From Maricaulis alexandrii (GTDB lineage: Bacteria; Pseudomonadota; Alphaproteobacteria; Caulobacterales; Maricaulaceae): a stretch of DNA of 64,000 nt. The notes beneath the pieces were generated by a model. It saw only the letters and a list, made by a program, of their open reading frames with translations, was not told the DNA's origin and ran no database searches. Below, piece after piece: positions 1 to 64,000 of this stretch. The stretch's first letter is position 1; every line of letters starts with the position of its first letter. The position numbers and the translations under genes were made by a program. The stretch covers positions 186,001 to 250,000 of the forward strand of contig NZ_SWKP01000003.1 of assembly GCF_005871165.1 (NCBI RefSeq), written 5' to 3'.

Positions 1-561
1 ATGCTGGGCGCGCGCAAGGCGCTGGACCCGTTCGGCGCCGCCATTGTCGGGGCGGTCACCGGGATGGGCGGCGGCACGCTGCGCGATGTCCTGCTGGGCG
101 AGCTGCCGGTCTACTGGATCGAAGAACCCAATTATCTCGCCGTCGCCCTGGGCGGCGCCTTGCTGGGCTATTTCACCTCGCCCTGGGCCCAGGCCATCGC
201 GACACGCCGTGCCGCCCTGATCTGGGCCGATGCGATCGGGCTCTCCGTGTTCTGCGTCATCGGGGCCCAGGCCGGCCTGGCTGCCGGCGCCCATTGGACC
301 ATCGCCCTGCTGACCGGGATGATGAGCGCGGCCTTCGGCGGCCTTTTGCGCGACATCATCGTCAATGACGTGCCGCTCATCCTGCGCGAGGACATTTACG
401 CCCTGGCCGCTCTGGCGGGGGCGGCGGCCTATGTGGCGGGGATCGCGCTGGGCCTCAATCCCAGTCTCGTCACCCTCGGCTCGGCCATTCTGGCCCTGGT
501 CCTGCGCGGCTGTGCCATCCAGTTCAAATGGTCCCTGCCGGCGATCAAGCTGGGGGAGTGA
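1..561 (+). CDS. TRIC/UPF0126-family membrane protein (5' end outside window)
   Basis: Inner-membrane protein of the prokaryotic TRIC-channel (UPF0126, YadS/YicG-like) family, thought to conduct cations. The visible 186 residues carry the two family repeats, each with a glycine-rich helix break followed by LRD: GGGTLRDVLLGE near residues 24-35 and FGGLLRDII near 112-120. About six hydrophobic helices are present. Family members usually have roughly 20-25 more residues before the LDPFG segment, so the ATG at base 1 is probably internal and the true start lies upstream of the window. The family is clear; the physiological substrate is not known from sequence. Confidence 0.8.
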   Translation: MLGARKALDPFGAAIVGAVTGMGGGTLRDVLLGELPVYWIEEPNYLAVALGGALLGYFTSPWAQAIATRRAALIWADAIGLSVFCVIGAQAGLAAGAHWTIALLTGMMSAAFGGLLRDIIVNDVPLILREDIYALAALAGAAAYVAGIALGLNPSLVTLGSAILALVLRGCAIQFKWSLPAIKLGE

Positions 562-585
562 GGGCTCTCTGGTCTGAACGGCGCT

Positions 586-933
586 TCAATGCAGCGTCGT
601 GTTCAGATCATCCTTCTTGATCCGCCCGTCTGCCACCTTTCCGAAATCCACCGGTTCCGGCTGGAAACCGAGATAGAGGAGGAAGGTCACGACCGGGATG
701 GAGACAAGGATGAAGGGGATGAGGATGGCCCAGAGGCCGGCAATGCCGAGCCCGACCGCGGCCACCAGCTTCACCAGGATCAGGCCCAGCGTGAAGGGAA
801 TGAGGAAATTGGTCTGCCAGCGGTGATAGGCGCCGCAGCGCTCGCAGGAGAAAACCTTCTCCCGGTCGATCGGCCAATGGAGTTCCGGCGGCAATTCCGT
901 CTCGCAGGACGGGCAGTGCTTGTGAACACGCAT
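586..933 (-). CDS. small zinc-ribbon, two-helix membrane protein
   Basis: Unrecognised 115-residue protein. Two CxxC pairs near the N-terminus (CPSC near residue 7, CERC near residue 30) form a likely zinc ribbon. Two adjacent hydrophobic helices (about residues 44-90) and a short polar tail follow. I chose the ATG at 933, not the in-frame TTG at 939, because GGGAG sits 8 bases before the ATG. Its architecture matches two other minus-strand genes nearby (2745-3146 and 4240-4563). No enzymatic motif is visible; membrane-anchored metal or protein binding is only an inference. Confidence 0.7.
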   Translation of the reverse strand: MRVHKHCPSCETELPPELHWPIDREKVFSCERCGAYHRWQTNFLIPFTLGLILVKLVAAVGLGIAGLWAILIPFILVSIPVVTFLLYLGFQPEPVDFGKVADGRIKKDDLNTTLH

Positions 934-969
934 GCGCAATGCTCCCTTACACGCAGGGGTTGGGTGGCC

Positions 970-2124
970 TCAGTTTGCCCGATCCAGCGCCTGGAGCAAG
1001 TCGGCCAGCAAATCCTCCGGCGTTTCCAGGCCCACCGACAGGCGCACCAGGTCGGATGGGCAGGGGCTGTCCGCCCCCTCGATCGGCTTGCGATGCTCGA
1101 TCAGGCTCTCCACCCCGCCCAGTGACGTGGCCTGGAAGAATAGCTTTGTGGAGGCGGCGAGTTTGCGGGCGGCGTCATAGCCATCCTTGAGCTGGATTGA
1201 GAGCGTGCCGCCAAACCCGCCGGTCATCTGCTTTGCCGCGATGGCATGGCCGGGATGACTCTCCAGGCCGGGATAATGGACAGCGGAGAGTTTGGGATGA
1301 TCCTTCAGAGCCTTGGCGAGGAAGAGCGCGCTGGCGCTCTGGCGTTCAAAGCGCACGAAGAGCGTGCGCAGGCCGCGCAAGAGGAGCCAGGTATCAAACG
1401 GGCCGGGCACGCCGCCCGTCTGGCTGTGCAGGGTGGCGATAGTGTCCCAATTCTCGTCTGCCTTGGCGGTCACCAGCGCCCCGGCCAGCACGTCGGAATG
1501 ACCGTTGAGATATTTGGTCGCCGAATGCATGACGAGATCCGCGCCCAGCTGGATCGGCTGGGTGGTGCAGGGCGGCGCGCAGGTACTGTCCACGGCCAGA
1601 CGCGCGCCCACGGCGTGGGCGATATCGGCGGCCTTGGCAATGTCGACAATGGCCCAGGACGGATTGGCCGGGGTCTCGATCCAGATCAGGTCCGTATCCG
1701 GCCGGCAGGCGGCTGTCAGCGCATCGAGATCACCCGGCGGCACCAGGTTGAGCGTGATCCGGTTGAGCCGCTGGGCCCGCTGGAAAAGAAGGCGCGCGCC
1801 GTAATACATCTCGGTCTGGGCAATCACATGCCCGCCCGTCGGAACGCTTTCCAGCGCCGCCGCAATCGCCGCCATGCCCGAGGGAAAGAGCCGCGCATCC
1901 GCCCCGCCATCCAGCATGGCCAGCACTTCGGCCGCCTGCATCTCCGTCGGCCCTTCCGGCCGCCGGTAATCGGTCGGCCCGACCAGCTCATTCTCCGCCC
2001 CGCGCAGATAGGTGGTGGAGGGATGGATCGGCGGGATGACCGCGCCGGTCTGCGTGTCGGGCGCGTGCATCGCCTGGACGGTTTTCGTTTCGCGGGAAGT
2101 GGGTGTGTCGGGTGTTTGGCTCAT
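970..2124 (-). CDS. Cys/Met metabolism PLP-dependent enzyme (cystathionine gamma-synthase/beta-lyase family)
   Basis: A 384-residue cytosolic fold-type I PLP enzyme of the gamma family that handles cystathionine, methionine or homocysteine-type substrates. The PLP lysine is Lys204 in SATKYLNGHSD; upstream are the YRRPEGPT phosphate-region motif (about 53-60) and the DST segment (179-181). The length is normal. The YRRPEGPT box differs slightly from the usual Y-S-R-x-x-N-P-T, which fits the subgroup often annotated cystathionine beta-lyase/gamma-synthase-like. Substrate cannot be fixed from sequence; metC- or metB-like activity is the likely role. It is transcribed on its own, with a 620-bp repeat-rich gap upstream. 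Confidence 0.85.
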   Translation of the reverse strand: MSQTPDTPTSRETKTVQAMHAPDTQTGAVIPPIHPSTTYLRGAENELVGPTDYRRPEGPTEMQAAEVLAMLDGGADARLFPSGMAAIAAALESVPTGGHVIAQTEMYYGARLLFQRAQRLNRITLNLVPPGDLDALTAACRPDTDLIWIETPANPSWAIVDIAKAADIAHAVGARLAVDSTCAPPCTTQPIQLGADLVMHSATKYLNGHSDVLAGALVTAKADENWDTIATLHSQTGGVPGPFDTWLLLRGLRTLFVRFERQSASALFLAKALKDHPKLSAVHYPGLESHPGHAIAAKQMTGGFGGTLSIQLKDGYDAARKLAASTKLFFQATSLGGVESLIEHRKPIEGADSPCPSDLVRLSVGLETPEDLLADLLQALDRAN

Positions 2125-2183
2125 GGGGAATGGATGCCGGAAGTCGGGCGTGGGGTCAAAGGGGGTGGCTAACCCACAACATT

Positions 2184-2373
2184 TGTCATCCCGGCCCCCC
2201 GCTTTCGCGGGCGCAGGCTTCTAGCCTGCGAAAGCAGGCTGGAGAGCCGGGACCCATAAACACAGAATTAGCCCGAAAGCAGACGCGAGACTTCAGCGCA
2301 ATTTTGCTCCAAACCGAGATTATGGGTCCCGGACTTGCGCCCCGCCTGCGCGGGGCATCCATCCGGGATGACA
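2184..2373. repeat. dispersed inverted repeat, unit A
   Basis: A 190-bp unit bounded by TGTCATCCCGG (2184-2194) and its complement CCGGGATGACA (2363-2373). Inside is a second nested pair, CCGGGACCCATAA (2247-2259) and TTATGGGTCCCGG (2320-2332). The core between the nested arms includes AGCCCGAAAGCAG, whose complement CTGCTTTCGGGCT recurs next to GTGTTTATGGGTCCCGG in unit D at about 33970-34000. That ties the two loci to one repeat family in opposite orientation. Confidence 0.85.
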
Positions 2374-2401
2374 AGTGTGGGAGTTTTTCCGACACTACTC
2401 T

Positions 2402-2490
2402 CGTCATCCCACGGTGCCCGCAGGGCATCCGGGGGACCTCAGCTCACCTGTTGGCGGGTTGGGTGAGGTCCCCCGGCCAAGCCGGGGGAT
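2402..2490. repeat. dispersed inverted repeat, unit B (short variant)
   Basis: A shorter palindromic unit. It starts with GTCATCCCACGG, carries GGGGGACCTCA facing TGAGGTCCCCC, and ends in GGGGGATGACGG. The outer boxes are diverged forms of the TGTCATCCCGG/CCGGGATGACA termini of unit A, while the inner GGACC/GGTCC pair is conserved in position. It lies 30 bp after unit A. Confidence 0.7.
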
Positions 2491-2585
2491 GACGGTGGTG
2501 TCGATGGTCGTGACGCAGGCTGAATGGGCGCAGTTTGGGGCGTGATCCGCTCGACGGTGCTCATCAAGGGCGCCAGTACCTTCCT

Positions 2586-2714
2586 TGTCATCCCTGACGG
2601 ATGGCCTGCGAAAGCTGGCCGTAGATCAGGGACCCATCAGGGCGCGCCTCCCTTGTGCAGACATGGGTCCCGGATCTGCGCCCGGCTCAGGGCCGGGCCT
2701 TCGTCCGGGATGAC
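2586..2714. repeat. dispersed inverted repeat, unit C
   Basis: The third unit in this gap. It begins TTGTCATCCCTGACGG and ends TCCGGGATGACAAGG. Internal boxes are CAGGGACCCAT and ATGGGTCCCGG, and the arms contain GGCCTGCGAAAGC- and CCCGGCTCAGGGCCGGG-type hairpins. It ends about 30 bp from the stop codon of the minus-strand gene at 2745-3146, so a transcript of that gene that runs on would include this palindrome. Confidence 0.75.
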
Positions 2715-2744
2715 AAGGAAAGCGGGTTGCAGGGATTGAGCCGT

Positions 2745-3146
2745 TCAATAATGCCCGCACCGGATGGGCTTGGCGATGGAATAGCCCCAGAACATGGCGA
2801 TGAAGCCCGCCAGAAGGACACCGCTACCAACTTTGATGGCCAGTTGGATCAGGTCTGGCCGGAAATCGATGGTTTGGCTCAAGGCTATCCCGAAAAGTCC
2901 GAAGCACCAGGCGAAGGCTAGCGGAATGACGACGAAAAGAGCCGGCCAGAACGCCGCCCGAACCCGCAAGCCGCACTCCGGACATTTGACCGGGTCGAAT
3001 GTGCCTGTGACGCTGGGCCGCCGGAAGCTGGGGAAACCGCCATATTTCTCTTCCTGCTCACGATATTCGCCTTCCAGGGCAGCGAGTGCCTTGTCCGGAT
3101 TGATATCATATCCGCAGTCGGGACAGATAAAGCGACCCCATTTCAT
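2745..3146 (-). CDS. small zinc-ribbon, two-helix membrane protein following hemB
   Basis: Unrecognised 133-residue protein. The start is the ATG at 3146, which gives the N-terminus MKWGRFICPDCGYD; the frame is open further upstream but that part is low-complexity arginine-rich and lies inside hemB. Two CxxC pairs (CPDC near residue 8, CPEC near residue 55) are separated by a charged stretch. Two hydrophobic helices (about 64-88 and 98-122) follow. It begins 8 bp after the hemB stop, so it is probably co-transcribed with hemB. It shares its layout with 586-933 and 4240-4563. Confidence 0.7.
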   Translation of the reverse strand: MKWGRFICPDCGYDINPDKALAALEGEYREQEEKYGGFPSFRRPSVTGTFDPVKCPECGLRVRAAFWPALFVVIPLAFAWCFGLFGIALSQTIDFRPDLIQLAIKVGSGVLLAGFIAMFWGYSIAKPIRCGHY

Positions 3147-3154
3147 CGACTGCC

Positions 3155-4159
<1,005 letters not shown>

Positions 4160-4239
4160 TCAGTGGTCTGTGGTCGACAGGGATAGCGAGACCGGCGCGC
4201 CCTGTCACGGCGCAGTGGGTGCGCACAGTGTCGCGGGCC

Positions 4240-4563
4240 TCAGTGATCGAAGATGATGCCGGCCAGGCCGATGATCATGGCCAGCAGGCCGATCACGAGC
4301 GCAATGCCCAACGGGCTCAGTCCGACTAAGGTGCCCAGCACCACCAGACCGGCAAAGCCGCCCGCCAGGCCGAGGATCCAGATCCAGTGCCGGTCCTGGG
4401 AGAAGAGTTGGGCGTTGCAGTGCGGGCAGCGGCGTGAGCCTGGCAGCCAGCGCGAGGTCACCGGGGCAAAGGGAATGCGCGCGATTTCCCGCCGGGCCGT
4501 GTGCAGGCTGACCGGCAATCCGCAGGACGGGCAGGGCTTGGTCTGCGCGGATTTGGACGACAT
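4240..4563 (-). CDS. small zinc-ribbon, two-helix membrane protein
   Basis: Unrecognised 107-residue protein with CPSC near residue 11 and CPHC near residue 46, forming a likely zinc ribbon. Two closely spaced hydrophobic helices (about 58-105) end almost at the C-terminus (IIFDH). I took the ATG at 4563 (MSSKSAQTK), because the open frame upstream has no conserved look and would run into the divergent promoter region. It is the third gene of this design within 4 kb on the minus strand. It is divergent from the acyl-CoA dehydrogenase at 4745, with 181 bp between them. Confidence 0.7.
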
Positions 4564-4744
4564 GGCGGGCTTCCTCGAAAATCCCGGTGCACGGGCGGGA
4601 AAGGCAGGCGTCTGGCTTGGCCCCCACCGGGATGAGACACATATCAAACTTGCCGCGGACGGAAAGCCGCGTTACGCCTCCGGCGCAAATGGCCGGAAGC
4701 AATATTTGTCTTCCAATGGCGTGATCAGCAACAGGAGTGCTGCG

Positions 4745-5899
4745 GTGGATTTCGCTCTTACAGAAGATCAGACCCTTATTCGCGACATGGCGAGAAAATT
4801 CGCCGATGACCGCCTGAAGCCGAATGCGGCGAAATGGGATGAAGAGAAGCATTTCCCGGTCGAGGCGATGCGCGAAGCCGCCGAGCTGGGATTCGCGGGC
4901 ATTTACACGCGTGAGGATGTCGGCGGATCGAATCTGACCCGTCTGGATGCGGCTCTGATCTTTGAAGAACTGTCCCGCGGCTGCGTCGCCACGGCGGCCT
5001 TCCTGTCGATCCACAATATGTGCGCCTGGATGATCGACAGCTGGGGGTCCGAGGAGCAGCGCCAACGCTTCCTGCCGCCCATGATGACGATGGACAAGAT
5101 CGCCTCCTACTGCCTGACCGAGCCGGGTTCCGGGTCCGATGCGGTCTCGATGCGCACCCGCGCCGTGCGCGATGGCGATGAGTATGTGCTCAATGGGTCG
5201 AAAGCCTTCATCTCGGGCGCCGGCACGTCGGATTATTATGTCGTCATGTGCAAGACCGGTGAGGATGGCCCGAAAGGCGTCTCCACCATCCTGGTCGAGA
5301 AGGACACGCCCGGCCTCTCCTTCGGCGCCAATGAGAAGAAGATGGGCTGGAATGCCCAGCCGACGCGCGTTGTGACCTTCGAGGATTGTCGCGTGCCGGT
5401 GGCCAACCGGATCGGCGAGGAAGGCCAGGGCTTCTCCTTCGCCATGCAGGGCCTCAATGGCGGCCGCATCAATATCGCCGCCTGCTCGCTGGGCGGGGCT
5501 GGCGAAGCGCTGGACCAGGCGATGGGCTATACCGGCGAACGCAAGCAGTTCGGCCGTCCGATCGGCGAATTCCAGGTCACCGAGTTCAAACTGGCCGACA
5601 TGGCCACCGAGCTCGATGCCTCGCGCCTGATGGTCTATCGCGCTGCCGCCATGCTGGATGCCAAGGATCCGTCCGCGCCGCGCTATTGCGCCATGGCCAA
5701 GCGTTTCGCCACGGATACGTGTTTCGATGTGGCCAACCAGGCCCTGCAGCTGCATGGCGGCTATGGCTATCTCAAGGATTACCCGATGGAGCGCATCGTC
5801 CGTGATCTGCGCGTGCACCAGATCCTGGAAGGCACGAACGAGATCATGCGCGTGATCATCGCCAAGGACATGAAGTGCAGCTGGCCGAGCAATAGCTAG
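4745..5899 (+). CDS. acyl-CoA dehydrogenase, probably isobutyryl-CoA dehydrogenase
   Basis: FAD-dependent acyl-CoA dehydrogenase of 384 residues that introduces an alpha,beta double bond and passes electrons to ETF. The start is the GTG at 4745, with AGGAG at 4733-4737; it gives the classic N-terminus DFALTEDQ. Family motifs visible are [38 protein letters not shown] and [10 protein letters not shown], the last with the catalytic-base glutamate. The neighbours encode 3-hydroxyisobutyryl-CoA hydrolase and 3-hydroxyisobutyrate dehydrogenase, so isobutyryl-CoA from valine is the likely substrate. A short/branched-chain alternative cannot be excluded. A toxin-antitoxin pair separates it from those partners. 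Confidence 0.85.
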
Positions 5900-5920
5900 G
5901 GGATTGCGCGGGGGTATGAT

Positions 5921-5946
5921 ATCCTGACCAGAAAGCTGGTCAGGAT
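5921..5946. promoter_or_regulatory. perfect inverted repeat before the antitoxin gene (probable operator)
   Basis: ATCCTGACCAG (5921-5931) and CTGGTCAGGAT (5936-5946) form an 11-bp perfect palindrome with a 4-base centre. It ends 7 bp before the antitoxin ATG. Phd/YefM-type antitoxins repress their own operon by binding palindromes at the start, so an operator is the most likely role. There is no T-run after it, which argues against an intrinsic terminator for the upstream dehydrogenase gene. Confidence 0.65.
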
Positions 5947-5952
5947 TGTGCC

Positions 5953-6216
5953 ATGATCGAAATCGGTGTTCTGGAAGCCAAGACACGGCTCTCCGCCTTG
6001 CTCGAGATGATCGAGAAGGGTGAGGGGCCGATTGCCATCACGCGCTATGGCAAGCGCGTGGCGGTGCTCTCGAAGGATGTCGCTTATGCTGAGCCTGCGC
6101 CCCTGTCGGGGGCGGAGCTGGCCAACAAGCTGCGTGCGTTTCGGGAGAAGCAGGCTGCGGCGCCGGAGCTGGATGGGCTCAGCTGGGACGAGCTCAAGGA
6201 CGAGATGCGCAAGTGA
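5953..6216 (+). CDS. type II antitoxin, Phd/YefM family
   Basis: An 87-residue antitoxin. The N-terminal half (MIEIGVLEAKTRLSALLEMI, then ITRYGKRVAVL) matches the Phd/YefM DNA-binding fold, and the charged C-terminal third (LSWDELKDEMRK) is the usual toxin-wrapping tail. It overlaps the PIN toxin by 4 bases (GTGA), the standard coupling of such pairs. Auto-repression through the palindrome at 5921-5946 is likely. The pair sits between valine-catabolic genes transcribed in the same direction. Confidence 0.88.
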   Translation: MIEIGVLEAKTRLSALLEMIEKGEGPIAITRYGKRVAVLSKDVAYAEPAPLSGAELANKLRAFREKQAAAPELDGLSWDELKDEMRK

Positions 6217-6623
6217 GGTCGCTGGTCGTTGATGCGTCAGCGGCGATTGCCTGGCTCGTTGATTCCCAATCCAGCGCGCGCTCGACGGATTTCGCTGAGA
6301 CACTCCCGACCTACCGGCTTATCGCTCCGGATGTGTTCGCTTGGGAGATGGCGAACCTGCTGCGCCGTTTCGCGGTGGCGAAGGTGCTCGACCTCGAGGA
6401 AGGATCGGCGATGTTGTCCGCGTTGAACATCACCCATTCCTCAGCCCGTCCTGCGCGCCAGGTGTATGAACTGGCGCCTCTTGCCCGGGATGTCGGGCTC
6501 AGTCTCTATGATGCCGCCTATCTCGCCCTCGCGGTTGAAGCGGATGCCGAACTGGTGTCCAGGGACACCGCCCTGTTGACCGCAGCCCGCGCACACGCCA
6601 TCCCCTGTCACGACCTCAATTGA
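6213..6623 (+). CDS. VapC-type toxin, PIN-domain ribonuclease
   Basis: A 136-residue PIN-domain protein expected to cleave RNA (tRNA or rRNA in characterised VapC toxins) when free of its antitoxin. The acidic metal-binding residues are visible in order: Asp7 in VVDAS, Glu in FAWEMANLL (about 45), Asp in LYDAAYLALA (about 99) and Asp in LVSRDTALL (about 117). It starts at a GTG at 6213 overlapping the antitoxin stop. The hydrolase gene starts 12 bp after its stop codon, so read-through from the toxin-antitoxin promoter into that gene is plausible. Confidence 0.88.
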   Translation: MRSLVVDASAAIAWLVDSQSSARSTDFAETLPTYRLIAPDVFAWEMANLLRRFAVAKVLDLEEGSAMLSALNITHSSARPARQVYELAPLARDVGLSLYDAAYLALAVEADAELVSRDTALLTAARAHAIPCHDLN

Positions 6624-6634
6624 GTGGAAGCGTC

Positions 6635-7699
6635 ATGACCGAAGAACCCGAAGTCATCACCCGCAAGACCGGCCAGGTGGGCCGGATCACGCTGAACCGT
6701 CCCAAGGCGCTCAATGCGCTGACCCATGGCATGTGCCTGACCATGATCGAGGCGCTGGAAGCCTGGCGCGAGGATGATGCGGTCCAGGCCGTCGTCGTCG
6801 ACGGGGCCGGGGAGAAGGGCTTCTGTGCCGGCGGCGATATCCTGAAACTGCACAATTCGGGCAAGGCGGGCGATGACCAGGCCTGGCTGTTCTGGCGCGA
6901 TGAATACCGGCTCAACACGCTGATCTACCATTATCCCAAACCCTATGTGGCGCTGATTGACGGCATCACGATGGGTGGCGGTGTCGGCGTCTCCGTGCAC
7001 GGCTCCCACCGGGTGGCCGGTGACCGGACGATGTTTGCGATGCCGGAGACCGGGATCGGCTTCCATCCGGATGTGGGCGGGGCCTTCTTCCTGCCGCGCC
7101 TGGCCGGCGAGATCGGCACCTGGATGGGGCTGACCGGCGCGCGCCTGAAGGCCGCTGACAGTGTCGCGGCCGGGCTGGCGACGCATTATTGCCCGTCCTC
7201 GCAATATGACGAACTCGTCGCCGCGCTGGAAAGTGCCGACCTGTCGGACGAGGACGCGCTGGAAGTCCTGCTGGAGGAATTCTCCGGCGATCCGGGCGAT
7301 AGCGAGCTGGGCCTGACCCGCGGCCTGATCGATGCGGCCTTTGCCGGTGACAGTTTCGAGGAGATTGCCAGCCGGATCGCGGCGGCCGGTGACAGCTGGT
7401 CGGCGAAACAGGCCAAGGTGATGGCGTCCAAGTCTCCCACCGCGCTGAAACTGACCCTGGCCTGTCTGCGCCGGGGCGGCGATCTCGCCTTTGAGGATGT
7501 GATGCGCCAGGATCTGCGGGTGTCGAGCTGGTGCCTGAAAGGCGTCGACTTCTATGAGGGTGTGCGCGCCGTCATCATCGACAAGGACCATGCGCCGAAA
7601 TGGTCGCCGGCGGCGATCGGCGAGGTGGATGATGCGTGGATCGAGACGGCCTTCGATACGCTCGATGACGACCACGAAATGACATTTCTCGGCGAATAA
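6635..7699 (+). CDS. 3-hydroxyisobutyryl-CoA hydrolase (enoyl-CoA hydratase/isomerase superfamily)
   Basis: Crotonase-fold enzyme of 354 residues that releases 3-hydroxyisobutyrate from its CoA ester in valine breakdown. The oxyanion-hole segments are GFCAGGDI and DGITMGGGVG. The hydrolase signature is MPETGIGFHPDVG, with Glu and Asp eight residues apart, as in human HIBCH (catalytic Glu/Asp). The length of about 350 also fits HIBCH rather than a 260-residue enoyl-CoA hydratase. The ATG at 6635 is preferred over the TTG at 6620 because of GGAAG at 6626-6630. mmsB follows directly, supporting the pathway call. Confidence 0.88.
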   Translation: MTEEPEVITRKTGQVGRITLNRPKALNALTHGMCLTMIEALEAWREDDAVQAVVVDGAGEKGFCAGGDILKLHNSGKAGDDQAWLFWRDEYRLNTLIYHYPKPYVALIDGITMGGGVGVSVHGSHRVAGDRTMFAMPETGIGFHPDVGGAFFLPRLAGEIGTWMGLTGARLKAADSVAAGLATHYCPSSQYDELVAALESADLSDEDALEVLLEEFSGDPGDSELGLTRGLIDAAFAGDSFEEIASRIAAAGDSWSAKQAKVMASKSPTALKLTLACLRRGGDLAFEDVMRQDLRVSSWCLKGVDFYEGVRAVIIDKDHAPKWSPAAIGEVDDAWIETAFDTLDDDHEMTFLGE

Positions 7700-7738
7700 G
7701 ACCGAGCTTCAAAAAGACAATTCACGGGGAGTATTTCC

Positions 7739-8632
7739 ATGGCGACGATCGCATTCATTGGCCTGGGCAATATGGGGTCCGGCATGGCGACCAATCTGGT
7801 CAAGGCCGGCCATTCGGTGCGGGCCTTCGATCTGAGCGAGGCGGCCGTGGCCAAGCTGGTGGGTGAGGGCGCTGTGGCGGCCTCGTCCGCGGCCGATGCC
7901 GTGTCCGGCGCCGAGGCCGTCGTGACCATGTTGCCCGCGGGCAAGCATGTCCGCGCCGTTTATGAAGGCGAGATTTTCGGGGCTGCGGCGGCGGGCACGC
8001 TGTTCATGGATTGCTCCACCATTGATGTGGACAGTGCGCGCCATGTGGGCGGGCTGGCCAAGGAGAAGGGTTTCCGTTTCGTCGATGCGCCGGTCTCCGG
8101 CGGTGTCGCGGCCGCCACGGCGGGCACGCTGACCTTCATGGTCGGCGGCTCCGAAGAGGATTTCGCGGTCGCCGAGCCTTTCCTGCAGGCCATGGGCAAG
8201 GCGGTGATCCGTGGCGGCGATCTGGGGGCCGGTCAGGCCGTGAAGATCTGCAACAACATGCTGCTCGCCATCACCATGATCGGCACGTGCGAAGCCTTTA
8301 CCCTGGCCGAGAAGCTGGGCCTGGATCCGCAGAATTTCTTCGACATCGCCTCCAAGGCGTCCGGCCAATCCTGGTCGATGACCAGCTATTGTCCGGTGCC
8401 GGGACCGGTGCCGACAACGCCGGCGAACAATGACTACAATCCGGGCTTTGCTACGGCGATGATGCTGAAGGATCTCAAGCTGGCGCAGGATGCAGCCCAA
8501 GCCGCCGGCGCCACGACGCCAATGGGCGCGCAGGCCGAAGCGCTCTACGCGATGTTCGACAATCTGGGCGGTGGCGCCAAGGACTTTTCGGGCATTATCA
8601 AACTGCTCGATGGCAGCTGGCAGGGCCGTTAA
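7739..8632 (+). CDS. mmsB: 3-hydroxyisobutyrate dehydrogenase
   Basis: NAD-dependent oxidation of 3-hydroxyisobutyrate to methylmalonate semialdehyde in valine catabolism. The protein has 297 residues. The Rossmann glycine motif is at the N-terminus (IGLGNMGSGMA, about 6-16), the substrate loop is DAPVSGGVAAA, and the catalytic-lysine region GAGQAVKICNNML lies near residue 170. It follows the hydrolase by 39 bp with GGGGAG as ribosome site. No mmsA (semialdehyde dehydrogenase) is in the window, so the pathway is completed elsewhere. Confidence 0.92.
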   Translation: MATIAFIGLGNMGSGMATNLVKAGHSVRAFDLSEAAVAKLVGEGAVAASSAADAVSGAEAVVTMLPAGKHVRAVYEGEIFGAAAAGTLFMDCSTIDVDSARHVGGLAKEKGFRFVDAPVSGGVAAATAGTLTFMVGGSEEDFAVAEPFLQAMGKAVIRGGDLGAGQAVKICNNMLLAITMIGTCEAFTLAEKLGLDPQNFFDIASKASGQSWSMTSYCPVPGPVPTTPANNDYNPGFATAMMLKDLKLAQDAAQAAGATTPMGAQAEALYAMFDNLGGGAKDFSGIIKLLDGSWQGR

Positions 8633-8698
8633 GGGGTTTTTTGTCCTTTTCCCGTACCGTCCATCCAAAGATCACTAAAGATCGGGTGGAGTGTTGAC

Positions 8699-9190
8699 AT
8701 GGCTATGGCAGAAAACATGGCGCCGGACATGGCGCCGGACACGCAATATCTGGAGCTTCTTCAGCTCGTCGAACGGCTGCACCGTCAGCTGCTGGACGTG
8801 GTGAAGGACGAGCTGGACCGGGAAGGCCTGGACGATTTGAACTCGGTGCAGGCCCTGCTCCTGTTCAATATTGGCGACCAGGAACTGACGGCCGGCGAGC
8901 TGCGGACGCGCGGTCACTATCTCGGCTCCAACGTCTCCTACAATCTCAAGAAACTCGTGGATGCAGGCTATATCCGGCATGAGCGCTCCGCTGTGGACCG
9001 CCGCTCGGTGCGGGTCAGCCTGACGGAAAGCGGCAGCGCGGTGCGGGCCCAGCTGAACAAGCTGTTCGACCGCCAGGCGGCCTCCTTGCAGGCGGTGGGC
9101 GGTGTCGATACCGACCAGCTGCCGGCGATGAATACGGCCCTGGCGCGTATCGAGCGCTTCTGGGCGGACCATATCCGCTTCCGCATGTAA
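8699..9190 (+). CDS. MarR-family winged-helix regulator, LdtR-like
   Basis: A 163-residue DNA-binding protein. The winged helix-turn-helix runs roughly from residue 55 to 115, with the recognition segment YLGSNVSYNLKKLVDAGYI and a wing at ERSAVDRRSVRVSLT; dimerisation helices lie on either side. The recognition segment resembles LdtR of rhizobia and Liberibacter, a regulator linked to L,D-transpeptidase and osmotic tolerance; I hold that subgroup call only moderately. A duplicated MAPD motif lies near the N-terminus. It is followed by a terminator at 9214-9250, so it is separate from hemA. Confidence 0.8.
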   Translation: MAMAENMAPDMAPDTQYLELLQLVERLHRQLLDVVKDELDREGLDDLNSVQALLLFNIGDQELTAGELRTRGHYLGSNVSYNLKKLVDAGYIRHERSAVDRRSVRVSLTESGSAVRAQLNKLFDRQAASLQAVGGVDTDQLPAMNTALARIERFWADHIRFRM

Positions 9191-9213
9191 GTTTTCCCAC
9201 CCCGGTCAGACAG

Positions 9214-9250
9214 AGGGCGTGAGCGATCCGGTGTCGCTCGCGCCCTTTTT
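9214..9250 (+). terminator. intrinsic terminator after the MarR gene
   Basis: Hairpin AGGGCG-t-GAGCGA facing TCGCTC-g-CGCCCT with a short loop, followed by a run of T (9246-9250). It lies 24 bp after the stop codon. Confidence 0.85.
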
Positions 9251-9419
9251 ACATCCGGGAACCCGCATATATACTGGGGGCATAGAGGCTATCTGTTGAA
9301 GGCATTGTGAGATTTCATGCAGGTGCGGCGGTCTGTCCGGTCGCATCCTTCAAAAGATGCCGTTAAACAGTCGAGTCAGAGATTGAAATTTGGCAGACGT
9401 CTGACGAAAGGCCCCGCCG
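9251..9419 (+). promoter_or_regulatory. hemA upstream region with a short palindrome
   Basis: 169 bp of noncoding DNA before hemA, with an AT-rich stretch (ATATATACT near 9269). A perfect 10-bp palindrome CAGACGTCTG (9394-9403) ends 16 bp before the hemA ATG, a position suited to a repressor. No regulator is identified and no promoter is assigned. Confidence 0.4.
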
Positions 9420-10646
9420 ATGAACTACCAGAGCGCTTTCGAAGATGCTGTCCGCCGCGTGAAGGCTGAAGGCCGCTACCGTGTGTTTGCCGACCTGCTG
9501 CGTCGCAAGGGCAGTTTCCCGGTGGCCCGCTGGCGTTCGCCGGGCGGCGATGTTCGCGATGTGACGGTCTGGTGTTCCAATGACTATCTCGGCATGGGCC
9601 AGGTGCCCTGTGTCGTGGAATCGATGAAGCAGGCCATTGATGATGTCGGCTCCGGCGCCGGCGGCACGCGCAATATTTCCGGCACCACGCATTATCATGT
9701 CGAGCTGGAGCGCTCGCTCGCCGACCTGCACCGCAAGGATGGCGCACTGCTCTTCACCTCCGGCTATATCGCCAATGAGGCGACGCTCTCCACCCTGTCG
9801 AAAATCCTGCCGGGCCTGATCATTTTCTCCGACGAGCTGAACCACGCCTCGATGATCGAGGGCGTGAAGGGTGCGCGCTGCGAGAAGCGGATCTGGCGCC
9901 ATAATGATGTCGAGCATCTGGAAGAATTGCTGGCGGCGGCTCCGGCCGATGCGCCCAAGGTGATCGCCTTTGAGTCGGTCTATTCCATGGATGGCGATAT
10001 CGGCCCGATCGAGGAGGTCTGCGACCTGGCCGACAAGTATGGCGCGCTGACTTATCTGGACGAAGTTCATGCGGTCGGCCTCTACGGCCTGCGGGGCGCC
10101 GGCATTGCCGAGCGCGACGGGGTCATGCACCGCGTCGATATCATCGAGGGCACGCTGGGCAAGGCGTTCGGCGTGATGGGCGGCTATATCGCGGCCGACG
10201 GCGCGATCTGTGACGCCATCCGCTCCATGGCGCCGGGCTTCATCTTCACCACGGCCCTGCCGCCGGCCCTGGCCGCCGGTTCGCGCGCCAGCGTGGAATA
10301 CCTGAAATCCGCGCATCACCTGCGGGAACAGCACCAGGAGCGCGCCGCCACCCTGAAATCCCGGCTCAACGCGGCCGGTTTCCCGGTCCTGGAAAGCTCG
10401 GTGACGCATATCGTGCCGGTGCATGTCGGTGACCCGGTCCTGTGCAAGCGCATCTCGGACCTGCTGCTCGACGAGCACGGCATCTATGTCCAGCCGATCA
10501 ATTATCCCACCGTGCCGCGCGGCACGGAACGCCTGCGCCTGACACCGACCCCGCTGCACACGGACGCCATGTTCGATGCGCTGATCGAGTCGCTGGAAGC
10601 GGTGTGGACCAAGGCGTGCGAGCAGACCGGGGTGGCACGGGCCTGA
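9420..10646 (+). CDS. hemA: 5-aminolevulinate synthase
   Basis: PLP enzyme of the alpha-oxoamine synthase family that joins glycine and succinyl-CoA to give 5-aminolevulinate, the entry to heme by the C4 route. This route is typical of Alphaproteobacteria. The protein has 408 residues. Visible motifs are [10 protein letters not shown] (51-60), [13 protein letters not shown] (77-89), [12 protein letters not shown] (212-223) and the PLP lysine Lys248 in EGTLGKAFG. No regulatory extension is present. hemB lies 5 kb away on the other strand. A small gene (10686) follows on the same strand. Confidence 0.96.
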
Positions 10647-10685
10647 TTCTGGGGCATCATCCGGAACCTCTAGTCCGGAGCGCCC

Positions 10686-10925
10686 ATGAGCGGTGATATC
10701 TATATCGAGATTGTCGGGATCGGCCAGGCCCTGCGCGTGGCCGCTGTGGATGCCGATACCGCCGAGGAAGTCGTCTTCCAGGTTCCCAAGAATACACCCC
10801 GGGCCGAGGTGGAGTATCTGGCGCGCGCCAAGCTCAACTGGAAACTCAAGCGGAATGCAGACAAGAAAAAACGGCCGGACACAAAACGGCCGGGCACTGG
10901 GCCCGGCCGTGGAATTACGGTCTGA
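10686..10925 (+). CDS. small conserved-looking protein (DUF6898-like) after hemA
   Basis: A 79-residue protein with an N-terminal beta-rich segment (IYIEIVGIGQALRVAAVDAD, about 5-24, then VVFQVP) and a lysine-rich helical segment. The N-terminal part resembles the small alphaproteobacterial DUF6898 family from memory; I cannot confirm this. Its C-terminal 15 or so residues are encoded over a perfect hairpin that acts as a terminator for mucR on the other strand. The translated tail (KRPDTKRPGTGPGRG) may therefore be a late, unconserved extension. Confidence 0.6.
   Translation: MSGDIYIEIVGIGQALRVAAVDADTAEEVVFQVPKNTPRAEVEYLARAKLNWKLKRNADKKKRPDTKRPGTGPGRGITV
10882..10910 (-). terminator. intrinsic terminator of mucR, inside the 3' end of the opposite gene
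   Basis: ACGGCCGGGC (10886-10895) and GCCCGGCCGT (10901-10910) form a perfect 10-bp stem with a 5-base loop. Read on the minus strand it is followed by TTTTGTG, and it lies 30 bp after the mucR stop. On the plus strand the same bases code for the C-terminus of the 79-residue protein. Confidence 0.8.
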
Positions 10926-10939
10926 ATGAAGCGGAAGGC

Positions 10940-11359
10940 CTAGCCCTTCTTGCCGCGGCCCAAGCCAATATCCTTGGCAAACTGCGAGCGCTTGCGGGAA
11001 TAGGCGGGGGCGACCATCGGGTAGTCCGAGGGCAGATTCCATTTCCGGCGGTAATCGTCCGGCGACATGTTGTATTGCGAGCGCAGGTAACGCTTCAGCA
11101 TTTTCAGCTTCTTGCCGTCTTCCAGGCAGACGATGTAGTCGTCGCTCACGGATTTGGACACGGCGACCGCCGGCTTGGTCTTCGGTTCGGCCTTAACGGT
11201 CGATTCGGAGACTTCCTTCATCGTCGTGTGAACCGACTTGATCAGCTCGGGAACATTGTCCGCCGGCATTGAGTTGTGGGACAGGTAGGACGCGACCACG
11301 TCGGTGGTCATGCGCAGAAGTTCTTCTTTATCGATTTCGGGGAGCATGTCGTCAGACAT
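10940..11359 (-). CDS. mucR: MucR/Ros-family transcriptional regulator without zinc-ligand histidines
   Basis: A 139-residue MucR/Ros protein, a DNA-binding regulator that silences AT-rich promoters in Alphaproteobacteria. The core is YIVCLEDGKKLKMLKR (about 75-90), then NMSPDDYRRKWNLPSDYPMVAP. Cys78 and Asp81 occupy the first two metal positions, but the two expected histidines are Tyr91 and Gln95, so zinc binding is doubtful. Zinc-free Ros/MucR homologues are known from Mesorhizobium. The start is the ATG at 11359 (MSDDMLPEI); the longer frame reads through AT-rich promoter DNA. The terminator is at 10882-10910. Confidence 0.9.
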   Translation of the reverse strand: MSDDMLPEIDKEELLRMTTDVVASYLSHNSMPADNVPELIKSVHTTMKEVSESTVKAEPKTKPAVAVSKSVSDDYIVCLEDGKKLKMLKRYLRSQYNMSPDDYRRKWNLPSDYPMVAPAYSRKRSQFAKDIGLGRGKKG

Positions 11360-11627
11360 TGTCTTACCTTCCAAGCGTCTGTTTTCGATTGGCCAGTCGC
11401 GCTGACCAGATTCAGTGTGACCTTGATGGTGAGTATTATGCTGCGTTGTGAAGATCAACCGCAATAAACGAAATTTGATTATACGCTGAAGCGTTGATGC
11501 ATCTTGTATCAAATAATTCCAAATCAAGATGTCTCGCGGGACATTGCGTGCCATAGCGGGCAAACATGGCTTGTCTCAGCCCCCCACGGGCCGTATCACA
11601 CGTGGCAAAACCCCTTAAGGAGTCGTC
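11360..11627. promoter_or_regulatory. AT-rich divergent mucR/glyA control region with two palindromes
   Basis: 268 bp, markedly more AT-rich than its neighbours. It holds ACGCT-GA-AGCGT (11483-11494). It also holds an inverted repeat CATCTTG (11500-11506) / CAAGATG (11525-11531) around an 18-bp AT-rich centre. MucR proteins are known to bind AT-rich sites and to control their own genes, so these are candidate autoregulatory sites. The glyA ribosome site AAGGAG is at about 11617. Confidence 0.5.
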
Positions 11628-12935
11628 ATGCCGGACAATCAGGTCGAAAGCGGAAGCGCCGCCGCATTCTTCACCCGCTCCATCGTTGAATCCGACAAGG
11701 ATGTGGCCCAGGCCATCCATGCCGAGATCCAGCGCCAGCAGCAGCAGATCGAGCTGATTGCCTCGGAGAATATTGTCTCCCGTGCCGTCCTGGAGGCCCA
11801 GGGCTCGCCGCTGACGAACAAATATGCCGAGGGCTATCCGGGCCGCCGCTATTATGGCGGTTGCGAGCACGTCGACGTGGTCGAGACCCTGGCCATCGAG
11901 CGCGCCAAGGCGCTGTTCGGCGCGGCCTATGCCAATGTCCAGCCGTCCTCGGGCAGCCAGGCGAACCAGGGCGTCTTCCTCGCCCTGCTCAAGCCGGGCG
12001 ACAAGATTCTCGGCATGTCGCTGGATGCCGGCGGTCACCTGACCCATGGTGCCCGGCCCAACATGTCCGGCAAATGGTTCGAGGCCCATGCCTATGGCGT
12101 GCGCGAAGAAGATGCCCGGATCGATTATGATGCCGTGCGCAAACAGGCCCAAGACGTCCAGCCGCAGCTGATCATCGCGGGCGGGTCCGCCTATCCGCGC
12201 GAAATCGACTTTGCCGAATTCCGCAAGATCGCGGATGAGGTCGGCGCCTATTTCATGGTCGACATGGCGCACTTTGCCGGCCTTGTGGCGGGTGGTGTCT
12301 ATCCCAACCCGCTGCCGCATGCCCATGTCTGCACCACGACCACGCACAAGACGCTGCGCGGACCGCGGGGCGGCATGATCCTGTCCAACGACCTGGATCT
12401 GGGCAAGAAGTTCAACTCGGCCATCTTCCCGGGCCTGCAGGGCGGACCGCTCATGCATGTCATCGCCGGCAAGGCCGTCGCCTTTGGCGAAGCCCTGCAG
12501 CCGGAGTTCGCCGACTATGCCCGCCAGGTCGTCGCCAATTGCGCCGCCATGTCGACGGCGGTGATCGAGGGGGGCTATGCCATCGTCTCCGGCGGTACGG
12601 ACAGCCATCTCGCGCTGATCGACCTGCGCCCGAAAGGCCTCAAGGGCAATGCCGCCGAAGAAGCGCTGGAACGGGCCTACATCACCTGCAACAAGAATGG
12701 CGTGCCGTTTGATCCGGAGAAGCCGACCGTGACCTCCGGCCTGCGGGTCGGCTCACCGGCCGGCACCACGCGCGGATTCGGCGAGGCCGAATTCACCCAG
12801 ATCGGCCAGATGATGGTGCGGGTCCTGGATGCATTGGTGGACAGCCCGGAAGGCAATGCCGAAGTGGAGGCCGAAGTCCGCGAGGAAGTGAAAGCCCTGA
12901 CGGCACGCTTCCCCATTTACCCGGAACTGGCCTAA
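11628..12935 (+). CDS. glyA: serine hydroxymethyltransferase
   Basis: Cytosolic PLP enzyme that interconverts serine and glycine with tetrahydrofolate, supplying one-carbon units; the glycine also feeds HemA. The protein has 435 residues. Motifs seen are [10 protein letters not shown] (about 44-53), [24 protein letters not shown] and the PLP-lysine box [14 protein letters not shown]. The start has a strong AAGGAG. nrdR begins 9 bp after the stop and the riboflavin genes follow. This glyA-nrdR-rib order is common in the class. Confidence 0.97.
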
Positions 12936-12944
12936 ACTTCCCTC

Positions 12945-13433
12945 ATGCGTTGTCCTTTTTGCGGTCACCCCGACACCCAAGTGAAGGATTCCCGTCCGGC
13001 TGAGGACGGGAATGCCATCCGTCGCCGGCGGCAATGTCCGTCCTGCGCCGCCCGTTTCACGACGTTCGAGCGCGTGCAATTGCGCGAGCTGACCGTGATG
13101 AAGAAATCCGGCCGTCGCGTCCCGTTCGACCGTGAGAAGCTGACCCGCTCCATCCAGCTGGCCATGCAGAAGCGCAATATCGAGCCGGACCGGATCGACC
13201 AGATGATCTCCGGCATTGTGCGCCGCCTGGAATCCACCGGCGAAACGGATGTCACCTCCGATCGCGTCGGTGAACTGGTGATGGAAGGCCTGAAGAATCT
13301 CGATGCCGTGGCCTATGTCCGCTACGCCTCGGTCTACAAGGACTTCCACAAGGTCGAGGACTTCCGCGAATTCATCACGGATGAGCACCTGGCCAATGCT
13401 GCGCGCCTCGCGGCGAAAGACGACGACGAATGA
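12945..13433 (+). CDS. nrdR: NrdR, repressor of ribonucleotide reductase genes
   Basis: A 162-residue zinc-ribbon and ATP-cone repressor that senses ATP/dATP and represses nrd operons. The zinc ligands are Cys3, Cys6, Cys31 and Cys34 (MRCPFC, CPSC), followed by ARFTTFER and the ATP-cone starting [16 protein letters not shown] (about residues 46-61). Its last 4 bases overlap the ribD-like start (ATGA), so expression is coupled to the flavin genes. Confidence 0.96.
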
Positions 13434-14005
13434 CCGGCGCGGCGCGTCCGCGTGTCACCCTGAAATTGGCCACCTCGCTGGACGGGCGCATTGCGCTCGC
13501 CAACGGGGTCTCGCAATGGATCACGGGGCCGGAAAGCCGGGCCGAGGTCCACAAGATGCGGGCCGCCCACCAGGCCATCCTGACCGGGATCGGAACGGTG
13601 TTGGCCGATGATCCCCGGATGACGGCCCGGCCCGAGGGCGGCTGCGACCGCCAGCCCGACATCATCATCATGGACAGCCAGGACCGCACGCCCTCCGGCG
13701 CCGCCGTCTTTGCGGAAACCGCCCGTACGGTGACCCTGGTGCCGCATCGCGACCTGGCCCGGGCCATGGCGGAGTATGAGAGCGTGATGATCGAGGCCGG
13801 CGCCCAGATTGCCGCCTCGGCGCTGGCGGCGGACCTGGTCGACCGGATCGAATGGTTCCGCGCGCCCAAGCTGCTTGGCGGTGACGGATTGCCCGTGATT
13901 GCAGCGCTCGGCCTTGAGACACTGGATGCGGCGCCCATGTTCAGGCGCACCGGCGTGCGCGAACGCGGCGCCGATCTGCAGGAAAGCTACGAACGGATCC
14001 GCTGA
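13430..14005 (+). CDS. ribD: RibD-type reductase domain alone (no deaminase domain)
   Basis: A 191-residue protein matching only the C-terminal half of RibD, the NADPH-dependent reductase for the 5-amino-6-ribosylamino-uracil phosphate intermediate. It opens with the domain start [14 protein letters not shown], then [18 protein letters not shown] and [10 protein letters not shown], and ends [13 protein letters not shown]. The zinc cytidine-deaminase domain that should precede it (about 150 residues with HAE and PCxxxGRT-PPC motifs) is missing. NrdR ends right at its start, so there is no room for it. The deaminase step must be encoded elsewhere. The operon position between nrdR and ribE is the usual one for ribD. 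Confidence 0.87.
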
Positions 14006-14616
14006 TGTTTACCGGAATTGTCACAGCCCTGGGCCGGATCCGGTCCATTTCGGGCGAGGCGGTCCGCCGCTTCGAGATCGAAGGCCCCTGGGCGCCCGAC
14101 ACGATCGACATGGGCGCCTCCATCGCCCATGCCGGTGCCTGCCTCACCGTGGTCGAAAAGGGCGAAACGGATGAGGGCGGCTGGTTTGCGGTCGAGGTCT
14201 CGCCGGAAACCCTGAAACTGACGACCTTGGGCGATTGGGCGGTCGGCGACCGGGTCAATCTGGAGCGGGCGCTGAAAATCGGTGACGAGCTGGGCGGGCA
14301 TCTGGTGACCGGTCATGTCGACGGCGTTGGCACCGTCCTGGACCGGCGCGAAGAGGGCGAGTGGATCGTCTTCACCGTCGAGCCGCCGGAAAACCTCAAT
14401 CAATTCATTGCCAAGAAGGGCTCGATCACGGTCGATGGCGTATCCCTGACCGTCAATGAGGTGACCCGATCGAGCTTTGATCTGATGATTATTCCCCACA
14501 CGGCCGAGGTCACGACGCTGGGCACGCTGCAAAAAGGTGCACGCGTCAATCTTGAGGTCGACACCATGGCGCGCTACGCCGCCCGCCTGAACGAGTTTTC
14601 GGAGACGCGCGCGTGA
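14005..14616 (+). CDS. ribE: riboflavin synthase alpha chain
   Basis: Dismutates two 6,7-dimethyl-8-ribityllumazine molecules to riboflavin. The 203-residue protein shows the two homologous lumazine-binding barrels: [12 protein letters not shown] at the N-terminus with [12 protein letters not shown], and the second half with [12 protein letters not shown] and [15 protein letters not shown]. Its first base is shared with the last base of the ribD stop, and it overlaps the next gene by 4 bases, so translation is coupled through the operon. Confidence 0.96.
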
Positions 14617-15734
14617 GCGATATCCCCCTTTCTCCCATCGAGGACGTCATCGAGGATGCCCGCAATGGCCGGATGTTCATCCTGGTCGATGCGGAAGACC
14701 GCGAGAATGAAGGCGATCTGGTCATCCCGGCGAAATTCGCCACCCCGGATGCGGTCAATTTCATGGCCAAGCATGGCCGCGGCCTGATCTGCCTGGCGAT
14801 GAGCCAGGAACGGATCGAGCATCTGGGCCTCAAACTGATGTCGACGGAGAACCGTTCGCGTCACCAGACGGCCTTCACCACCTCAATCGAGGCGCGTGAG
14901 GGCGTGACGACCGGGATCTCCGCGCACGACCGCGCCCGGACGATCGAAGTGGCCACCGACCCGTCCAAGGGCGCCGAGGACATCGCCACGCCGGGCCATG
15001 TCTTCCCGCTGGTTGCCCGTGATGGCGGCGTGCTGGTCCGCGCCGGACACACCGAAGCCTCCGTCGACGTGGCGCGCCTGGCCGGGGCTGGCGATGCTGG
15101 CGTGATCTGCGAGATCATGAATGAAGACGGCACCATGGCCCGCCTGCCGGACCTGGTCGGTTTTGCCCAGCTGCATGGTCTCAAGATTGGCACGATTGCC
15201 GATCTGATCGCCTATCGCCGCCGCAATGACCGCTTCATCGAGCGCCGGCTGGAGAGCGAGTTCACCAGCCAGTACGGCGGCCCGCTGAAACTGGCCGTCT
15301 TCCGCAACCGGCTGGACGGGGCGGAACATGTCGCCCTGATCAAGGGCACGCCCTCGGCGGAGGCGCCGACCATTGTGCGCATGCACAAGGTCTCCTTCGT
15401 GGATGATGTCCTGCACGAGGCCGGTCCGCGCGGCGAGCTGGTCGAGGCCGGCATCCGGGCCATCTCCCAGGCCGACGGGCCGGCGGTGATGGTCTTCATC
15501 CGCGAGACTTCCCATACCGCGATCATCGAACGCTTGGGAGCCCAGTCTCCGGTGCCGGACGGTGAGCGCGAAGCGCGGCGTCTGCGTGAATACGGCGTCG
15601 GGGCCCAGATCCTGCTCGATCTCGGTGTGAAGGAGATGATCCTTCTGACGACGAAACCGCAGACCATTGTCGGCCTGGAAGGCTATGGTCTGAGCGTGCG
15701 CGAAGAGCGCCATTTCCCGGAGGAAAGCGCATGA
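14613..15734 (+). CDS. ribB: RibBX-type protein: DHBP synthase with a degenerate GTP cyclohydrolase II domain
   Basis: The N-terminal half (about 1-205) is 3,4-dihydroxy-2-butanone 4-phosphate synthase, which makes the four-carbon unit of riboflavin. [11 protein letters not shown] (about 26-36), [20 protein letters not shown] and HTEASVD are intact. The C-terminal half (about 210-373) aligns in layout with GTP cyclohydrolase II, but the zinc-site cysteines (normally C-x10-C-x-C) are absent; no cysteine occurs in this half at all. It is therefore a RibBX-type variant, a known class in Proteobacteria in which cyclohydrolase activity is lost. A separate ribA is expected elsewhere in the genome. 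Confidence 0.92.
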
Positions 15735-16159
15735 GCGCGCCCAAGCTTCTCATCATTGCCGGAACCTTCTATCGCGACATTGCCGATGCCCTGATCCAGG
15801 GCGCGCAGGAGGCTGTGGCGGCCGCCGGTGCGCAGGCCGACCTGGTCGAGGTTCCCGGGGCGCTGGAAATCCCGGGCGCCATCGTGCAGGCGGAAATCGC
15901 CGATGCGGGTTATGATGGCTATGTGGCCCTGGGTTGCGTCATCCGCGGCGAGACCACGCATTACGACTATGTCTGCGGCGAGAGTGCCCGCGGGCTGATG
16001 GAGCTGAACCTCAATGGTGTGATTGCCGGCAATGGTATTCTCACCGTGGAGAACCGTGACCAGGCGATGGTACGCGCCGTCGACAAGAAGAAGGGGGCGG
16101 ATGCCACGAATGCCGCCCTGTCGCTGATCGCCTTGCGCGACAAGTTTGGAGCCGCCTGA
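15731..16159 (+). CDS. ribH: 6,7-dimethyl-8-ribityllumazine synthase
   Basis: Builds lumazine from the RibBX and RibD products, just before riboflavin synthase. The 142-residue protein is of normal length. It shows VPGALEIPGAI (about 37-47), LGCVIRGETTHYDYVC with the conserved catalytic histidine, and GNGILTVEN. It overlaps the upstream gene by 4 bases and nusB by one base. Confidence 0.95.
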   Translation: MSAPKLLIIAGTFYRDIADALIQGAQEAVAAAGAQADLVEVPGALEIPGAIVQAEIADAGYDGYVALGCVIRGETTHYDYVCGESARGLMELNLNGVIAGNGILTVENRDQAMVRAVDKKKGADATNAALSLIALRDKFGAA

Positions 16160-16647
16160 TGAGTGCGAGCGAAAACGCCAGGGAAAACCCGTCCGAAGCC
16201 CGCGCCCGTCTGCGCCGGGCCGCCCGCCTGTCTGCCGTGCAGGCGCTCTACCAGATGGATATCGCCGGCCGGGGCGCCGCGTCGGTGATCCGCGAATTTC
16301 GCGACCACCGTTTCGGCGCCGAGCATGAGGGCGATGAATTCGTCGAGGCGGATGAGGACTTCTTCGAAAGCCTCGTCGCCGGTGTGGTCGACAAACAGGC
16401 CAAGGTCGATCCGATGATCGACAGCCTGCTGGCCGATGGCTGGCGCATGGAGCGCCTGGACGCCACGGTGCGCGCCATCCTGCGGGTTGCCGGCTATGAA
16501 CTCTTCCAGCGCAAGGATGTGCCGGCCCGCGTCGTGATCGACGAATATATCGAGGTCGCCAACGCCTTCTTCGAGGGCTCCGAGCCGAAATTCGTCAATG
16601 CGGCGCTGGATCGCTGCGCCCGCCAGGCCCGGCCCGACGAGTTCTGA
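16159..16647 (+). CDS. nusB: transcription antitermination factor NusB
   Basis: A 162-residue all-helical protein that binds boxA RNA with NusE (S10) in rRNA antitermination. Recognisable segments are ARLSAVQALYQMDI near residue 20, LDATVRAILRVAGYEL near residue 100, and VVIDEYIEVANAFFEGSEPKFVNAALD near the C-terminus. It starts at a TGATG junction with ribH. Association with ribH and thiL is a widespread bacterial arrangement. Confidence 0.95.
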   Translation: MSASENARENPSEARARLRRAARLSAVQALYQMDIAGRGAASVIREFRDHRFGAEHEGDEFVEADEDFFESLVAGVVDKQAKVDPMIDSLLADGWRMERLDATVRAILRVAGYELFQRKDVPARVVIDEYIEVANAFFEGSEPKFVNAALDRCARQARPDEF

Positions 16648-16650
16648 TCG

Positions 16651-17619
16651 ATGAGCGGGCGGGGCGAGTTCGATTTCATCCGGACACGCCTGGTGCCGCT
16701 CACCCGCCAGCATGCGGGCGCGCGGGGTCTGGCCGATGACGCCGCCGTGCTCGGGTGTCCGCCGGACCAGGAGCTGGTCCTGGCCTGCGACACGCTGGTG
16801 GAACAGGTCCATTTTCTCACTGATGACACGCCGCAGACCGTGGCCGCGCGAGCCTTGGGCAGCAATCTGTCCGATCTCGCCGCCATGGGTGCCGAGCCTG
16901 TCGGCTATCTCATGGCGCTGTCCTGGCCGGAACGGTGCACGCCGGCCTGGCAGGACGCTTTCACTGCGGCGCTGGGTGATGAGCAGAGCCGCCATGGGCT
17001 GGTCCTTCTGGGCGGCGACACGACGCGGACACCGGGTCCGCTCACAATCTCGATGACGCTGATTGGCTGCGTGCCACGCGGGCAGGCCCTGTCGCGTTCC
17101 GGTGCCCAGCCGGGCGAGGATGTCTGGGTGTCCGGTACGATCGGTGATGCCGGTCTGGGTCTGGCCTGGGAGCAGGGCGATGCGAGCGTGCCCGCCGCCT
17201 GCGCGGCGCGCTACACCCGGCCCGAGGCGCGTCTGGGTCTGGGGCAGGGCTTGCGGGGCCTGGCCACGGCCTTGCTGGATGTGTCCGACGGCCTGGTGGC
17301 CGATGCCGGGCATGTCGCGCAGGCCAGCGGGGTCGGGCTTGAGCTCGACCTGGCCGCTCTGCCGCTTTCCCCGGCCGTGGAAACCTGGTTGGGCGGGGAG
17401 GATGAGCGTGCGCTGACCCGTCTCGCCACGAGCGGGGATGATTACGAGCTGCTCTTTACCGCACCGCCTGGCATTTCCGACCGGATTCTCGCCCTGTCGA
17501 ATGTGTGCGGGGTGCGCCTGACGCGGATCGGCCGGGTCGTGGACGGGCAGGGGGTGATCTGTCGCGATGGCGACGGGCAGGTCCTGTCTGTCGGAACGGC
17601 CGGGTTTACGCATTTTTGA
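16651..17619 (+). CDS. thiL: thiamine-monophosphate kinase
   Basis: ATP-dependent phosphorylation of thiamine monophosphate to the diphosphate cofactor. The 322-residue PurM-like protein shows GEFDFI at the start, the metal-binding LADDAAVL (about 28-35), GSNLSDLAAMGAEPVGY, GGDTTRTPGPL, LLDVSDGLVADAGH and SGDDYELLF. It starts 3 bp after nusB. It is the last enzyme gene of the glyA-thiL run. Confidence 0.95.
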   Translation: MSGRGEFDFIRTRLVPLTRQHAGARGLADDAAVLGCPPDQELVLACDTLVEQVHFLTDDTPQTVAARALGSNLSDLAAMGAEPVGYLMALSWPERCTPAWQDAFTAALGDEQSRHGLVLLGGDTTRTPGPLTISMTLIGCVPRGQALSRSGAQPGEDVWVSGTIGDAGLGLAWEQGDASVPAACAARYTRPEARLGLGQGLRGLATALLDVSDGLVADAGHVAQASGVGLELDLAALPLSPAVETWLGGEDERALTRLATSGDDYELLFTAPPGISDRILALSNVCGVRLTRIGRVVDGQGVICRDGDGQVLSVGTAGFTHF

Positions 17620-17655
17620 GGCTGATCTGCGAGGGTGCGGGCAGGAGACGTTCCC

Positions 17656-18165
17656 ATGACGCGCATTTGGCTTGCCCTTTTCATGTCACTCACGCTGAGC
17701 ACCTCGGCTTTTGCCCTGGGCGGCGGTGGCGGTGAACCGCCGGCCAGCAGCGGGTCCGGTTCCGGATCGGGCAACCGGTTCGCGCTCTTTTTCAATCGCG
17801 GTGATTCCGATGAGGAAGCGCCGGCGGAGGAAGAGGAAGAAGACGATCCGCGCGCCTTCAACATGCCGGCCCTGGTCGTGCCGCTGTCCGCGCATGGCCG
17901 CCTGACGGGCTTTGCCTACGTCAATGTCCGCGTTCGTGCGGCGGACGGGCAGAATGTCTGGAACATGCAGGAAAACCTGCATTTCGCGCTCGATGCCCTG
18001 GTGCGGGCCGGATATCGCGACCCGCTGTCCAATGCTGACGGGTCCGACCTGGATCCGGACCATGCCCGCGAGGTCTGGCGTGAGGTCCTGCAGGAGATCT
18101 ACGGGCCCGGCTCGATCGACAGGATCGAGATTCGCGCCTCCGATACCCGGCTCCTGAGCAACTAG
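17656..18165 (+). CDS. exported acidic protein of unknown function
   Basis: A 169-residue protein not assigned to a family. The start is the ATG at 17656, with AGGAG 9 bases upstream; the GTG at 17635 would put the ribosome site inside the gene. A signal peptide is clear ([20 protein letters not shown], residues 1-20). A glycine/serine linker, an acidic stretch ([12 protein letters not shown]) and a folded C-terminal half follow. The phrase [21 protein letters not shown], then a helix, recalls FliL-like proteins found after thiL in related bacteria; this is a weak resemblance. It is probably periplasmic. It follows thiL by 36 bp. Confidence 0.65.
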
Positions 18166-18367
18166 ATTTCTCCAGAAAACCAACCAAACCCCTGAATCGG
18201 CAGGCTTAATACAGTCTGTTGCGCCCCAGCTATGTCTTGGGCATAGTCTTCATATAACGATAAGAAAAATGCGGGGGGCATGCAGAGGTCGGCGTGGTTC
18301 TCACGCGTATGCTTCCTCCTTTCCTTCTCAGACTAAAAATAGAAGTGAAGAAACGGGGCTGGAAGCC

Positions 18368-20470
18368 ATGAACATAATTTTGTTGGCCATTGCCGCAGCC
18401 GTACTCGCCATCATCTACGGAGTCGTCCAGACACAAAGATTGATGAGCGCGAGTGCCGGCAGCGAGAAGATGCAGGAAATTGCATCGGCCATTCAGGAAG
18501 GCGCGAACGCATATCTCAAGCGCCAGTACACAACGATTGGTATCGTGGGCGTTGTCGTCTGCATCCTCATCGCCATTTTCCTCAGCTGGGAAGTCGCGTT
18601 GGGCTTTGCGGTCGGCGCCATTTTGTCGGGAGCGGCCGGTTTCATCGGCATGCTCGTCTCGGTCCGGGCCAATGTCCGCACCACCCAGGCATCCTCCACC
18701 AGCCTGGCCGCGGGACTGAGCATTGCCTTCCGCTCGGGGGCTGTCACCGGGATGCTGGTGGCCGGGCTCGCCCTGCTGGGCGTGGCGGGCTACTACCTGA
18801 TCCTCACCGGAGGCATGGGCCATGCCAGCGGGGACCGGGTCGTGATCGACTCGCTCGTCGCGCTGGGCTTCGGGGCCTCGCTGATCTCCATCTTCGCCCG
18901 TCTGGGCGGCGGCATTTTCACCAAGGGTGCGGATGTCGGCGGGGACATGGTCGGCAAGATCGAAGCCGGCATTCCCGAGGATGACCCGCGCAATGCCGCC
19001 ACGATCGCGGACAATGTGGGCGACAATGTCGGCGATTGTGCCGGCATGGCGGCCGACCTGTTCGAGACCTATGCGGTGACCGTGGTGGCCACGATGGTTC
19101 TGGCCTCGATCTTCTTTGCCGGAGACATGGGCCCGGCCCTGATGGCCTATCCGCTGGCCATTGGCGCGGTCTGCATCGTGACCTCGATCATCGGCACCTT
19201 CTTCGTCTCCCTGGGCAAGTCCACCAATGTGATGGGCGCGCTCTACAAGGGGTTGATCGCGGCCGGTGTGCTCTCGGTCGGCGGTGTCTGGCTGGTCACG
19301 CAATACGCGCTGCCCAACGGGATGGGCGAGATCGGCCTGGTCGGTGACCGCATGATCACCGGGCAGAACCTCTTCCTGTCGGGCCTGGTCGGCCTGGCGG
19401 TGACGGCAGCCATCATCTGGGTGACGGAATACTATACCGGCACGGCCTACCGGCCGGTGAAATCCGTCGCGAAAGCCTCCGAGTCGGGCCATGGCACGAA
19501 TGTGATCCAGGGCCTGGCCGTGTCGCTGGAAGCCACGGCCCTGCCGGCGCTGATCATCATCATCGGCATCGTGGTCACCTATAACCTGGCCGGCCTGTTC
19601 GGCATTGCCATTGCCGTGACGACCATGCTGGCCCTGGCCGGGATGATCGTGGCGCTCGATGCCTTCGGTCCGGTGACGGACAATGCCGGCGGCATCGCCG
19701 AAATGGCGGGGCTGGACGACAAGGTTCGCGAGACCACGGACACGCTGGACGCGGTGGGCAATACCACCAAGGCGGTCACCAAGGGCTATGCGATCGGCTC
19801 GGCCGGTCTGGGTGCCCTGGTCCTGTTCGCGGCCTATACGACGGATGTCGAGCACTTGCTGGGCCTCGAGCCGGACTTCTCCCTGGAGAACCCGTACGTG
19901 ATCGTCGGCCTGCTGTTCGGCGGCCTGCTGCCCTATCTGTTCGGCGGCATGTCGATGATGGCGGTGGGACGCGCAGCGACCTCGGTCGTGGCCGAGGTGC
20001 GCCGTCAGTTCAAGGAAATCCCGGGCATCATGGAGTTCAAGGCAAAGCCGGATTACGGCCGCGCCGTGGACATCCTCACCCGCTCGGCAATCCGCGAAAT
20101 GATCGTGCCCTCCCTGCTGCCGGTCCTGTCGCCGATCATCCTGTATTTCGTCATTCTCGGCATTGCCGATCAGAGCCAGGCCTTGGCCGCCGTCGGCGCC
20201 ATGCTGCTCGGTGTGATCGTCAACGGCCTCTTCGTCGCCGTTTCCATGACGGTGGGCGGGGGCGCCTGGGACAATGCCAAGAAATACATCGAGGACGGAA
20301 ATCATGGCGGCAAGGGATCCGAGGCCCACAAGGCGTCGGTGACCGGTGACACCGTCGGTGATCCCTACAAGGACACCGCCGGCCCGGCCGTGAACCCGAT
20401 GATCAAGATCACGAATATCGTGGCCTTGCTCCTCCTGGCCTTCCTGGCCAAGGGCGTCACGGGCGGCTAG
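18368..20470 (+). CDS. hppA: membrane-bound proton-translocating pyrophosphatase, K+-independent type
   Basis: Integral inner-membrane pump of 700 residues with about 16 helices that couples pyrophosphate hydrolysis to proton export. The catalytic segments are [18 protein letters not shown] and [20 protein letters not shown], and a third conserved loop lies near the C-terminus ([17 protein letters not shown]). [15 protein letters not shown] carries the lysine that replaces alanine in K+-dependent enzymes, so it should be K+-independent. The ATG at 18368 begins a first helix directly ([12 protein letters not shown]); the longer frame has no membrane logic. A 200-bp gap precedes the gene and a strong terminator follows it. 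Confidence 0.95.
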
Positions 20471-20491
20471 CGCCTGCCACACACGCAAAGG

Positions 20492-20526
20492 AAAAGCCCC
20501 GGTCGGTCAGGACCGGGGCTTTTTTC
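20492..20526 (+). terminator. intrinsic terminator of hppA
   Basis: AAGCCCCGGTC, a 6-base loop, then GACCGGGGCTT and a T-rich run (20520-20526). It begins 22 bp after the stop codon. The flanking A-run makes it usable on the minus strand too, for bamE. Confidence 0.92.
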
Positions 20527-20551
20527 TTGGCTCGCTCTGGAGCGAAAAGAC

Positions 20552-21046
20552 CTACTGATCCCGACGCGGACCGCCGGCGCCGCCGGGCAGGTTCTGTTCG
20601 CCACCGAATTGTTCGGTGGGCAGGCGGCCGACATTGCCGAGGATCTGTTCGATGAAGGTCAGCTCACGGCCGCGGGTCGGGGTTTCCCGGCCGGCATAGG
20701 CGACGAGGCGGCCATCATCCAGCGAGTATTCGGCGACCTGTTCCACCACGCCGGTATCGTCAAAGCTGACGGCGATGATGCGGCGGTCGCGCGTCACCGG
20801 GCGCAGATAGGCCAGGCTCTCGCGCGTGGAGGAGATGTAGTACCAGGTATTGTCCTCGAACGTGCCCGTGGTGGACGGATTGCCCAAGCGGGCGCGCACG
20901 GTGTCGATCGTGTCCTCGTCCGGCGTGATGTTCGGCTCTTCCTGGATGGCATAGCGGTAACCGTGCGAGCGCAGGACCGGATTGCAGGCCGAGGCTCCAA
21001 GAGCACAGGCCAGCACCAGGAGGGAGACACTGAGGCGACGCTTCAT
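20552..21046 (-). CDS. bamE: BamE/OmlA outer-membrane assembly lipoprotein
   Basis: Lipoprotein of the BAM complex that helps insert beta-barrel proteins, such as the autotransporter at 50979, into the outer membrane. The 164-residue protein starts at the ATG at 21046 with a lipoprotein signal: KRR, a hydrophobic core and the lipobox LGASAC (Cys about 21). The BamE fold segment includes DTIDTVRARLGNPSTTGTF and TWYYISS. The C-terminal 60 residues extend beyond the short E. coli form, as in other alphaproteobacterial members. It is divergent from the next gene, with 139 bp between. Confidence 0.9.
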   Translation of the reverse strand: MKRRLSVSLLVLACALGASACNPVLRSHGYRYAIQEEPNITPDEDTIDTVRARLGNPSTTGTFEDNTWYYISSTRESLAYLRPVTRDRRIIAVSFDDTGVVEQVAEYSLDDGRLVAYAGRETPTRGRELTFIEQILGNVGRLPTEQFGGEQNLPGGAGGPRRDQ

Positions 21047-21185
21047 GTAAACCGAACTCCTTGCCGAACCGGCGACATGCCGGATTGGAACGGCGGCCAG
21101 ATCGTCAACAGACCTGTCGCCCTGTCTTGACCTAACCAAGGCGCACCTTAGCTTCAAGCACCGATTGTTGGGAGCCCATAATCAC

Positions 21186-21722
21186 ATGTTCCGCGGACTG
21201 TTTTCGCCCAAGCCCGAAAAGCGTACGGCTCAGGCCCTTCACCGCAAGCTGGTCGAGGCGGCGCGTCAGCCTGCCCTGTATGGCGATGAGGGCGTGCCCG
21301 ACACAATCGAAGGCCGGTCCGAACTCGTCGTTCTGCACACCGCCCTGATCGTGCTGGTGCTGCAAAAGTCCGAGGATCCGCAGGCGCGCGCGGTCAGCCA
21401 GGCCCTGTTCGACACCATGTTCGATGATTTCGATGCGGCGATGCGGGAGCTGGGCGTTGGGGATTCGGCCGTCGGGAAGAAGATTCGCTTCATGGCGGAA
21501 GGATTTTACGGCCGGGCCAAGGCCTTGGAGGAGGCACTCGAAGCAGATGATGACAGTCGCGCCCTGATCGAGGTTCTGGCCCGCAATACCCTGTCCGAGG
21601 AGACCCCGGATTCCCGGGCGGAACGCCTTTCCCTATACGTCAATGCAGCCTACGACTCGCTGCAATCACAGGGCGCTGCGGCCCTGATTGCCGGTGAGGC
21701 CCCGGACTTTCCGCAAGCCTGA
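21186..21722 (+). CDS. ubiquinol-cytochrome c chaperone family protein (CBP3-like)
   Basis: A 178-residue protein of the ubiquinol-cytochrome c chaperone family, related to mitochondrial CBP3, which assists cytochrome b of complex III. Characteristic segments are HRKLVEAARQPALYGDEGVPDT (about 20-41) and FDTMFDDFDAAMRELGVGDSAVGKKI (about 80-105), followed by the MAEGFYGRAKALEEAL helix. The ATG at 21186 (MFRGLFSP) fits the family start. The usual neighbour DUF177/YceD gene is not found between this gene and plsX. Confidence 0.82.
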   Translation: MFRGLFSPKPEKRTAQALHRKLVEAARQPALYGDEGVPDTIEGRSELVVLHTALIVLVLQKSEDPQARAVSQALFDTMFDDFDAAMRELGVGDSAVGKKIRFMAEGFYGRAKALEEALEADDDSRALIEVLARNTLSEETPDSRAERLSLYVNAAYDSLQSQGAAALIAGEAPDFPQA

Positions 21723-21832
21723 CCGCAAGCCGGACACGGTCTTGCCGCCTTGCATCTGACCAAGCATGGTCTAAGTTCCGCGAGCGTTTTTTGGCGCCGT
21801 CTGCCATTGTCAGGGACAGATATTCGCAGCTC

Positions 21833-22888
21833 ATGACAGCCATCCCTACGATCTCCGTTGACGCCATGGGGGGCGATCTCGGTCCCCAGGCTGTTGTCGA
21901 GGGTATTGCCAATACTCTCAAGCGCTGGCCCGATCGCAAGGCCCGCTTCCTTCTGCACGGTGATGAAGCCCTGTTGCAGCCGCTTCTGGATGCCAATCCG
22001 AAAGTGGCCGCGATCTGCGAGCTCCGTCACACCGACACGCTGGTCCAGATGACCGACAAGCCCTCCGACGCGGTGCGCCGGGCGCGGGGCTCGTCCATGT
22101 GGAATGCCATCCAGTGCGTGAAGTCCGGTGAGGCCGGCGCGATCGTCTCGTCCGGCAATACCGGCGCGCTGATGGCGATTTCCAAGGTCATCCTTCGCAT
22201 GAAGAAGGGCGTGCATCGTCCGGCCATCTCTGCCAATTGGCCGACCCCGAAAGGGCATACGGTCGTGCTCGATGTCGGGGCGAATGTACAATGCGGCGCC
22301 ACCCAGCTCGTCGAATTCGCCATTCTGGGCGAGGCCTATCACCGCGCCGTCTTCGGGGGTGACAATCCGAGTGTCGGACTGCTCAATGTCGGGCAGGAAG
22401 AGCTCAAGGGGAATGACACGGTGCGCGAGGCCGACCAGCTGATCCGCGCCTCCGGTCTCGACATGGCCTATCAGGGCTTCATCGAGGGCAATGACATTTC
22501 CACCGGCGATATCGATGTCGTCGTGACCGATGGGTTCACGGGCAATATCGCGCTCAAGACGGCCGAGGGGACGGCCCGTCTGGTGGCCGGCTGGGTGCGC
22601 GATGCGCTGACCTCGTCCTGGACCGCCAAGATCGCGGCCGGCCTTCTCTCCCTGGGCGCGCTGGACCGGCTGCGCCAGCGGATGGACCCGCGCTACATCA
22701 ATGGCGGCGTCCTGCTGGGCCTCAAGGGTATTGTCGTGAAAAGCCATGGCGGCGCTGATGGTGAGGGTTTCGCCTCGGCCCTCGGGCTGGCCTATGTCAT
22801 GGCGCAGAGCGATTTCATGTCCGAGATCCGCAAGAATCTCGACAAGTTTGCTGAGTCAGAAGAACAGGGTGTGGCAGCCGCCTCATGA
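21833..22888 (+). CDS. plsX: phosphate acyltransferase PlsX
   Basis: Makes acyl-phosphate from acyl-ACP for phospholipid synthesis at the inner membrane. The 351-residue protein starts at the ATG at 21833 (MTAIPTISVDAMGGDLGP), with the family N-terminal motif. SGNTGALMA, LDVGANVQC and VVTDGFTGNIALK are further landmarks. It overlaps fabH by 4 bases, the common lipid-synthesis pairing. Confidence 0.95.
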   Translation: MTAIPTISVDAMGGDLGPQAVVEGIANTLKRWPDRKARFLLHGDEALLQPLLDANPKVAAICELRHTDTLVQMTDKPSDAVRRARGSSMWNAIQCVKSGEAGAIVSSGNTGALMAISKVILRMKKGVHRPAISANWPTPKGHTVVLDVGANVQCGATQLVEFAILGEAYHRAVFGGDNPSVGLLNVGQEELKGNDTVREADQLIRASGLDMAYQGFIEGNDISTGDIDVVVTDGFTGNIALKTAEGTARLVAGWVRDALTSSWTAKIAAGLLSLGALDRLRQRMDPRYINGGVLLGLKGIVVKSHGGADGEGFASALGLAYVMAQSDFMSEIRKNLDKFAESEEQGVAAAS

Positions 22889-23859
22889 CCGAATTCACGG
22901 CCCGTATCGCGGGGATCGGGTCCTATCTGCCCGAACGCATTCTCACCAACGAAGAAATGTCCTCCATGGTGGATACCAGCGATAGCTGGATCCGGGAGCG
23001 GACGGGGATTCGCCAGCGCCATATCGCGCCGGAGGGCGTGACAACGGCCGATCTGGCCGAGCAGGCTGCGCGCCGGGCACTCGATCACGCCGGACTGACC
23101 GGTGAGGATGTCGACCTGATCGTGGTGGCGACCACGACGCCGGATTTCACCTTCCCCTCGGTCGGCACGATGCTGCAGGCCCGTCTGGGCGCGACCAAGG
23201 GTGCGGCCTTTGATGTCCAGGCCGTGTGCACGGGCTTTGTCTATGCCCTGTCCGTTGCGGACAACATGATCGCGCGCGGTCAGGCCAAGACAGCATTGGT
23301 GGTCGGGGCCGAGACCATGTCGCGCATCCTGGACTGGACCGACCGCACGACCTGCGTCCTGTTCGGTGACGGGGCCGGCGCCATGGTCCTGACCGGCGAA
23401 GAGGCCGGTGAGGGCGAACAGCCGGGCATTCTGGGCACCTATCTGCGCTCGGATGGCCGTTTCAAGGATCTGCTCCATGTCGATGGCGGACCGTCCTCGA
23501 CCGGTACGGTGGGGCAGCTGCGCATGATCGGGAACCAGGTCTTCCGTCACGCCGTTACCAATATTGCGGAATCCATGACCACGATTGCCGGCCGGGCCGG
23601 GATCGGGATTGCGGATATCGACTGGTTCGTCCCGCACCAGGCCAATCAACGGATTCTGGAAGGTGTGGCGCGCAAATTGTCGATCCCGACCGAGAAAGTG
23701 ATCTCGACCGTTGCCGATCACGGCAATACGTCGGCGGCCTCGGTTCCGCTGGCCTTTGACCGGGCGGTTCAGGATGGCCGCATCAAGCGGGGCGACCTCG
23801 TTTTGATGGAGGCCTTGGGCGGTGGATTCACCTGGGGAGCGGCGCTGGCACGCTATTGA
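22885..23859 (+). CDS. fabH: 3-oxoacyl-ACP synthase III
   Basis: Condenses acetyl-CoA with malonyl-ACP to start fatty-acid synthesis. The 324-residue thiolase-fold protein has the catalytic triad in place: Cys115 in DVQAVCTGF, histidine in VPHQANQRI and asparagine in DHGNTSAAS. The N-terminus includes GIGSYLPERILTNEE and DTSDSWIRERTGI. It is coupled to plsX, and ihfA follows after 109 bp. Confidence 0.96.
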   Translation: MTEFTARIAGIGSYLPERILTNEEMSSMVDTSDSWIRERTGIRQRHIAPEGVTTADLAEQAARRALDHAGLTGEDVDLIVVATTTPDFTFPSVGTMLQARLGATKGAAFDVQAVCTGFVYALSVADNMIARGQAKTALVVGAETMSRILDWTDRTTCVLFGDGAGAMVLTGEEAGEGEQPGILGTYLRSDGRFKDLLHVDGGPSSTGTVGQLRMIGNQVFRHAVTNIAESMTTIAGRAGIGIADIDWFVPHQANQRILEGVARKLSIPTEKVISTVADHGNTSAASVPLAFDRAVQDGRIKRGDLVLMEALGGGFTWGAALARY

Positions 23860-23968
23860 AGCGTGTGTATTGCGTTGTTTTTTACGATAAGCGCCATTTT
23901 CCAATGTCTTGGCGTTGACGTTCTGACCAAGAGAGGCGTAGCCTGTTTACGTCTATGCGGGGATTGCC

Positions 23969-24274
23969 ATGTCGGATAAAACCTTAACGCGAGCAGATCT
24001 GGCCGAAGCGGTCTATCAGGAGGTCGGACTTTCTCGGCAGGAATCTGCCGACCTGGTCCAGTCGGTCCTGACCATGGTGTCGGATACGCTGGCCAACGGT
24101 GAAAACGTCAAACTGTCATCTTTCGGGTCCTTCCTTCTCCGGGACAAGCGTGGCCGTGTCGGCCGCAATCCGAAGACCGGGGTGGAAGTTCCCATTGAGG
24201 AACGCCGCGTCCTGGTGTTCAAACCGTCGCAAGTGCTCAAGGAGCGCGTCGATTCATCCCTCTCCAAGGACTAG
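23969..24274 (+). CDS. ihfA: integration host factor alpha subunit
   Basis: A 101-residue HU/IHF-family DNA-bending protein. [20 protein letters not shown] matches the IHF-alpha N-terminus. The arm region [26 protein letters not shown] contains the intercalating proline motif RNPKTG. It lies between fabH and a MerR-type gene, the usual alphaproteobacterial order. In Caulobacter, IHF works with the cell-cycle regulator CtrA. Confidence 0.95.
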
Positions 24275-24328
24275 GCCGCAAACGGCCCGGGCCTGACACC
24301 CACGGGATGATGCTGGCGCGGTGAGATC

Positions 24329-24793
24329 ATGTCGGTCAGCAAGAAATCACCGGAAGCCTTCCGGACCATCTCCGAAGCCGCCGATGAAATCGGCGTACCG
24401 GCGCATGTCCTGCGCTTCTGGGAAAGCAAATTCCCCCAGATCAGCCCGCTCAAACGGGCCGGCGGACGACGCTTCTACCGTCCCCAGGACCTGCAATTGC
24501 TGCGTGGCGTGAAGCGCCTCCTCTATGAGGACGGGTTCACGATCAAGGGCGCGCGTAAATTCATCAAGGACAATGGCATCGCCTCGGTCATGGAAATGGG
24601 TGAGGGCGGTGGCGGCGTGGTCGCGGCCGAACCCGGCCCGCAGGCCGTGGATGCCGCCGATATTGAACGCCCGGAACCGCGCCCCCAGGCGCATCGTCCG
24701 GCCGAGGCGCCGCAGCGCCAATTGCAGGACATCCTGGATGATCTGGAAGGCGCCCGCGCCAAGCTGAAAGCGGCGATCGAGCCGCAAAACTGA
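24329..24793 (+). CDS. MerR-family transcriptional regulator
   Basis: A 154-residue regulator. The MerR winged helix occupies residues about 12-80 ([22 protein letters not shown], then [21 protein letters not shown]), with the typical RFWE and GGRRFY motifs. After a [10 protein letters not shown] helix, the C-terminal third is proline/alanine-rich with a short final coiled-coil-like helix ([20 protein letters not shown]). No metal-binding cysteines are present, so it is not a metal-sensing MerR. It always seems to accompany ihfA in related genomes; its targets are unknown. Confidence 0.88.
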
Positions 24794-24917
24794 GCCCGCC
24801 TGTCACGGGCCGGTGCCATCACCGCATTTTGCGCTGACAGGCTGGTTGCCGAGCCGCAAAGCGCACCCTATAACCGGCCTCCCCATCGGACGGGCCCGCC
24901 TGTCCAACAAAGAGTGT

Positions 24918-24995
24918 CGGAGCGTGGCGCAGCCCGGTTAGCGCACCGGTCTGGGGGACCGGGGGTCGCGAGTTCGAATCTCGCCGCTCCGACCA
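24918..24995 (+). tRNA. tRNA-Pro (anticodon GGG)
   Basis: A complete cloverleaf: acceptor CGGAGCG/CGCTCCG, D-arm around AGCCCGGTTAGC, anticodon stem CCGGT/ACCGG with loop CTGGGGG (anticodon GGG), T-arm with GTTCGAATC, and an encoded 3' ACCA. It is followed by TTTTT. Confidence 0.96.
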
Positions 24996-25015
24996 TTTTT
25001 CTTCCGAATTTGTGA

Positions 25016-25384
25016 TCAATCCGCCACCGGCGGTTCCCACAATTCCACCGGATTGCCTTCCGGGTCGTGGATGCGGGCGAATTTTCCGATACCGGCCTCT
25101 TCCATCTCATGGCTGACTTCGATGCCTGCCGCGCGCAATTGGGCGGTGAGGGCGGTCAGGTCGTCGACGCGAAAATTGAGCATGAAACCCTTGTCGGCGG
25201 GGAAATAGTCCGTATCGGCCTTGAAGGGCGCGAAAACGGTGACGCCCTCCGTGCCGGTCCAGGGTTTCATCTCCATATTGGTCGGGGCCGGATTGATGCC
25301 CAGATGGGTGTCATACCAGGTTGCCAGCGCCGCCGGATCCTTGGCGCGAAAGAAGACGCCGCCCATTCCCACTGCCTTGGCCAT
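25016..25384 (-). CDS. VOC-superfamily (glyoxalase/bleomycin-resistance-like) protein
   Basis: A 122-residue single VOC domain. The N-terminal strand-helix GVFFRAKDPAALATWYDTHLGI (about 9-30) and the C-terminal DPEGNPVELWEPP are diagnostic. The metal-ligand pattern is incomplete by eye: the final Glu is present, but a clear N-terminal His is not. Function is unassigned. It precedes, in transcription order follows, the FAD reductase at 25419, and the two may form an operon. Confidence 0.85.
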   Translation of the reverse strand: MAKAVGMGGVFFRAKDPAALATWYDTHLGINPAPTNMEMKPWTGTEGVTVFAPFKADTDYFPADKGFMLNFRVDDLTALTAQLRAAGIEVSHEMEEAGIGKFARIHDPEGNPVELWEPPVAD

Positions 25385-25418
25385 TGTGCGCTCCTTCGCT
25401 GTGCCCGTGAGGCCGACG

Positions 25419-26693
25419 CTACTTCCCCAGCGCTGCCTTCATCACATCCTTCATGGAAATCTCCGGATTGGCCAGATCATCCGGGTTCGGGCTGGCGCGC
25501 TGGGCGATCATCATCTTGGCGGCCATGAAGCCGTGGGCGTCATTGACGCAATCAGCGGCGATGATCACGCCATCCTTCAGATGGAAGAGGGAGAAATGGC
25601 CCAATTCCGTATTGTCCGCCGGGCGGCGCTGGATCGTGGTGTCCTGCGTGCCGATCAGGCCGGCGGTCTGGAGTTTGAGGTGATACTGGTCCGACCAGAA
25701 CCAGGGGACTTCCGGCTTCGGCGCCGCTGAGCCGCAGATCGCGGCGGCGGCATGCTTGGCCTGGTCGAGCGCATTGGGCACGCTTTCCAGGCGAAGGCGG
25801 GTGCCGGTCAGCCAGTTTTCCTGTTCCGCGCAATCGCCGATGGCAAAGATGGCGGGATCGGAGGTGCGGCATTCGCCGTCCACCTCGATCCCGTTGCCGG
25901 TCTTGATCCCGGCTTCGGCCGCGATCTCCTGATTGGGCAGGATACCGATCCCGACCAGGATGCTGTCACAGGCCAGGGTGCGGCCATCGGCCAGTTTCAC
26001 GCCTGTCACGCGTTTCTGGCCGCCCAGCAGGCCGCCGCCCTTGGTCGCGATTTCGGCGACCTGGGCGCCCAGTTCGACGGTCACGCCATGATCGCGATGG
26101 GTGTCGAGATAGAATTGGGACAATTCGGGCACGGCGACGCGGGCCAGCAGCCGGTCCATGGCCTCCAGCACGACCGGTTCCGCACCCAGCTTCTTGGCCA
26201 CCGAGGCGGCCTCCAGCCCGATATAGCCGCCACCGATGATGGCAATGCGCTTGCCTGGGGCGAAATCCGCCTTGAGATGATCGACATCGGCAATCGTGCG
26301 CAGATAGCGCACGCCTTCCGTGTCGGCGCCCGGCACGGGCAGGGTGCGCACCCGCGAGCCGGTGGCCAGGACGAGATGGTCATAGCGTTCCTGGCTGCCA
26401 TCGCTGAAGCGGACGGTGCGGGCTTCGCGGTCGATCGACGTCGCGGTCACGCCGGTGCGCAGATCCACATTCTGGGCGTCCCAGGTCTCCGGTGGCTGCA
26501 GCCAGAGCCGGTCCTCGCCGATCTCGCCGGACAGATAGGTCTTGGACAGGGGCGGGCGCTGATAGGGGGGATGGGGTTCCGAACCCGCCAGCACAATGCG
26601 GCCGGTCCAGCCATTGCGGCGCAGGGAGGCGGCGCACTGACCGCCGGCCTGACCCGCCCCGATGATGATCACGGTCTCGTTCTCGCCGCTCAT
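25419..26693 (-). CDS. FAD-dependent NAD(P)H:ferredoxin/rubredoxin reductase-type oxidoreductase
   Basis: A 424-residue flavoprotein of the putidaredoxin-/ferredoxin-reductase family, which passes electrons from NADH to an iron-sulfur partner. It has an N-terminal FAD site VIIIGAGQAGGQ (about 8-19), a second Rossmann site IAIIGGGYIGLE (about 149-160), and the FAD-ribityl motif IFAIGDCAEQENW (about 277-289). The C-terminal reductase domain follows, with the segment PWFWSDQYHLKLQ. No ferredoxin or P450 gene is adjacent, so its partner is unknown. Confidence 0.88.
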   Translation of the reverse strand: MSGENETVIIIGAGQAGGQCAASLRRNGWTGRIVLAGSEPHPPYQRPPLSKTYLSGEIGEDRLWLQPPETWDAQNVDLRTGVTATSIDREARTVRFSDGSQERYDHLVLATGSRVRTLPVPGADTEGVRYLRTIADVDHLKADFAPGKRIAIIGGGYIGLEAASVAKKLGAEPVVLEAMDRLLARVAVPELSQFYLDTHRDHGVTVELGAQVAEIATKGGGLLGGQKRVTGVKLADGRTLACDSILVGIGILPNQEIAAEAGIKTGNGIEVDGECRTSDPAIFAIGDCAEQENWLTGTRLRLESVPNALDQAKHAAAAICGSAAPKPEVPWFWSDQYHLKLQTAGLIGTQDTTIQRRPADNTELGHFSLFHLKDGVIIAADCVNDAHGFMAAKMMIAQRASPNPDDLANPEISMKDVMKAALGK

Positions 26694-26877
26694 GATATCT
26701 TCCCCGTTATCGTGCCGGTCCGATCGGGCGGCCGGTCTGTTCTTGATTCCACGACCTCTATCCCTGCGGCATCATGGCGCGTGGGGGCAAGGGCGTAACG
26801 GGGATTATCACCGGTCTTTGTGCGGCGTGTGAAGTCGCTCACTTGCCAGACACGAAGTTTGCGGTAGTTAGCGCGCC

Positions 26878-27903
26878 ATGTCCTATCACACCTCCCTGAC
26901 CAGCCGTGCGGTCTCCAACTGGCTGCTTGTCGTGGCCTTCCTGGTTGTGGCGATGATCATTGTCGGCGGTACGACCCGCCTGACCGATAGCGGCCTGTCG
27001 ATCACGGAGTGGAAGCCGATCTCCGGCGCCATCCCGCCGCTGACCCAGTCCGACTGGGAGGAGGAATTCCGCCTCTACCAGCGCACCACCGAATTCCAGG
27101 AACAGAATTCCGCCATGACGCTGGCCGAGTTCGAGCTGATCTTCTGGTGGGAGTGGGGGCACCGCCAGCTGGGCCGGCTGATCGGTCTGGTGTTCTTTGT
27201 CCCGCTGGTTGTCTTCTGGATGCGGGGCCAGCTGAGCGCGCGTCTCAAACCGCGCCTGCTCATCCTTCTGGTGATGGGTGGATCGCAGGGCGCGATCGGC
27301 TGGTGGATGGTGGCCTCCGGCCTGGTGGACCGTCTCGATGTCAGCCAGTACCGGCTCGCCACCCATCTGGGCATGGCCTTCATCATCCTGGGCTATTCGC
27401 TCTGGCTGTCGCTGGAGGCGCGGTTCGGACCGCCGCCCCTGCGACGGGGCACGCTGACCGGCCTGTCCTTCGGCCTGCTCGCCCTGGTCTTCCTGCAGAT
27501 CATCCTGGGCGCCTTCGTGGCCGGACTGGATGCCGGGCGCATCTACAATACCTGGCCGCTGATGAATGGGGACCTGATCCCGGAAGGCTATCTGGCGGGG
27601 ATGAGCTTCTTCCCGGCCGTTTTCGAGAGCCATGCCGCCGTGCAGATGCATCACCGCTGGACCGGCTATCTCGTGGCGCTTGCCGTGGCGGCCTATGCGG
27701 CCAAGCTCTGGTTCGAGCCGCGGGTCTCGCTGAAACCCTTCATGATCATTCTGCCGGCCCTGGTCATTGCCCAGATCGGTCTGGGCATTGCGGCCCTGCT
27801 GGCCGTGGTGCCGCTGAGCCTGTCGCTGCTGCACCAGTTCGGCGCGGTGCTCCTCTTCATCGGCACACTGTGCGCCGCCTGGACAGCCCGGCGTTCGGTC
27901 TAG
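26878..27903 (+). CDS. ctaA: heme A synthase (COX15/CtaA)
   Basis: Eight-helix inner-membrane protein that oxidises heme O to heme A for aa3-type cytochrome oxidase. The 341-residue protein is the COX15 type: GGTTRLTDSGLSITEWKP (about 23-40), EFELIFWWEWGHRQLGR (about 84-100), NTWPLMNG and MHHRWTGY. The histidines in these segments are the heme ligands. It joins hemA and hemB as the third heme gene of the window but is transcribed alone, with its own terminator. Confidence 0.95.
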   Translation: MSYHTSLTSRAVSNWLLVVAFLVVAMIIVGGTTRLTDSGLSITEWKPISGAIPPLTQSDWEEEFRLYQRTTEFQEQNSAMTLAEFELIFWWEWGHRQLGRLIGLVFFVPLVVFWMRGQLSARLKPRLLILLVMGGSQGAIGWWMVASGLVDRLDVSQYRLATHLGMAFIILGYSLWLSLEARFGPPPLRRGTLTGLSFGLLALVFLQIILGAFVAGLDAGRIYNTWPLMNGDLIPEGYLAGMSFFPAVFESHAAVQMHHRWTGYLVALAVAAYAAKLWFEPRVSLKPFMIILPALVIAQIGLGIAALLAVVPLSLSLLHQFGAVLLFIGTLCAAWTARRSV

Positions 27904-27921
27904 ACCGTCACCCGACGACAC

Positions 27922-27952
27922 AAAAAAGCCCGGGCCTGGACCCGGGCTTTTT
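27922..27952. terminator. bidirectional intrinsic terminator between ctaA and the phytase-like gene
   Basis: A6, GCCCGGG, a 6-base loop, CCCGGGC, then T5. The A-run on one side and T-run on the other make it suitable for both converging genes. Confidence 0.92.
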
Positions 27953-27973
27953 CTGTTTTTCAGCGGGGCCCGC

Positions 27974-29074
27974 CTATTCGGCGACCGGACCCTCACCGGT
28001 GATGACGGCCCGCGAAAACGCATCGCGCGAGATCACCTTGAGGCGCTGATCGTCCTCATCGAACACGGCGAGCATGCCATTGGCATAGGCGGTGAAGCCG
28101 AAATTCGCCATCGAGGCATCGATCGCACCGGGCTGTTCGATCCCGGGCGTGGACAGGCCGTCGATGACATCAATGTCGAAATGCGGTTCCAGCGTGCGGC
28201 CGTCGAGGCTCATCACGGTTTCGCCGGACCCGTCCGTGGCGAGGACCAGGCGGGAGCCGGAAAATTCCGACACGGAGAGCGAGGAGGCGCGGGCCGGGCT
28301 TTCGGCCAGCACATTGCCATTGGCATCGAGCCGGGCCAGACCACCGGCCGGGCTGAGCGTGTAGATCTCGCTGTCGAAGGCGTCGCACTGGCGGGCCGGA
28401 GCGGGCAGGTTGAAGCGCCGCAGGCTTTCCACCGACAGGGCGTCCTCGCCGGCATCGCGCACACGCCAGACTTCCGCGCTGGCGCCGGTGCCCAGAACCA
28501 CCAGATCGACATAGCCTGCGCCTTCGCGCAGCAGGCAGATACCGGAGACGCCGTCCGCGGCCTCGACCGCGCCCAGCGGCAGGTCCAGCACGCGCGCGCC
28601 GGCCCGGACCACGGCATAGCCGAAGACCTGGCCATTGTCCGGAGAGGCGCCGAAAATCAGCGGCAGGCTTTCGCCGCGCAGCTCGAAGTCCGGGGCGACC
28701 GCGATCGAGCTGAGCCGGGCGCCGGCATGCCGCGTGACGAGTTCCCCGTCCAGATTGAACAGGTCGAGACCGCCTTCGCGCGGCGCCGCGACGACATAGC
28801 CCAGAGAGGGCGCATCGGGATCCGGCAGGAAATCGACATCGCCGCCGCCGCCCTGCACGCCGGTGAAGGCAGCGGTGACGAGGACTTCGACCGTATTGGC
28901 GTCCGGGCCCTGTTCCGGCAGGTCCGGTTCCTCGACCGGATTATTGCAGGCGGACAGGGCCAGCAGGCTGGCGCCTAGAGCGAAGGCTGAGGCCAGGGAC
29001 CGCGCACTGCGAATGTGCGACCGGGATGTTTTTGCACGTTGAAGAACAGGGTCGAACCGTCGGGACTGAAACAT
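27974..29074 (-). CDS. phytase-like beta-propeller lipoprotein
   Basis: A 366-residue protein. It has a basic N-terminal region, a hydrophobic core and the lipobox LALSAC (Cys about 43), followed by an acidic linker. The rest is a repeated strand pattern. GYVVAAPREGGLDLFNLDGE matches the bacterial 3-phytase propeller, where GTDKxGGLxVYDLDG is usual. Calcium-ligand residues cannot be judged by eye, so activity on phytate is uncertain. The ATG at 29074 is preferred over the TTG at 29083; either overlaps the PhoX gene by about 100 bases, and no in-frame ATG lies later before the signal core. It probably works with PhoX in phosphate scavenging. Confidence 0.7.
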   Translation of the reverse strand: MFQSRRFDPVLQRAKTSRSHIRSARSLASAFALGASLLALSACNNPVEEPDLPEQGPDANTVEVLVTAAFTGVQGGGGDVDFLPDPDAPSLGYVVAAPREGGLDLFNLDGELVTRHAGARLSSIAVAPDFELRGESLPLIFGASPDNGQVFGYAVVRAGARVLDLPLGAVEAADGVSGICLLREGAGYVDLVVLGTGASAEVWRVRDAGEDALSVESLRRFNLPAPARQCDAFDSEIYTLSPAGGLARLDANGNVLAESPARASSLSVSEFSGSRLVLATDGSGETVMSLDGRTLEPHFDIDVIDGLSTPGIEQPGAIDASMANFGFTAYANGMLAVFDEDDQRLKVISRDAFSRAVITGEGPVAE

Positions 29075-30366
29075 GGACCACAAATCTCGCTTTTATCACC
29101 ATCGGGGCCGGAGGCCGCGTTGCGGCCGATGGTATACACCTCGCCTTGGGGCGTCACGCCGCGGATGTACTGTTCTGCATCTCCGTCTTCAACCACGATG
29201 AGATCACCCCAGGGCGCGACACACAGATTGTCGCAAGCCTCCATCACGGCGTCGTCATCGCTTTCGAAGAAGAGCTGAAGCCGGCCGCCAGTCTCGCCCG
29301 GCTGGTAGCGCCAGATCTGGCCCAGCCGGCGCGGACCGCCGTCGGTGCAGGCGAAATAGCATTCGCCGTCGCCCCACCACAGGCCTTCGCCACGGGTGAA
29401 CTGGGCCGCGCCTGCCACGACGCCGCGATCCGCCAGATCGGCATTCGGCGCTTCCACATCGTCCAGGTCGATCCAGTCGACCTCCATCCACTCGCCCACA
29501 CGCACTGTCCGGTTCTGCCAGTTGCGGGTGTCCAGCGACGGACGGCCCCGCACGGCCAGGCCCTGCAGGCGGCCGCCTTCGGCATAGCGTTCCGGCACAT
29601 TCGGGATGAAGCGGTAAAAGAGGGCGCGGTTGGAGCGGTCCTCGGTCTCATAGGCAATCGAGGTGGCCGGATCGACGGCCACGGCCTCGTGACGGAAACG
29701 GCCCATCGCCTTGAGCGGAACCGGCTCGACCAGGCCGCGGGCCTCGGCCGGGACTTCGAAGACATAACCGTGCTCCACGCCGGCGGCCTGGCCGGCATTG
29801 CGTTCGGTTTCCTCACAGCTCAGCCAGCTGCCCCAGGGCGTCGGTCCGCCGGCGCAATTCACTTCGGTGCCGACGAGGGAGAGGAATTGTTCCTCCACGG
29901 TGAGCGTGCCCGGATCGAGCACGAGATGGGTCGTGCCACCCAGATGCGGTTCGCGGTCCGAAGCCCAGTCATGCACCCGGTCCCGTTCGATCTGGGCAAG
30001 GCCTTCCGCATCGGGGCCGAAGGGCGATTTGTCGAGCTCATTGGCGCGCAGTTCATGATTGCGGATCAGGACGATCTTGCCATCAGCGCGCTGGAAGCAG
30101 GCCATGCCGTCCGGATCCCCCGGCACGATCAGTCCATCGGTCATCGCGTCGCCGGTCTGGGAGAGCACCTGATAGGTGAAGCCCTCCGGCAGATCGAAGA
30201 GTTCGTTCGGGTCACGGACCAGTCCGCCCAGTCCCTCGACCTGGTTGAGATAGCCCTGGCGTACGGCACCGCCCGTATCATGCTGGCGCTGACAGGCGGC
30301 CAGACCGGCGAAGGCGAGGGAGGTGGCGGCAGTGGACTGCAGGAAATTGCGACGGGACAGGGACAT
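28975..30366 (-). CDS. phoX: PhoX-family alkaline phosphatase (DUF839), Tat-exported
   Basis: A 463-residue member of the PhoX/DUF839 family of calcium-iron phosphatases. The N-terminus MSLSRRNFLQ is a twin-arginine signal followed by a hydrophobic stretch ending LAACQ, possibly also a lipobox. Family segments include RNHELRAN, AGGPTPWGSWLSCEET, GRFRHEAVAVDP, YETEDRSNRALFYRF, GEGLWWGDGECYFACTDGG and the C-terminal CFSPDGSTLFFNVQ. The phytase-like lipoprotein overlaps its 3' end. No obvious Pho box was found in the 60 bp upstream. Confidence 0.88.
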   Translation of the reverse strand: MSLSRRNFLQSTAATSLAFAGLAACQRQHDTGGAVRQGYLNQVEGLGGLVRDPNELFDLPEGFTYQVLSQTGDAMTDGLIVPGDPDGMACFQRADGKIVLIRNHELRANELDKSPFGPDAEGLAQIERDRVHDWASDREPHLGGTTHLVLDPGTLTVEEQFLSLVGTEVNCAGGPTPWGSWLSCEETERNAGQAAGVEHGYVFEVPAEARGLVEPVPLKAMGRFRHEAVAVDPATSIAYETEDRSNRALFYRFIPNVPERYAEGGRLQGLAVRGRPSLDTRNWQNRTVRVGEWMEVDWIDLDDVEAPNADLADRGVVAGAAQFTRGEGLWWGDGECYFACTDGGPRRLGQIWRYQPGETGGRLQLFFESDDDAVMEACDNLCVAPWGDLIVVEDGDAEQYIRGVTPQGEVYTIGRNAASGPDGDKSEICGPCFSPDGSTLFFNVQKHPGRTFAVRGPWPQPSL

Positions 30367-30578
30367 GAGTCGAGCTCCGGGCTGGAAATTTAGTCTCGGA
30401 AATACAAGGACTTCGCGACGCGAATATGACGGTGCTGCGGAATGCGGTATTATTACACCGCACTGCTAGGTGCATAAAAACACGGCCAAAATCCGAAGGT
30501 CGCTTGACCGAGTGCGAAATCCCCTCTAAACGGCGCGCTCGAATTCAACCCGAGCCCCCCAAAGGCCTGAGGATTATT
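30367..30578. promoter_or_regulatory. divergent phoX/rplM region with a candidate rplM promoter
   Basis: A -35-like TTGACC (30504-30509) and a -10-like TCTAAAC (30525-30531) are 15 bp apart, close to the Caulobacter housekeeping pattern TTGAC...GCTANAWC, about 48 bp before the rplM ATG. Further up lies an inverted repeat TGCGGT (30443-30448) / ACCGCA (30457-30462). Its regulator is unknown. Confidence 0.5.
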
Positions 30579-31043
30579 ATGAAGACCTATTCCGTTAAAC
30601 CGGCGGATGTCGAGAAGAAGTGGGTCGTGATCGACGCAGAAGGTGCCGTTGTCGGTCGCCTCGCTGCCTACATCGCCACCCGTCTGCGCGGCAAGCACCG
30701 TCCGGACTACACCCCGCATGTCGACATGGGCGACAATGTCATCGTCGTGAACGCTGACAAGGTCGTCTTCACCGGCAACAAGCGTAACGACAAGCGCTAT
30801 TACTGGCACACCGGTCACCCGGGTGGCATCAAGGAAACCTCTCCGGCCAAGCTGCTGGACGGCCGTTTCCCGGAACGCGTTGTCGAGAAAGCCGTGCTGC
30901 GCATGCTGCCGAAAGACAGCCCGCTGGCCCGTCAGCAATTCTCGAACCTGCGCGTTTACGCCGGTGCCGACCACAAGCACGAGGCTCAACAGCCGGAAGT
31001 GGTCGATTTCAAGTCCATGAACTCCAAGAATACGCGAGGCTGA
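30579..31043 (+). CDS. rplM: 50S ribosomal protein L13
   Basis: A 154-residue ribosomal protein binding 23S rRNA early in large-subunit assembly. [39 protein letters not shown] and the KVVFTGNK segment are characteristic. The ATG at 30579 gives the standard N-terminus MKTYSVKP. It is followed by rpsI after one base, the universal L13-S9 operon. Confidence 0.97.
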
Positions 31044-31044
31044 T

Positions 31045-31542
31045 ATGAGTGAAGAAGCCCGCTCGCTCGAAGACCTGAAGGACGTCATGAAAGACGGTGG
31101 CAGCGATGTTGCCGTTGCTGACGAGGCGATCCCGACCGAGCCCCAGATCGACGAACACGGCCGCTCCTATGCGACCGGCAAGCGCAAGAACGCGGTCGCC
31201 CGCGTCTGGATCAAGCGCGGTTCCGGCAAGATCACGATCAACGGCCAGGAACAGGAAAAGTATTTCGCCCGTCCGGTCCTGCGCATGCTGCTCCAGCAGC
31301 CGCTGGAAACCGCCGAGCGCGTGAACGAGTTCGACATCGTTGCCACCGTCAAGGGTGGTGGCCTGTCCGGTCAGGCCGGTGCCGTGCGTCACGGTATCTC
31401 CAAGGCTCTGACCCTGTTCGAACCGGGCCTGCGCCCGGTCCTGAAAGCCAATGGCTTCCTGACCCGCGACAGCCGCGTGGTTGAGCGTAAGAAGTACGGC
31501 CGCGCGAAAGCCCGCCGCTCCTTCCAGTTCTCCAAGCGCTAA
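31045..31542 (+). CDS. rpsI: 30S ribosomal protein S9
   Basis: A 165-residue ribosomal protein whose C-terminal tail reaches the P-site. Conserved segments are [22 protein letters not shown] (about 44-65), [19 protein letters not shown] and the end [17 protein letters not shown]. The acidic N-terminal extension of about 40 residues is common in Alphaproteobacteria. The last 30 bases of the gene plus the terminator are duplicated 1.7 kb downstream (33245-33341). Confidence 0.97.
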
Positions 31543-31609
31543 GCTTACCGAACAGACCCGAATGCGAGACGGGCGGTGCTTCTGGCACCGCCCGTTTTTT
31601 GTGTTGGGG
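31513..31609 (+). repeat. direct repeat copy 1: rpsI 3' end plus terminator
   Basis: 97 bp covering the last codons of rpsI, the spacer and its terminator. It aligns without gaps to 33245-33341, with about 17 mismatches by eye (roughly 82% identity). The shared landmarks are AGCGCT-A/T-AGCTT, GAACAGAC, CGAATGC and GGCACCGCCCGTT. The two copies bracket the LysR/methyltransferase pair. Confidence 0.88.
31569..31600 (+). terminator. intrinsic terminator of rplM-rpsI
   Basis: ACGGGCGGTGC, loop TTCT, GGCACCGCCCGT, then T5. A degraded copy of the same hairpin occurs at about 33300-33330. Confidence 0.92.
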
Positions 31610-31614
31610 CGTCG

Positions 31615-32520
31615 CTACCCGGTCTGTGTAAGGGCGTCGCTCAGACCCTCGGCCAATGTGTCGAAGACCAGCCGGATCTTCCGGCTCGTGTGCAATTCGC
31701 GGTGCGTAACCAGCCAGACCGGTACCGGGAGACGGGGCAGGGACGGGAAGACGGGTTCCAGCTCCGGGTAGAATCTCAGCATGTCGCGCGTGACAAAGCC
31801 GAGACCGAAACCGCGCTGGATCAGGGCCATGTAGGTCGGACCGCTTTCCGAGGTGACGCGGAAGTTCTCGGTGGTCAGGTCGAGACCGAGCTCATGCATG
31901 ACGTCCAGCAGGCGAGGGCTGCGCTCGAACCCGACGAAGTCGCACTGGCTGAGTTCTTCCAGGGTTTTGGGTCGGCCCACACGGTCCAGATAGGCCGGCG
32001 CAGCGTAGAGGGCGGCGGAAGTCTCGCCCAGGAGCCGGGCAATCAGGTCGGGCTGCTCTGGCCGGCCATGCCGGATGGCGATATCGGCTTCGCGCTTGGT
32101 CAGATCGCGCACATCATTCGAAGCAATGATCTCGATCTGAAGCTTGGGCGCCAGGGCCCGAAGCCGCTCCAGGACCGGCAGCAGGAAATGGATGGCCATC
32201 ATGTCGGTCGACGTGATGGACACAAAGCCTTCCACGGACTGGGCCTGTCCCGAGGCCGTCAGTGAAATCCGGTGGGCGGCATCCCCCATGGTCCGCACAT
32301 GGTCGACCAGTTCGAGCGCGGCTTGGGTTGGGGTCATGCTTCGCCGGCCCCGTTCGAACAGCGTCACGCCCAGATCCGCTTCCAGAGCCGTGATCTGGCG
32401 GGACAGGGTGGGTTGGGTTTGGCCCAGCGCCCGGGCCGCTGCCGAAAACGAGCCTTCCTCGACCGTCGCCAGGAAAGCGCGAACGTGGTTCCAGTCGAAG
32501 CGAATACTCTGCCAGTTCAT
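31615..32520 (-). CDS. LysR-family transcriptional regulator
   Basis: A 301-residue regulator. The helix-turn-helix is at residues about 9-67 (FLATVEEGSFSAAARALGQTQPTLSRQITALE), followed by the LysR effector domain with the usual FLLP, EADIAIRHGRP and GFGLGFVTRDM segments. Its stop codon lies 5 bp after repeat copy 1. It is divergent from the methyltransferase gene with 77 bp between them, the classic layout of a LysR regulator and its target. The effector is unknown. Confidence 0.92.
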   Translation of the reverse strand: MNWQSIRFDWNHVRAFLATVEEGSFSAAARALGQTQPTLSRQITALEADLGVTLFERGRRSMTPTQAALELVDHVRTMGDAAHRISLTASGQAQSVEGFVSITSTDMMAIHFLLPVLERLRALAPKLQIEIIASNDVRDLTKREADIAIRHGRPEQPDLIARLLGETSAALYAAPAYLDRVGRPKTLEELSQCDFVGFERSPRLLDVMHELGLDLTTENFRVTSESGPTYMALIQRGFGLGFVTRDMLRFYPELEPVFPSLPRLPVPVWLVTHRELHTSRKIRLVFDTLAEGLSDALTQTG

Positions 32521-32597
32521 TGATTTACGTATATCAGATGCAGGAAAAAGACCATTTTTATCGCAAAAATGTATGGGTAAACAGACATCTCTGACAC

Positions 32598-33275
32598 ATG
32601 GCTAAGGATGATCAGGGAATGGGTGACAGCAAGGACCGGCGCTTCTGGGACAAGATTTCAGAGAAGTATGCCGCGGATCCGATCAAGGACATGGAGTCCT
32701 ACGAACACAAGCTGGAGATGACCCGGGGGTGTTTCACCCCGGAGTCGACCGTGCTGGAATTCGGTTGCGGTACGGGTGGAACGGCCTTGCTGCATGCTCC
32801 GTTCGTGAAACACATACTGGCGACCGATTTCTCCGGTGAGATGCTGCGTATCGCCGAGACCCGCAAGGCCGAAGCCGGTGTTGAAAACGTGACCTTTCGC
32901 CAGGCGCGGCTGGAGGATATCGACCCGGCCACCGACGGCCCGTTTGATGTGGTGATGGGGATGTCGATCCTTCACCTCGTCCGGGATCGGGCTGAGACCC
33001 TGGCAAGAGCCCGCGACCTGCTGAAACCGGGCGGACGGCTGGTCACATCAACCGTCTGCCTCGGAGACGGGTTCTGGTTCCTGATTCCGATCATTCCGAT
33101 CGCCCAGGCCCTGGGTCTGTTTCCGGTCTTGCGCGTGTTCGGGGCGAAACGCCTCAAACAGGACATGCAGGACGCCGGCTTCGAGATCACCTATGAATGG
33201 CGGCCCGGCCCGTCCAAGGCCCTGTTCCTGGTGGCACGAAAGCCGGCCGCTTCTTCCGGTTCTCAAAGCGCTTAG
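32598..33275 (+). CDS. class I SAM-dependent methyltransferase
   Basis: A 225-residue methyltransferase. SAM motif I is VLEFGCGTGGTAL (about 52-64), the acidic end of strand 2 is ILATDFSGEML, motif IV is FDVVMGMSILHL, and LLKPGGRLVTSTV follows. A hydrophobic segment (GFWFLIPIIPIAQALGLFPVL) may face a membrane or lipid substrate. The last nine residues (217-225, AASSGSQSA) and the stop codon are encoded by the duplicated rpsI tail, read in a different frame. The substrate is unknown. It is likely controlled by the divergent LysR gene. Confidence 0.88.
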   Translation: MAKDDQGMGDSKDRRFWDKISEKYAADPIKDMESYEHKLEMTRGCFTPESTVLEFGCGTGGTALLHAPFVKHILATDFSGEMLRIAETRKAEAGVENVTFRQARLEDIDPATDGPFDVVMGMSILHLVRDRAETLARARDLLKPGGRLVTSTVCLGDGFWFLIPIIPIAQALGLFPVLRVFGAKRLKQDMQDAGFEITYEWRPGPSKALFLVARKPAASSGSQSA

Positions 33276-33341
33276 CTTGCTGAACAGACTCGAATGCAGG
33301 ACGGGCTGTGGTTATGGCACCGCCCGTTCTTCGTTTCGGGG
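33245..33341 (+). repeat. direct repeat copy 2: displaced rpsI tail plus decayed terminator
   Basis: The second copy of the 97-bp segment at 31513-31609. It contains the methyltransferase stop codon at 33273-33275. Its hairpin (GGGCTGTGG facing GGCACCGCCCG) has lost several pairs and its T-run is broken (TTCTTCG), so it is a weak terminator at best. Confidence 0.88.
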
Positions 33342-33542
33342 ATGATCGTTCCGTCATCGGGAATCCCCCTCATCCGCCCCTTTGGGGCACCTTCTGCCGC
33401 GAGGGGAGAAGGAGGGCATTGAGCTCTACGGGAACTCCCTCTCCCCTTGCGGGAGAGGGTGGCGCGTAGCGCCGGGTGAGGGGCGTCCGCGGAGCGGACC
33501 AGAGGAAACTTATCCCCACCCCCAACCGCCTCGCATAATCTC

Positions 33543-33830
33543 CCTCCCGCCTCTTCACCACTCGAGGCCCGGCCCGGTCAGGTCGGGGGTGATGAGTTAG
33601 CGGAGCGTTTCGGACATCCGGGCTGACCACCGGAAGGAAGGAACGGCTATCGAGGGGGTCCGCTGGTGCCAAGGGTTCGGCACCTGTACCCACCCGGTCT
33701 TGAATACCCGTCGAGAGGCGGGAGGAAATCTCCGTGTGCGGGACGCCTTTCGGTGTCACTCACAAATTCATTAGCGACGATGCCGGATGGCGTCCCGCAC
33801 TCCTCATACCGCCAGGTGTAACCACCGTGG
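33543..33830 (+). other. candidate structured noncoding RNA or structured DNA element
   Basis: Three helices can be drawn by eye. CCTCCCGCCTCT (33543-33554) pairs with AGAGGCGGGAGG (33714-33725). Inside it, GGTGCC (33665-33670) pairs with GGCACC (33679-33684), extended by GGGT/ACCC. After it, GTGCGGGACGCC (33736-33747) pairs with GGCGTCCCGCAC (33789-33800). A further hairpin CGCCAGGTG-TAA-CCACCGTGGCG lies just downstream. I recognise no known RNA family. Strand is unproven; plus is assumed because rpsI and lipA are on the plus strand. Confidence 0.4.
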
Positions 33831-33875
33831 CGCTGTTGGTCGTGTTGGGAAGACGATTTTGGAATTGAAGCAGAT

Positions 33876-34042
33876 TGTCATCCCGGATGGATGCCCGGCG
33901 CAGGCCGGGCGAAGGTCCGGGACCCAAACGCCCGGTGCGTTTCCAGCCGGTTTTGATGCCCGTACCTGCTTTCGGGCTTGCTCCGTGTTTATGGGTCCCG
34001 GCTCTGCGGCCTGCCGACGCAGGCCATTCGGCCGGGATGACA
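33876..34042. repeat. dispersed inverted repeat, unit D
   Basis: A 167-bp unit bounded by TGTCATCCCGG and CCGGGATGACA, the same termini as unit A at 2184-2373. It has internal GTCCGGGACCCA and TTATGGGTCCCGG boxes. The segment CTGCTTTCGGGCTTG...GTGTTTATGGGTCCCGG is nearly the reverse complement of the unit A core, so the two are copies of one element in opposite orientation. It ends 108 bp before lipA. Confidence 0.85.
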
Positions 34043-34149
34043 GAATGAAATGGTGAAATCGGTCATTCGGCGGCCTCTCTGCAAAATCGCATACCCCTCA
34101 ACAGTCCGATCAACTTGATGGAAAGCCCGCACGGGATTATGTGCAGCCC

Positions 34150-35127
34150 ATGGCCAATCTGATCGATAACACGGCGCGCAGCGCTGCCACCGAGGCCCGC
34201 GCGGCCCGTCACCCGGAAAAGCAGAAACGGGCGGATACGCCGGTCCTGCGCAAGCCGGACTGGATCCGCGTCAAGGCGCCCCTCGGCAAGACCTTCTCGG
34301 AAACCCAGAAGATCGTGAAAGAGGGCGGTCTGGTGACCGTTTGCGAAGAGGCGGGCTGCCCGAATATCGGTGAGTGCTGGGAACAGAAACACGCCACATT
34401 CATGATCCTGGGCGATACCTGCACCCGCGCCTGTTCCTTCTGCAATGTGAAGACCGGCCTGCCGGCCGCCGTCGACCATGACGAGGCCCGCCGTGTCGCG
34501 GAAGCCGTCGCCCAGATGGGGCTGAACCATGTCGTCATCACCTCGGTGGACCGGGATGATCTGGATGATGGCGGGGCCCAGCATTTCGTCGATGTCATCG
34601 AGGCCATCCGCGCGGCAACGCCGGGCACCACGATCGAGATCCTGACGCCGGACTTCCTGCGCAAGCCGGGCGCCGCCGAGCGCGTCATCGACGCCAAGCC
34701 GGACGTGTTCAACCACAATCTGGAAACCGTGCCGCGGCTCTATCTCTCCATCCGCCCGGGCGCGCGCTATTACCATTCCCTGCGGCTGCTGGAGCGCGTG
34801 AAGGAACGCGATCCGGCCCAGTTCACCAAGTCCGGCATCATGGTCGGCTTGGGGGAAAGCAAGGAAGAAGTCATGCAGGTGATGGACGATATGCGTTCCG
34901 CCGGCATCGATTTCCTGACCATCGGCCAATATCTGCAGCCGACCCGCAAGCACGCCGCCGTCGACCGTTTCGTGCATCCGGACGAGTTCAAGGCCTATGA
35001 GACCATCGCCCGGGCCAAGGGCTTCCTGATGGTGTCGGCAACGCCGCTGACCCGCTCGAGCCACCATGCCGGGGATGATTTCCGCAAGCTGCGCGACGCC
35101 CGCGACGCGCAATTGGCGCGCGGCTGA
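34150..35127 (+). CDS. lipA: lipoyl synthase
   Basis: Radical-SAM enzyme that inserts two sulfurs into octanoyl groups on lipoate-dependent proteins. The 325-residue protein has both iron-sulfur sites. The auxiliary cluster is [12 protein letters not shown] (C-x4-C-x5-C, about 64-75) and the radical-SAM cluster is CTRACSFC (C-x3-C-x2-C, about 92-99). The C-terminal [10 protein letters not shown] gives the conserved RSSxxA serine motif. The ATG at 34150 is preferred over the GTG at 34141. Confidence 0.96.
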
Positions 35128-35137
35128 CGGGTCGGTC

Positions 35138-35638
35138 GTGGCGGTCGAAACGCGTGAACGCCTGCGGTTGCTGCATGCGCCGGACGATCTCTTCGAACTC
35201 GTCCTCGACGTGCGGCGCTATCCCGGCTTCATCCCGCAGATCACCGCCATGCGGGTCCTCAAGGAAGCGCATGACGGTCCGCTGACCGATCTGACCGCCG
35301 AGGCCCGCGTGCGCTACAAATTCGTGGCCGAACGCTTCACCTCGCGGGTGCGGGCGGATGCGGTGCATCGCACGATCGATGTCAGTTTTGTCTCCGGCCC
35401 CTTCCGGGTGCTGGAGAATGCCTGGCGGTTCCACGCCCTGTCCGATGGCTCCACCCTGGTGGACTTCACCATCAAGGCGGAGTTCCGCAATGCCATCCTG
35501 CAAATGCTGCTGGAAGGCAATCGCGACCGGGCCGGGCGCATCCTGATCGGCAAGTTTTCCGCCGAGGCCGAACAGCGCTGTGAACCGGCCGGTGATCCCT
35601 CAAAGGATCTAGCTGAAGAGATCGACGCCCTCAGCTAA
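35138..35638 (+). CDS. RatA/COQ10-type SRPBCC protein
   Basis: A 166-residue START-like (polyketide cyclase/COQ10) protein, expected to bind ubiquinone or, as in E. coli RatA, to interact with ribosomes. Key segments are APDDLFELVLDVRRYPGFIPQ (about 13-33), the YKFVAERFTSRV strand, GPFRVLENAWRFH and VDFTIKAEFRN. The start is the GTG at 35138, 10 bp after lipA, giving MAVETRERLRLL; the longer frame overlaps lipA. Its 3' end overlaps the convergent cinA-like gene by 30 bases. Confidence 0.88.
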   Translation: MAVETRERLRLLHAPDDLFELVLDVRRYPGFIPQITAMRVLKEAHDGPLTDLTAEARVRYKFVAERFTSRVRADAVHRTIDVSFVSGPFRVLENAWRFHALSDGSTLVDFTIKAEFRNAILQMLLEGNRDRAGRILIGKFSAEAEQRCEPAGDPSKDLAEEIDALS

Positions 35639-36109
35639 CAGGTCGAGCGCCGTGGCGACACTGGCCAGGCGGACCGCATCGCGGCCGCGATCGCCGAAAC
35701 GCTGCACATGGGTGCGGGTCGCCTGATCGCGGCAAGCCAGTCCGAAATAGACCAGGCCGGCCGGTTTGCGTTCGCTGCCCCCCGGTCCCGCCACGCCGGT
35801 GATCGAGACGGTGATATCGGCATTCGAGCGCAGCAGGGTTTCCTTGGCCATGATCTTGGCGACTTCCGCCGAGACCGCGCCATGCCCCTCGATGATGCGC
35901 GCCGGAACGCCCAGCATCTCGGTCTTGGCCTCATTGGAATAGGTGATGAAGGCCCGGTCCACCACGTCGGAGGAGCCGGGGATTTCCGTGAGCAATCCGC
36001 TGACCAGCCCGCCTGTGCAAGACTCGGCCGTTGCGATCATCACGCCGGCGGTCCGTGCCCGGTCCAGCAGGGTTTCCGCCTGGTCGATAAGGGAGTGGTT
36101 GAAAATCAT
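35609..36109 (-). CDS. CinA C-terminal domain protein (PncC-type NMN amidohydrolase)
   Basis: A 166-residue stand-alone CinA C-terminal domain, expected to deamidate nicotinamide mononucleotide in NAD recycling. ATAESCTGGLVSGLLTEIPGSS (about 26-47), ITYSNEAKTEMLGV and SITGVAGPGGSERKPAGLVYFG are diagnostic. The N-terminal MoCF domain of full-length CinA is absent, as in PncC. It overlaps ispDF by 4 bases (ATGA), so the two are co-transcribed. It converges on the RatA-type gene. Confidence 0.92.
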   Translation of the reverse strand: MIFNHSLIDQAETLLDRARTAGVMIATAESCTGGLVSGLLTEIPGSSDVVDRAFITYSNEAKTEMLGVPARIIEGHGAVSAEVAKIMAKETLLRSNADITVSITGVAGPGGSERKPAGLVYFGLACRDQATRTHVQRFGDRGRDAVRLASVATALDLLAEGVDLFS

Positions 36110-37257
36110 GTCATCCTCGCCGTTACGATGGCTTGCGCGGCAAGCCCTTCGCCCCGCCCGGTGAAGCCGAGCTTTTCTGTTGTGGTTGCCTTGATATTCA
36201 CCCGCGCCATGGGGAGCTCCATGAGCTCGGCCAGACGGGCCTGCATGGCGGCGCGGTATTGTCCGACCTTGGGGCGCTCACAGATCAGGGTGACATCGAC
36301 ATGCACGGCCTCACCCCCGGCCTTCGCCAGGAGATCGAGGGCATGCAGCAGGAATTTGTCGGACGCGGCGCCGCGCCATTGCGGGTCCGAGGGCGGGAAG
36401 TGTTGCCCGATATCGCCGGCTCCGGCGCAGCCCAGAACAGCATCGGTGACCGCGTGCAGGCCGGCATCGGCATCGGAATGCCCCACCAGGCCGAGGCCTT
36501 CATGAAGCGCCACCCCGCACAGCCACATTGTATCGGCCGGCTCGAGCCGGTGAACATCGAAGCCCTGTCCGGTCACGGTGATGGCTGTGGACATGAGTTC
36601 GGCCTCGGCGCGCTGGAAGTCCTCGGGACGGGTGAGTTTGTAATTACCGCTCTCGCCGGGCACGGAAAAGACCGTGCCACCGGCCGCACGGATCACGGCG
36701 GCATCATCGGCAAAAGCCTGGCCGGCGGCCTGGTCGTGTGCCTGGCAGATTGTGTCGAGATGAAAGGCCTGGGGTGTCTGGGCGGCGCCCAGCGTCTCCC
36801 GGTCCACCGCCTCCAGGATCTCGCCGGACGCGTCGAGCCGCATCAGTGCGTCGGTTACCGGCATGACCGGGATCACGGCGCTGTGGGTCGCGAGGGCATC
36901 CGCCAGCCGGTCGATGAGGGCGTGCGAGAGGAAAGGGCGGGCGGCGTCATGGATCATGACCGCGTCCACACCGGCATCGGAGAGGGCTGCCAGCCCGGCC
37001 CGGACCGAGTCGGACCGCGTGGCCCCGCCAACAACTCGCCGGGTGACAAGGCCCAACTCCTCATCCACCGCGTCGAGCCGGGCGGTATCGTGCGGATGGG
37101 TGACGAGCACAATTGCAGTGAGGGCGGGATGGGCGGCGAGCGCCTGATAGCTGCGCGCCAGAACACTCCGTCCGGCAAGCTTTCGGAACTGTTTGGGAAT
37201 TCCGCCGCCAGCGCGCTCACCACGGCCGGCCGCGACAATGATGGCTCCGATCTTCAT
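36106..37257 (-). CDS. ispDF: bifunctional IspD/IspF isoprenoid enzyme
   Basis: Fused MEP-pathway enzyme of 383 residues. The IspD half (about 1-220), the CDP-ME cytidylyltransferase, begins IIVAAGRGERAGGGIPKQF. VMIHDAARPFL is its second landmark. The IspF half (about 223-383), MEcPP synthase, has metal ligands in GQGFDVHRL and GHSDADAGLHAVTDA, and ends IKATTTEKLGFTGRGEG. The fusion is typical of Alphaproteobacteria. The ATG at 37257 gives MKIGAIIV; the frame upstream has no homology. It is divergent from dusB, with 83 bp between. Confidence 0.95.
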   Translation of the reverse strand: MKIGAIIVAAGRGERAGGGIPKQFRKLAGRSVLARSYQALAAHPALTAIVLVTHPHDTARLDAVDEELGLVTRRVVGGATRSDSVRAGLAALSDAGVDAVMIHDAARPFLSHALIDRLADALATHSAVIPVMPVTDALMRLDASGEILEAVDRETLGAAQTPQAFHLDTICQAHDQAAGQAFADDAAVIRAAGGTVFSVPGESGNYKLTRPEDFQRAEAELMSTAITVTGQGFDVHRLEPADTMWLCGVALHEGLGLVGHSDADAGLHAVTDAVLGCAGAGDIGQHFPPSDPQWRGAASDKFLLHALDLLAKAGGEAVHVDVTLICERPKVGQYRAAMQARLAELMELPMARVNIKATTTEKLGFTGRGEGLAAQAIVTARMT

Positions 37258-37340
37258 CCCAAATCCTCGTCCATTGCCGCAACGCAGCATAACCGCTAGC
37301 TTATTTCGGCTTTCAACCCGTTCAGGATTAGTCCAGCCGC

Positions 37341-38336
37341 ATGCCCTTTGCCATTGGGAACCACAGGATTGCAAATCCGGCCATTCTGGCGCCGATGTCC
37401 GGCGTCACCGATTTGCCCTTCCGCTGCCAGGCTCAGGCCTTCGGAGCCGGCATGGTCGTGTCGGAAATGGTGGCCAGTGATGCCTTGGCGCGCGGCCGGG
37501 TCGACATGGTGCGCAAGGCGGCCCTGGATGCTTCCCTGGCGCCCTGTGTGATCCAGCTGGCCGGCCGTGAGGCACACTGGATGAGCGAGGGCGCGAAGAT
37601 CGCCGCCGATGCGGGCGCGGATATCGTCGACATCAATATGGGGTGTCCGGCGCGCCAGGTGACCAAGGGGCTGTCGGGCTCGGCGCTGATGCGGGATCTG
37701 GATCACGCGCTCACGCTGATCGAGGCCACAGTCGCGGCCGTCGACATTCCCGTGACCCTGAAAATGCGCCTAGGCTGGGATCATGACAGTCTGAACGCGC
37801 CGGAACTGGCCCGGCGGGCAGAGGATGCCGGTGTCCGGCTGGTCACCGTGCATGGCCGGACCCGCCAGCAATTCTACAAGGGCGAGGCGGACTGGGCGGC
37901 CGTTCGGCCGGTGAAGGAAGCCGTTTCGATCCCCGTGATCGTCAATGGCGACATTCATACCCTGGAGCATGCCCGCGACGCGCTGGAGCAATCGGGCGCC
38001 GATGCCGTGATGATCGGACGGGCGGCGCAGGGGCGACCCTGGCTGGTCGGCGAGATCGGCGCGGCCCTGATGGGCCAGCCCAAAACCACGGAATGGGCGG
38101 CCAAGGTTACGGCGCTGGGCGCCCAGTTCGACCTGTCCCTCGATCACTATGGCGATCATCTGGGCATCCGGATGATGCGCAAGCATTTCGCCTCCTTCAT
38201 GGACATCGAGGCCCGCGAGGCCGATCCGGACTGGTGCCAGGCGATCCGCGCAGTGCTGTGCCGCTCGGACCAGCCGGCGGACATTCACGAAACGCTGGGC
38301 CGCCTGATGGCGCCGGAAGGCCGGGCGGTCGCATGA
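37341..38336 (+). CDS. dusB: tRNA-dihydrouridine synthase (NifR3/DusB type)
   Basis: FMN-dependent reduction of uridines in tRNA D-loops. The 331-residue TIM-barrel protein has [12 protein letters not shown] near the start, the catalytic cysteine in [13 protein letters not shown] (about 99-110), [23 protein letters not shown] and IVNGDI. The old name nifR3 reflects its constant position before ntrB, as here, with a 4-base overlap. Confidence 0.95.
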
Positions 38337-39382
38337 GCGAGGCTCCGGTCACGGAAACGGCGGATCTGGCCGCCGAAATGGCGGCGATTCCGCTTTTGCA
38401 ATTCGCCCAGGATGGCGGCTTCATCTGGGCCAATACCCAGGCAGAGGAATGGCTCGGCCTGTCCCAGCGTGTGATGCGCAAGGGCCGGTTCGGCACGCAT
38501 TCACCGCTTTGCTCGCATCTGGCCGAGATCGTGGAACAGGCCTGCACGGCCCGCCGGACCGTGGTCGGGCTTGGCCTGGTCCTGGGGCAGGGCGGTCCCT
38601 TCGACCTTCATGCGCGCTGGTCCGATGAGAAGGGCAGTGTCACGCTCTCCGTCCTGCCGCACCGGGAAAGCGGGGCCCGGGCCTCCGAGGCGCCGGCCCT
38701 GGGTTTCGGCCGCATGCTGGCGCACGAACTCAAGAATCCGCTGGCCAGCGTTCGCGGGGCCGCCCAGCTGATCAAGCGCGAGACGGATATCGATGCGGCC
38801 GCCGAACTGGCGCATGTCATCATCCAGGATGTCGACCGGATCACGCGGCTGGCAGACCATTGGAGCCGGGTCGGCGATATCCGGCTGGGCGAGCAGAGCC
38901 CGATCAATCTCAATCATCTTGCCGTGGCGGCGATGGAATCGCTGACACGCGCCGACCGGGATGCGGCGGATATCCTGAGGGAGGGCTTTGACCCGTCCCT
39001 GCCCAATGTCTTCGGGGACCGGGATTTGCTGCTGCAGGTCGTTCTGAACCTGTTGCGCAATGCGCTGGATGCCGTGCGCGGTCAGGCTGATGCCCGGATC
39101 CGGGTCGAGACGCGTTTTGATACCGGACCGAAAAGCCGGACCGGTGCCAATTCCACACCGCTGGTCCTGAGTGTGCGGGACAATGGACCGGGCATCCCGG
39201 ATACGCTCGGTTCGGGCATCTTCACGCCCTTCGTGACCACCAAGCCGGCGGGTGAGGGGCTGGGCCTGGCCTTTGCCGCCCGCGTGGCCGCCCTGCATGA
39301 TGGTCAACTCGACTATGAAAGCCAGCCGGGACAGACCGTGTTTCATTTGCGTCTGCCGATTGCCAGAGAGGTATTGCCGTGA
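38333..39382 (+). CDS. ntrB: nitrogen sensor histidine kinase NtrB
   Basis: A 349-residue cytosolic kinase that phosphorylates or dephosphorylates NtrC under PII control. It has an N-terminal PAS-like domain (about 10-120), the H-box [18 protein letters not shown] (phospho-His in AHELKNP, about 130), the N-box [12 protein letters not shown]1 VRDNGPGIP and G2 GEGLGLAFA. The start overlaps the dusB stop (ATGA); a longer frame lies wholly inside dusB. It is coupled to ntrC by GTGA. Confidence 0.95.
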
Positions 39383-40641
39383 GCGCTCGCATCCTGCTCC
39401 TTGAGGACGATGAAAGCCTGAAGCTGATCCTGTCACGTGCGCTCGGCTCGGCGGGATACCAGGTCCGGGCGACCGCTTCGCCCGATACGGCGCTGGGTTG
39501 GATCCGCAATGGGGAAGGCGACCTTCTGCTGGCTGACGTCCTGCTCGACGGGACGAATTTCCTGGAGAATCTCGGTCTGGTCTCCCGGCTGCGTCCGCAA
39601 ATGCCGGTCATCGTGATGAGTGCGCAGGCGACGGCCTCCACCGCGATCAATGCGGCCAAGGGCGGCGTGTTCGAATACCTGCCCAAACCCTTCGACCTAG
39701 ATGACATGGTGGCCGCCGTCGAAGCGGCCCTGGGCGATGTGAAAACCTCCCAGCGCGCCCGGACCACGGATGAGCCGACCGGATTCATCGGTCAGTCGGT
39801 CGCCATGCAGTCGGCCTTCAAGGCGATTGCGCGGGCCGCGACGAGCCAGGCTCATGTCATGATCACGGGCGAGCCTGGCGTCGGCAAGCGCCAGGCCGCC
39901 GAGGCCCTGCTGCGGGCCCGCGGTATCGCTTCGGACGACGCCGTCGTGGTGACCCCCTCCAACACCGCTTCGGAAATCTTCGGCTCGACCCAGGCGGCCA
40001 AACAAGTGGTCTGGCTGCGGCTCGAAGAGTGGAGTGCGGACCAGCAGCGTGCCGCCCGCGATGCCCTGGATGGCGGCGGAGGCCGGGTCATCGCCACGGC
40101 CTCGCAGGCACCCTCCAGCCCGCTCGACACGCGTCTGGCCGCCCGTCTGAGCGAATGCATCATCACCGTGCCGCCACTGCGCGAACGCCGCAGCGATATT
40201 CCGGCCCTGTGCGAGGCGTTCCTGTCGCAATTTGCCCGCCGCGACCAGCAAGCCGTGGTGCGCCTGTCCAAGGAAGCGGTCGACTATCTCACCAACTCCC
40301 CGTGGACCGGCAATGTCGTGGAATTGCGCTCCGTCCTCTCGCGCCTGTCCCTCGCGACGCGGGGACGGGTGGCCTCGCTGGCGGATGTGGTGGATTCCTT
40401 GAAGACCGACAGTGGCGATGCCGCGGAGGAAATCTCCGTTCATGCCAACGCGCTGGCGGCCCTGGCCCTGTCCAGTCCGGATGCGCGGCAGGTCGCGGTT
40501 GATTCCGTGGAACGGGCCTTGTTCTCCCAGGCACTGGACCGCTGCAATGGCAACCGCTCCAAGGCGGCCGAGCTGCTGGGACTCAATCGCAATACGCTGG
40601 CCCGGCGCCTGGCAGAGCTGGACGAACCGGGTGAGGACTAG
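39379..40641 (+). CDS. ntrC: NtrC-like response regulator with a degenerate AAA+ domain
   Basis: A 420-residue nitrogen regulator. The receiver is intact (acidic pocket LEDDE, phospho-Asp53 in LADVLLDG, Lys103 in YLPKPF). The AAA+ domain keeps a Walker A-like GEPGVGK (164-170). It lacks the GAFTGA loop, and after SEIFG (198-202) runs straight into KQVVWLRLEEWSAD, where Walker B GGTLFLDE should be. About 25 residues are gone relative to enteric NtrC. The Fis-type DNA-binding helix is present (CNGNRSKAAELLGLNRNTLARRL). It should bind DNA but not activate sigma-54; Caulobacter NtrC likewise lacks GAFTGA. Confidence 0.93.
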   Translation: MSARILLLEDDESLKLILSRALGSAGYQVRATASPDTALGWIRNGEGDLLLADVLLDGTNFLENLGLVSRLRPQMPVIVMSAQATASTAINAAKGGVFEYLPKPFDLDDMVAAVEAALGDVKTSQRARTTDEPTGFIGQSVAMQSAFKAIARAATSQAHVMITGEPGVGKRQAAEALLRARGIASDDAVVVTPSNTASEIFGSTQAAKQVVWLRLEEWSADQQRAARDALDGGGGRVIATASQAPSSPLDTRLAARLSECIITVPPLRERRSDIPALCEAFLSQFARRDQQAVVRLSKEAVDYLTNSPWTGNVVELRSVLSRLSLATRGRVASLADVVDSLKTDSGDAAEEISVHANALAALALSSPDARQVAVDSVERALFSQALDRCNGNRSKAAELLGLNRNTLARRLAELDEPGED

Positions 40642-40708
40642 GGAGCCGGTGCGCTGGTCTGTGGCTGATGCGTAACGCGTGTTGATTTTGTGCAACGGGA
40701 GCGTAAAG

Positions 40709-40729
40709 ATGCGTGATTGACCCACGCAT
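40709..40729. promoter_or_regulatory. inverted repeat at the start of ntrY
   Basis: ATGCGTG (40709-40715) and CACGCAT (40723-40729) are perfect 7-bp arms with a 7-bp centre, overlapping the two candidate starts of ntrY (GTG 40713, ATG 40728). The outline TGCGTG-N7-CACGCA loosely recalls NtrC sites (TGCAC-N-GTGCA types). It could be an NtrC or NtrX operator. Confidence 0.4.
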
Positions 40730-42953
40730 GAGAGCGTCCTTGCCGCAATCCTCGACCAGAACCCTGATCCGGAACATTTCCCCGCAATCCGCGGCCCTGT
40801 TCGGTATTGGCTTCTTCGTCTCGCTCGGCTTGCTGGCGGCTTCGGCTTTCATCCTGCTCAATGAAGGCGGCCTGACCGGATCCCGCAGCCGCTATGCAGT
40901 CGGTATCCTGGTCGGAAATGCCGTTCTGATCACCGGCCTTGCCGGCGTGGTGACCCTGCGTTTCGTGCGCCGTTTCCGGGCCCGCCGCTTCGGCGAACCG
41001 GCACCGCGCCTGCACTTGCGTTTTGTGGCCCTATTCTCGATCGCTGCCGCCACACCTGCCATCCTGTCCGCCCTGTTTCTGGGGGCGGTGATCAGCCGCG
41101 GCGTCGATTACTGGTTCGGCAATCGCGTCTCGACCATGGTCGACCAGATGGAGACCGTGGCGCTGGGCTTCTACAATCGCGAAGCCGAGTTTGCCTCCGA
41201 CCAGTTGCGGGCCATGGCCTATGATCTGAGCCAGCCGGAAGCGGTTGACGCCTTCACATCAAGCCGGATCCAGTATGTGCGCTATTTGTCCAACCAGGCC
41301 GCCCAGCGGGGTTTTGTGGCAGCCTATCTGGTCGACGGGCGCGGGACGCTGCTGGCCCGGACGCAGTTTCGTCAGAATGAGGAATATGTCGCGCCATCCC
41401 CGCGCCTGTACGAGCTGGCCGGTGAGGGCGATGTGGCCGTGACCACGCCGGACACCTCGGCCGATGCCGCGGATGTCATGCGTTTGCTCTACCGGATCGA
41501 AGCCTATCCGGATGCCTATCTCTTCATTTCCCATCCGATGGATATCGCGCTCTTCCGACAGATGGGCGTGGCGCGGCGGGAATTGCGGGATGCCTCGCAA
41601 CAGGAAGGTCGCATACGCCAGACCTTTTACTTCCTCTATTTCGAGGTCGGCATTCTCTTGCTGATCGGATCGATCTGGCTGGCACTTACAGCCGCCACGC
41701 GGGTCGCCACTCCGGTCTCCCGTCTGGTGGCTGCGGCGGAACGCGTTCGGCGGGGCGATCTGGATGCGCGCGTCCAGATGGGGCGTGATGATGACGAAAT
41801 CTCCGCCTTGGCCCGGGCCTTCAACCGGATGACACGGCAATTGCGGTCGCAGCGCCGCGAGCTGATCGAATCCCACGCGGAGTCGGAAAAGCGACGAGCT
41901 TTCATGGAAGCCATTCTGGCCGGGGTGCGGGCCGGCGTGATCGGTCTGGACGGCGAGGACCACATCACGCTGATCAACCGGTCGGCGATTTCCCTGCTCA
42001 GCCCGGGTACGGACGACCTGATCGGTGTTGATATCGGAGAAGTGACTCCGGCCCTGGTCGAGATCGTCCAGCAGGCCCGCCGCCGTCCGGGGTCGGTCGC
42101 CGAAGGCCAGGTTGACCTGCACACCGATGACGAACAGGTCCGCCACCTCACCGTTCGCGCCTCGATGGACGAAGAGGCCGGGCTCGTCATCACTTTTGAT
42201 GATGTGACGCGTCTTGTCACAGCGCAGCGCAATGCGGCCTGGCGGGAAGTGGCGCGCCGTATCGCCCATGAAATCAAGAATCCGCTGACGCCGATCCAAT
42301 TGTCGGCCGAGCGCATCCGGCGCAAATACCGCGATGATATCGAGAGCGATGTTGAAACCTTCGACCGCTGCGTCGAAACCATCGTCCGGCAAGTCAGTGA
42401 TATCGGTCGCATGGTCGATGAGTTCTCCTCTTTTGCCCGCATGCCGCAGCCGAAAGTGGAACGCACGGAAATGACCGATCTGGTCAAATCCGCCGTCTTC
42501 ACCCAGCGGGTGGCGTCGCCGAATATCGATATTCCTTTCGATCAGCCGGGTGATCCGGTCTTCGCCCTGTGCGATGCGCGCCTGTCGAGCCAGGCCCTGG
42601 CGAACATCCTCAAGAATGCCTGCGAGAGCGTCAGTGCCCGCATGGACAAGGATGAGCAGCCCGGCCAGGTCGCGGTCGGCCTGTGGGCCCGCGACGGCCA
42701 TGCCGTGATCGAGGTTCAGGACAATGGGCTGGGCTGGCCGGTTCCCAACCGGGAACGGCTGACCGAGCCCTATATGACAACGCGCGAGAAAGGGACGGGT
42801 CTCGGCCTGGCGATCGTCAAGCGCGTGATGGAAGACCACAAGGGACGTCTGGAACTGGATGTGCCGGAGAACGGGGAAGGGGCAGTCGTACGCCTGGTCT
42901 TCCCGTTGGCCGACACCGCCACGGACCGGACCGAGTCCACGCAGGAGGCATGA
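40728..42953 (+). CDS. ntrY: nitrogen-regulation membrane sensor kinase NtrY
   Basis: A membrane histidine kinase of about 741 residues. Three N-terminal helices (within about 20-125) precede a periplasmic sensor region, then a fourth helix (YFEVGILLLIGSIWLALTA, about 305), HAMP, PAS (about 390-500), the H-box ARRIAHEIKNPLTPIQLSAERI (about 515) and the ATPase domain with NILKNACESV, VQDNGLGWP and GTGLGLAIV. Its partner is NtrX. The start is uncertain: the ATG at 40728 or the GTG at 40713; both fall in the inverted repeat 40709-40729. The gap after ntrC is 86 bp. Confidence 0.93.
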   Translation: MRASLPQSSTRTLIRNISPQSAALFGIGFFVSLGLLAASAFILLNEGGLTGSRSRYAVGILVGNAVLITGLAGVVTLRFVRRFRARRFGEPAPRLHLRFVALFSIAAATPAILSALFLGAVISRGVDYWFGNRVSTMVDQMETVALGFYNREAEFASDQLRAMAYDLSQPEAVDAFTSSRIQYVRYLSNQAAQRGFVAAYLVDGRGTLLARTQFRQNEEYVAPSPRLYELAGEGDVAVTTPDTSADAADVMRLLYRIEAYPDAYLFISHPMDIALFRQMGVARRELRDASQQEGRIRQTFYFLYFEVGILLLIGSIWLALTAATRVATPVSRLVAAAERVRRGDLDARVQMGRDDDEISALARAFNRMTRQLRSQRRELIESHAESEKRRAFMEAILAGVRAGVIGLDGEDHITLINRSAISLLSPGTDDLIGVDIGEVTPALVEIVQQARRRPGSVAEGQVDLHTDDEQVRHLTVRASMDEEAGLVITFDDVTRLVTAQRNAAWREVARRIAHEIKNPLTPIQLSAERIRRKYRDDIESDVETFDRCVETIVRQVSDIGRMVDEFSSFARMPQPKVERTEMTDLVKSAVFTQRVASPNIDIPFDQPGDPVFALCDARLSSQALANILKNACESVSARMDKDEQPGQVAVGLWARDGHAVIEVQDNGLGWPVPNRERLTEPYMTTREKGTGLGLAIVKRVMEDHKGRLELDVPENGEGAVVRLVFPLADTATDRTESTQEA

Positions 42954-42956
42954 TGA

Positions 42957-44345
42957 ATGGCTAGGGATATTCTCATTGTCGATGATGAGGCCGACATCCG
43001 CGAATTGATCGGGGGTTTGCTCGAGGATGACGGGTATGAACCGCGCGAGGCGGGCGATGCCGATGCCGCCCTCGATGCGATCCAGGCGCGCAAGCCTTCG
43101 CTCATCATTCTCGATGTCTGGCTGCAGGGGTCGCGTCTGGACGGGATCGAATTGCTGGACGAATTCCGCGCGCTGGACCCGGACCTGCCGGTCATCGTGA
43201 TTTCCGGGCATGGCACGATCGAGACCGCCGTCGCGGCCATTCGCAAGGGGGCCTATGACTTCCTGGAGAAGCCTTTCAAGAGCGACAAGCTCCTGCTCAC
43301 CGTCAAGCGGGCTCTGGAGACCAGCCGTCTGCGCAGCGAAAATGCGCAATTGCGCGCCCGCACAGAGGTGCAGAGCTCGCTGATCGGCGAGAGTACTGGG
43401 ATCGTCCAGGTGCGCCAGTTGATCGAACGCGTGGCGCCGACCAATAGCCGGGTCCTGATCCGGGGGCCTTCGGGGGCTGGCAAGGAAACCGTGGCACGCC
43501 TGATCCACGAGGCTTCCCCCCGCGCTTCTGCCGACTTCATTGCGGTGAGCGCGCCGGGCATGTCTCCGGAAGGTGTGGAAGAGGAATTGTTCGGCCGGGA
43601 GAATGATGACGGCACGGTGAAACATGTTGGCCTGCTGGAGCGGGCGCATGGCGGGACGCTCTATCTCGACGAGATCGCCGACATGCCGCGAGAAACCCAG
43701 TCCAAGCTTTTGCGGCTCCTGGTGGAACAGCGTTTCCGCCGGATCGGTGGGGCCAAGGACGTCCAGGTCAATGTGCGGGTGATTTCGTCCACGGCCCAGG
43801 ATCTCAATATCCGGATTCAGGAGGGCACGTTCCGCGAGGATCTCTATCATCGCCTGGCTGTCGTGCCGGTGACCGTGCCGGCCCTGGCCGAACGGCGGGA
43901 GGATATTCCCTCCCTGGTACAGCACTTCGTGGAACGGTTGACCGCTTCAGCCGGCCTGCCACGCCGCGGCTTCGGTGATGATGTCATGGCTGCCCTTCAG
44001 GCGCACAGCTGGCCGGGCAATGTCCGCCAATTGCGCAATAATATCGAACGCCTCCTGATCCTTGCCACCGGAGCCTCGGGTGAACCCATCACGCTGGATT
44101 CGCTGCCGTCGGAAGTGGTGACACGGGAAAACCAGGAAGCCGGGTTTGACGCCGAGAAAATGATTGCCTTGTCTTTGCGCGAGGCCCGGGAGAACTTCGA
44201 GCGTGAGTATCTCAAAGCGCAGATCGACCGTTTCGGCGGGAATATCTCGCGGACGGCTGCCTTTATCGGCATGGAGCGCTCGGCGCTGCATCGCAAGTTG
44301 AAATCGCTCGGTGTCGGGAATACGGGTCGCGAAGGCGCGGCCTAG
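42957..44345 (+). CDS. ntrX: response regulator NtrX
   Basis: A 462-residue regulator paired with NtrY, involved in nitrogen and redox/envelope control in Alphaproteobacteria. The receiver has phospho-Asp53 in ILDVWLQG and Lys in FLEKPFK. The AAA+ domain has Walker A-like GPSGAGKE and an intact Walker B (GGTLYLDEIADMP). Between ELFGRENDDG and VKHVGLLE there is no GAFTGA loop, as in other alphaproteobacterial NtrX proteins. The C-terminal Fis domain is NISRTAAFIGMERSALHRKL. It starts 3 bp after ntrY. Confidence 0.95.
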   Translation: MARDILIVDDEADIRELIGGLLEDDGYEPREAGDADAALDAIQARKPSLIILDVWLQGSRLDGIELLDEFRALDPDLPVIVISGHGTIETAVAAIRKGAYDFLEKPFKSDKLLLTVKRALETSRLRSENAQLRARTEVQSSLIGESTGIVQVRQLIERVAPTNSRVLIRGPSGAGKETVARLIHEASPRASADFIAVSAPGMSPEGVEEELFGRENDDGTVKHVGLLERAHGGTLYLDEIADMPRETQSKLLRLLVEQRFRRIGGAKDVQVNVRVISSTAQDLNIRIQEGTFREDLYHRLAVVPVTVPALAERREDIPSLVQHFVERLTASAGLPRRGFGDDVMAALQAHSWPGNVRQLRNNIERLLILATGASGEPITLDSLPSEVVTRENQEAGFDAEKMIALSLREARENFEREYLKAQIDRFGGNISRTAAFIGMERSALHRKLKSLGVGNTGREGAA

Positions 44346-44366
44346 CTCGGAACGGACGGAAAGCGA

Positions 44367-45740
44367 ATGAAAGCCATAGTCTGCGGCGCCGGTCAGGTCG
44401 GTGTCGGTATCGCCCGGGCACTCGCCCGCGAAGGCAATGCGGTGACCGTCGTGGACTGGTCCACCGAGCTGATCGACAATGTCGTGAACGATCTGGATGT
44501 GCGCGGTGTGGTCGGTCATGCCTCGCATCCGGACGTGCTGGAAAAGGCGGGGGCCCGCGAGGCGGACCTTCTGGTCGCCGTCACCTATTCCGACGAAACC
44601 AATATGGTGGCTTGCCAGGTCGCCCATTCCCTGTTCTCCACGCCCATGCGGATCGCCCGCGTGCGGGCTCAGAATTATCTAGACCCGGCTTGGGGCGACC
44701 TCTTCTCGACCGGGAATATGCCCGTGGACGTGGTGATCTCGCCGGAGCTGGAGGTCGGGCGCGCCATCCTGCAGCGGGTGGAAACGCCGGGGGCATTCTC
44801 GACGGCGGTCTTCTCCGGCGGCCGTGTCCAATTGCTGGGCCTGCGCTTGGAAGACAGTTCGCCGGTGGCGGGTTCGACGACCGAACAGGTCATGGAACTC
44901 TTCCCGGATCTTCGGGTGGCCGTGGTCGGCGTCCAGCGCGAGCGGACCTTGTTCATTCCCAAGCGCCATGATCCGCTTCTGGCCGGCGATGATGTCTATG
45001 TCGTCACGGAAAGTGCGCAGGTTCGGCGGGTGCTTGACATCTTTGGGCGCAATGCCGACCAGATCCGCCGCGTGGTCGTGGTCGGGGCCGGGAATATCGG
45101 CGTCTATGTCGCCCGTGCCCTGGAGCGTGCCGGGGGCGTGAAGGTCCGCCTGGTGGAAGCGAGCAAGTCGCGCGCCGAGAGAGCCGCAGAAAAGCTCAAG
45201 AAAACCGTTGTCCTGCACGGAGACGGGCTGGATTCCCGCATGTTGCGCGAGGCCGGGGTGGCCGATGCGGAACTCGTCATCTGCGTCACCAATGATGACA
45301 AGGTGAACATGCTGTCCGCCGTGATGGCCAAGCGGGAAGGGGCCGAGCGTGCCCTCAGCCTGATCAATGACCGCACGTTCGAAGGCATGCGCGAACCGCT
45401 GGGCATCGATGTCCTGATCGACCCTCGCGCCACGACGGTCTCCACCATCCTCCAGCATATCCGCCGCGGCCGGATCACCGGTCTGCAAAGCCTGGGCGGT
45501 GGTGAGGCGGAAGCGCTGGAAGGCGTCGCCCTGTCGACTTCACCCTTGGTGGGCAAGACACTGGAAGAGCTGGAACTTCCCGACGGCGTCGCGCTTGGGG
45601 CTGTGGTGCGCGGCGACAAGGTGATCCTGCCCTGCGATCAAGGCCGGATCCGGGAAAATGACCGGGTTCTCCTGTTCTGCAACACGGCACTCATTCCCAA
45701 GGTCGAGCATCTCTTCCGCGTCAGCCTCGAGTATTTCTAG
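44367..45740 (+). CDS. trkA: Trk potassium uptake regulatory protein TrkA
   Basis: A 457-residue cytosolic gating subunit of the Trk potassium system. It has two NAD-binding RCK units: the first starts MKAIVCGAGQVGVGIARAL, the second VVVVGAGNIGVYVARAL at about residue 233, each followed by a RCK_C domain. It binds TrkH, encoded 3 bp downstream. The position after ntrX is conserved in the class. Confidence 0.96.
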   Translation: MKAIVCGAGQVGVGIARALAREGNAVTVVDWSTELIDNVVNDLDVRGVVGHASHPDVLEKAGAREADLLVAVTYSDETNMVACQVAHSLFSTPMRIARVRAQNYLDPAWGDLFSTGNMPVDVVISPELEVGRAILQRVETPGAFSTAVFSGGRVQLLGLRLEDSSPVAGSTTEQVMELFPDLRVAVVGVQRERTLFIPKRHDPLLAGDDVYVVTESAQVRRVLDIFGRNADQIRRVVVVGAGNIGVYVARALERAGGVKVRLVEASKSRAERAAEKLKKTVVLHGDGLDSRMLREAGVADAELVICVTNDDKVNMLSAVMAKREGAERALSLINDRTFEGMREPLGIDVLIDPRATTVSTILQHIRRGRITGLQSLGGGEAEALEGVALSTSPLVGKTLEELELPDGVALGAVVRGDKVILPCDQGRIRENDRVLLFCNTALIPKVEHLFRVSLEYF

Positions 45741-45743
45741 ACC

Positions 45744-47147
45744 ATGTCGCTGGCCGCTCTCCTCCGGCCCTTGGGTGCTCTGTGGGTGTTGGTGGCGCTG
45801 ATTTCGCTGCTGGCCTCACTGGCCGCTGTCGCGGTCGGGGAGCCGCACCTGGCCCCCTTCTTCCTGATCTCGGCCGGTCTGGCTCTGGTGCCAGGCCTGC
45901 TGGTTCTGGCAGCGACGCAGGGGATCCGCTTCCGGGCCAGTGCGCTGGATGCGCTCGGCCTGGCCTTGCTGGCCTGGGTCACCACACCGGCTGTGGCGGC
46001 ACTGCCTTTCTGGATATCGGGCTATTTCGATCCGATCGACTCCCTGTTCGAAGCCTATTCGGCCGTGACAACAACCGGCGCGACCCTGTTGCCAGCGGAT
46101 CAATTGCCTCGCTCCCTGGTGTTCTGGCGCGCCATCATGGCCTGGTTTGGCGGTTACGGGACGCTCTTGCTCGCGATTGCGGTGTTTGCGGCTCTGGACC
46201 GGGACGTGCCGGCCATCCGCCGTTCGCCTTTGCTGACCATCCGTCCGGACAATGTCTTTTCCCACCTCTCCCTGTCGGCCCGGCGTGTGGCCATCATCTA
46301 TGCGGTGATCACGGCTTTCATCTGGCTGGGTCTGCTTTTTTCCGGCACTGAATTGTTCAATGCCACGGTGCTGGCCATGGGGGCGGTGTCGACCAGTGGC
46401 TACATGCCCGCTGATGGTGGCCTCCTGCCGAATTTCGGGGCGTTGGCGACTTTGTGCGTGGCTGTCGGGAGCCTCGCCGGCAGTCTCAATATTGCGTTGT
46501 TCTGGGATGTGCTGCGCGATCGGGGTGTGCTGAAGGATCCGGACATGGTCGGGATCGGCATCCTGACGGTGGGCTTGGCCGGGCTCTATGTCGTGGCCGC
46601 ACCGGACATGGCGCATACCCATGTGCTCGACGCGCTCTTCATGGTGACCACGGCGGGCTATTCCGTGGCGGGTACACTGTCCCCGGTCCCCATCGCGGCT
46701 GTCTTCGTGGCCCTGATCGGCGGGGCGGCGGCATCGACCTCCGGCGGGATCAAAGTGTCGCGCATTCTGCTTCTCTGGCGACGCATGGGGTCGGAACTGG
46801 CTGTGCTGGCCGACCCGTCCAGTATCGTTCCGGTCTCCTTCCGCGGACGTCCGGCGCGGGATTCCGCCCTGATCGGGATCTGGGCCTATGTTCTGGGTTT
46901 CCTGGCCTGTCTGGGCCTGGGAGCCTTGCTGTTGAGCCTGACCGGCATGGATTTCGAGACGGCCTTTCTGGCGAACGCCTCGGCGCTGGCCAATATCGGC
47001 CCGTTGCTGAACGAAGTCCGGGCCGGTGATGGCTGGCGGGATATTGCAGACAGCGCGAAGCCCATCCTTATTTCCGCCATGGTCCTGGGGCGTCTGGAAG
47101 TGCTGGCCGCCGTGGCCGCGATCTGGGCCCTGTTCATCCGCAATTGA
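45744..47147 (+). CDS. trkH: Trk potassium transporter membrane subunit TrkH
   Basis: A 467-residue inner-membrane K+ channel-like protein with about 10-12 helices. Four selectivity-filter-like turns are visible: TTTGATLL (about 109), AVSTSGYMP (about 213), MVTTAGYSVAG (about 300) and NASALANIGPLL (about 411). TTGATLL and STSGGIKVSR are typical TrkH phrases. It is expected to be gated by TrkA. Confidence 0.95.
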   Translation: MSLAALLRPLGALWVLVALISLLASLAAVAVGEPHLAPFFLISAGLALVPGLLVLAATQGIRFRASALDALGLALLAWVTTPAVAALPFWISGYFDPIDSLFEAYSAVTTTGATLLPADQLPRSLVFWRAIMAWFGGYGTLLLAIAVFAALDRDVPAIRRSPLLTIRPDNVFSHLSLSARRVAIIYAVITAFIWLGLLFSGTELFNATVLAMGAVSTSGYMPADGGLLPNFGALATLCVAVGSLAGSLNIALFWDVLRDRGVLKDPDMVGIGILTVGLAGLYVVAAPDMAHTHVLDALFMVTTAGYSVAGTLSPVPIAAVFVALIGGAAASTSGGIKVSRILLLWRRMGSELAVLADPSSIVPVSFRGRPARDSALIGIWAYVLGFLACLGLGALLLSLTGMDFETAFLANASALANIGPLLNEVRAGDGWRDIADSAKPILISAMVLGRLEVLAAVAAIWALFIRN

Positions 47148-47157
47148 GACTTTCGCC

Positions 47158-48006
47158 GTGTCACGCTTCTCCTACGTCAATGGCCGTTTCCTCCGTCACG
47201 CTGATGCATCCGTCTCCATAGATGACCGTGGCTTCTTGTTCGGGGATGCGATCTATGAGGTGTGGAGCGTCCGCTCGGGCACGCTGCTGGATGCTGCGGG
47301 GCATTTTGCCCGGCTTCAGCGGTCCCTGGGAGAGCTGAAGATCGATCTGCCCCTGTCACTGGCCGCCTTGCGCCTGGTGATCCGCGAACTCCTGCGCCGC
47401 AACCGGGTCCGCGACGGGTTGGTCTATCTGGAGATCTCGCGCGGTGCCGCGCGCCGGGACCACGCCTTTCCGCCTGCCGGGACACCGCCCACCCTGGTCC
47501 TGACCTGCAAGCGGATCGATTTTGACGCTGCGGGCAAGCGCGCGGAAACGGGGATCGGGATCATCAGTGTTCCGGACCAGAGATGGGGGCGGTGTGACAT
47601 CAAGACGGTCAATCTGCTTCCCAATGTGTTGGCGAAACAGGCCGCGCGGGAAGCGGGGGCGTTCGAGGCCTGGCTGGTCGACCAGGCGGGTCTGGTCACG
47701 GAAGGCGCTTCGAGCAATGCCTGGATCCTGACGCAAGACGGTGTCCTGGTGACCCGCCCGGCAGATCATTCCATCCTGCACGGCATCACCCGGGCCACCG
47801 TGATGCGCCTGGCCAAGGCGGAGGGCTATGCGGTTGAAGAGCGCGGCTTCAGCCTCGAAGAAGCCCAGTCCGCGCGGGAAGCCTTCATTACCTCGGCCAC
47901 GACCTTCGTGACGCCGGTGGTGCGGATCGATGATCGCCCGGTCGGAAACGGGGCACCGGGCTCTCTGGCCGCGCACTTGCGCCAAGCCTATCTGGAGGCT
48001 CACTGA
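47158..48006 (+). CDS. D-amino-acid aminotransferase (fold-type IV PLP enzyme)
   Basis: A 282-residue class IV aminotransferase, most like D-alanine aminotransferase, which supplies D-glutamate or D-alanine for peptidoglycan or degrades D-amino acids. DDRGFLFGDAIYEV (about 22-35), PLP Lys149 in RCDIKTVNLL and TEGASSNAWI are the main motifs; the DIK-x-x-NLL box matches Bacillus D-AAT rather than IlvE. The start is the GTG at 47158, 10 bp after trkH. Its place between trkH and hfq is typical of the class. Confidence 0.88.
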   Translation: MSRFSYVNGRFLRHADASVSIDDRGFLFGDAIYEVWSVRSGTLLDAAGHFARLQRSLGELKIDLPLSLAALRLVIRELLRRNRVRDGLVYLEISRGAARRDHAFPPAGTPPTLVLTCKRIDFDAAGKRAETGIGIISVPDQRWGRCDIKTVNLLPNVLAKQAAREAGAFEAWLVDQAGLVTEGASSNAWILTQDGVLVTRPADHSILHGITRATVMRLAKAEGYAVEERGFSLEEAQSAREAFITSATTFVTPVVRIDDRPVGNGAPGSLAAHLRQAYLEAH

Positions 48007-48111
48007 GCCAAATTCAGAGTCTGCCAGCAAGATGAGATGGTTGCAGGGCGTAGCCTGGCCTGTATACCCTGTTTACCGAATCGCATTTGCAACGGCGCAT
48101 CTGGAGCCATT

Positions 48112-48387
48112 ATGTCCCACGACAAAAAACAAAATCTGCAGGACGCATTCCTGAACTCAGTGCGTAAGACGAAGACTCCCTTGACCATTTTCCTGGTTAA
48201 CGGCGTCAAGCTTCAGGGCGTTGTGACCTGGTTCGATAACTTCTGTGTTCTTCTTCGCCGGGATGGTTTGTCCCAGCTGGTCTACAAACACGCGATCTCG
48301 ACCATCATGCCGGCCGCGCCGGTGCAGCTGTTCGAGGGTGAAAAGTCCGATGAAGAGAGCACGGTAGCTGAGAGCGCCACCGATTGA
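48112..48387 (+). CDS. hfq: RNA chaperone Hfq
   Basis: A 91-residue Sm-like protein forming hexamers that pair small RNAs with mRNAs. Sm1 is [25 protein letters not shown] and Sm2 is [11 protein letters not shown] with the conserved KHA-ST. The acidic tail ([17 protein letters not shown]) is short, as in Alphaproteobacteria. The start is the ATG at 48112 ([11 protein letters not shown]). It overlaps hflX by 4 bases. Confidence 0.97.
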
Positions 48388-49736
48388 TTGAGCGCGAGGC
48401 GCCGGTTTCCCGCGCCCTTGTCATTCATCCGACCGGTCGTGACGGCCTGAACCGTGCTGACGCACGGCTTGAGGAAGCCACGGGTCTGGCCGAAGCCCTC
48501 GACCTTGAAGTGGCCGAGGCCTTTATCGTGTCCACGCGCAAGATCGATGCGGGCCGGTATTTCGGGCGAGGCAAGCTGGCCGAGCTCAAGGAGCGCATCG
48601 TCGAGGGCAAGGCGGATGTCGCCGTCATCGATACGGCCCTGTCGCCGATCCAGCAGCGAAATCTGGAAAAATCCTGGAATGTGAAGGTCATTGACCGGAC
48701 CGGACTGATCCTGGAAATCTTCGGCCAGCGCGCGCGGACCAAGGAAGGCGTTTTGCAGGTCGAGCTGGCGCGTCTGGCTTATGAGCGTTCTCGTCTGGTG
48801 CGGACCTGGACCCACCTGGAACGCCAGCGCGGCGGGCGGGGCTTTCTGGCCGGTCCGGGTGAAACCCAGATCGAGACCGACCGCCGCCTGCTGAACGAGA
48901 AGATGGCCAAGCTGCGGCGTCAGCTGGACGAGGTGCGGCGCACCCGTGGTCTGCACCGGGCCCAGCGCCAGGATGTTCCGTATCCGACGGTGGCCCTCGT
49001 CGGCTACACCAATGCCGGCAAATCGACCCTGTTCAACCGGCTGACCGGTGCGGGTGTGTTCGCCCAGGACATGCCGTTTGCGACGCTGGATCCCACGGTT
49101 AGGGCGTTGGAGCTAGACAATGGAACAACGCTGCTTCTGTCGGACACGGTGGGTTTCATCACCGATCTACCGACCGAACTGATTGCCGCTTTCCGGGCCA
49201 CGCTCGAAGAGGTGCGGGAGGCCGACCTTCTGGTTCATGTCATTGATGCCTCCGACCCCGACCGGGACGGCCGTATCGAGGATGTCGAAAACGTCCTCGA
49301 CGCGATCGAGGCCGGCCCGCGGCACGAGCAGGCGATGATCGAAGCTTGGAACAAGGCGGACTGTCTCGACGTCGATTCCGCCGAAGATCTGGCCTACACG
49401 GCCCAGATCGCCAATCTCAAGGCGGAGCGGGCGGTCAAGCTGCCGATCTCGGCGGTCACGGGCGATGGCGTGGACGCGCTGCTTGCGGCAATCGAGAAAG
49501 CCCTGGCCCGTGATGATGAGAAGCTGGTGATTTCGATCGCGCCGGCCCAGGCCCGGGCGCTCGCCTGGCTTCACGAGAATGGCGACATCATTGATACGCA
49601 GATTGACCCCGAGACCGGGGACAGCACCGTTGAAGTCCGTTTGCCGCCCGTTCAGGCGGGACGTTTCCGGGCCCAGTTTCCGGAAGTCGCGGTTCCGCAG
49701 GGCATCGCCGAACCGCCCGCCGAGGACGATTACTGA
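48384..49736 (+). CDS. hflX: ribosome-associated GTPase HflX
   Basis: A 450-residue GTPase that splits stalled ribosomes. The N-terminal domain has [14 protein letters not shown] and [19 protein letters not shown], then the coiled-coil linker [15 protein letters not shown] motifs are [13 protein letters not shown] (about 209), DTVGFI and NKAD. It starts with a TTG overlapping the hfq stop (TTGA), so translation is coupled. The hfq-hflX pair is a long-standing operon in Proteobacteria. Its 3' end overlaps the convergent mazG gene by 7 bases. Confidence 0.95.
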
Positions 49737-50545
49737 GCGGCTTTCGCGGCCTTGTCGGCGGCCTTGGCTTCATCCCAGAGGGTTTCCATTTCCTCGAGGC
49801 TGGCGTCGTCCGGCGTGCGGCCCTGTTCGCGGAGACGCGCCTCAATATGGCGGAAGCGGCGTTCGAACTTGGCGTTGGCCGTCCGTGTAGCCGTTTCAAC
49901 ATCTACTTTCAGTTTTCGTCCCAAGTTTGTGCAAACAAACATTAAATCGCCAATCTCCTCGGCAATGTCATCGGCATTCTTGCGGCTCATCGCCTCGCGC
50001 ACTTCACCGATTTCCTCCTCGATCTTGGCAAAGACCTGTTCCGCGTCAGGCCAGTCGAAACCGACCCGGGCAGCGCGCTTCTGGAGTTTTTGGGCACGTT
50101 TGAGGGCGGGCAGGGCGACCGGAACATCATCGAGCACGCCATCGCCCTTGTCCGATTGCTGTCGCTCGGTCGCCTTGATGGCCTCCCATTCGGCGGTCTG
50201 GGTTTCGCTGTCCCGTGTTGTCGCGTCGCCGAAAACATGCGGGTGCCGGCGGATCATCTTGTCATTGATGGCCTGGCAGACATCGTTGAAATCGAAAAGG
50301 TTTTCTTCTTCTGCCATCTGGCTGTGGAATACGACCTGGAGAAGCAGGTCGCCCAGCTCATCCTTCAATTCCCCGAAGTGCCCCCGCTCGATGGCGTCGG
50401 CGACTTCATAAGCCTCCTCGATCGTGTAGGGCGCGATCGTGCTGAAATCCTGTTCGAGGTCCCAGGGGCAGCCGCCGTCCGGATTGCGTAATTGCGCCAT
50501 GATTTGCCGGAGCTGATCGATCGGGGCGAGGGCGGTATCCGGCAT
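49730..50545 (-). CDS. mazG: nucleoside triphosphate pyrophosphohydrolase MazG
   Basis: A 271-residue housecleaning enzyme that hydrolyses NTPs and dNTPs to monophosphate and pyrophosphate. It has two MazG domains. The first shows GGCPWDLEQDF (about 24-34), EEAYEVADAIE and ELGDLLLQVVFH; the second shows GFDWPDAEQVFAKIEEEIGEV and EEIGDLMFVCTNL. The EExxE-type acidic metal sites are present in both. The start is the ATG at 50545 (MPDTALAP). The gene converges on hflX. Confidence 0.95.
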   Translation of the reverse strand: MPDTALAPIDQLRQIMAQLRNPDGGCPWDLEQDFSTIAPYTIEEAYEVADAIERGHFGELKDELGDLLLQVVFHSQMAEEENLFDFNDVCQAINDKMIRRHPHVFGDATTRDSETQTAEWEAIKATERQQSDKGDGVLDDVPVALPALKRAQKLQKRAARVGFDWPDAEQVFAKIEEEIGEVREAMSRKNADDIAEEIGDLMFVCTNLGRKLKVDVETATRTANAKFERRFRHIEARLREQGRTPDDASLEEMETLWDEAKAADKAAKAAQ

Positions 50546-50978
50546 GACGGCATCCTGTTTCGTTTGGGGGCGATTGTGTTCGCATCGGGAGGCGTCCGCC
50601 ATACCTAAACCATGAAACAGTGGCCAGAGGTGGGGACTGATTATACTTCATGCCGCGACGCAGGAAACATGAAGGGGTAAGCCTAATGGCTTGAAACTGT
50701 GAGACTATATCTCAGAGCGCGAATCGCGGGAAGCATGATGCCAAGCGCTAAGGCGTCTATTTGTCTGACAATAAATCGTCATTGTGCGGTGCAGCAAACT
50801 GGTGAAAACGTTAAGTATGCGTAAATCGATGCTTCTTCGGGAACGCAATTGCATGTAGTGTCTGATCTGAAACCGAATTCTGGGATGAATTCGATTCGAA
50901 CGGGGTGTGGGCATCCGCCGTTGCGAGACTGGATGACTGGCTGATCTGGGTGCTCATTCGGGCGCCCTGGGGGGAATA
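50546..50978 (+). promoter_or_regulatory. control region upstream of the giant autotransporter gene
   Basis: 433 bp without a credible gene, distinctly AT-richer than its surroundings. It must carry the mazG promoter on one strand and the autotransporter promoter on the other. A small palindrome AAGCC-TAAT-GGCTT lies at 50679-50692. TTAA-N7-TAAA at 50811-50825 resembles, with one mismatch, the CtrA site TTAA-N7-TTAA. A strong ribosome site GGGGGGA precedes the ATG at 50979. Confidence 0.45.
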
Positions 50979-53900
50979 ATGAACGTCTTGAAGATTTCGT
51001 CGCTCGTGAGCGGTGCCGCAAACCTGCTGACCCATGTTAGCAAGACGCTTCTGCCGGCCCTTGTGCTGGGCTCGGGGCTGGCCGCAGCGACAACTGGTCA
51101 AGGCTTTGCCCAGTCGTTTTCAACAACGTCGGCGATCTCAGACGTCGACGGAGGGCAGCTGCTGGCGGGTGATCAGCTCAGCCTCTCGGTGAATATCTGG
51201 GATTCGGACGCCACCTATAGTTTCGCGGACATCGCCTATTCCGTGGATTTTTCGACGGCGGATAGTGGTATCACTGTCGATACGGTCACCTTCAGCCCTT
51301 ACTGCACAGATGCGACGCGCGGTTTTTCAGAGCAGCCTGGGCCAGAGATTGACGTCTACAATCTGGCGCCGTTCAACATCAACAATCAGGGCTTTGGCTG
51401 TTTTGCGACTTTCACCTTTACGCTGCCAGACGATATCGCGACCGGCACCTATACGGTTGACGTGTCTGATGCGACGGCCACCGCGATCGATGGCAGCATG
51501 GTGGAAACCCCGCACAGCCAGGCCCTGAATGATGCCAGTTTTACGGTCGTGGCCGACACGGTTGGGCCGACGCCGGTGATCTATACACCGGGTAGCGATC
51601 TTCCCGATGAGCCGTTCGATATCTCCATTCAGTGGGGTGAGACCGTCCAGAATTTCGTGTCCGGCGATATTTCTGTGACCAACGGGGCCGTGACCAGTTT
51701 TGATCCGGTGGTCGGTGAAGCGGGCGGCAGTGATGCGGCCAATTTCAATGTCACCATTACGCCGTCGGGCCCCGGCACCGTGACCATTGATGTCCCGGCG
51801 GGTGTGGCCGACGACCTTGCGGGCAACGCCAACACGGATACGGACAGCGCGTCGGTCGAAATCCTGACTCTCGCATCGATGACGTTGCAGGTTCTGACCA
51901 ATCCGGTTGATGCCGGTGATGGTTTCTCATTCAGATTCACAGTCACGAATGACAATCTGTCGGCGTCCCTGTCGTCAGGCGCCCTCAGCATGACTGCCAG
52001 CGATACTCTCTCCGGATTGACGATGAGTCTGGCTTCGACGCCCGCCGAGCCTTGTGGAACGGGATCGGGTGCCGTGCTGACCAACAGCAATGGAACACTT
52101 ACCGTCACGGGAATGGCCTTGGCGGCCGGTGCATCCTGTACGTTTGATGTTGATGCGACAGTCCCCGGTGGGGCGGCCAGCGGGAATTACAATTTCGGAT
52201 TCAACTCCTGGAGTTATTCGCTGGACGGCAACCCCGTCACCGGCTCGGCTGTCGGCGCAACCCTGCAGGTGCCGGGCACGGAGGGCGGCGGCGCGCCGCT
52301 GGTATTCAGCAAGACCTTCTCCGAGGCCTCTGTTTCCCCGGGCTCCACGATTGATGTGGAATACCAGATCGTCCCGGCTGAGGGCTCGGATCTGAGCTCG
52401 GCCACTTTCACGGACGATTTTGACGCAGCCCTGTCCGGCCTCGCCATCACCGGTGATCTGCCGTCAGCCCCTTGCGGCACCGGCTCGTCCCTGTCGGGAA
52501 CCAGCACCTTGACCCTGACGGGCGGCAATCTGGCCGATGGGGAAAGCTGCACCTTCTCGGTGACGCTGACAGTCCCGAGCGGGGCCTCCGGCGGCACCGT
52601 TACCAGCACAACAAGTGATTTGGCGGGCTTTGCTGATGATGGCGGCGGCGCGGCGGCGTTTACCGAAGGCGGGGCGTCCGACAGCTTCCAGGTCAACGTC
52701 GTGGCGCTGACCAACACGCTGAGCACGGACGCGACCTCGCCGGGAGTGGGTGAGGCTTTTGAAGTCACGCTGCGTTTCTCCAAAGCCGTAACCGGCCTCG
52801 ATCTCAGCGATTTCAGCGTCGCCAATGTGGTGCTGAGCAATTTGGCCCCGGTGGCGGGAGAGTTTGCGTACACGTTCGACGCCACGCCCCAGGCGACGGG
52901 GGCCCTGTCGATTTTCCTGCCGGGGGACTCGGTGGTCGATGACGGTTCGAACGGCAACCCGCTATCCAACACGATCAGCTTGACGGCGGTCGCCGCGACG
53001 CCGGAAATCGATGTGACGGGTCTGGGAGTCGCCATAGCCGATGGCACGACTGTGCCGGATCTGAATAACGGCACGAATTTCGGGAGTGTCGGGACGTCGG
53101 GCAGTACGAAAGTCCGGACTTTCGTCATCACCAATTCCGGAACCGGCACGCTGACTTTCACGGGCGGAACCCCGATCACGCTGAGCGGAACGGATGCATC
53201 CGAATTCACCGTGGTCAGCCAACCGTCGACCCTGGCACCGGGAGCCACGTTCGACCTCCAGATCTCCTACGACCCGTCAACCAGTGCGGAACACAATGCG
53301 ACGGTCTCCATCGCGTCGGATGATGCGGACGAGGACCCGTACACCTTTGTCATTCGCGGGACCGGCGCGGCGGGACCGGAAATCACCATTTCCGGCAATT
53401 CAATCGACATTGCCGACGGCGATGTGACGGCCACGACCACCGACCACACGGATTTCGGGTCGATTGATCTGGGTTCCAGCCAGGTCCGCACCTTCACCAT
53501 CACCAATGACGGTGACGGCACGCTGACCCTGGGCGCCAATGCCGTCAGTCTCGACCAGACGGAAAGCCAATTCGCCGTGACCAGTCAGCCGGCGACCACG
53601 CTGGCACCGTCGGCGACGACCACTTTTTCCATCACTTATACCCCCACGACGGTGGGCGCGCGGGCGGCCACGGTGAATGTGGCCAGCGATGACGCCGATG
53701 AAAATCCGTACAATTTCGCCATCGCGGCGACAGGCACGGGCGGTGTTGAAGTCAACCTGACCGGCAACAGCATCGATATCGCGGATGGGGACACGGTTCC
53801 GGCATCCGCCGATGGCACCGATTTCGGTTCGCTGAATGTCGGAGATACGGTCACGCAGACTTTCATCATCCAGAATTCCGGCACCACCACACTGACCCTG

Positions 53901-56900
53901 TCGCCGGCACCCATCGAAGTGTCCGGCCAGAGTGTCGGGTCGACGACCGTGGATGTGTTCGGTTCCTCCGATTTCTCGATCACCAGCCAGCCGAGCACCA
54001 GTATTGCGGCCGGAACGACGTCCAGCTTCGTCGTGTCCTATACGCCCAGTTCCACCGGGACCGTGGCGGCCACGACGATCGCATTCGGCACGGACGACCC
54101 CGACGAGCAACGCTATGAATTCGCGGTGACGGGCTTTGCCACGGCACCGGAAATCGCGGTGACCGGCGAAGGGAATGACATCCCGGACGGTGATACGACT
54201 CCGGTGGCGACGGATGGCACCCTGTTCGGCAGCTATGACGAGGATTCAGGCTCCGAAGCGCAGACCTTCACGATCACCAATAGCGGTGACGGGTTGATGA
54301 CCCTCGGGAGTGACGCGGTCAGTGTCAGCGGAACCAATGCCGCCGATTTCACGGTGACCGCGCAGCCCGCGACCACGGTTGCGGCCTCCGGCGGGACGAC
54401 GACATTCGAAATCACCTTTGACCCGAGCGGCACGGGATCGCGCACGGCGACGATCTCTATCGCCAATGATGATCTGGATGAGGCCCCCTTCACCTTTGCG
54501 GTGGAAGGCGAGGGGCTGGACGTTACGGCTCCGGCGGCCTTCACGGTCGCGTTTGATGATGATCCGATCGGGAGCGCCGAGGCCAGTTCGACGAGCTTCA
54601 CCTTCTCCGGTGCTGAAGTCGGTACGACTTACGACTACTCGATCTCCAGCTCAGGCGGCGGTACCGCCGTCACCGACACCGGTACGATTTCAAGTGCCGG
54701 TCAGACGATCAGTGGCATTGATGTGTCGGGTCTGGGCGATGGCACATTGACCCTGTCCGTGACCCTGGAAGATGCCTCGACCAATTCCACCGGTCCGGAA
54801 ACGGACACGGCGAGCCTGGATCAGACGGCGCCGACCGTCACAATCACCGGGCCGAGCGCGTCGCAGAATGGTGCGTTCACGGCGACCTTCACCTTCTCTG
54901 AAGACGTCACCGGCTTTGCACTGGGCAATATCTCGGTCGGAAATGGCTCGGCGTCTTCTCTGGCCGGTTCGGGCGACACCTACACGGCGACCATTACGCC
55001 GTCCGCGGACGGAACGGTGACGGTTGACGTGGCAGCCGATGTCGCGACCGACGGTGCGGGCAATGGCAATACGGCCGCTTCGCAATTCTCTGTGGAAGCG
55101 GATGTAACGGTTCCGACCGTCGCCATAACAGGTCCGTCCGCAACACAGACCGGCGCTTTCACGGCGACCGTGACCTTCTCCGAGGATGTGAGCGGTTTCG
55201 CGATCGGCGACATTTCCGCCGGCAATGCGACCCTGACGAATTTCTCGACCGTCACCGCCCAAGTCTACACCGTGACCGTCACGCCCTCGGCGGATGGCAG
55301 TGTGACGCTCGATGTTGCGGCGGACGTGGCGACAGACGGGTCCGGAAACGGCAATACGGCGGCGACGCAATTCTCCGTCGAGGCTGATGTGACGGCTCCG
55401 ACCGCGACAATTTCCGGTCCGACAACTCCCCAGAACGGGGCCTTCACGGCGACCATCACCTTCTCGGAAGCTGTGACGGGATTCGCCATTGGTGAAGTCG
55501 TGTCGAGCAATTCCGGCCTGACCGGCTTCTCCGGTTCCGGTGACACCTATACCGTCACCGTGACGCCGTCGGGCGATGGCCCGGTGACCCTGGATGTCGC
55601 CGCTGGCGTGGCAACGGACGCTGCGGGGAATGACAACACGGCGGCCAGCCAGTTCTCCGTAACGGCCGATCTGACGGCACCGACAACGACCATTTCCGGC
55701 CCGACCGATGTCCAGAACGGAACCTTCACGGTCGATTTCGACTTCTCCGAAGATGTGACCGGTTTCGACTTGACCAATGTCACGGTGGGCAATGGTGCCG
55801 CCTCGGTCTTCTCGGGATCCGGTGACAGCTATAGCGTCACGATCACGCCGAGCGCGACGGGTACAGTCACCGTGGATGTGGCGGCGGATGTCGCCACGGA
55901 TGTGGCCGGAAACGGCAACACGGCGGCAACGCAATACTCGGTCGAAGCCGACCTCACTGCACCGACGCTGATCATCAGTGGTCCCTCTGCCACTCAGACC
56001 GGCGCCTTTACGGCGACCTTCACCTTCTCCGAGGCTGTCACCGGCTTTGCCGTGGGCAATATCACGGTGGGCAATGGTTCCGTCTCAGGCCTGTCCGGCT
56101 CCGGCGATACCTATACGGCGACGATCACACCGTCAGCCGATGGTACGGTGACCGTGGATGTCGCGGCCGATGCTGCGGTGGATTCCGGCAATAACGGCAA
56201 TACGGCCGCGTCCCAGTTCTCCGTCGAGGCCGATGTCACAGTGCCGACCGTGGCCATCACCGGACCGTCGGCCACACAGACCGGCGCCTTCACGGCCACC
56301 TTCACCTTCTCCGAAGATGTGACGGGTTTTGCCTTGGGCAATATCTCGGTCGGCAATGGTTCGGCGTCTTCGCTGGCCGGTTCGGGCGATACGTATACCG
56401 CCACCATCACACCGTCCGCGGACGGCACGGTGACCGTGGATGTCGCGGCCGATGCGGCCACGGACGCGGCGGGCAATGGCAATACGGCGGCGACGCAATT
56501 CTCTGTCGGGGCTGACGTCACCGCACCGACCCTGGCCATCACCGGTCCGTCCGCGACGCAAACCGGTGCCTTCACGGCCACTTTCACCTTCTCAGAAGAC
56601 GTGACGGGTTTTGCCCTCGGAAACATCACAGTGGGGAATGGCTCCGCGTCGTCTCTGGCCGGTTCGGGTGACACCTACACCGCCACGATCACGCCGGCTG
56701 CCGATGGCACGGTGACCGTGGATGTTGCGGCCGATGCGGCGTCGGATGCGGCGGGCAATGGCAATACGGCTGCCACCCAGTTTTCGGTCGAGGCGGACAT
56801 TTCCGCCCCGACCCTGACGATCACGGGGCCGTCTGCGGCGCAGACCGGTGCCTTCACGGCCACTTTCACCTTCTCAGAAGATGTTACGGGTTTTGCCCTG

Positions 56901-59900
56901 GCCAATATCACGGTGGGGAATGGCTCCGCGTCGTCCCTGTCGGGTTCGGGTGACACCTACACCGCGACGATCACGCCGGCTGCCGATGGCACGGTGACCG
57001 TGGATGTCGCCGCTGATGTGGCGTCTGATGCAGCAGGCAATCTCAACACGGCTGCGGTCCAGTACTCGGTCGAAGCCGATGTCACGGCACCGACCCTGGC
57101 GATCACCGGTCCCTCTGCGACGCAGACGGGTGCTTTCACGGCCACCTTCACTTTCTCCGAGGATGTGACAGGCTTCGCGCTGGCGAATATCACCGTGGGC
57201 AATGGTTCTGCGTCTTCGCTGGCCGGTTCGGGCGATACCTATACCGCCACCATCACGCCGTCCGCGGACGGAACGGTCACGGTTGATGTCGCGGCCGATG
57301 CGGCCAGTGATGCGGCCGGGAATGGCAATACGGCGGCGACCCAGTTCTCCGTCGAAACCGATGTGACCGCACCGACCCTGACCATCACGGGGCCGTCGGC
57401 GACACAAACCGGAGCCTTCACGGCCACCTTCACCTTCTCCGAGGATGTGACAGGCTTTGCCGTCGCGGACATTTCAGTCGGCAATGGTTCGGCGTCTTCG
57501 CTCGCCGGCTCGGGTGACACGTATACGGCGACCATCACGCCGGCGGCGGATGGTACGGTGACGGTCGATGTGGCGGCGGATGCGGCGATCGATGATGCGG
57601 GCAATGGCAATACGGCAGCGACCCAGTTCTCGGTTGATGCCGATGTCACCGCGCCGGACGTCACCATTTCCGGCCCGACAGCGGCGCTGAATTTCGCCTT
57701 CACGGCGACCTTCACTTTCTCCGAGGATGTGACCGGATTTGCCCTGGCCGATATTTCGGTTGGCAATGGTGCGGCCTCGGCCTTCGCGGGCTCTGGTGAC
57801 ACCTATACGGCCACCATCACACCCTCTTCGGATGGCGCTGTGACCGTGGATGTGGCGGCTGATGTCGCCGCCGACGCGGCCGGCAATGGCAATACGGTGG
57901 CGACCCAGTTCTCGGTGGATGCGGACCTGACCGCACCGACCGTCGCGATCACCGGTCCGAGCGATGTCCAGACGGGCGCTTTCACGGCCACGTTCACCTT
58001 CTCCGAAGATGTGACGGGCTTTGCCCTGGCCGATATCACGGTGGGCAATGGCGCAGCGTCCGACCTGGCCGGCTCCGGTGACACCTACACGGCCACGATC
58101 ACCCCGGCCGCCGATGGTGCGGTCACGGTCGATGTGGCGGGCGATGTCGCCACGGACGCAGCCGGCAATGGCAATGCGGTTGCCACGCAGTTCAGCGTGG
58201 ACGCCGATATCAGCGCTCCGACTGCCAACACGCTGAACATGTCGGACCTGGATCTGCGTCTGACCGATGTGGGCACCAGTGTCACGATCGCCATCGGCTT
58301 CTCGGAAGCCATGGATACGGCCGAAACGCCGGAATTCAGCTTTGATCCCGGCATTGCCGACACGCTGACCTTCGATTCCGGTGCCTGGTCCAACGGCGAC
58401 ACCACTTTCACGGCGACCTTCACGGTCAGCGATGAAGGTGTCGGGGCCAGCGATGTTGATGTGACGGTCAGTGGCGCGGTTGACGCCGCCGGCAATACCT
58501 CACCGGATGCCACCTTCACCGATGTCTTCTCGGTCGAGATGCGGCGGGGTTCCATCGAGGTTGTCGAGACCATTGATGGTGCCATTGATGGCAGCTTTGC
58601 CTTCACCGGTGATCTCGGGGCTTTCACGGTGGATACCTCCGCCCAGACCGGTTCCGAATTCTTCGATGACCTGTCGGAAGGCAGTTACAGCTTTGCCGTG
58701 GCGGAGCTGGAAGGGTTCACTCTGCAGGACATTGTCTGCACGGGTGGCACGACCAGCATCGATGTCGCCTCAGGCAGCGTTGCGGTGACGCTCGGGCCGA
58801 CGGATGCGGTCAGCTGTGACTTCCAGACGCTCGCTGATCCGGACATTGACGAGACCACCATTCCGGAGGTCGAGATCGAGCTGCCGGTCGGTACGGATGA
58901 TCCGACGACCGAAACCGTGGCGTTCAGCCTCGACAATGTCGGTGGCGAAGACTTCTTCTTCACGGCCACGACGGATGTCGACTGGCTGCTGATCGACCCG
59001 ACTTCGGGGTCGATTCCGGCAGAAGGTTCGCTGGAGTTCACGATCGAGTTCACCGATGCGGTGCTGGATCTGGAGCCGGGCACCTATACGGCGACGATCA
59101 CCATCACGGAGACATCCGGTGGCGTGCCGAACAAGGATTATGCCAGCGCGCCGACCCTTTCGACGATCAACATTCCGGTGACCGTGACGCTGGAGCCGCG
59201 TGAGGGCAATCTGACGATTGTGGCGACCACGGCCCCGATGGAAGCCGGTGACGGCCAGTTCAATTACACGTCCACGCTGGACGGTCTGGACGGGCTGAGC
59301 CTGGCCACCTCGGGCGGCACCGCGTCTTCCAGCACGTTGACGATCGAGCGGGGCAGCTATGACCTCACCCAGCTCGCGTCGGAAGGCTGGGACCTGGCCT
59401 CCATCAGCTGTGTCGGCGACACGGATGGCGGTTCGGTCGTGGACCTGGATACGGGAACCGTGACGATCGACCTCGATGCCGAGGAAGACATCACCTGTAC
59501 CTTTGCCAACCGCCGCAATGAGGAGTTCATCCGGGCGATCACCCTGTCCGCGATCCGGTCCTTCATGGCCGCCCGGGCGGATCTGATCCTGACCAATGGT
59601 CCGGACGTTTCCAGCCGCATGCGGGGCGACCGGGCTGGCGCCACTCCGACGCGCTTTGCCGCCGACTTCCGCGACGGCCGCTTCAATGCGGATCTGTCCA
59701 CCAGCCTGAGCGCGATCCGCCAGGCCGCGGAAGCCAATGCGCCACAGACGCCGGGGCATGATCGCTTCTCGTTGGCCGGTCAGACCGGTCTGCAGAGCCT
59801 TGACGTCTGGATGCAGGCCAGTTTCTCCAGCATCAATGACAATCGCGCCGGACTGAATTCGGATACCGATTTCGGCCTCTACTATCTCGGCGTCGATGCC

Positions 59901-60575
59901 ATGGCGTCTGAGAACATGCTGGTTGGTGTGCTGGTCCAGTTCGACCATGCCGCCACCACAACCGGCGAATGGCGCAGCCGCGTCGAGGGTGATGGCTGGA
60001 TGGTCGGGCCCTACATGGTCGCCCGTCTGGGAGAGGCCGCCTATTTCGATGCCCGTGCCGCTTGGGGCCGATCGGACAATACGGTGAACCCGATCGGGCT
60101 CTACACCGATGCGTTCGAGACCGACCGCTGGCTGCTGGAAGCCCATTTGATCGGCGATATCACCCGCGGCAATTGGCGTATCTCCCCGGAGATCGGCTTG
60201 GCCTATTTCTCCGAAACCCAGGACGCCTACACGGATACGCTGGGCATCTACATTCCGAGCCAGGATCTCACGATCGGGCGCCTGAATGTGGGGCCGGAAA
60301 TCGCTTACCGGTTCGAACGCGAGGGCGGGGCTTACATCGAGCCCTATGTCCACCTCAACGTGGTCTATGACTATGATGATGCTGACGTGTTCAATCTGAG
60401 TGGCCAGCTGCAGTCGCTGGGCTTCATGCGCGGCGATGCCCGTCTCGGCATCAATGCCGAACTGGGCAATGGCGGACTGATCTCCGGTGAAGTCTCAATT
60501 CTGGGTCTGGGTGAGGGCGAGTTCGAAGCGAACAGCGCCATGATCCGGGTCCGCCTGCCACTGAGCCTGCACTGA
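50979..60575 (+). CDS. giant autotransporter adhesin with Ig-like repeat array (3198 residues)
   Basis: A type V secreted surface protein. An extended signal peptide (about 1-45, cleavage near GFAQS) precedes a large beta-rich passenger. Residues about 46-670 hold cohesin/Ig-like and DUF11-like modules. Residues about 675-1182 hold four choice-of-anchor D modules, each with IADG, then TF-I-TNxGxGTLTL, then SDDxDExPY. Residues 1283-2411 hold twelve Ig-like (Big-type) repeats of 94 residues. Residues 2412-2900 hold one divergent repeat and prealbumin-like modules. Residues about 2925-3198 form the autotransporter barrel (GLYYLGVDAMASENMLVG, then YIEPYVHLNVVYDYDDADVF), ending LPLSLH, without the usual terminal aromatic. 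It is probably an adhesin or biofilm factor; no protease or lipase motif is visible. Confidence 0.9.
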   Translation: MNVLKISSLVSGAANLLTHVSKTLLPALVLGSGLAAATTGQGFAQSFSTTSAISDVDGGQLLAGDQLSLSVNIWDSDATYSFADIAYSVDFSTADSGITVDTVTFSPYCTDATRGFSEQPGPEIDVYNLAPFNINNQGFGCFATFTFTLPDDIATGTYTVDVSDATATAIDGSMVETPHSQALNDASFTVVADTVGPTPVIYTPGSDLPDEPFDISIQWGETVQNFVSGDISVTNGAVTSFDPVVGEAGGSDAANFNVTITPSGPGTVTIDVPAGVADDLAGNANTDTDSASVEILTLASMTLQVLTNPVDAGDGFSFRFTVTNDNLSASLSSGALSMTASDTLSGLTMSLASTPAEPCGTGSGAVLTNSNGTLTVTGMALAAGASCTFDVDATVPGGAASGNYNFGFNSWSYSLDGNPVTGSAVGATLQVPGTEGGGAPLVFSKTFSEASVSPGSTIDVEYQIVPAEGSDLSSATFTDDFDAALSGLAITGDLPSAPCGTGSSLSGTSTLTLTGGNLADGESCTFSVTLTVPSGASGGTVTSTTSDLAGFADDGGGAAAFTEGGASDSFQVNVVALTNTLSTDATSPGVGEAFEVTLRFSKAVTGLDLSDFSVANVVLSNLAPVAGEFAYTFDATPQATGALSIFLPGDSVVDDGSNGNPLSNTISLTAVAATPEIDVTGLGVAIADGTTVPDLNNGTNFGSVGTSGSTKVRTFVITNSGTGTLTFTGGTPITLSGTDASEFTVVSQPSTLAPGATFDLQISYDPSTSAEHNATVSIASDDADEDPYTFVIRGTGAAGPEITISGNSIDIADGDVTATTTDHTDFGSIDLGSSQVRTFTITNDGDGTLTLGANAVSLDQTESQFAVTSQPATTLAPSATTTFSITYTPTTVGARAATVNVASDDADENPYNFAIAATGTGGVEVNLTGNSIDIADGDTVPASADGTDFGSLNVGDTVTQTFIIQNSGTTTLTLSPAPIEVSGQSVGSTTVDVFGSSDFSITSQPSTSIAAGTTSSFVVSYTPSSTGTVAATTIAFGTDDPDEQRYEFAVTGFATAPEIAVTGEGNDIPDGDTTPVATDGTLFGSYDEDSGSEAQTFTITNSGDGLMTLGSDAVSVSGTNAADFTVTAQPATTVAASGGTTTFEITFDPSGTGSRTATISIANDDLDEAPFTFAVEGEGLDVTAPAAFTVAFDDDPIGSAEASSTSFTFSGAEVGTTYDYSISSSGGGTAVTDTGTISSAGQTISGIDVSGLGDGTLTLSVTLEDASTNSTGPETDTASLDQTAPTVTITGPSASQNGAFTATFTFSEDVTGFALGNISVGNGSASSLAGSGDTYTATITPSADGTVTVDVAADVATDGAGNGNTAASQFSVEADVTVPTVAITGPSATQTGAFTATVTFSEDVSGFAIGDISAGNATLTNFSTVTAQVYTVTVTPSADGSVTLDVAADVATDGSGNGNTAATQFSVEADVTAPTATISGPTTPQNGAFTATITFSEAVTGFAIGEVVSSNSGLTGFSGSGDTYTVTVTPSGDGPVTLDVAAGVATDAAGNDNTAASQFSVTADLTAPTTTISGPTDVQNGTFTVDFDFSEDVTGFDLTNVTVGNGAASVFSGSGDSYSVTITPSATGTVTVDVAADVATDVAGNGNTAATQYSVEADLTAPTLIISGPSATQTGAFTATFTFSEAVTGFAVGNITVGNGSVSGLSGSGDTYTATITPSADGTVTVDVAADAAVDSGNNGNTAASQFSVEADVTVPTVAITGPSATQTGAFTATFTFSEDVTGFALGNISVGNGSASSLAGSGDTYTATITPSADGTVTVDVAADAATDAAGNGNTAATQFSVGADVTAPTLAITGPSATQTGAFTATFTFSEDVTGFALGNITVGNGSASSLAGSGDTYTATITPAADGTVTVDVAADAASDAAGNGNTAATQFSVEADISAPTLTITGPSAAQTGAFTATFTFSEDVTGFALANITVGNGSASSLSGSGDTYTATITPAADGTVTVDVAADVASDAAGNLNTAAVQYSVEADVTAPTLAITGPSATQTGAFTATFTFSEDVTGFALANITVGNGSASSLAGSGDTYTATITPSADGTVTVDVAADAASDAAGNGNTAATQFSVETDVTAPTLTITGPSATQTGAFTATFTFSEDVTGFAVADISVGNGSASSLAGSGDTYTATITPAADGTVTVDVAADAAIDDAGNGNTAATQFSVDADVTAPDVTISGPTAALNFAFTATFTFSEDVTGFALADISVGNGAASAFAGSGDTYTATITPSSDGAVTVDVAADVAADAAGNGNTVATQFSVDADLTAPTVAITGPSDVQTGAFTATFTFSEDVTGFALADITVGNGAASDLAGSGDTYTATITPAADGAVTVDVAGDVATDAAGNGNAVATQFSVDADISAPTANTLNMSDLDLRLTDVGTSVTIAIGFSEAMDTAETPEFSFDPGIADTLTFDSGAWSNGDTTFTATFTVSDEGVGASDVDVTVSGAVDAAGNTSPDATFTDVFSVEMRRGSIEVVETIDGAIDGSFAFTGDLGAFTVDTSAQTGSEFFDDLSEGSYSFAVAELEGFTLQDIVCTGGTTSIDVASGSVAVTLGPTDAVSCDFQTLADPDIDETTIPEVEIELPVGTDDPTTETVAFSLDNVGGEDFFFTATTDVDWLLIDPTSGSIPAEGSLEFTIEFTDAVLDLEPGTYTATITITETSGGVPNKDYASAPTLSTINIPVTVTLEPREGNLTIVATTAPMEAGDGQFNYTSTLDGLDGLSLATSGGTASSSTLTIERGSYDLTQLASEGWDLASISCVGDTDGGSVVDLDTGTVTIDLDAEEDITCTFANRRNEEFIRAITLSAIRSFMAARADLILTNGPDVSSRMRGDRAGATPTRFAADFRDGRFNADLSTSLSAIRQAAEANAPQTPGHDRFSLAGQTGLQSLDVWMQASFSSINDNRAGLNSDTDFGLYYLGVDAMASENMLVGVLVQFDHAATTTGEWRSRVEGDGWMVGPYMVARLGEAAYFDARAAWGRSDNTVNPIGLYTDAFETDRWLLEAHLIGDITRGNWRISPEIGLAYFSETQDAYTDTLGIYIPSQDLTIGRLNVGPEIAYRFEREGGAYIEPYVHLNVVYDYDDADVFNLSGQLQSLGFMRGDARLGINAELGNGGLISGEVSILGLGEGEFEANSAMIRVRLPLSLH
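54825..58211 (+). repeat. 12-copy in-frame tandem repeat, 282 bp per unit
   Basis: Twelve units of 94 codons (unit 2 has 95) encode the Ig-like domains of the autotransporter. The consensus begins TAPT-x-x-ITGPSATQTGAF, then FSEDVTGFALGNI, VGNGSASSLAGSGDTYTA, and ends AGNGNTAATQFSVEADV. Units 6-10 are nearly identical in protein and very similar in DNA; units 2-4 and 11-12 are more diverged. This suggests recent expansion or gene conversion in the middle of the array. Confidence 0.95.
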
Positions 60576-60588
60576 AGACGATAAACAG

Positions 60589-60620
60589 ACGGGCCGGTGT
60601 CACTGCACACCGGCCCGTTT
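60589..60620 (+). terminator. intrinsic terminator of the autotransporter gene
   Basis: ACGGGCCGGTGT, loop CACTGC, ACACCGGCCCGT, then a short T-run. The stem is a perfect 12 bp. It begins 13 bp after the stop codon and separates the gene from gspE. Confidence 0.85.
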
Positions 60621-60670
60621 CATCGTCAGGCCGGGCGTGCACATTCCGCGAACTCGGTTAGATTGCTTCC

Positions 60671-62272
60671 ATGCCCAATGATCTGGCTCGCCTTCACGAT
60701 CTGGAAAGCGACGGTGTCCTGTCACCGGCGGATGCCGGTCATGCCGCCGAGGTCCTGCGCCGGACCCGCGAGCCCCTGGATCACATCCTCACCCAGCTGG
60801 GGCTGATTTCCGAAACCGCCCTGGCGGAGCGCTTTGCCCGAACGCAAGGCCTGGATCTTTGGACCGGAGGTCTCGGTGACGGGTTTGAACACCTACCCGA
60901 TGTCTTGAATGCCGACTTCATCCGCCGGGAACGGGTCCTGCCGGTGGCGAGGGATGAGCACGGCATTCGAGTGGCCGTGGTCGACCCCGCTCGCACGGAG
61001 GGCCTGTCGGGTGTCGCCTTCGCTCTTGAGGCTGAAGTCCACCCCGTCATCGTCACGGCAAGCCGCTTCGCCCAACTCCTCGATCAGGCTCTGGGGGAGC
61101 AGGCCGGCAAGGCGTCCGCTGCGTCGGCGACAGGAAAGATCGACGTCTCCGCCGATACCGACCGTTTGCGGGACATCGCCAGTGCCGAACCCATCATCCG
61201 TCTGGTCAATTCCACCATAACCAGCGCCGTGGAAGCGGGCGCGTCGGACATCCATATCGAACCGGGCAGCCGGGATGCCGAAGTCCGCTTGCGGATCGAC
61301 GGCGTGCTGAAACCGCGCGAACGACTTGCCCTGCCACAGGCCTTGGCCTTCATTTCCCGGGTGAAAGTTCTCGCCGATCTCGATATCTCCGAACGGCGAC
61401 GGCCGCAGGATGGCCGGATCTCGATCCCTGTGGCGGGCCGCAGCGTGGATCTGCGCGTCTCCGTCATTCCGTCACAGCATGGCGAAAGTCTGGTCGTGCG
61501 CCTGCTGGACCCGGATGCCAGCTTGCGCGACCTCGATCATCTGGGCTTTCCCGAGCAGGTCCTGGGCGTGGCCCGAACCGCGATTGCCAAACCGCATGGA
61601 CTTGTCCTGGTCACGGGGCCGACCGGGAGCGGCAAGACCACGACCCTTTACGCCTTCCTGCGCCAACTGGCGGACGGGCACCGGAAAATCCTGACCATCG
61701 AGGACCCGATCGAATACCGGCTGCCCGGCATTGCCCAATCCCAGACCAATCCCGCCATTGGTGTGACGTTTGCCAGCGCCTTGCGGTCTTTCCTGCGCCA
61801 TGACCCGGATGTGGTGATGGTTGGCGAAATCCGGGATGCCGAGACCGCGCGAACGGCCATCCAGGCTGCGATGACCGGGCATTTGGTCCTGTCGACCATC
61901 CACACCAATGACGCGCCGTCCGCCGTGGTTCGCCTGATGGATATGGGCATTGAGGACTATCTGGTCGCCTCGACCCTTTCGGCGGTTTTTGCCCAGCGCC
62001 TGGTGCGTCGGCTTTGCCGGAATTGCGGCGGACAGGGTTGCGAAAGCTGTGGCGGCGAAGGTTATCAGGGGCGCCTGGCCATTGCCGAAGGCTTTGCGGT
62101 GGAGGATGCCGTCCGCAAATCCATCCAGACCGGTTTGAACGAAGCCGATTTCCGGGAGAGCCTGATCGGGCAGGGATATCGTCCCATGCTGCTGGAAGGG
62201 CAGGACCGGATCACGTCCGGTGACACGACCGAGGCCGAAGTCCGGCGCACGGTGGGTTGGACCGCGTCATGA
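60671..62272 (+). CDS. gspE: type II secretion ATPase GspE
   Basis: A 533-residue cytosolic ATPase that powers pseudopilus assembly. The N-terminal N1E/N2E domain (about 1-150) binds the platform. The core has GASDIHIEPG, Walker A GPTGSGKTTT (about 317), the Asp box EDPIEY, Walker B VVMVGEIRDAET and the His box GHLVLSTIHTNDA. The tetracysteine zinc motif CRNCGGQGCESC lies near residue 455. It overlaps gspF by 4 bases. The C-terminal section after the zinc site is normal in length. Confidence 0.95.
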   Translation: MPNDLARLHDLESDGVLSPADAGHAAEVLRRTREPLDHILTQLGLISETALAERFARTQGLDLWTGGLGDGFEHLPDVLNADFIRRERVLPVARDEHGIRVAVVDPARTEGLSGVAFALEAEVHPVIVTASRFAQLLDQALGEQAGKASAASATGKIDVSADTDRLRDIASAEPIIRLVNSTITSAVEAGASDIHIEPGSRDAEVRLRIDGVLKPRERLALPQALAFISRVKVLADLDISERRRPQDGRISIPVAGRSVDLRVSVIPSQHGESLVVRLLDPDASLRDLDHLGFPEQVLGVARTAIAKPHGLVLVTGPTGSGKTTTLYAFLRQLADGHRKILTIEDPIEYRLPGIAQSQTNPAIGVTFASALRSFLRHDPDVVMVGEIRDAETARTAIQAAMTGHLVLSTIHTNDAPSAVVRLMDMGIEDYLVASTLSAVFAQRLVRRLCRNCGGQGCESCGGEGYQGRLAIAEGFAVEDAVRKSIQTGLNEADFRESLIGQGYRPMLLEGQDRITSGDTTEAEVRRTVGWTAS

Positions 62273-63498
62273 ACGGCGCAAGCGACGCCACCCAGAGCCG
62301 GATTTGGCGCTACACCGCTGAGGAGGACGATGGACGGATCGTGCGCGGTGAACTGGCAGCCCTGGATCGCGCAGATGCGATCCGGCAAGTGCACGCGCTC
62401 GGCGCGACGCCGGTCGACCTCCAGATCGTCAAATCGTCCAGACTGTTCCAGCTTCGGTCGCGCCGTCAAAGCCTGTCCTTGAGGGAAACTGTCGATCTGG
62501 TCCGGGGCATTGCCGATCTGGCCGCTGCGGAACTCCCGCTCAAGGATGTCCTGGCCAGTCTGGGAGAGCGCGAAAAGCGACCGGCCCTGAAAGGTGTGAT
62601 TGCGCGGTTGGAAGCCCGCGTGCGTCGAGGCGACAGTCTCAGCTCCGCCGTCCGGGAGGATCCAGCTGGCCTGCCCAGAGCCCTCTATGCACTCGCCGAA
62701 GCGGGCGAGGAATCAGGCCTGCTGGCGCGAAACTACACGGACCTCGCTGATCAATTGGAGCGGGACCTTGAATTGCGCAATGAGATGACCGCGCAAATGG
62801 TCTATCCGGGCATTCTGGTCGTGGTCTTCATGGGCACGCTCCTCTTCATGGCCCATTTCATCCTGCCGACCTTCGAGAACGTCTTCGACAATGCGGCCAC
62901 TCCACCACCAGCGCTGACGCAGTTTGTCATCGAGGCCGGTGCCTTCCTGCGCATCTGGGGTATCTGGCTGCCCGTCGCCATCGTCGGGCTGGCGGTTCTG
63001 GTCCAGACGGCCGCGCGCGCCATGCCGGACCAGGCTGACCGATTGATGGCGCAGCTGCCGGTGCTGGGCTGGATTCGCCTGCGGGTCGATACTGTCCGTT
63101 ATTGCCAAGCCCTTGGGCTGCTTTTGTCCTCCGGCCGGCCGCTGGCCCGGGCTGAGGCTGTGGCGAGGGAAGCCATTTCCTCGCCGGGTTTGCGCCGTCG
63201 TCATGCCCGCGCCGCGGAACAGGTGAGGGCTGGATCGGTGTTTTCGCGGGCACTGGAGACCTGCCAGGCTTTGCCCGAAGACGCCCTGCGCTTGGTCGCG
63301 CTGGGCGAAAAGAGTGGTCATCTGGATACGATGCTGCTGCGGGCTGCGGCTCTGTATGACCGGGAAGTTCGGAACCGGCTGAAAGCGCTGGTGGAATTGA
63401 TCGGCCCGGCAATGATCATCATACTGGCCCTGTGTATTGGCGGGGTCCTGGTCTCCGTCATTCTCGGGGTGCTCAGTCTCAATGAAGCGATTTACTGA
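62269..63498 (+). CDS. gspF: type II secretion inner-membrane platform protein GspF
   Basis: A 409-residue polytopic protein with two T2SSF domains (about 70-195 and 275-395). Three hydrophobic helices are visible, at about 180-200 (YPGILVVVFMGTLLFMAHFILP), 225-250 and the C-terminus (IIILALCIGGVLVSVILGV). LAEAGEESGLL and VALGEKSGHL are the paired family motifs. The N-terminal part begins WRYTAEEDDGRIVRGEL, as in GspF. The ATG at 62269 overlaps the gspE stop. Confidence 0.95.
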   Translation: MNGASDATQSRIWRYTAEEDDGRIVRGELAALDRADAIRQVHALGATPVDLQIVKSSRLFQLRSRRQSLSLRETVDLVRGIADLAAAELPLKDVLASLGEREKRPALKGVIARLEARVRRGDSLSSAVREDPAGLPRALYALAEAGEESGLLARNYTDLADQLERDLELRNEMTAQMVYPGILVVVFMGTLLFMAHFILPTFENVFDNAATPPPALTQFVIEAGAFLRIWGIWLPVAIVGLAVLVQTAARAMPDQADRLMAQLPVLGWIRLRVDTVRYCQALGLLLSSGRPLARAEAVAREAISSPGLRRRHARAAEQVRAGSVFSRALETCQALPEDALRLVALGEKSGHLDTMLLRAAALYDREVRNRLKALVELIGPAMIIILALCIGGVLVSVILGVLSLNEAIY

Positions 63499-63499
63499 C

Positions 63500-63931
63500 A
63501 TGAAAACCGATGACACACAGGCGCGGGACGCCGGGATCACCCTGTTTGAAATCCTGGTCGTAATGGTCCTGATCGCGCTGTTGGCTGCCTTCGTTGCGCC
63601 GCGGGTGATCAGCTATGTCGGCCGCTCCAAGGTGGATGTCGCAGAGGCCCAGATGGCTTCGATCGCGACCTCGCTGGAACTTTATTATCTTGATATGGGC
63701 CGCTATCCGGATGCCCAGGAAGAAGGATTGCAGGCGCTGGTCGAGCCGCCCGCCGACAGCCCGGCCTGGCAGGGTCCGTATTTCAGCAATGCATCCGGCC
63801 TGATGGATCCCTGGGACCGCCCCTATGGCTATGCGCTTGATGCGGAAACCGAGCGATTCACGCTGACAACGCTTGGCCGTGACGGGGAAGAGGGGGGTGA
63901 TGGCGAAGACCGTGATCTCTCCCGCAGCTAG
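63500..63931 (+). CDS. gspG: major pseudopilin GspG
   Basis: A 143-residue prepilin-like protein, the main subunit of the type II pseudopilus. The prepilin site is AG/ITLFEIL, with Glu at +5, followed by a hydrophobic helix (VVMVLIALLAAFVAP). The globular part has MGRYPDAQEEGLQALVEPP and the calcium-loop-like SGLMDPWDRPYGY, both typical of GspG. The C-terminus is an acidic tail. The ATG at 63500 follows the gspF stop by one base; the ATG at 63482 is an alternative inside gspF. Confidence 0.93.
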   Translation: MKTDDTQARDAGITLFEILVVMVLIALLAAFVAPRVISYVGRSKVDVAEAQMASIATSLELYYLDMGRYPDAQEEGLQALVEPPADSPAWQGPYFSNASGLMDPWDRPYGYALDAETERFTLTTLGRDGEEGGDGEDRDLSRS

Positions 63932-64000
63932 TCGGGGCGGGGACGTACCCGATCCTGCATCCAGCGGTTTTTCCCTGTTCGAACTCCTGGTCGTGCTGAC
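63900..64000 (+). CDS. gspH: minor pseudopilin, GspH-like (3' end outside window)
   Basis: An ATG at 63900, preceded by AGGGGGG, opens a frame that overlaps gspG by 32 bases and runs to the window edge. After a 22-residue leader it reads SGFSLFELLVVL, a prepilin cleavage site (G/F) with Glu at +5. Position after gspG points to GspH (or GspI). Only 33 codons are visible, so the exact subunit is inferred from operon order. Confidence 0.75.
   Translation, partial: MAKTVISPAASRGGDVPDPASSGFSLFELLVVL

Follow-up and report, generated by a model that had tools for sequence, protein, structure and literature searches.

A decayed second copy of the end of the ribosomal protein gene rpsI was found in Maricaulis alexandrii behind a LysR-type regulator and a methyltransferase (MT) gene, and the site looks like a genome-rearrangement scar rather than a mobile island. 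Very probably the gene pair is resident, the second tail begins at a microhomology junction and no site-specific element took part; this core is common to the two main readings that we consider. Our best reading, held tentatively, is that the pair was lost in a group of close relatives and regained by the present genome through an illegitimate junction at the microhomology. We slightly prefer it to duplication of the tail followed by collapse in the relatives, which is possible but less probable. The window analysed, 64,000 nucleotides long, is positions 186001-250000 of contig 1 of the genome labelled G000.

The two rpsI tails and the genes between them

The site comprised the following features (window positions):

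31045-31542, plus strand: rpsI, ribosomal protein S9 (Pfam Ribosomal_S9, E 6e-49)
31502-31609, plus strand: tail copy 1 (90/108 against copy 2, E 1e-30)
31569-31595, plus strand: predicted rpsI terminator hairpin, then a T-run (-29.6 kcal/mol over 31560-31609, z -4.8)
31615-32520, minus strand: LysR-type regulator (Pfam HTH_1 and LysR_substrate)
32598-33275, plus strand: MT, SAM-dependent methyltransferase (Pfam Methyltransf_25, E 4.5e-19; Methyltransf_31; Methyltransf_11)
33234-33244, plus strand: junction microhomology GCxCGAAAGCC, including the 8-bp exact run CGAAAGCC; also in rpsI at 31502-31512
33234-33341, plus strand: tail copy 2, decayed (15 private changes in 108); continues into sequence shared with G012
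33273-33275, plus strand: MT stop codon TAG, from an A>T change at 33273
33301-33327, plus strand: decayed terminator hairpin of copy 2 (-22.9 kcal/mol over 33292-33341, z -3.4), T-run broken
33363-33483, plus strand: dispersed repeat, "REP-like" (a label coined here), with many matches in G000, G001 and G012
33502-33840, strand not assigned: dispersed repeat of about 330 bp; another copy lies behind rpsI in G001 and G012
34150-35127, plus strand: lipA, lipoyl synthase, right anchor of the site (Pfam LIAS_N and Radical_SAM)

Copy 1 consists of the final 38 coding bases of rpsI with the stop codon, a spacer, the terminator and nine bases past the T-run. A preliminary description of the window had estimated by eye an ungapped identity of about 82% between 31513-31609 and 33245-33341, and this was borne out by measurement (80/97, 82%). 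The best other placement of 97 bases within the window gave 45/97 on the same strand and 46/97 on the opposite strand, so the similarity is well above chance; similarity at chance level had been named beforehand as a refutation of the islet. BLASTN widened the repeat to 31502-31609 against 33234-33341, a gapless match of 108 bp. When 121 bases spanning copy 1 were searched against the whole G000 genome, no third tail came up at E 0.01. Only LysR, which is convergent to rpsI and divergent to MT, and MT itself lie between the copies. The earlier account of exactly two divergent genes there stands as to their identity but not their boundary, as copy 2 starts before the MT frame ends and takes in the final 13 codons of MT together with the stop.

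Copy 2 derives from the tail of the group formed by G000 and its nearest genomes, G001 and G012. The tails of copy 1, G012 and G001 showed 3 to 5 pairwise differences over the 108 sites (copy 1 from G012 at 3/108 and from G001 at 5/108), and copy 2 differed from these three at 15 to 19. Its spacer was the group's own with scattered changes, and the spacers of G017 and others differed. At tail site 104, copy 1 grouped with G001 and copy 2 with G012.

An assembly or binning artefact, or chance similarity, is highly improbable as a source of the repeat. G012 is fragmented (250 contigs, 65% complete), and its contig departs from the shared order past a dispersed repeat. However, the copies differ at 18/108 sites inside one 670-kb G000 contig, match at E 1e-30, and the site without the pair was also found in G001 (99% complete) within a 391-kb contig.

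The gene pair among relatives and the empty sites

Nineteen Maricaulis genomes were searched, and rpsI was matched in 18 (none in G008, which is 69% complete). The order rpsI-LysR-MT proved usual, with the pair behind rpsI in 14 of the 18 rpsI-bearing genomes. It followed directly in 12 (G000, G002, G004, G005, G006, G010 and G013-G018) and with one gene between in G007 and G009. The intervening gene, which comes after the rpsI terminator and encodes about 310 residues, is by eye presumably a glycerophosphodiester phosphodiesterase, and no tail repeat was found between rpsI and LysR in these two genomes (L047, L048). In G003 (C24) and G011 (C153) the pair was kept together away from rpsI, so LysR and MT seem to travel as a unit. 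Outside the genus, LysR adjoined rpsI in 5 of the 12 genomes with a LysR match at E 1e-75 (G025, G027, G039, G041 and G045, all other genera of the same family). On this sequence evidence the pair is an old resident behind rpsI and no newcomer. The proposal that it entered the 3′ end of rpsI as an islet is thus not supported, the pair being found behind rpsI in 14 of 18 genomes.

The preliminary description had set against itself the case that every relative carries the pair and lacks copy 2. This held in part: no second tail was seen in any other Maricaulis genome that has the pair at rpsI, 13 in all, over the 303-8715 bases read beyond MT, but not all relatives have the pair. G017, for example, showed rpsI-LysR-MT-lipA with a single tail, its MT ending in CRKPG and a stop and lipA starting 225 bases later. 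G017 also had the LysR closest to that of G000 (83%), and no close pair-bearing relative, the candidate donor of a regained pair, was present among the 19 genus genomes. MT identity to 15 genus orthologues was 48-58%, compared with 80-83% for LysR to G017 and G013. Composition gave no clear signal of a foreign pair: GC was 64.1% in LysR, 60.9% in MT and 59.9-67.1% in ten neighbours, and GC3 was 0.79, 0.75 and 0.76-0.83, respectively, with MT at the low end.

The pair was not found in G001 or G012, with no LysR at E 1e-60 and no MT at E 1e-20 in searches of the whole genomes (99% and 65% complete, respectively). The empty site that the preliminary description had predicted does exist, since both genomes have one tail without the pair and G012 joins directly to the sequence past 33341. 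In G012, whose rpsI protein is identical to that of G000, tail and terminator lead without a break into the sequence present after 33341 in the window, and the match of copies 1 and 2 ends where pair-bearing G000 and empty G012 diverge. This right end of the repeat lies nine bases past the T-run. In G001 the one tail is followed by a different spacer, then by the same 330-bp dispersed repeat and lipA, the gene that in G017 comes after MT. The empty site is an absence of resident genes and not the ancestral state of the genus. A LysR remnant suspected by eye in the G001 spacer from a shared CTACCC was rejected (local alignment against 2000 shuffles, p 0.12).

Most of the spacer before lipA (33342-34140) matched dispersed repeats. 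The 330-bp repeat (33502-33840) had several copies in G000 at 83-95% identity and more in G001; no full-length copy was among the matches listed for G017, and no Rfam family matched it at E 0.1. In G001 the REP-like unit beside rpsI lay in the opposite orientation to that in G000 and G012. On G012 contig C225 (L033 2100-5395) the 330-bp repeat was followed by an 864-residue gene instead of lipA, which we take to be aminopeptidase-N-like; either the genome was rearranged here or the contig is a chimera with its join at the repeat. Directly behind the rpsI terminator of G014 (L038) there was a short 24-bp tandem repeat containing CTTTCGGGGTCTTTCAGACC.

A wider scan gave no sign that the rpsI terminator is an insertion hot spot, as had been suggested. 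There were 143 loci with an rpsI match, of which 139 were scanned, several genomes being represented more than once. A second tail occurred only in G000, at two overlapping loci of the window region. The next longest match was 37 bp at 84% (L114), followed by 28 bp (L125), with all others at most 25 bp; these short matches and the tandem repeat of G014 were disregarded. Many of the scanned loci held at most 1.4 kb behind the tail, so a copy as distant as copy 2 would be missed there.

The layout could also be the remnant of a site-specific element at the 3′ end of rpsI, which would have imported the pair with copy 1, displaced the native tail as copy 2 and lost its integrase later. Tyrosine integrases do use rpsI 3′ ends in Firmicutes (PMC5341023, PMC4701971, PMC5357655), the layout resembles theirs, and direct repeats of the rpsI 3′ end (108 bp, 90/108) are present here at both borders. 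Against such a remnant, 13 further Maricaulis genomes have the pair at rpsI with no second tail seen, copy 1 is the group's own tail and the repeat's left border coincides with a chance agreement with MT codons. The earlier remark that no integrase is present also agreed with our search, in which neither integrase nor transposase families were found among 14 Pfam-scanned proteins, a subset of the frames in 26842-42950. We consider this origin quite improbable. More generally, a mobile island appears unlikely, because the pair is of old residence, the 14 proteins include no integrase and no recurrence was seen.

The junction, the age of copy 2 and two possible histories

To the left of 33234, MT and rpsI showed no clear likeness. 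At the junction they share the 8-bp exact run CGAAAGCC, or 10/11 bases over GCxCGAAAGCC. These bases read A-R-K-P in MT, and rpsI uses another frame. In the four relatives read (G017, G013, G014 and G018), R-K-P sits 1-2 residues before the end of MT; the MT of G000 has nine further codons after it that are without counterpart in those four. Because the repeat begins where two unrelated genes agree, apparently by chance, over 8-11 bases, its left end bears what we interpret as the mark of an illegitimate join.

The description of copy 1 as functional and copy 2 as decaying was supported, copy 1 being intact and conserved and copy 2 having decayed at about the neutral rate. Copy 2 carried 15 changes in 108 that were absent from copy 1 and from the G012 and G001 tails, though two of them, at tail positions 3 and 12, lie next to the microhomology and may have come from MT instead of by decay. 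Across neighbouring genes, G000 and G012 differed by 0.336 changes per fourfold site, or about 0.17 for the G000 branch, from which 16.3 changes in 108 are expected on one neutral branch. The underlying total (450/1660, matches below 60% amino-acid identity dropped) includes some frames that are probably not genes; a ten-frame subset (407/1417) would lift the expectation to about 17 and leave the conclusion the same. Were copy 2 constrained like copy 1, at least 15 changes would have a probability of 3e-7. The ribosomal genes themselves are constrained, with 4/82 fourfold sites differing between G000 and G012 in rplM and 3/94 in rpsI. Within the former coding part of copy 2, stop included, 5 of the 6 changes fell at first or second codon positions of rpsI. 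Since its private changes amount to about one neutral branch length, copy 2 dates from about the split of G000, G001 and G012 and has been unconstrained for roughly all the time since.

Copy 2 now supplies the stop codon of MT. The MT frame enters it and ends at a TAG that arose by a single A>T change; no stop was found in the equivalent frame of the copy 1, G012 or G001 tails. Its hairpin is predicted to be weaker than that of copy 1 (-22.9 against -29.6 kcal/mol) and its T-run is broken, and perhaps it serves as a terminator ending the MT transcript. A sub-threshold Rfam match to mir-26 on copy 2 (33293-33335, E 0.079) was taken as chance arising from the hairpin.

The order in which the three close genomes parted bears on how the site arose. 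They form nearly a trichotomy (site patterns 125:120:109, eleven genes, 7935 sites), as expected from fast splitting or DNA exchange. The eleven-gene tree weakly joined G001 and G012 (63/53; 67% bootstrap), and a protein tree of PhoX, rplM and rpsI instead joined G000 and G001 (80/81). The latter tree does not settle whether the G000 group is nearer to G017 or to the G014 clade. For the pair itself, the MT tree placed G000 with the G014 clade (94/92 with 20 rows; 92/90 with 16), and the LysR tree placed it with G017 and G013 (99/98). The different placements give a weak hint of imported MT sequence. Differing histories of LysR and MT were tried as an explanation and rejected, as neither clade test excluded the alternative (p-AU 0.094 for MT; 0.136 for the reverse test on LysR). 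As a side observation, G013 fell outside G017, the G000 group and the G014 clade in the PhoX/rplM/rpsI tree (96/99), which conflicts with its union with G000 and G017 in the LysR tree. Because the placement of G013 differs between these trees, LysR may have been exchanged, or may be changing fast in the G014 clade.

We suggest, tentatively, the following course of loss and regain. The pair would have been deleted in the ancestor of G000, G001 and G012, leaving rpsI, its terminator and then a repeat-rich spacer up to lipA. At about the time when the three lineages parted, the G000 lineage would have regained the pair from a chromosome of the same group, by ordinary homology in rpsI on the left side and, on the right, by joining the MT 3′ end to the recipient's own rpsI tail at GCxCGAAAGCC. 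A single event of this kind would restore the pair and leave the recipient's tail as copy 2, which would then be free to decay into its present state as the MT stop codon and perhaps a weak terminator. The attraction of this course is that a single join accounts for the presence of the pair, for the two tails and for where the repeat starts and stops. The order of loss and regain, the donor and the terminator role are our inferences. The preliminary description had offered, as a second option, recombination with DNA from a relative carrying its own rpsI end; this is retained as one of our two best readings. The left anchor would be rpsI, which was available for it, though the recombination tract could not be delimited as copy 1 matches the group tail.

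Several observations weigh against loss followed by regain. Copy 1 differs from the G012 tail at only 3/108 sites, so only a very close relative could have served as donor, and the nearest LysR outside G000 is the one at 83% noted above. The conflict between the MT and LysR trees is not significant. Past the terminator, the G001 spacer is unlike those of G012 and copy 2, and a single shared deletion would therefore also need later turnover of repeats in G001. The grouping at tail site 104, described above, is a further difficulty. Finally, a duplication first and a collapse later would account for the same data.

In such a course, the pair never left the G000 lineage. Already in the group ancestor, a copy of the tail and terminator would have been joined to the 3′ end of MT at the microhomology, by templated insertion or by tandem duplication and loss of the second pair, and G001 and G012 would then have lost the pair by homologous deletion between the 108-bp tails. 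A direct repeat of 108 bp is a ready substrate for deletion, and collapse between the tails would yield a clean empty site such as that seen in G012. The grouping of the G000 LysR with G017 and G013 (99/98) and the divergence of copy 2, which fits an origin at the time of the split, also favour this order. One collapse could serve both genomes, since the eleven-gene tree weakly joins them; two would be needed if G000 and G001 belong together as in the PhoX/rplM/rpsI tree, and the different spacer of G001 is a further objection. The copying step requires two new junctions, or else a tandem duplication that lacks its second LysR and MT: G000 had one match each (LysR at E 1e-60, MT at E 1e-20), and DNA searches likewise found one match each. 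Moreover, G012 has 0/15 of the private states of copy 2, so its collapse must predate most of the decay. We regard duplication before collapse as possible, but somewhat less so than loss followed by regain.

Significance and comparison with known systems

The site offers a roughly dated case of how a two-gene block can come and go next to an essential gene with no dedicated mobility genes involved. The conservation of the ribosomal gene makes its unconstrained tail copy readable as a clock, and the stop codon taken from that tail is a small, clear case of the remaking of a gene end. The case also cautions that duplication of a gene end, with one tail displaced, is no proof by itself of an integrative element. 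Much more speculatively, and in our opinion improbably, the rpsI tail and terminator may serve as a homology handle that lets close Maricaulis lineages lose and regain the LysR/MT cassette again and again without an integrase, a left-over tail being reused as the stop and terminator of its neighbour. A limited literature search for Maricaulis together with rpsI returned nothing.

The closest parallels in layout are integrative elements. The McRImecD islands of Macrococcus lie at the 3′ end of rpsI, carry a tyrosine integrase, are bounded by imperfect direct repeats of 160-163 bp and measure 16-18 kb, one of the two forms being able to circularise (PMC5341023). Like the present pair, their cargo is enclosed by two imperfect rpsI 3′ ends, the distal one displaced (PMC5341023). 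Here, in contrast, the cargo is two genes, is accompanied by no integrase that we found and is normally resident without repeats. Streptococcal ICEs and IMEs share with our site the rpsI 3′ end, which is their target (PMC4701971, PMC5357655). They differ in belonging to another phylum and in possessing an integrase and transfer genes, none of which lie between the copies here.

Direct repeats can generally recombine and delete what lies between them. Such a deletion would convert the arrangement of G000 into the empty site seen in G012, but it removes repeats and cannot alone create copy 2. We think that homology-facilitated illegitimate recombination, known from laboratory transformation, is the process that fits best, with the difference that here it would be read from a fixed scar and from a donor that is itself inferred. 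In transformable bacteria, the illegitimate join is made on segments of 3 to 10 bp (PMC6382021). The likeness lies in the combination of RecA-dependent homology on one part with an illegitimate join of a few bases on the other, which at the present site would have been the 8 bp of exact agreement.
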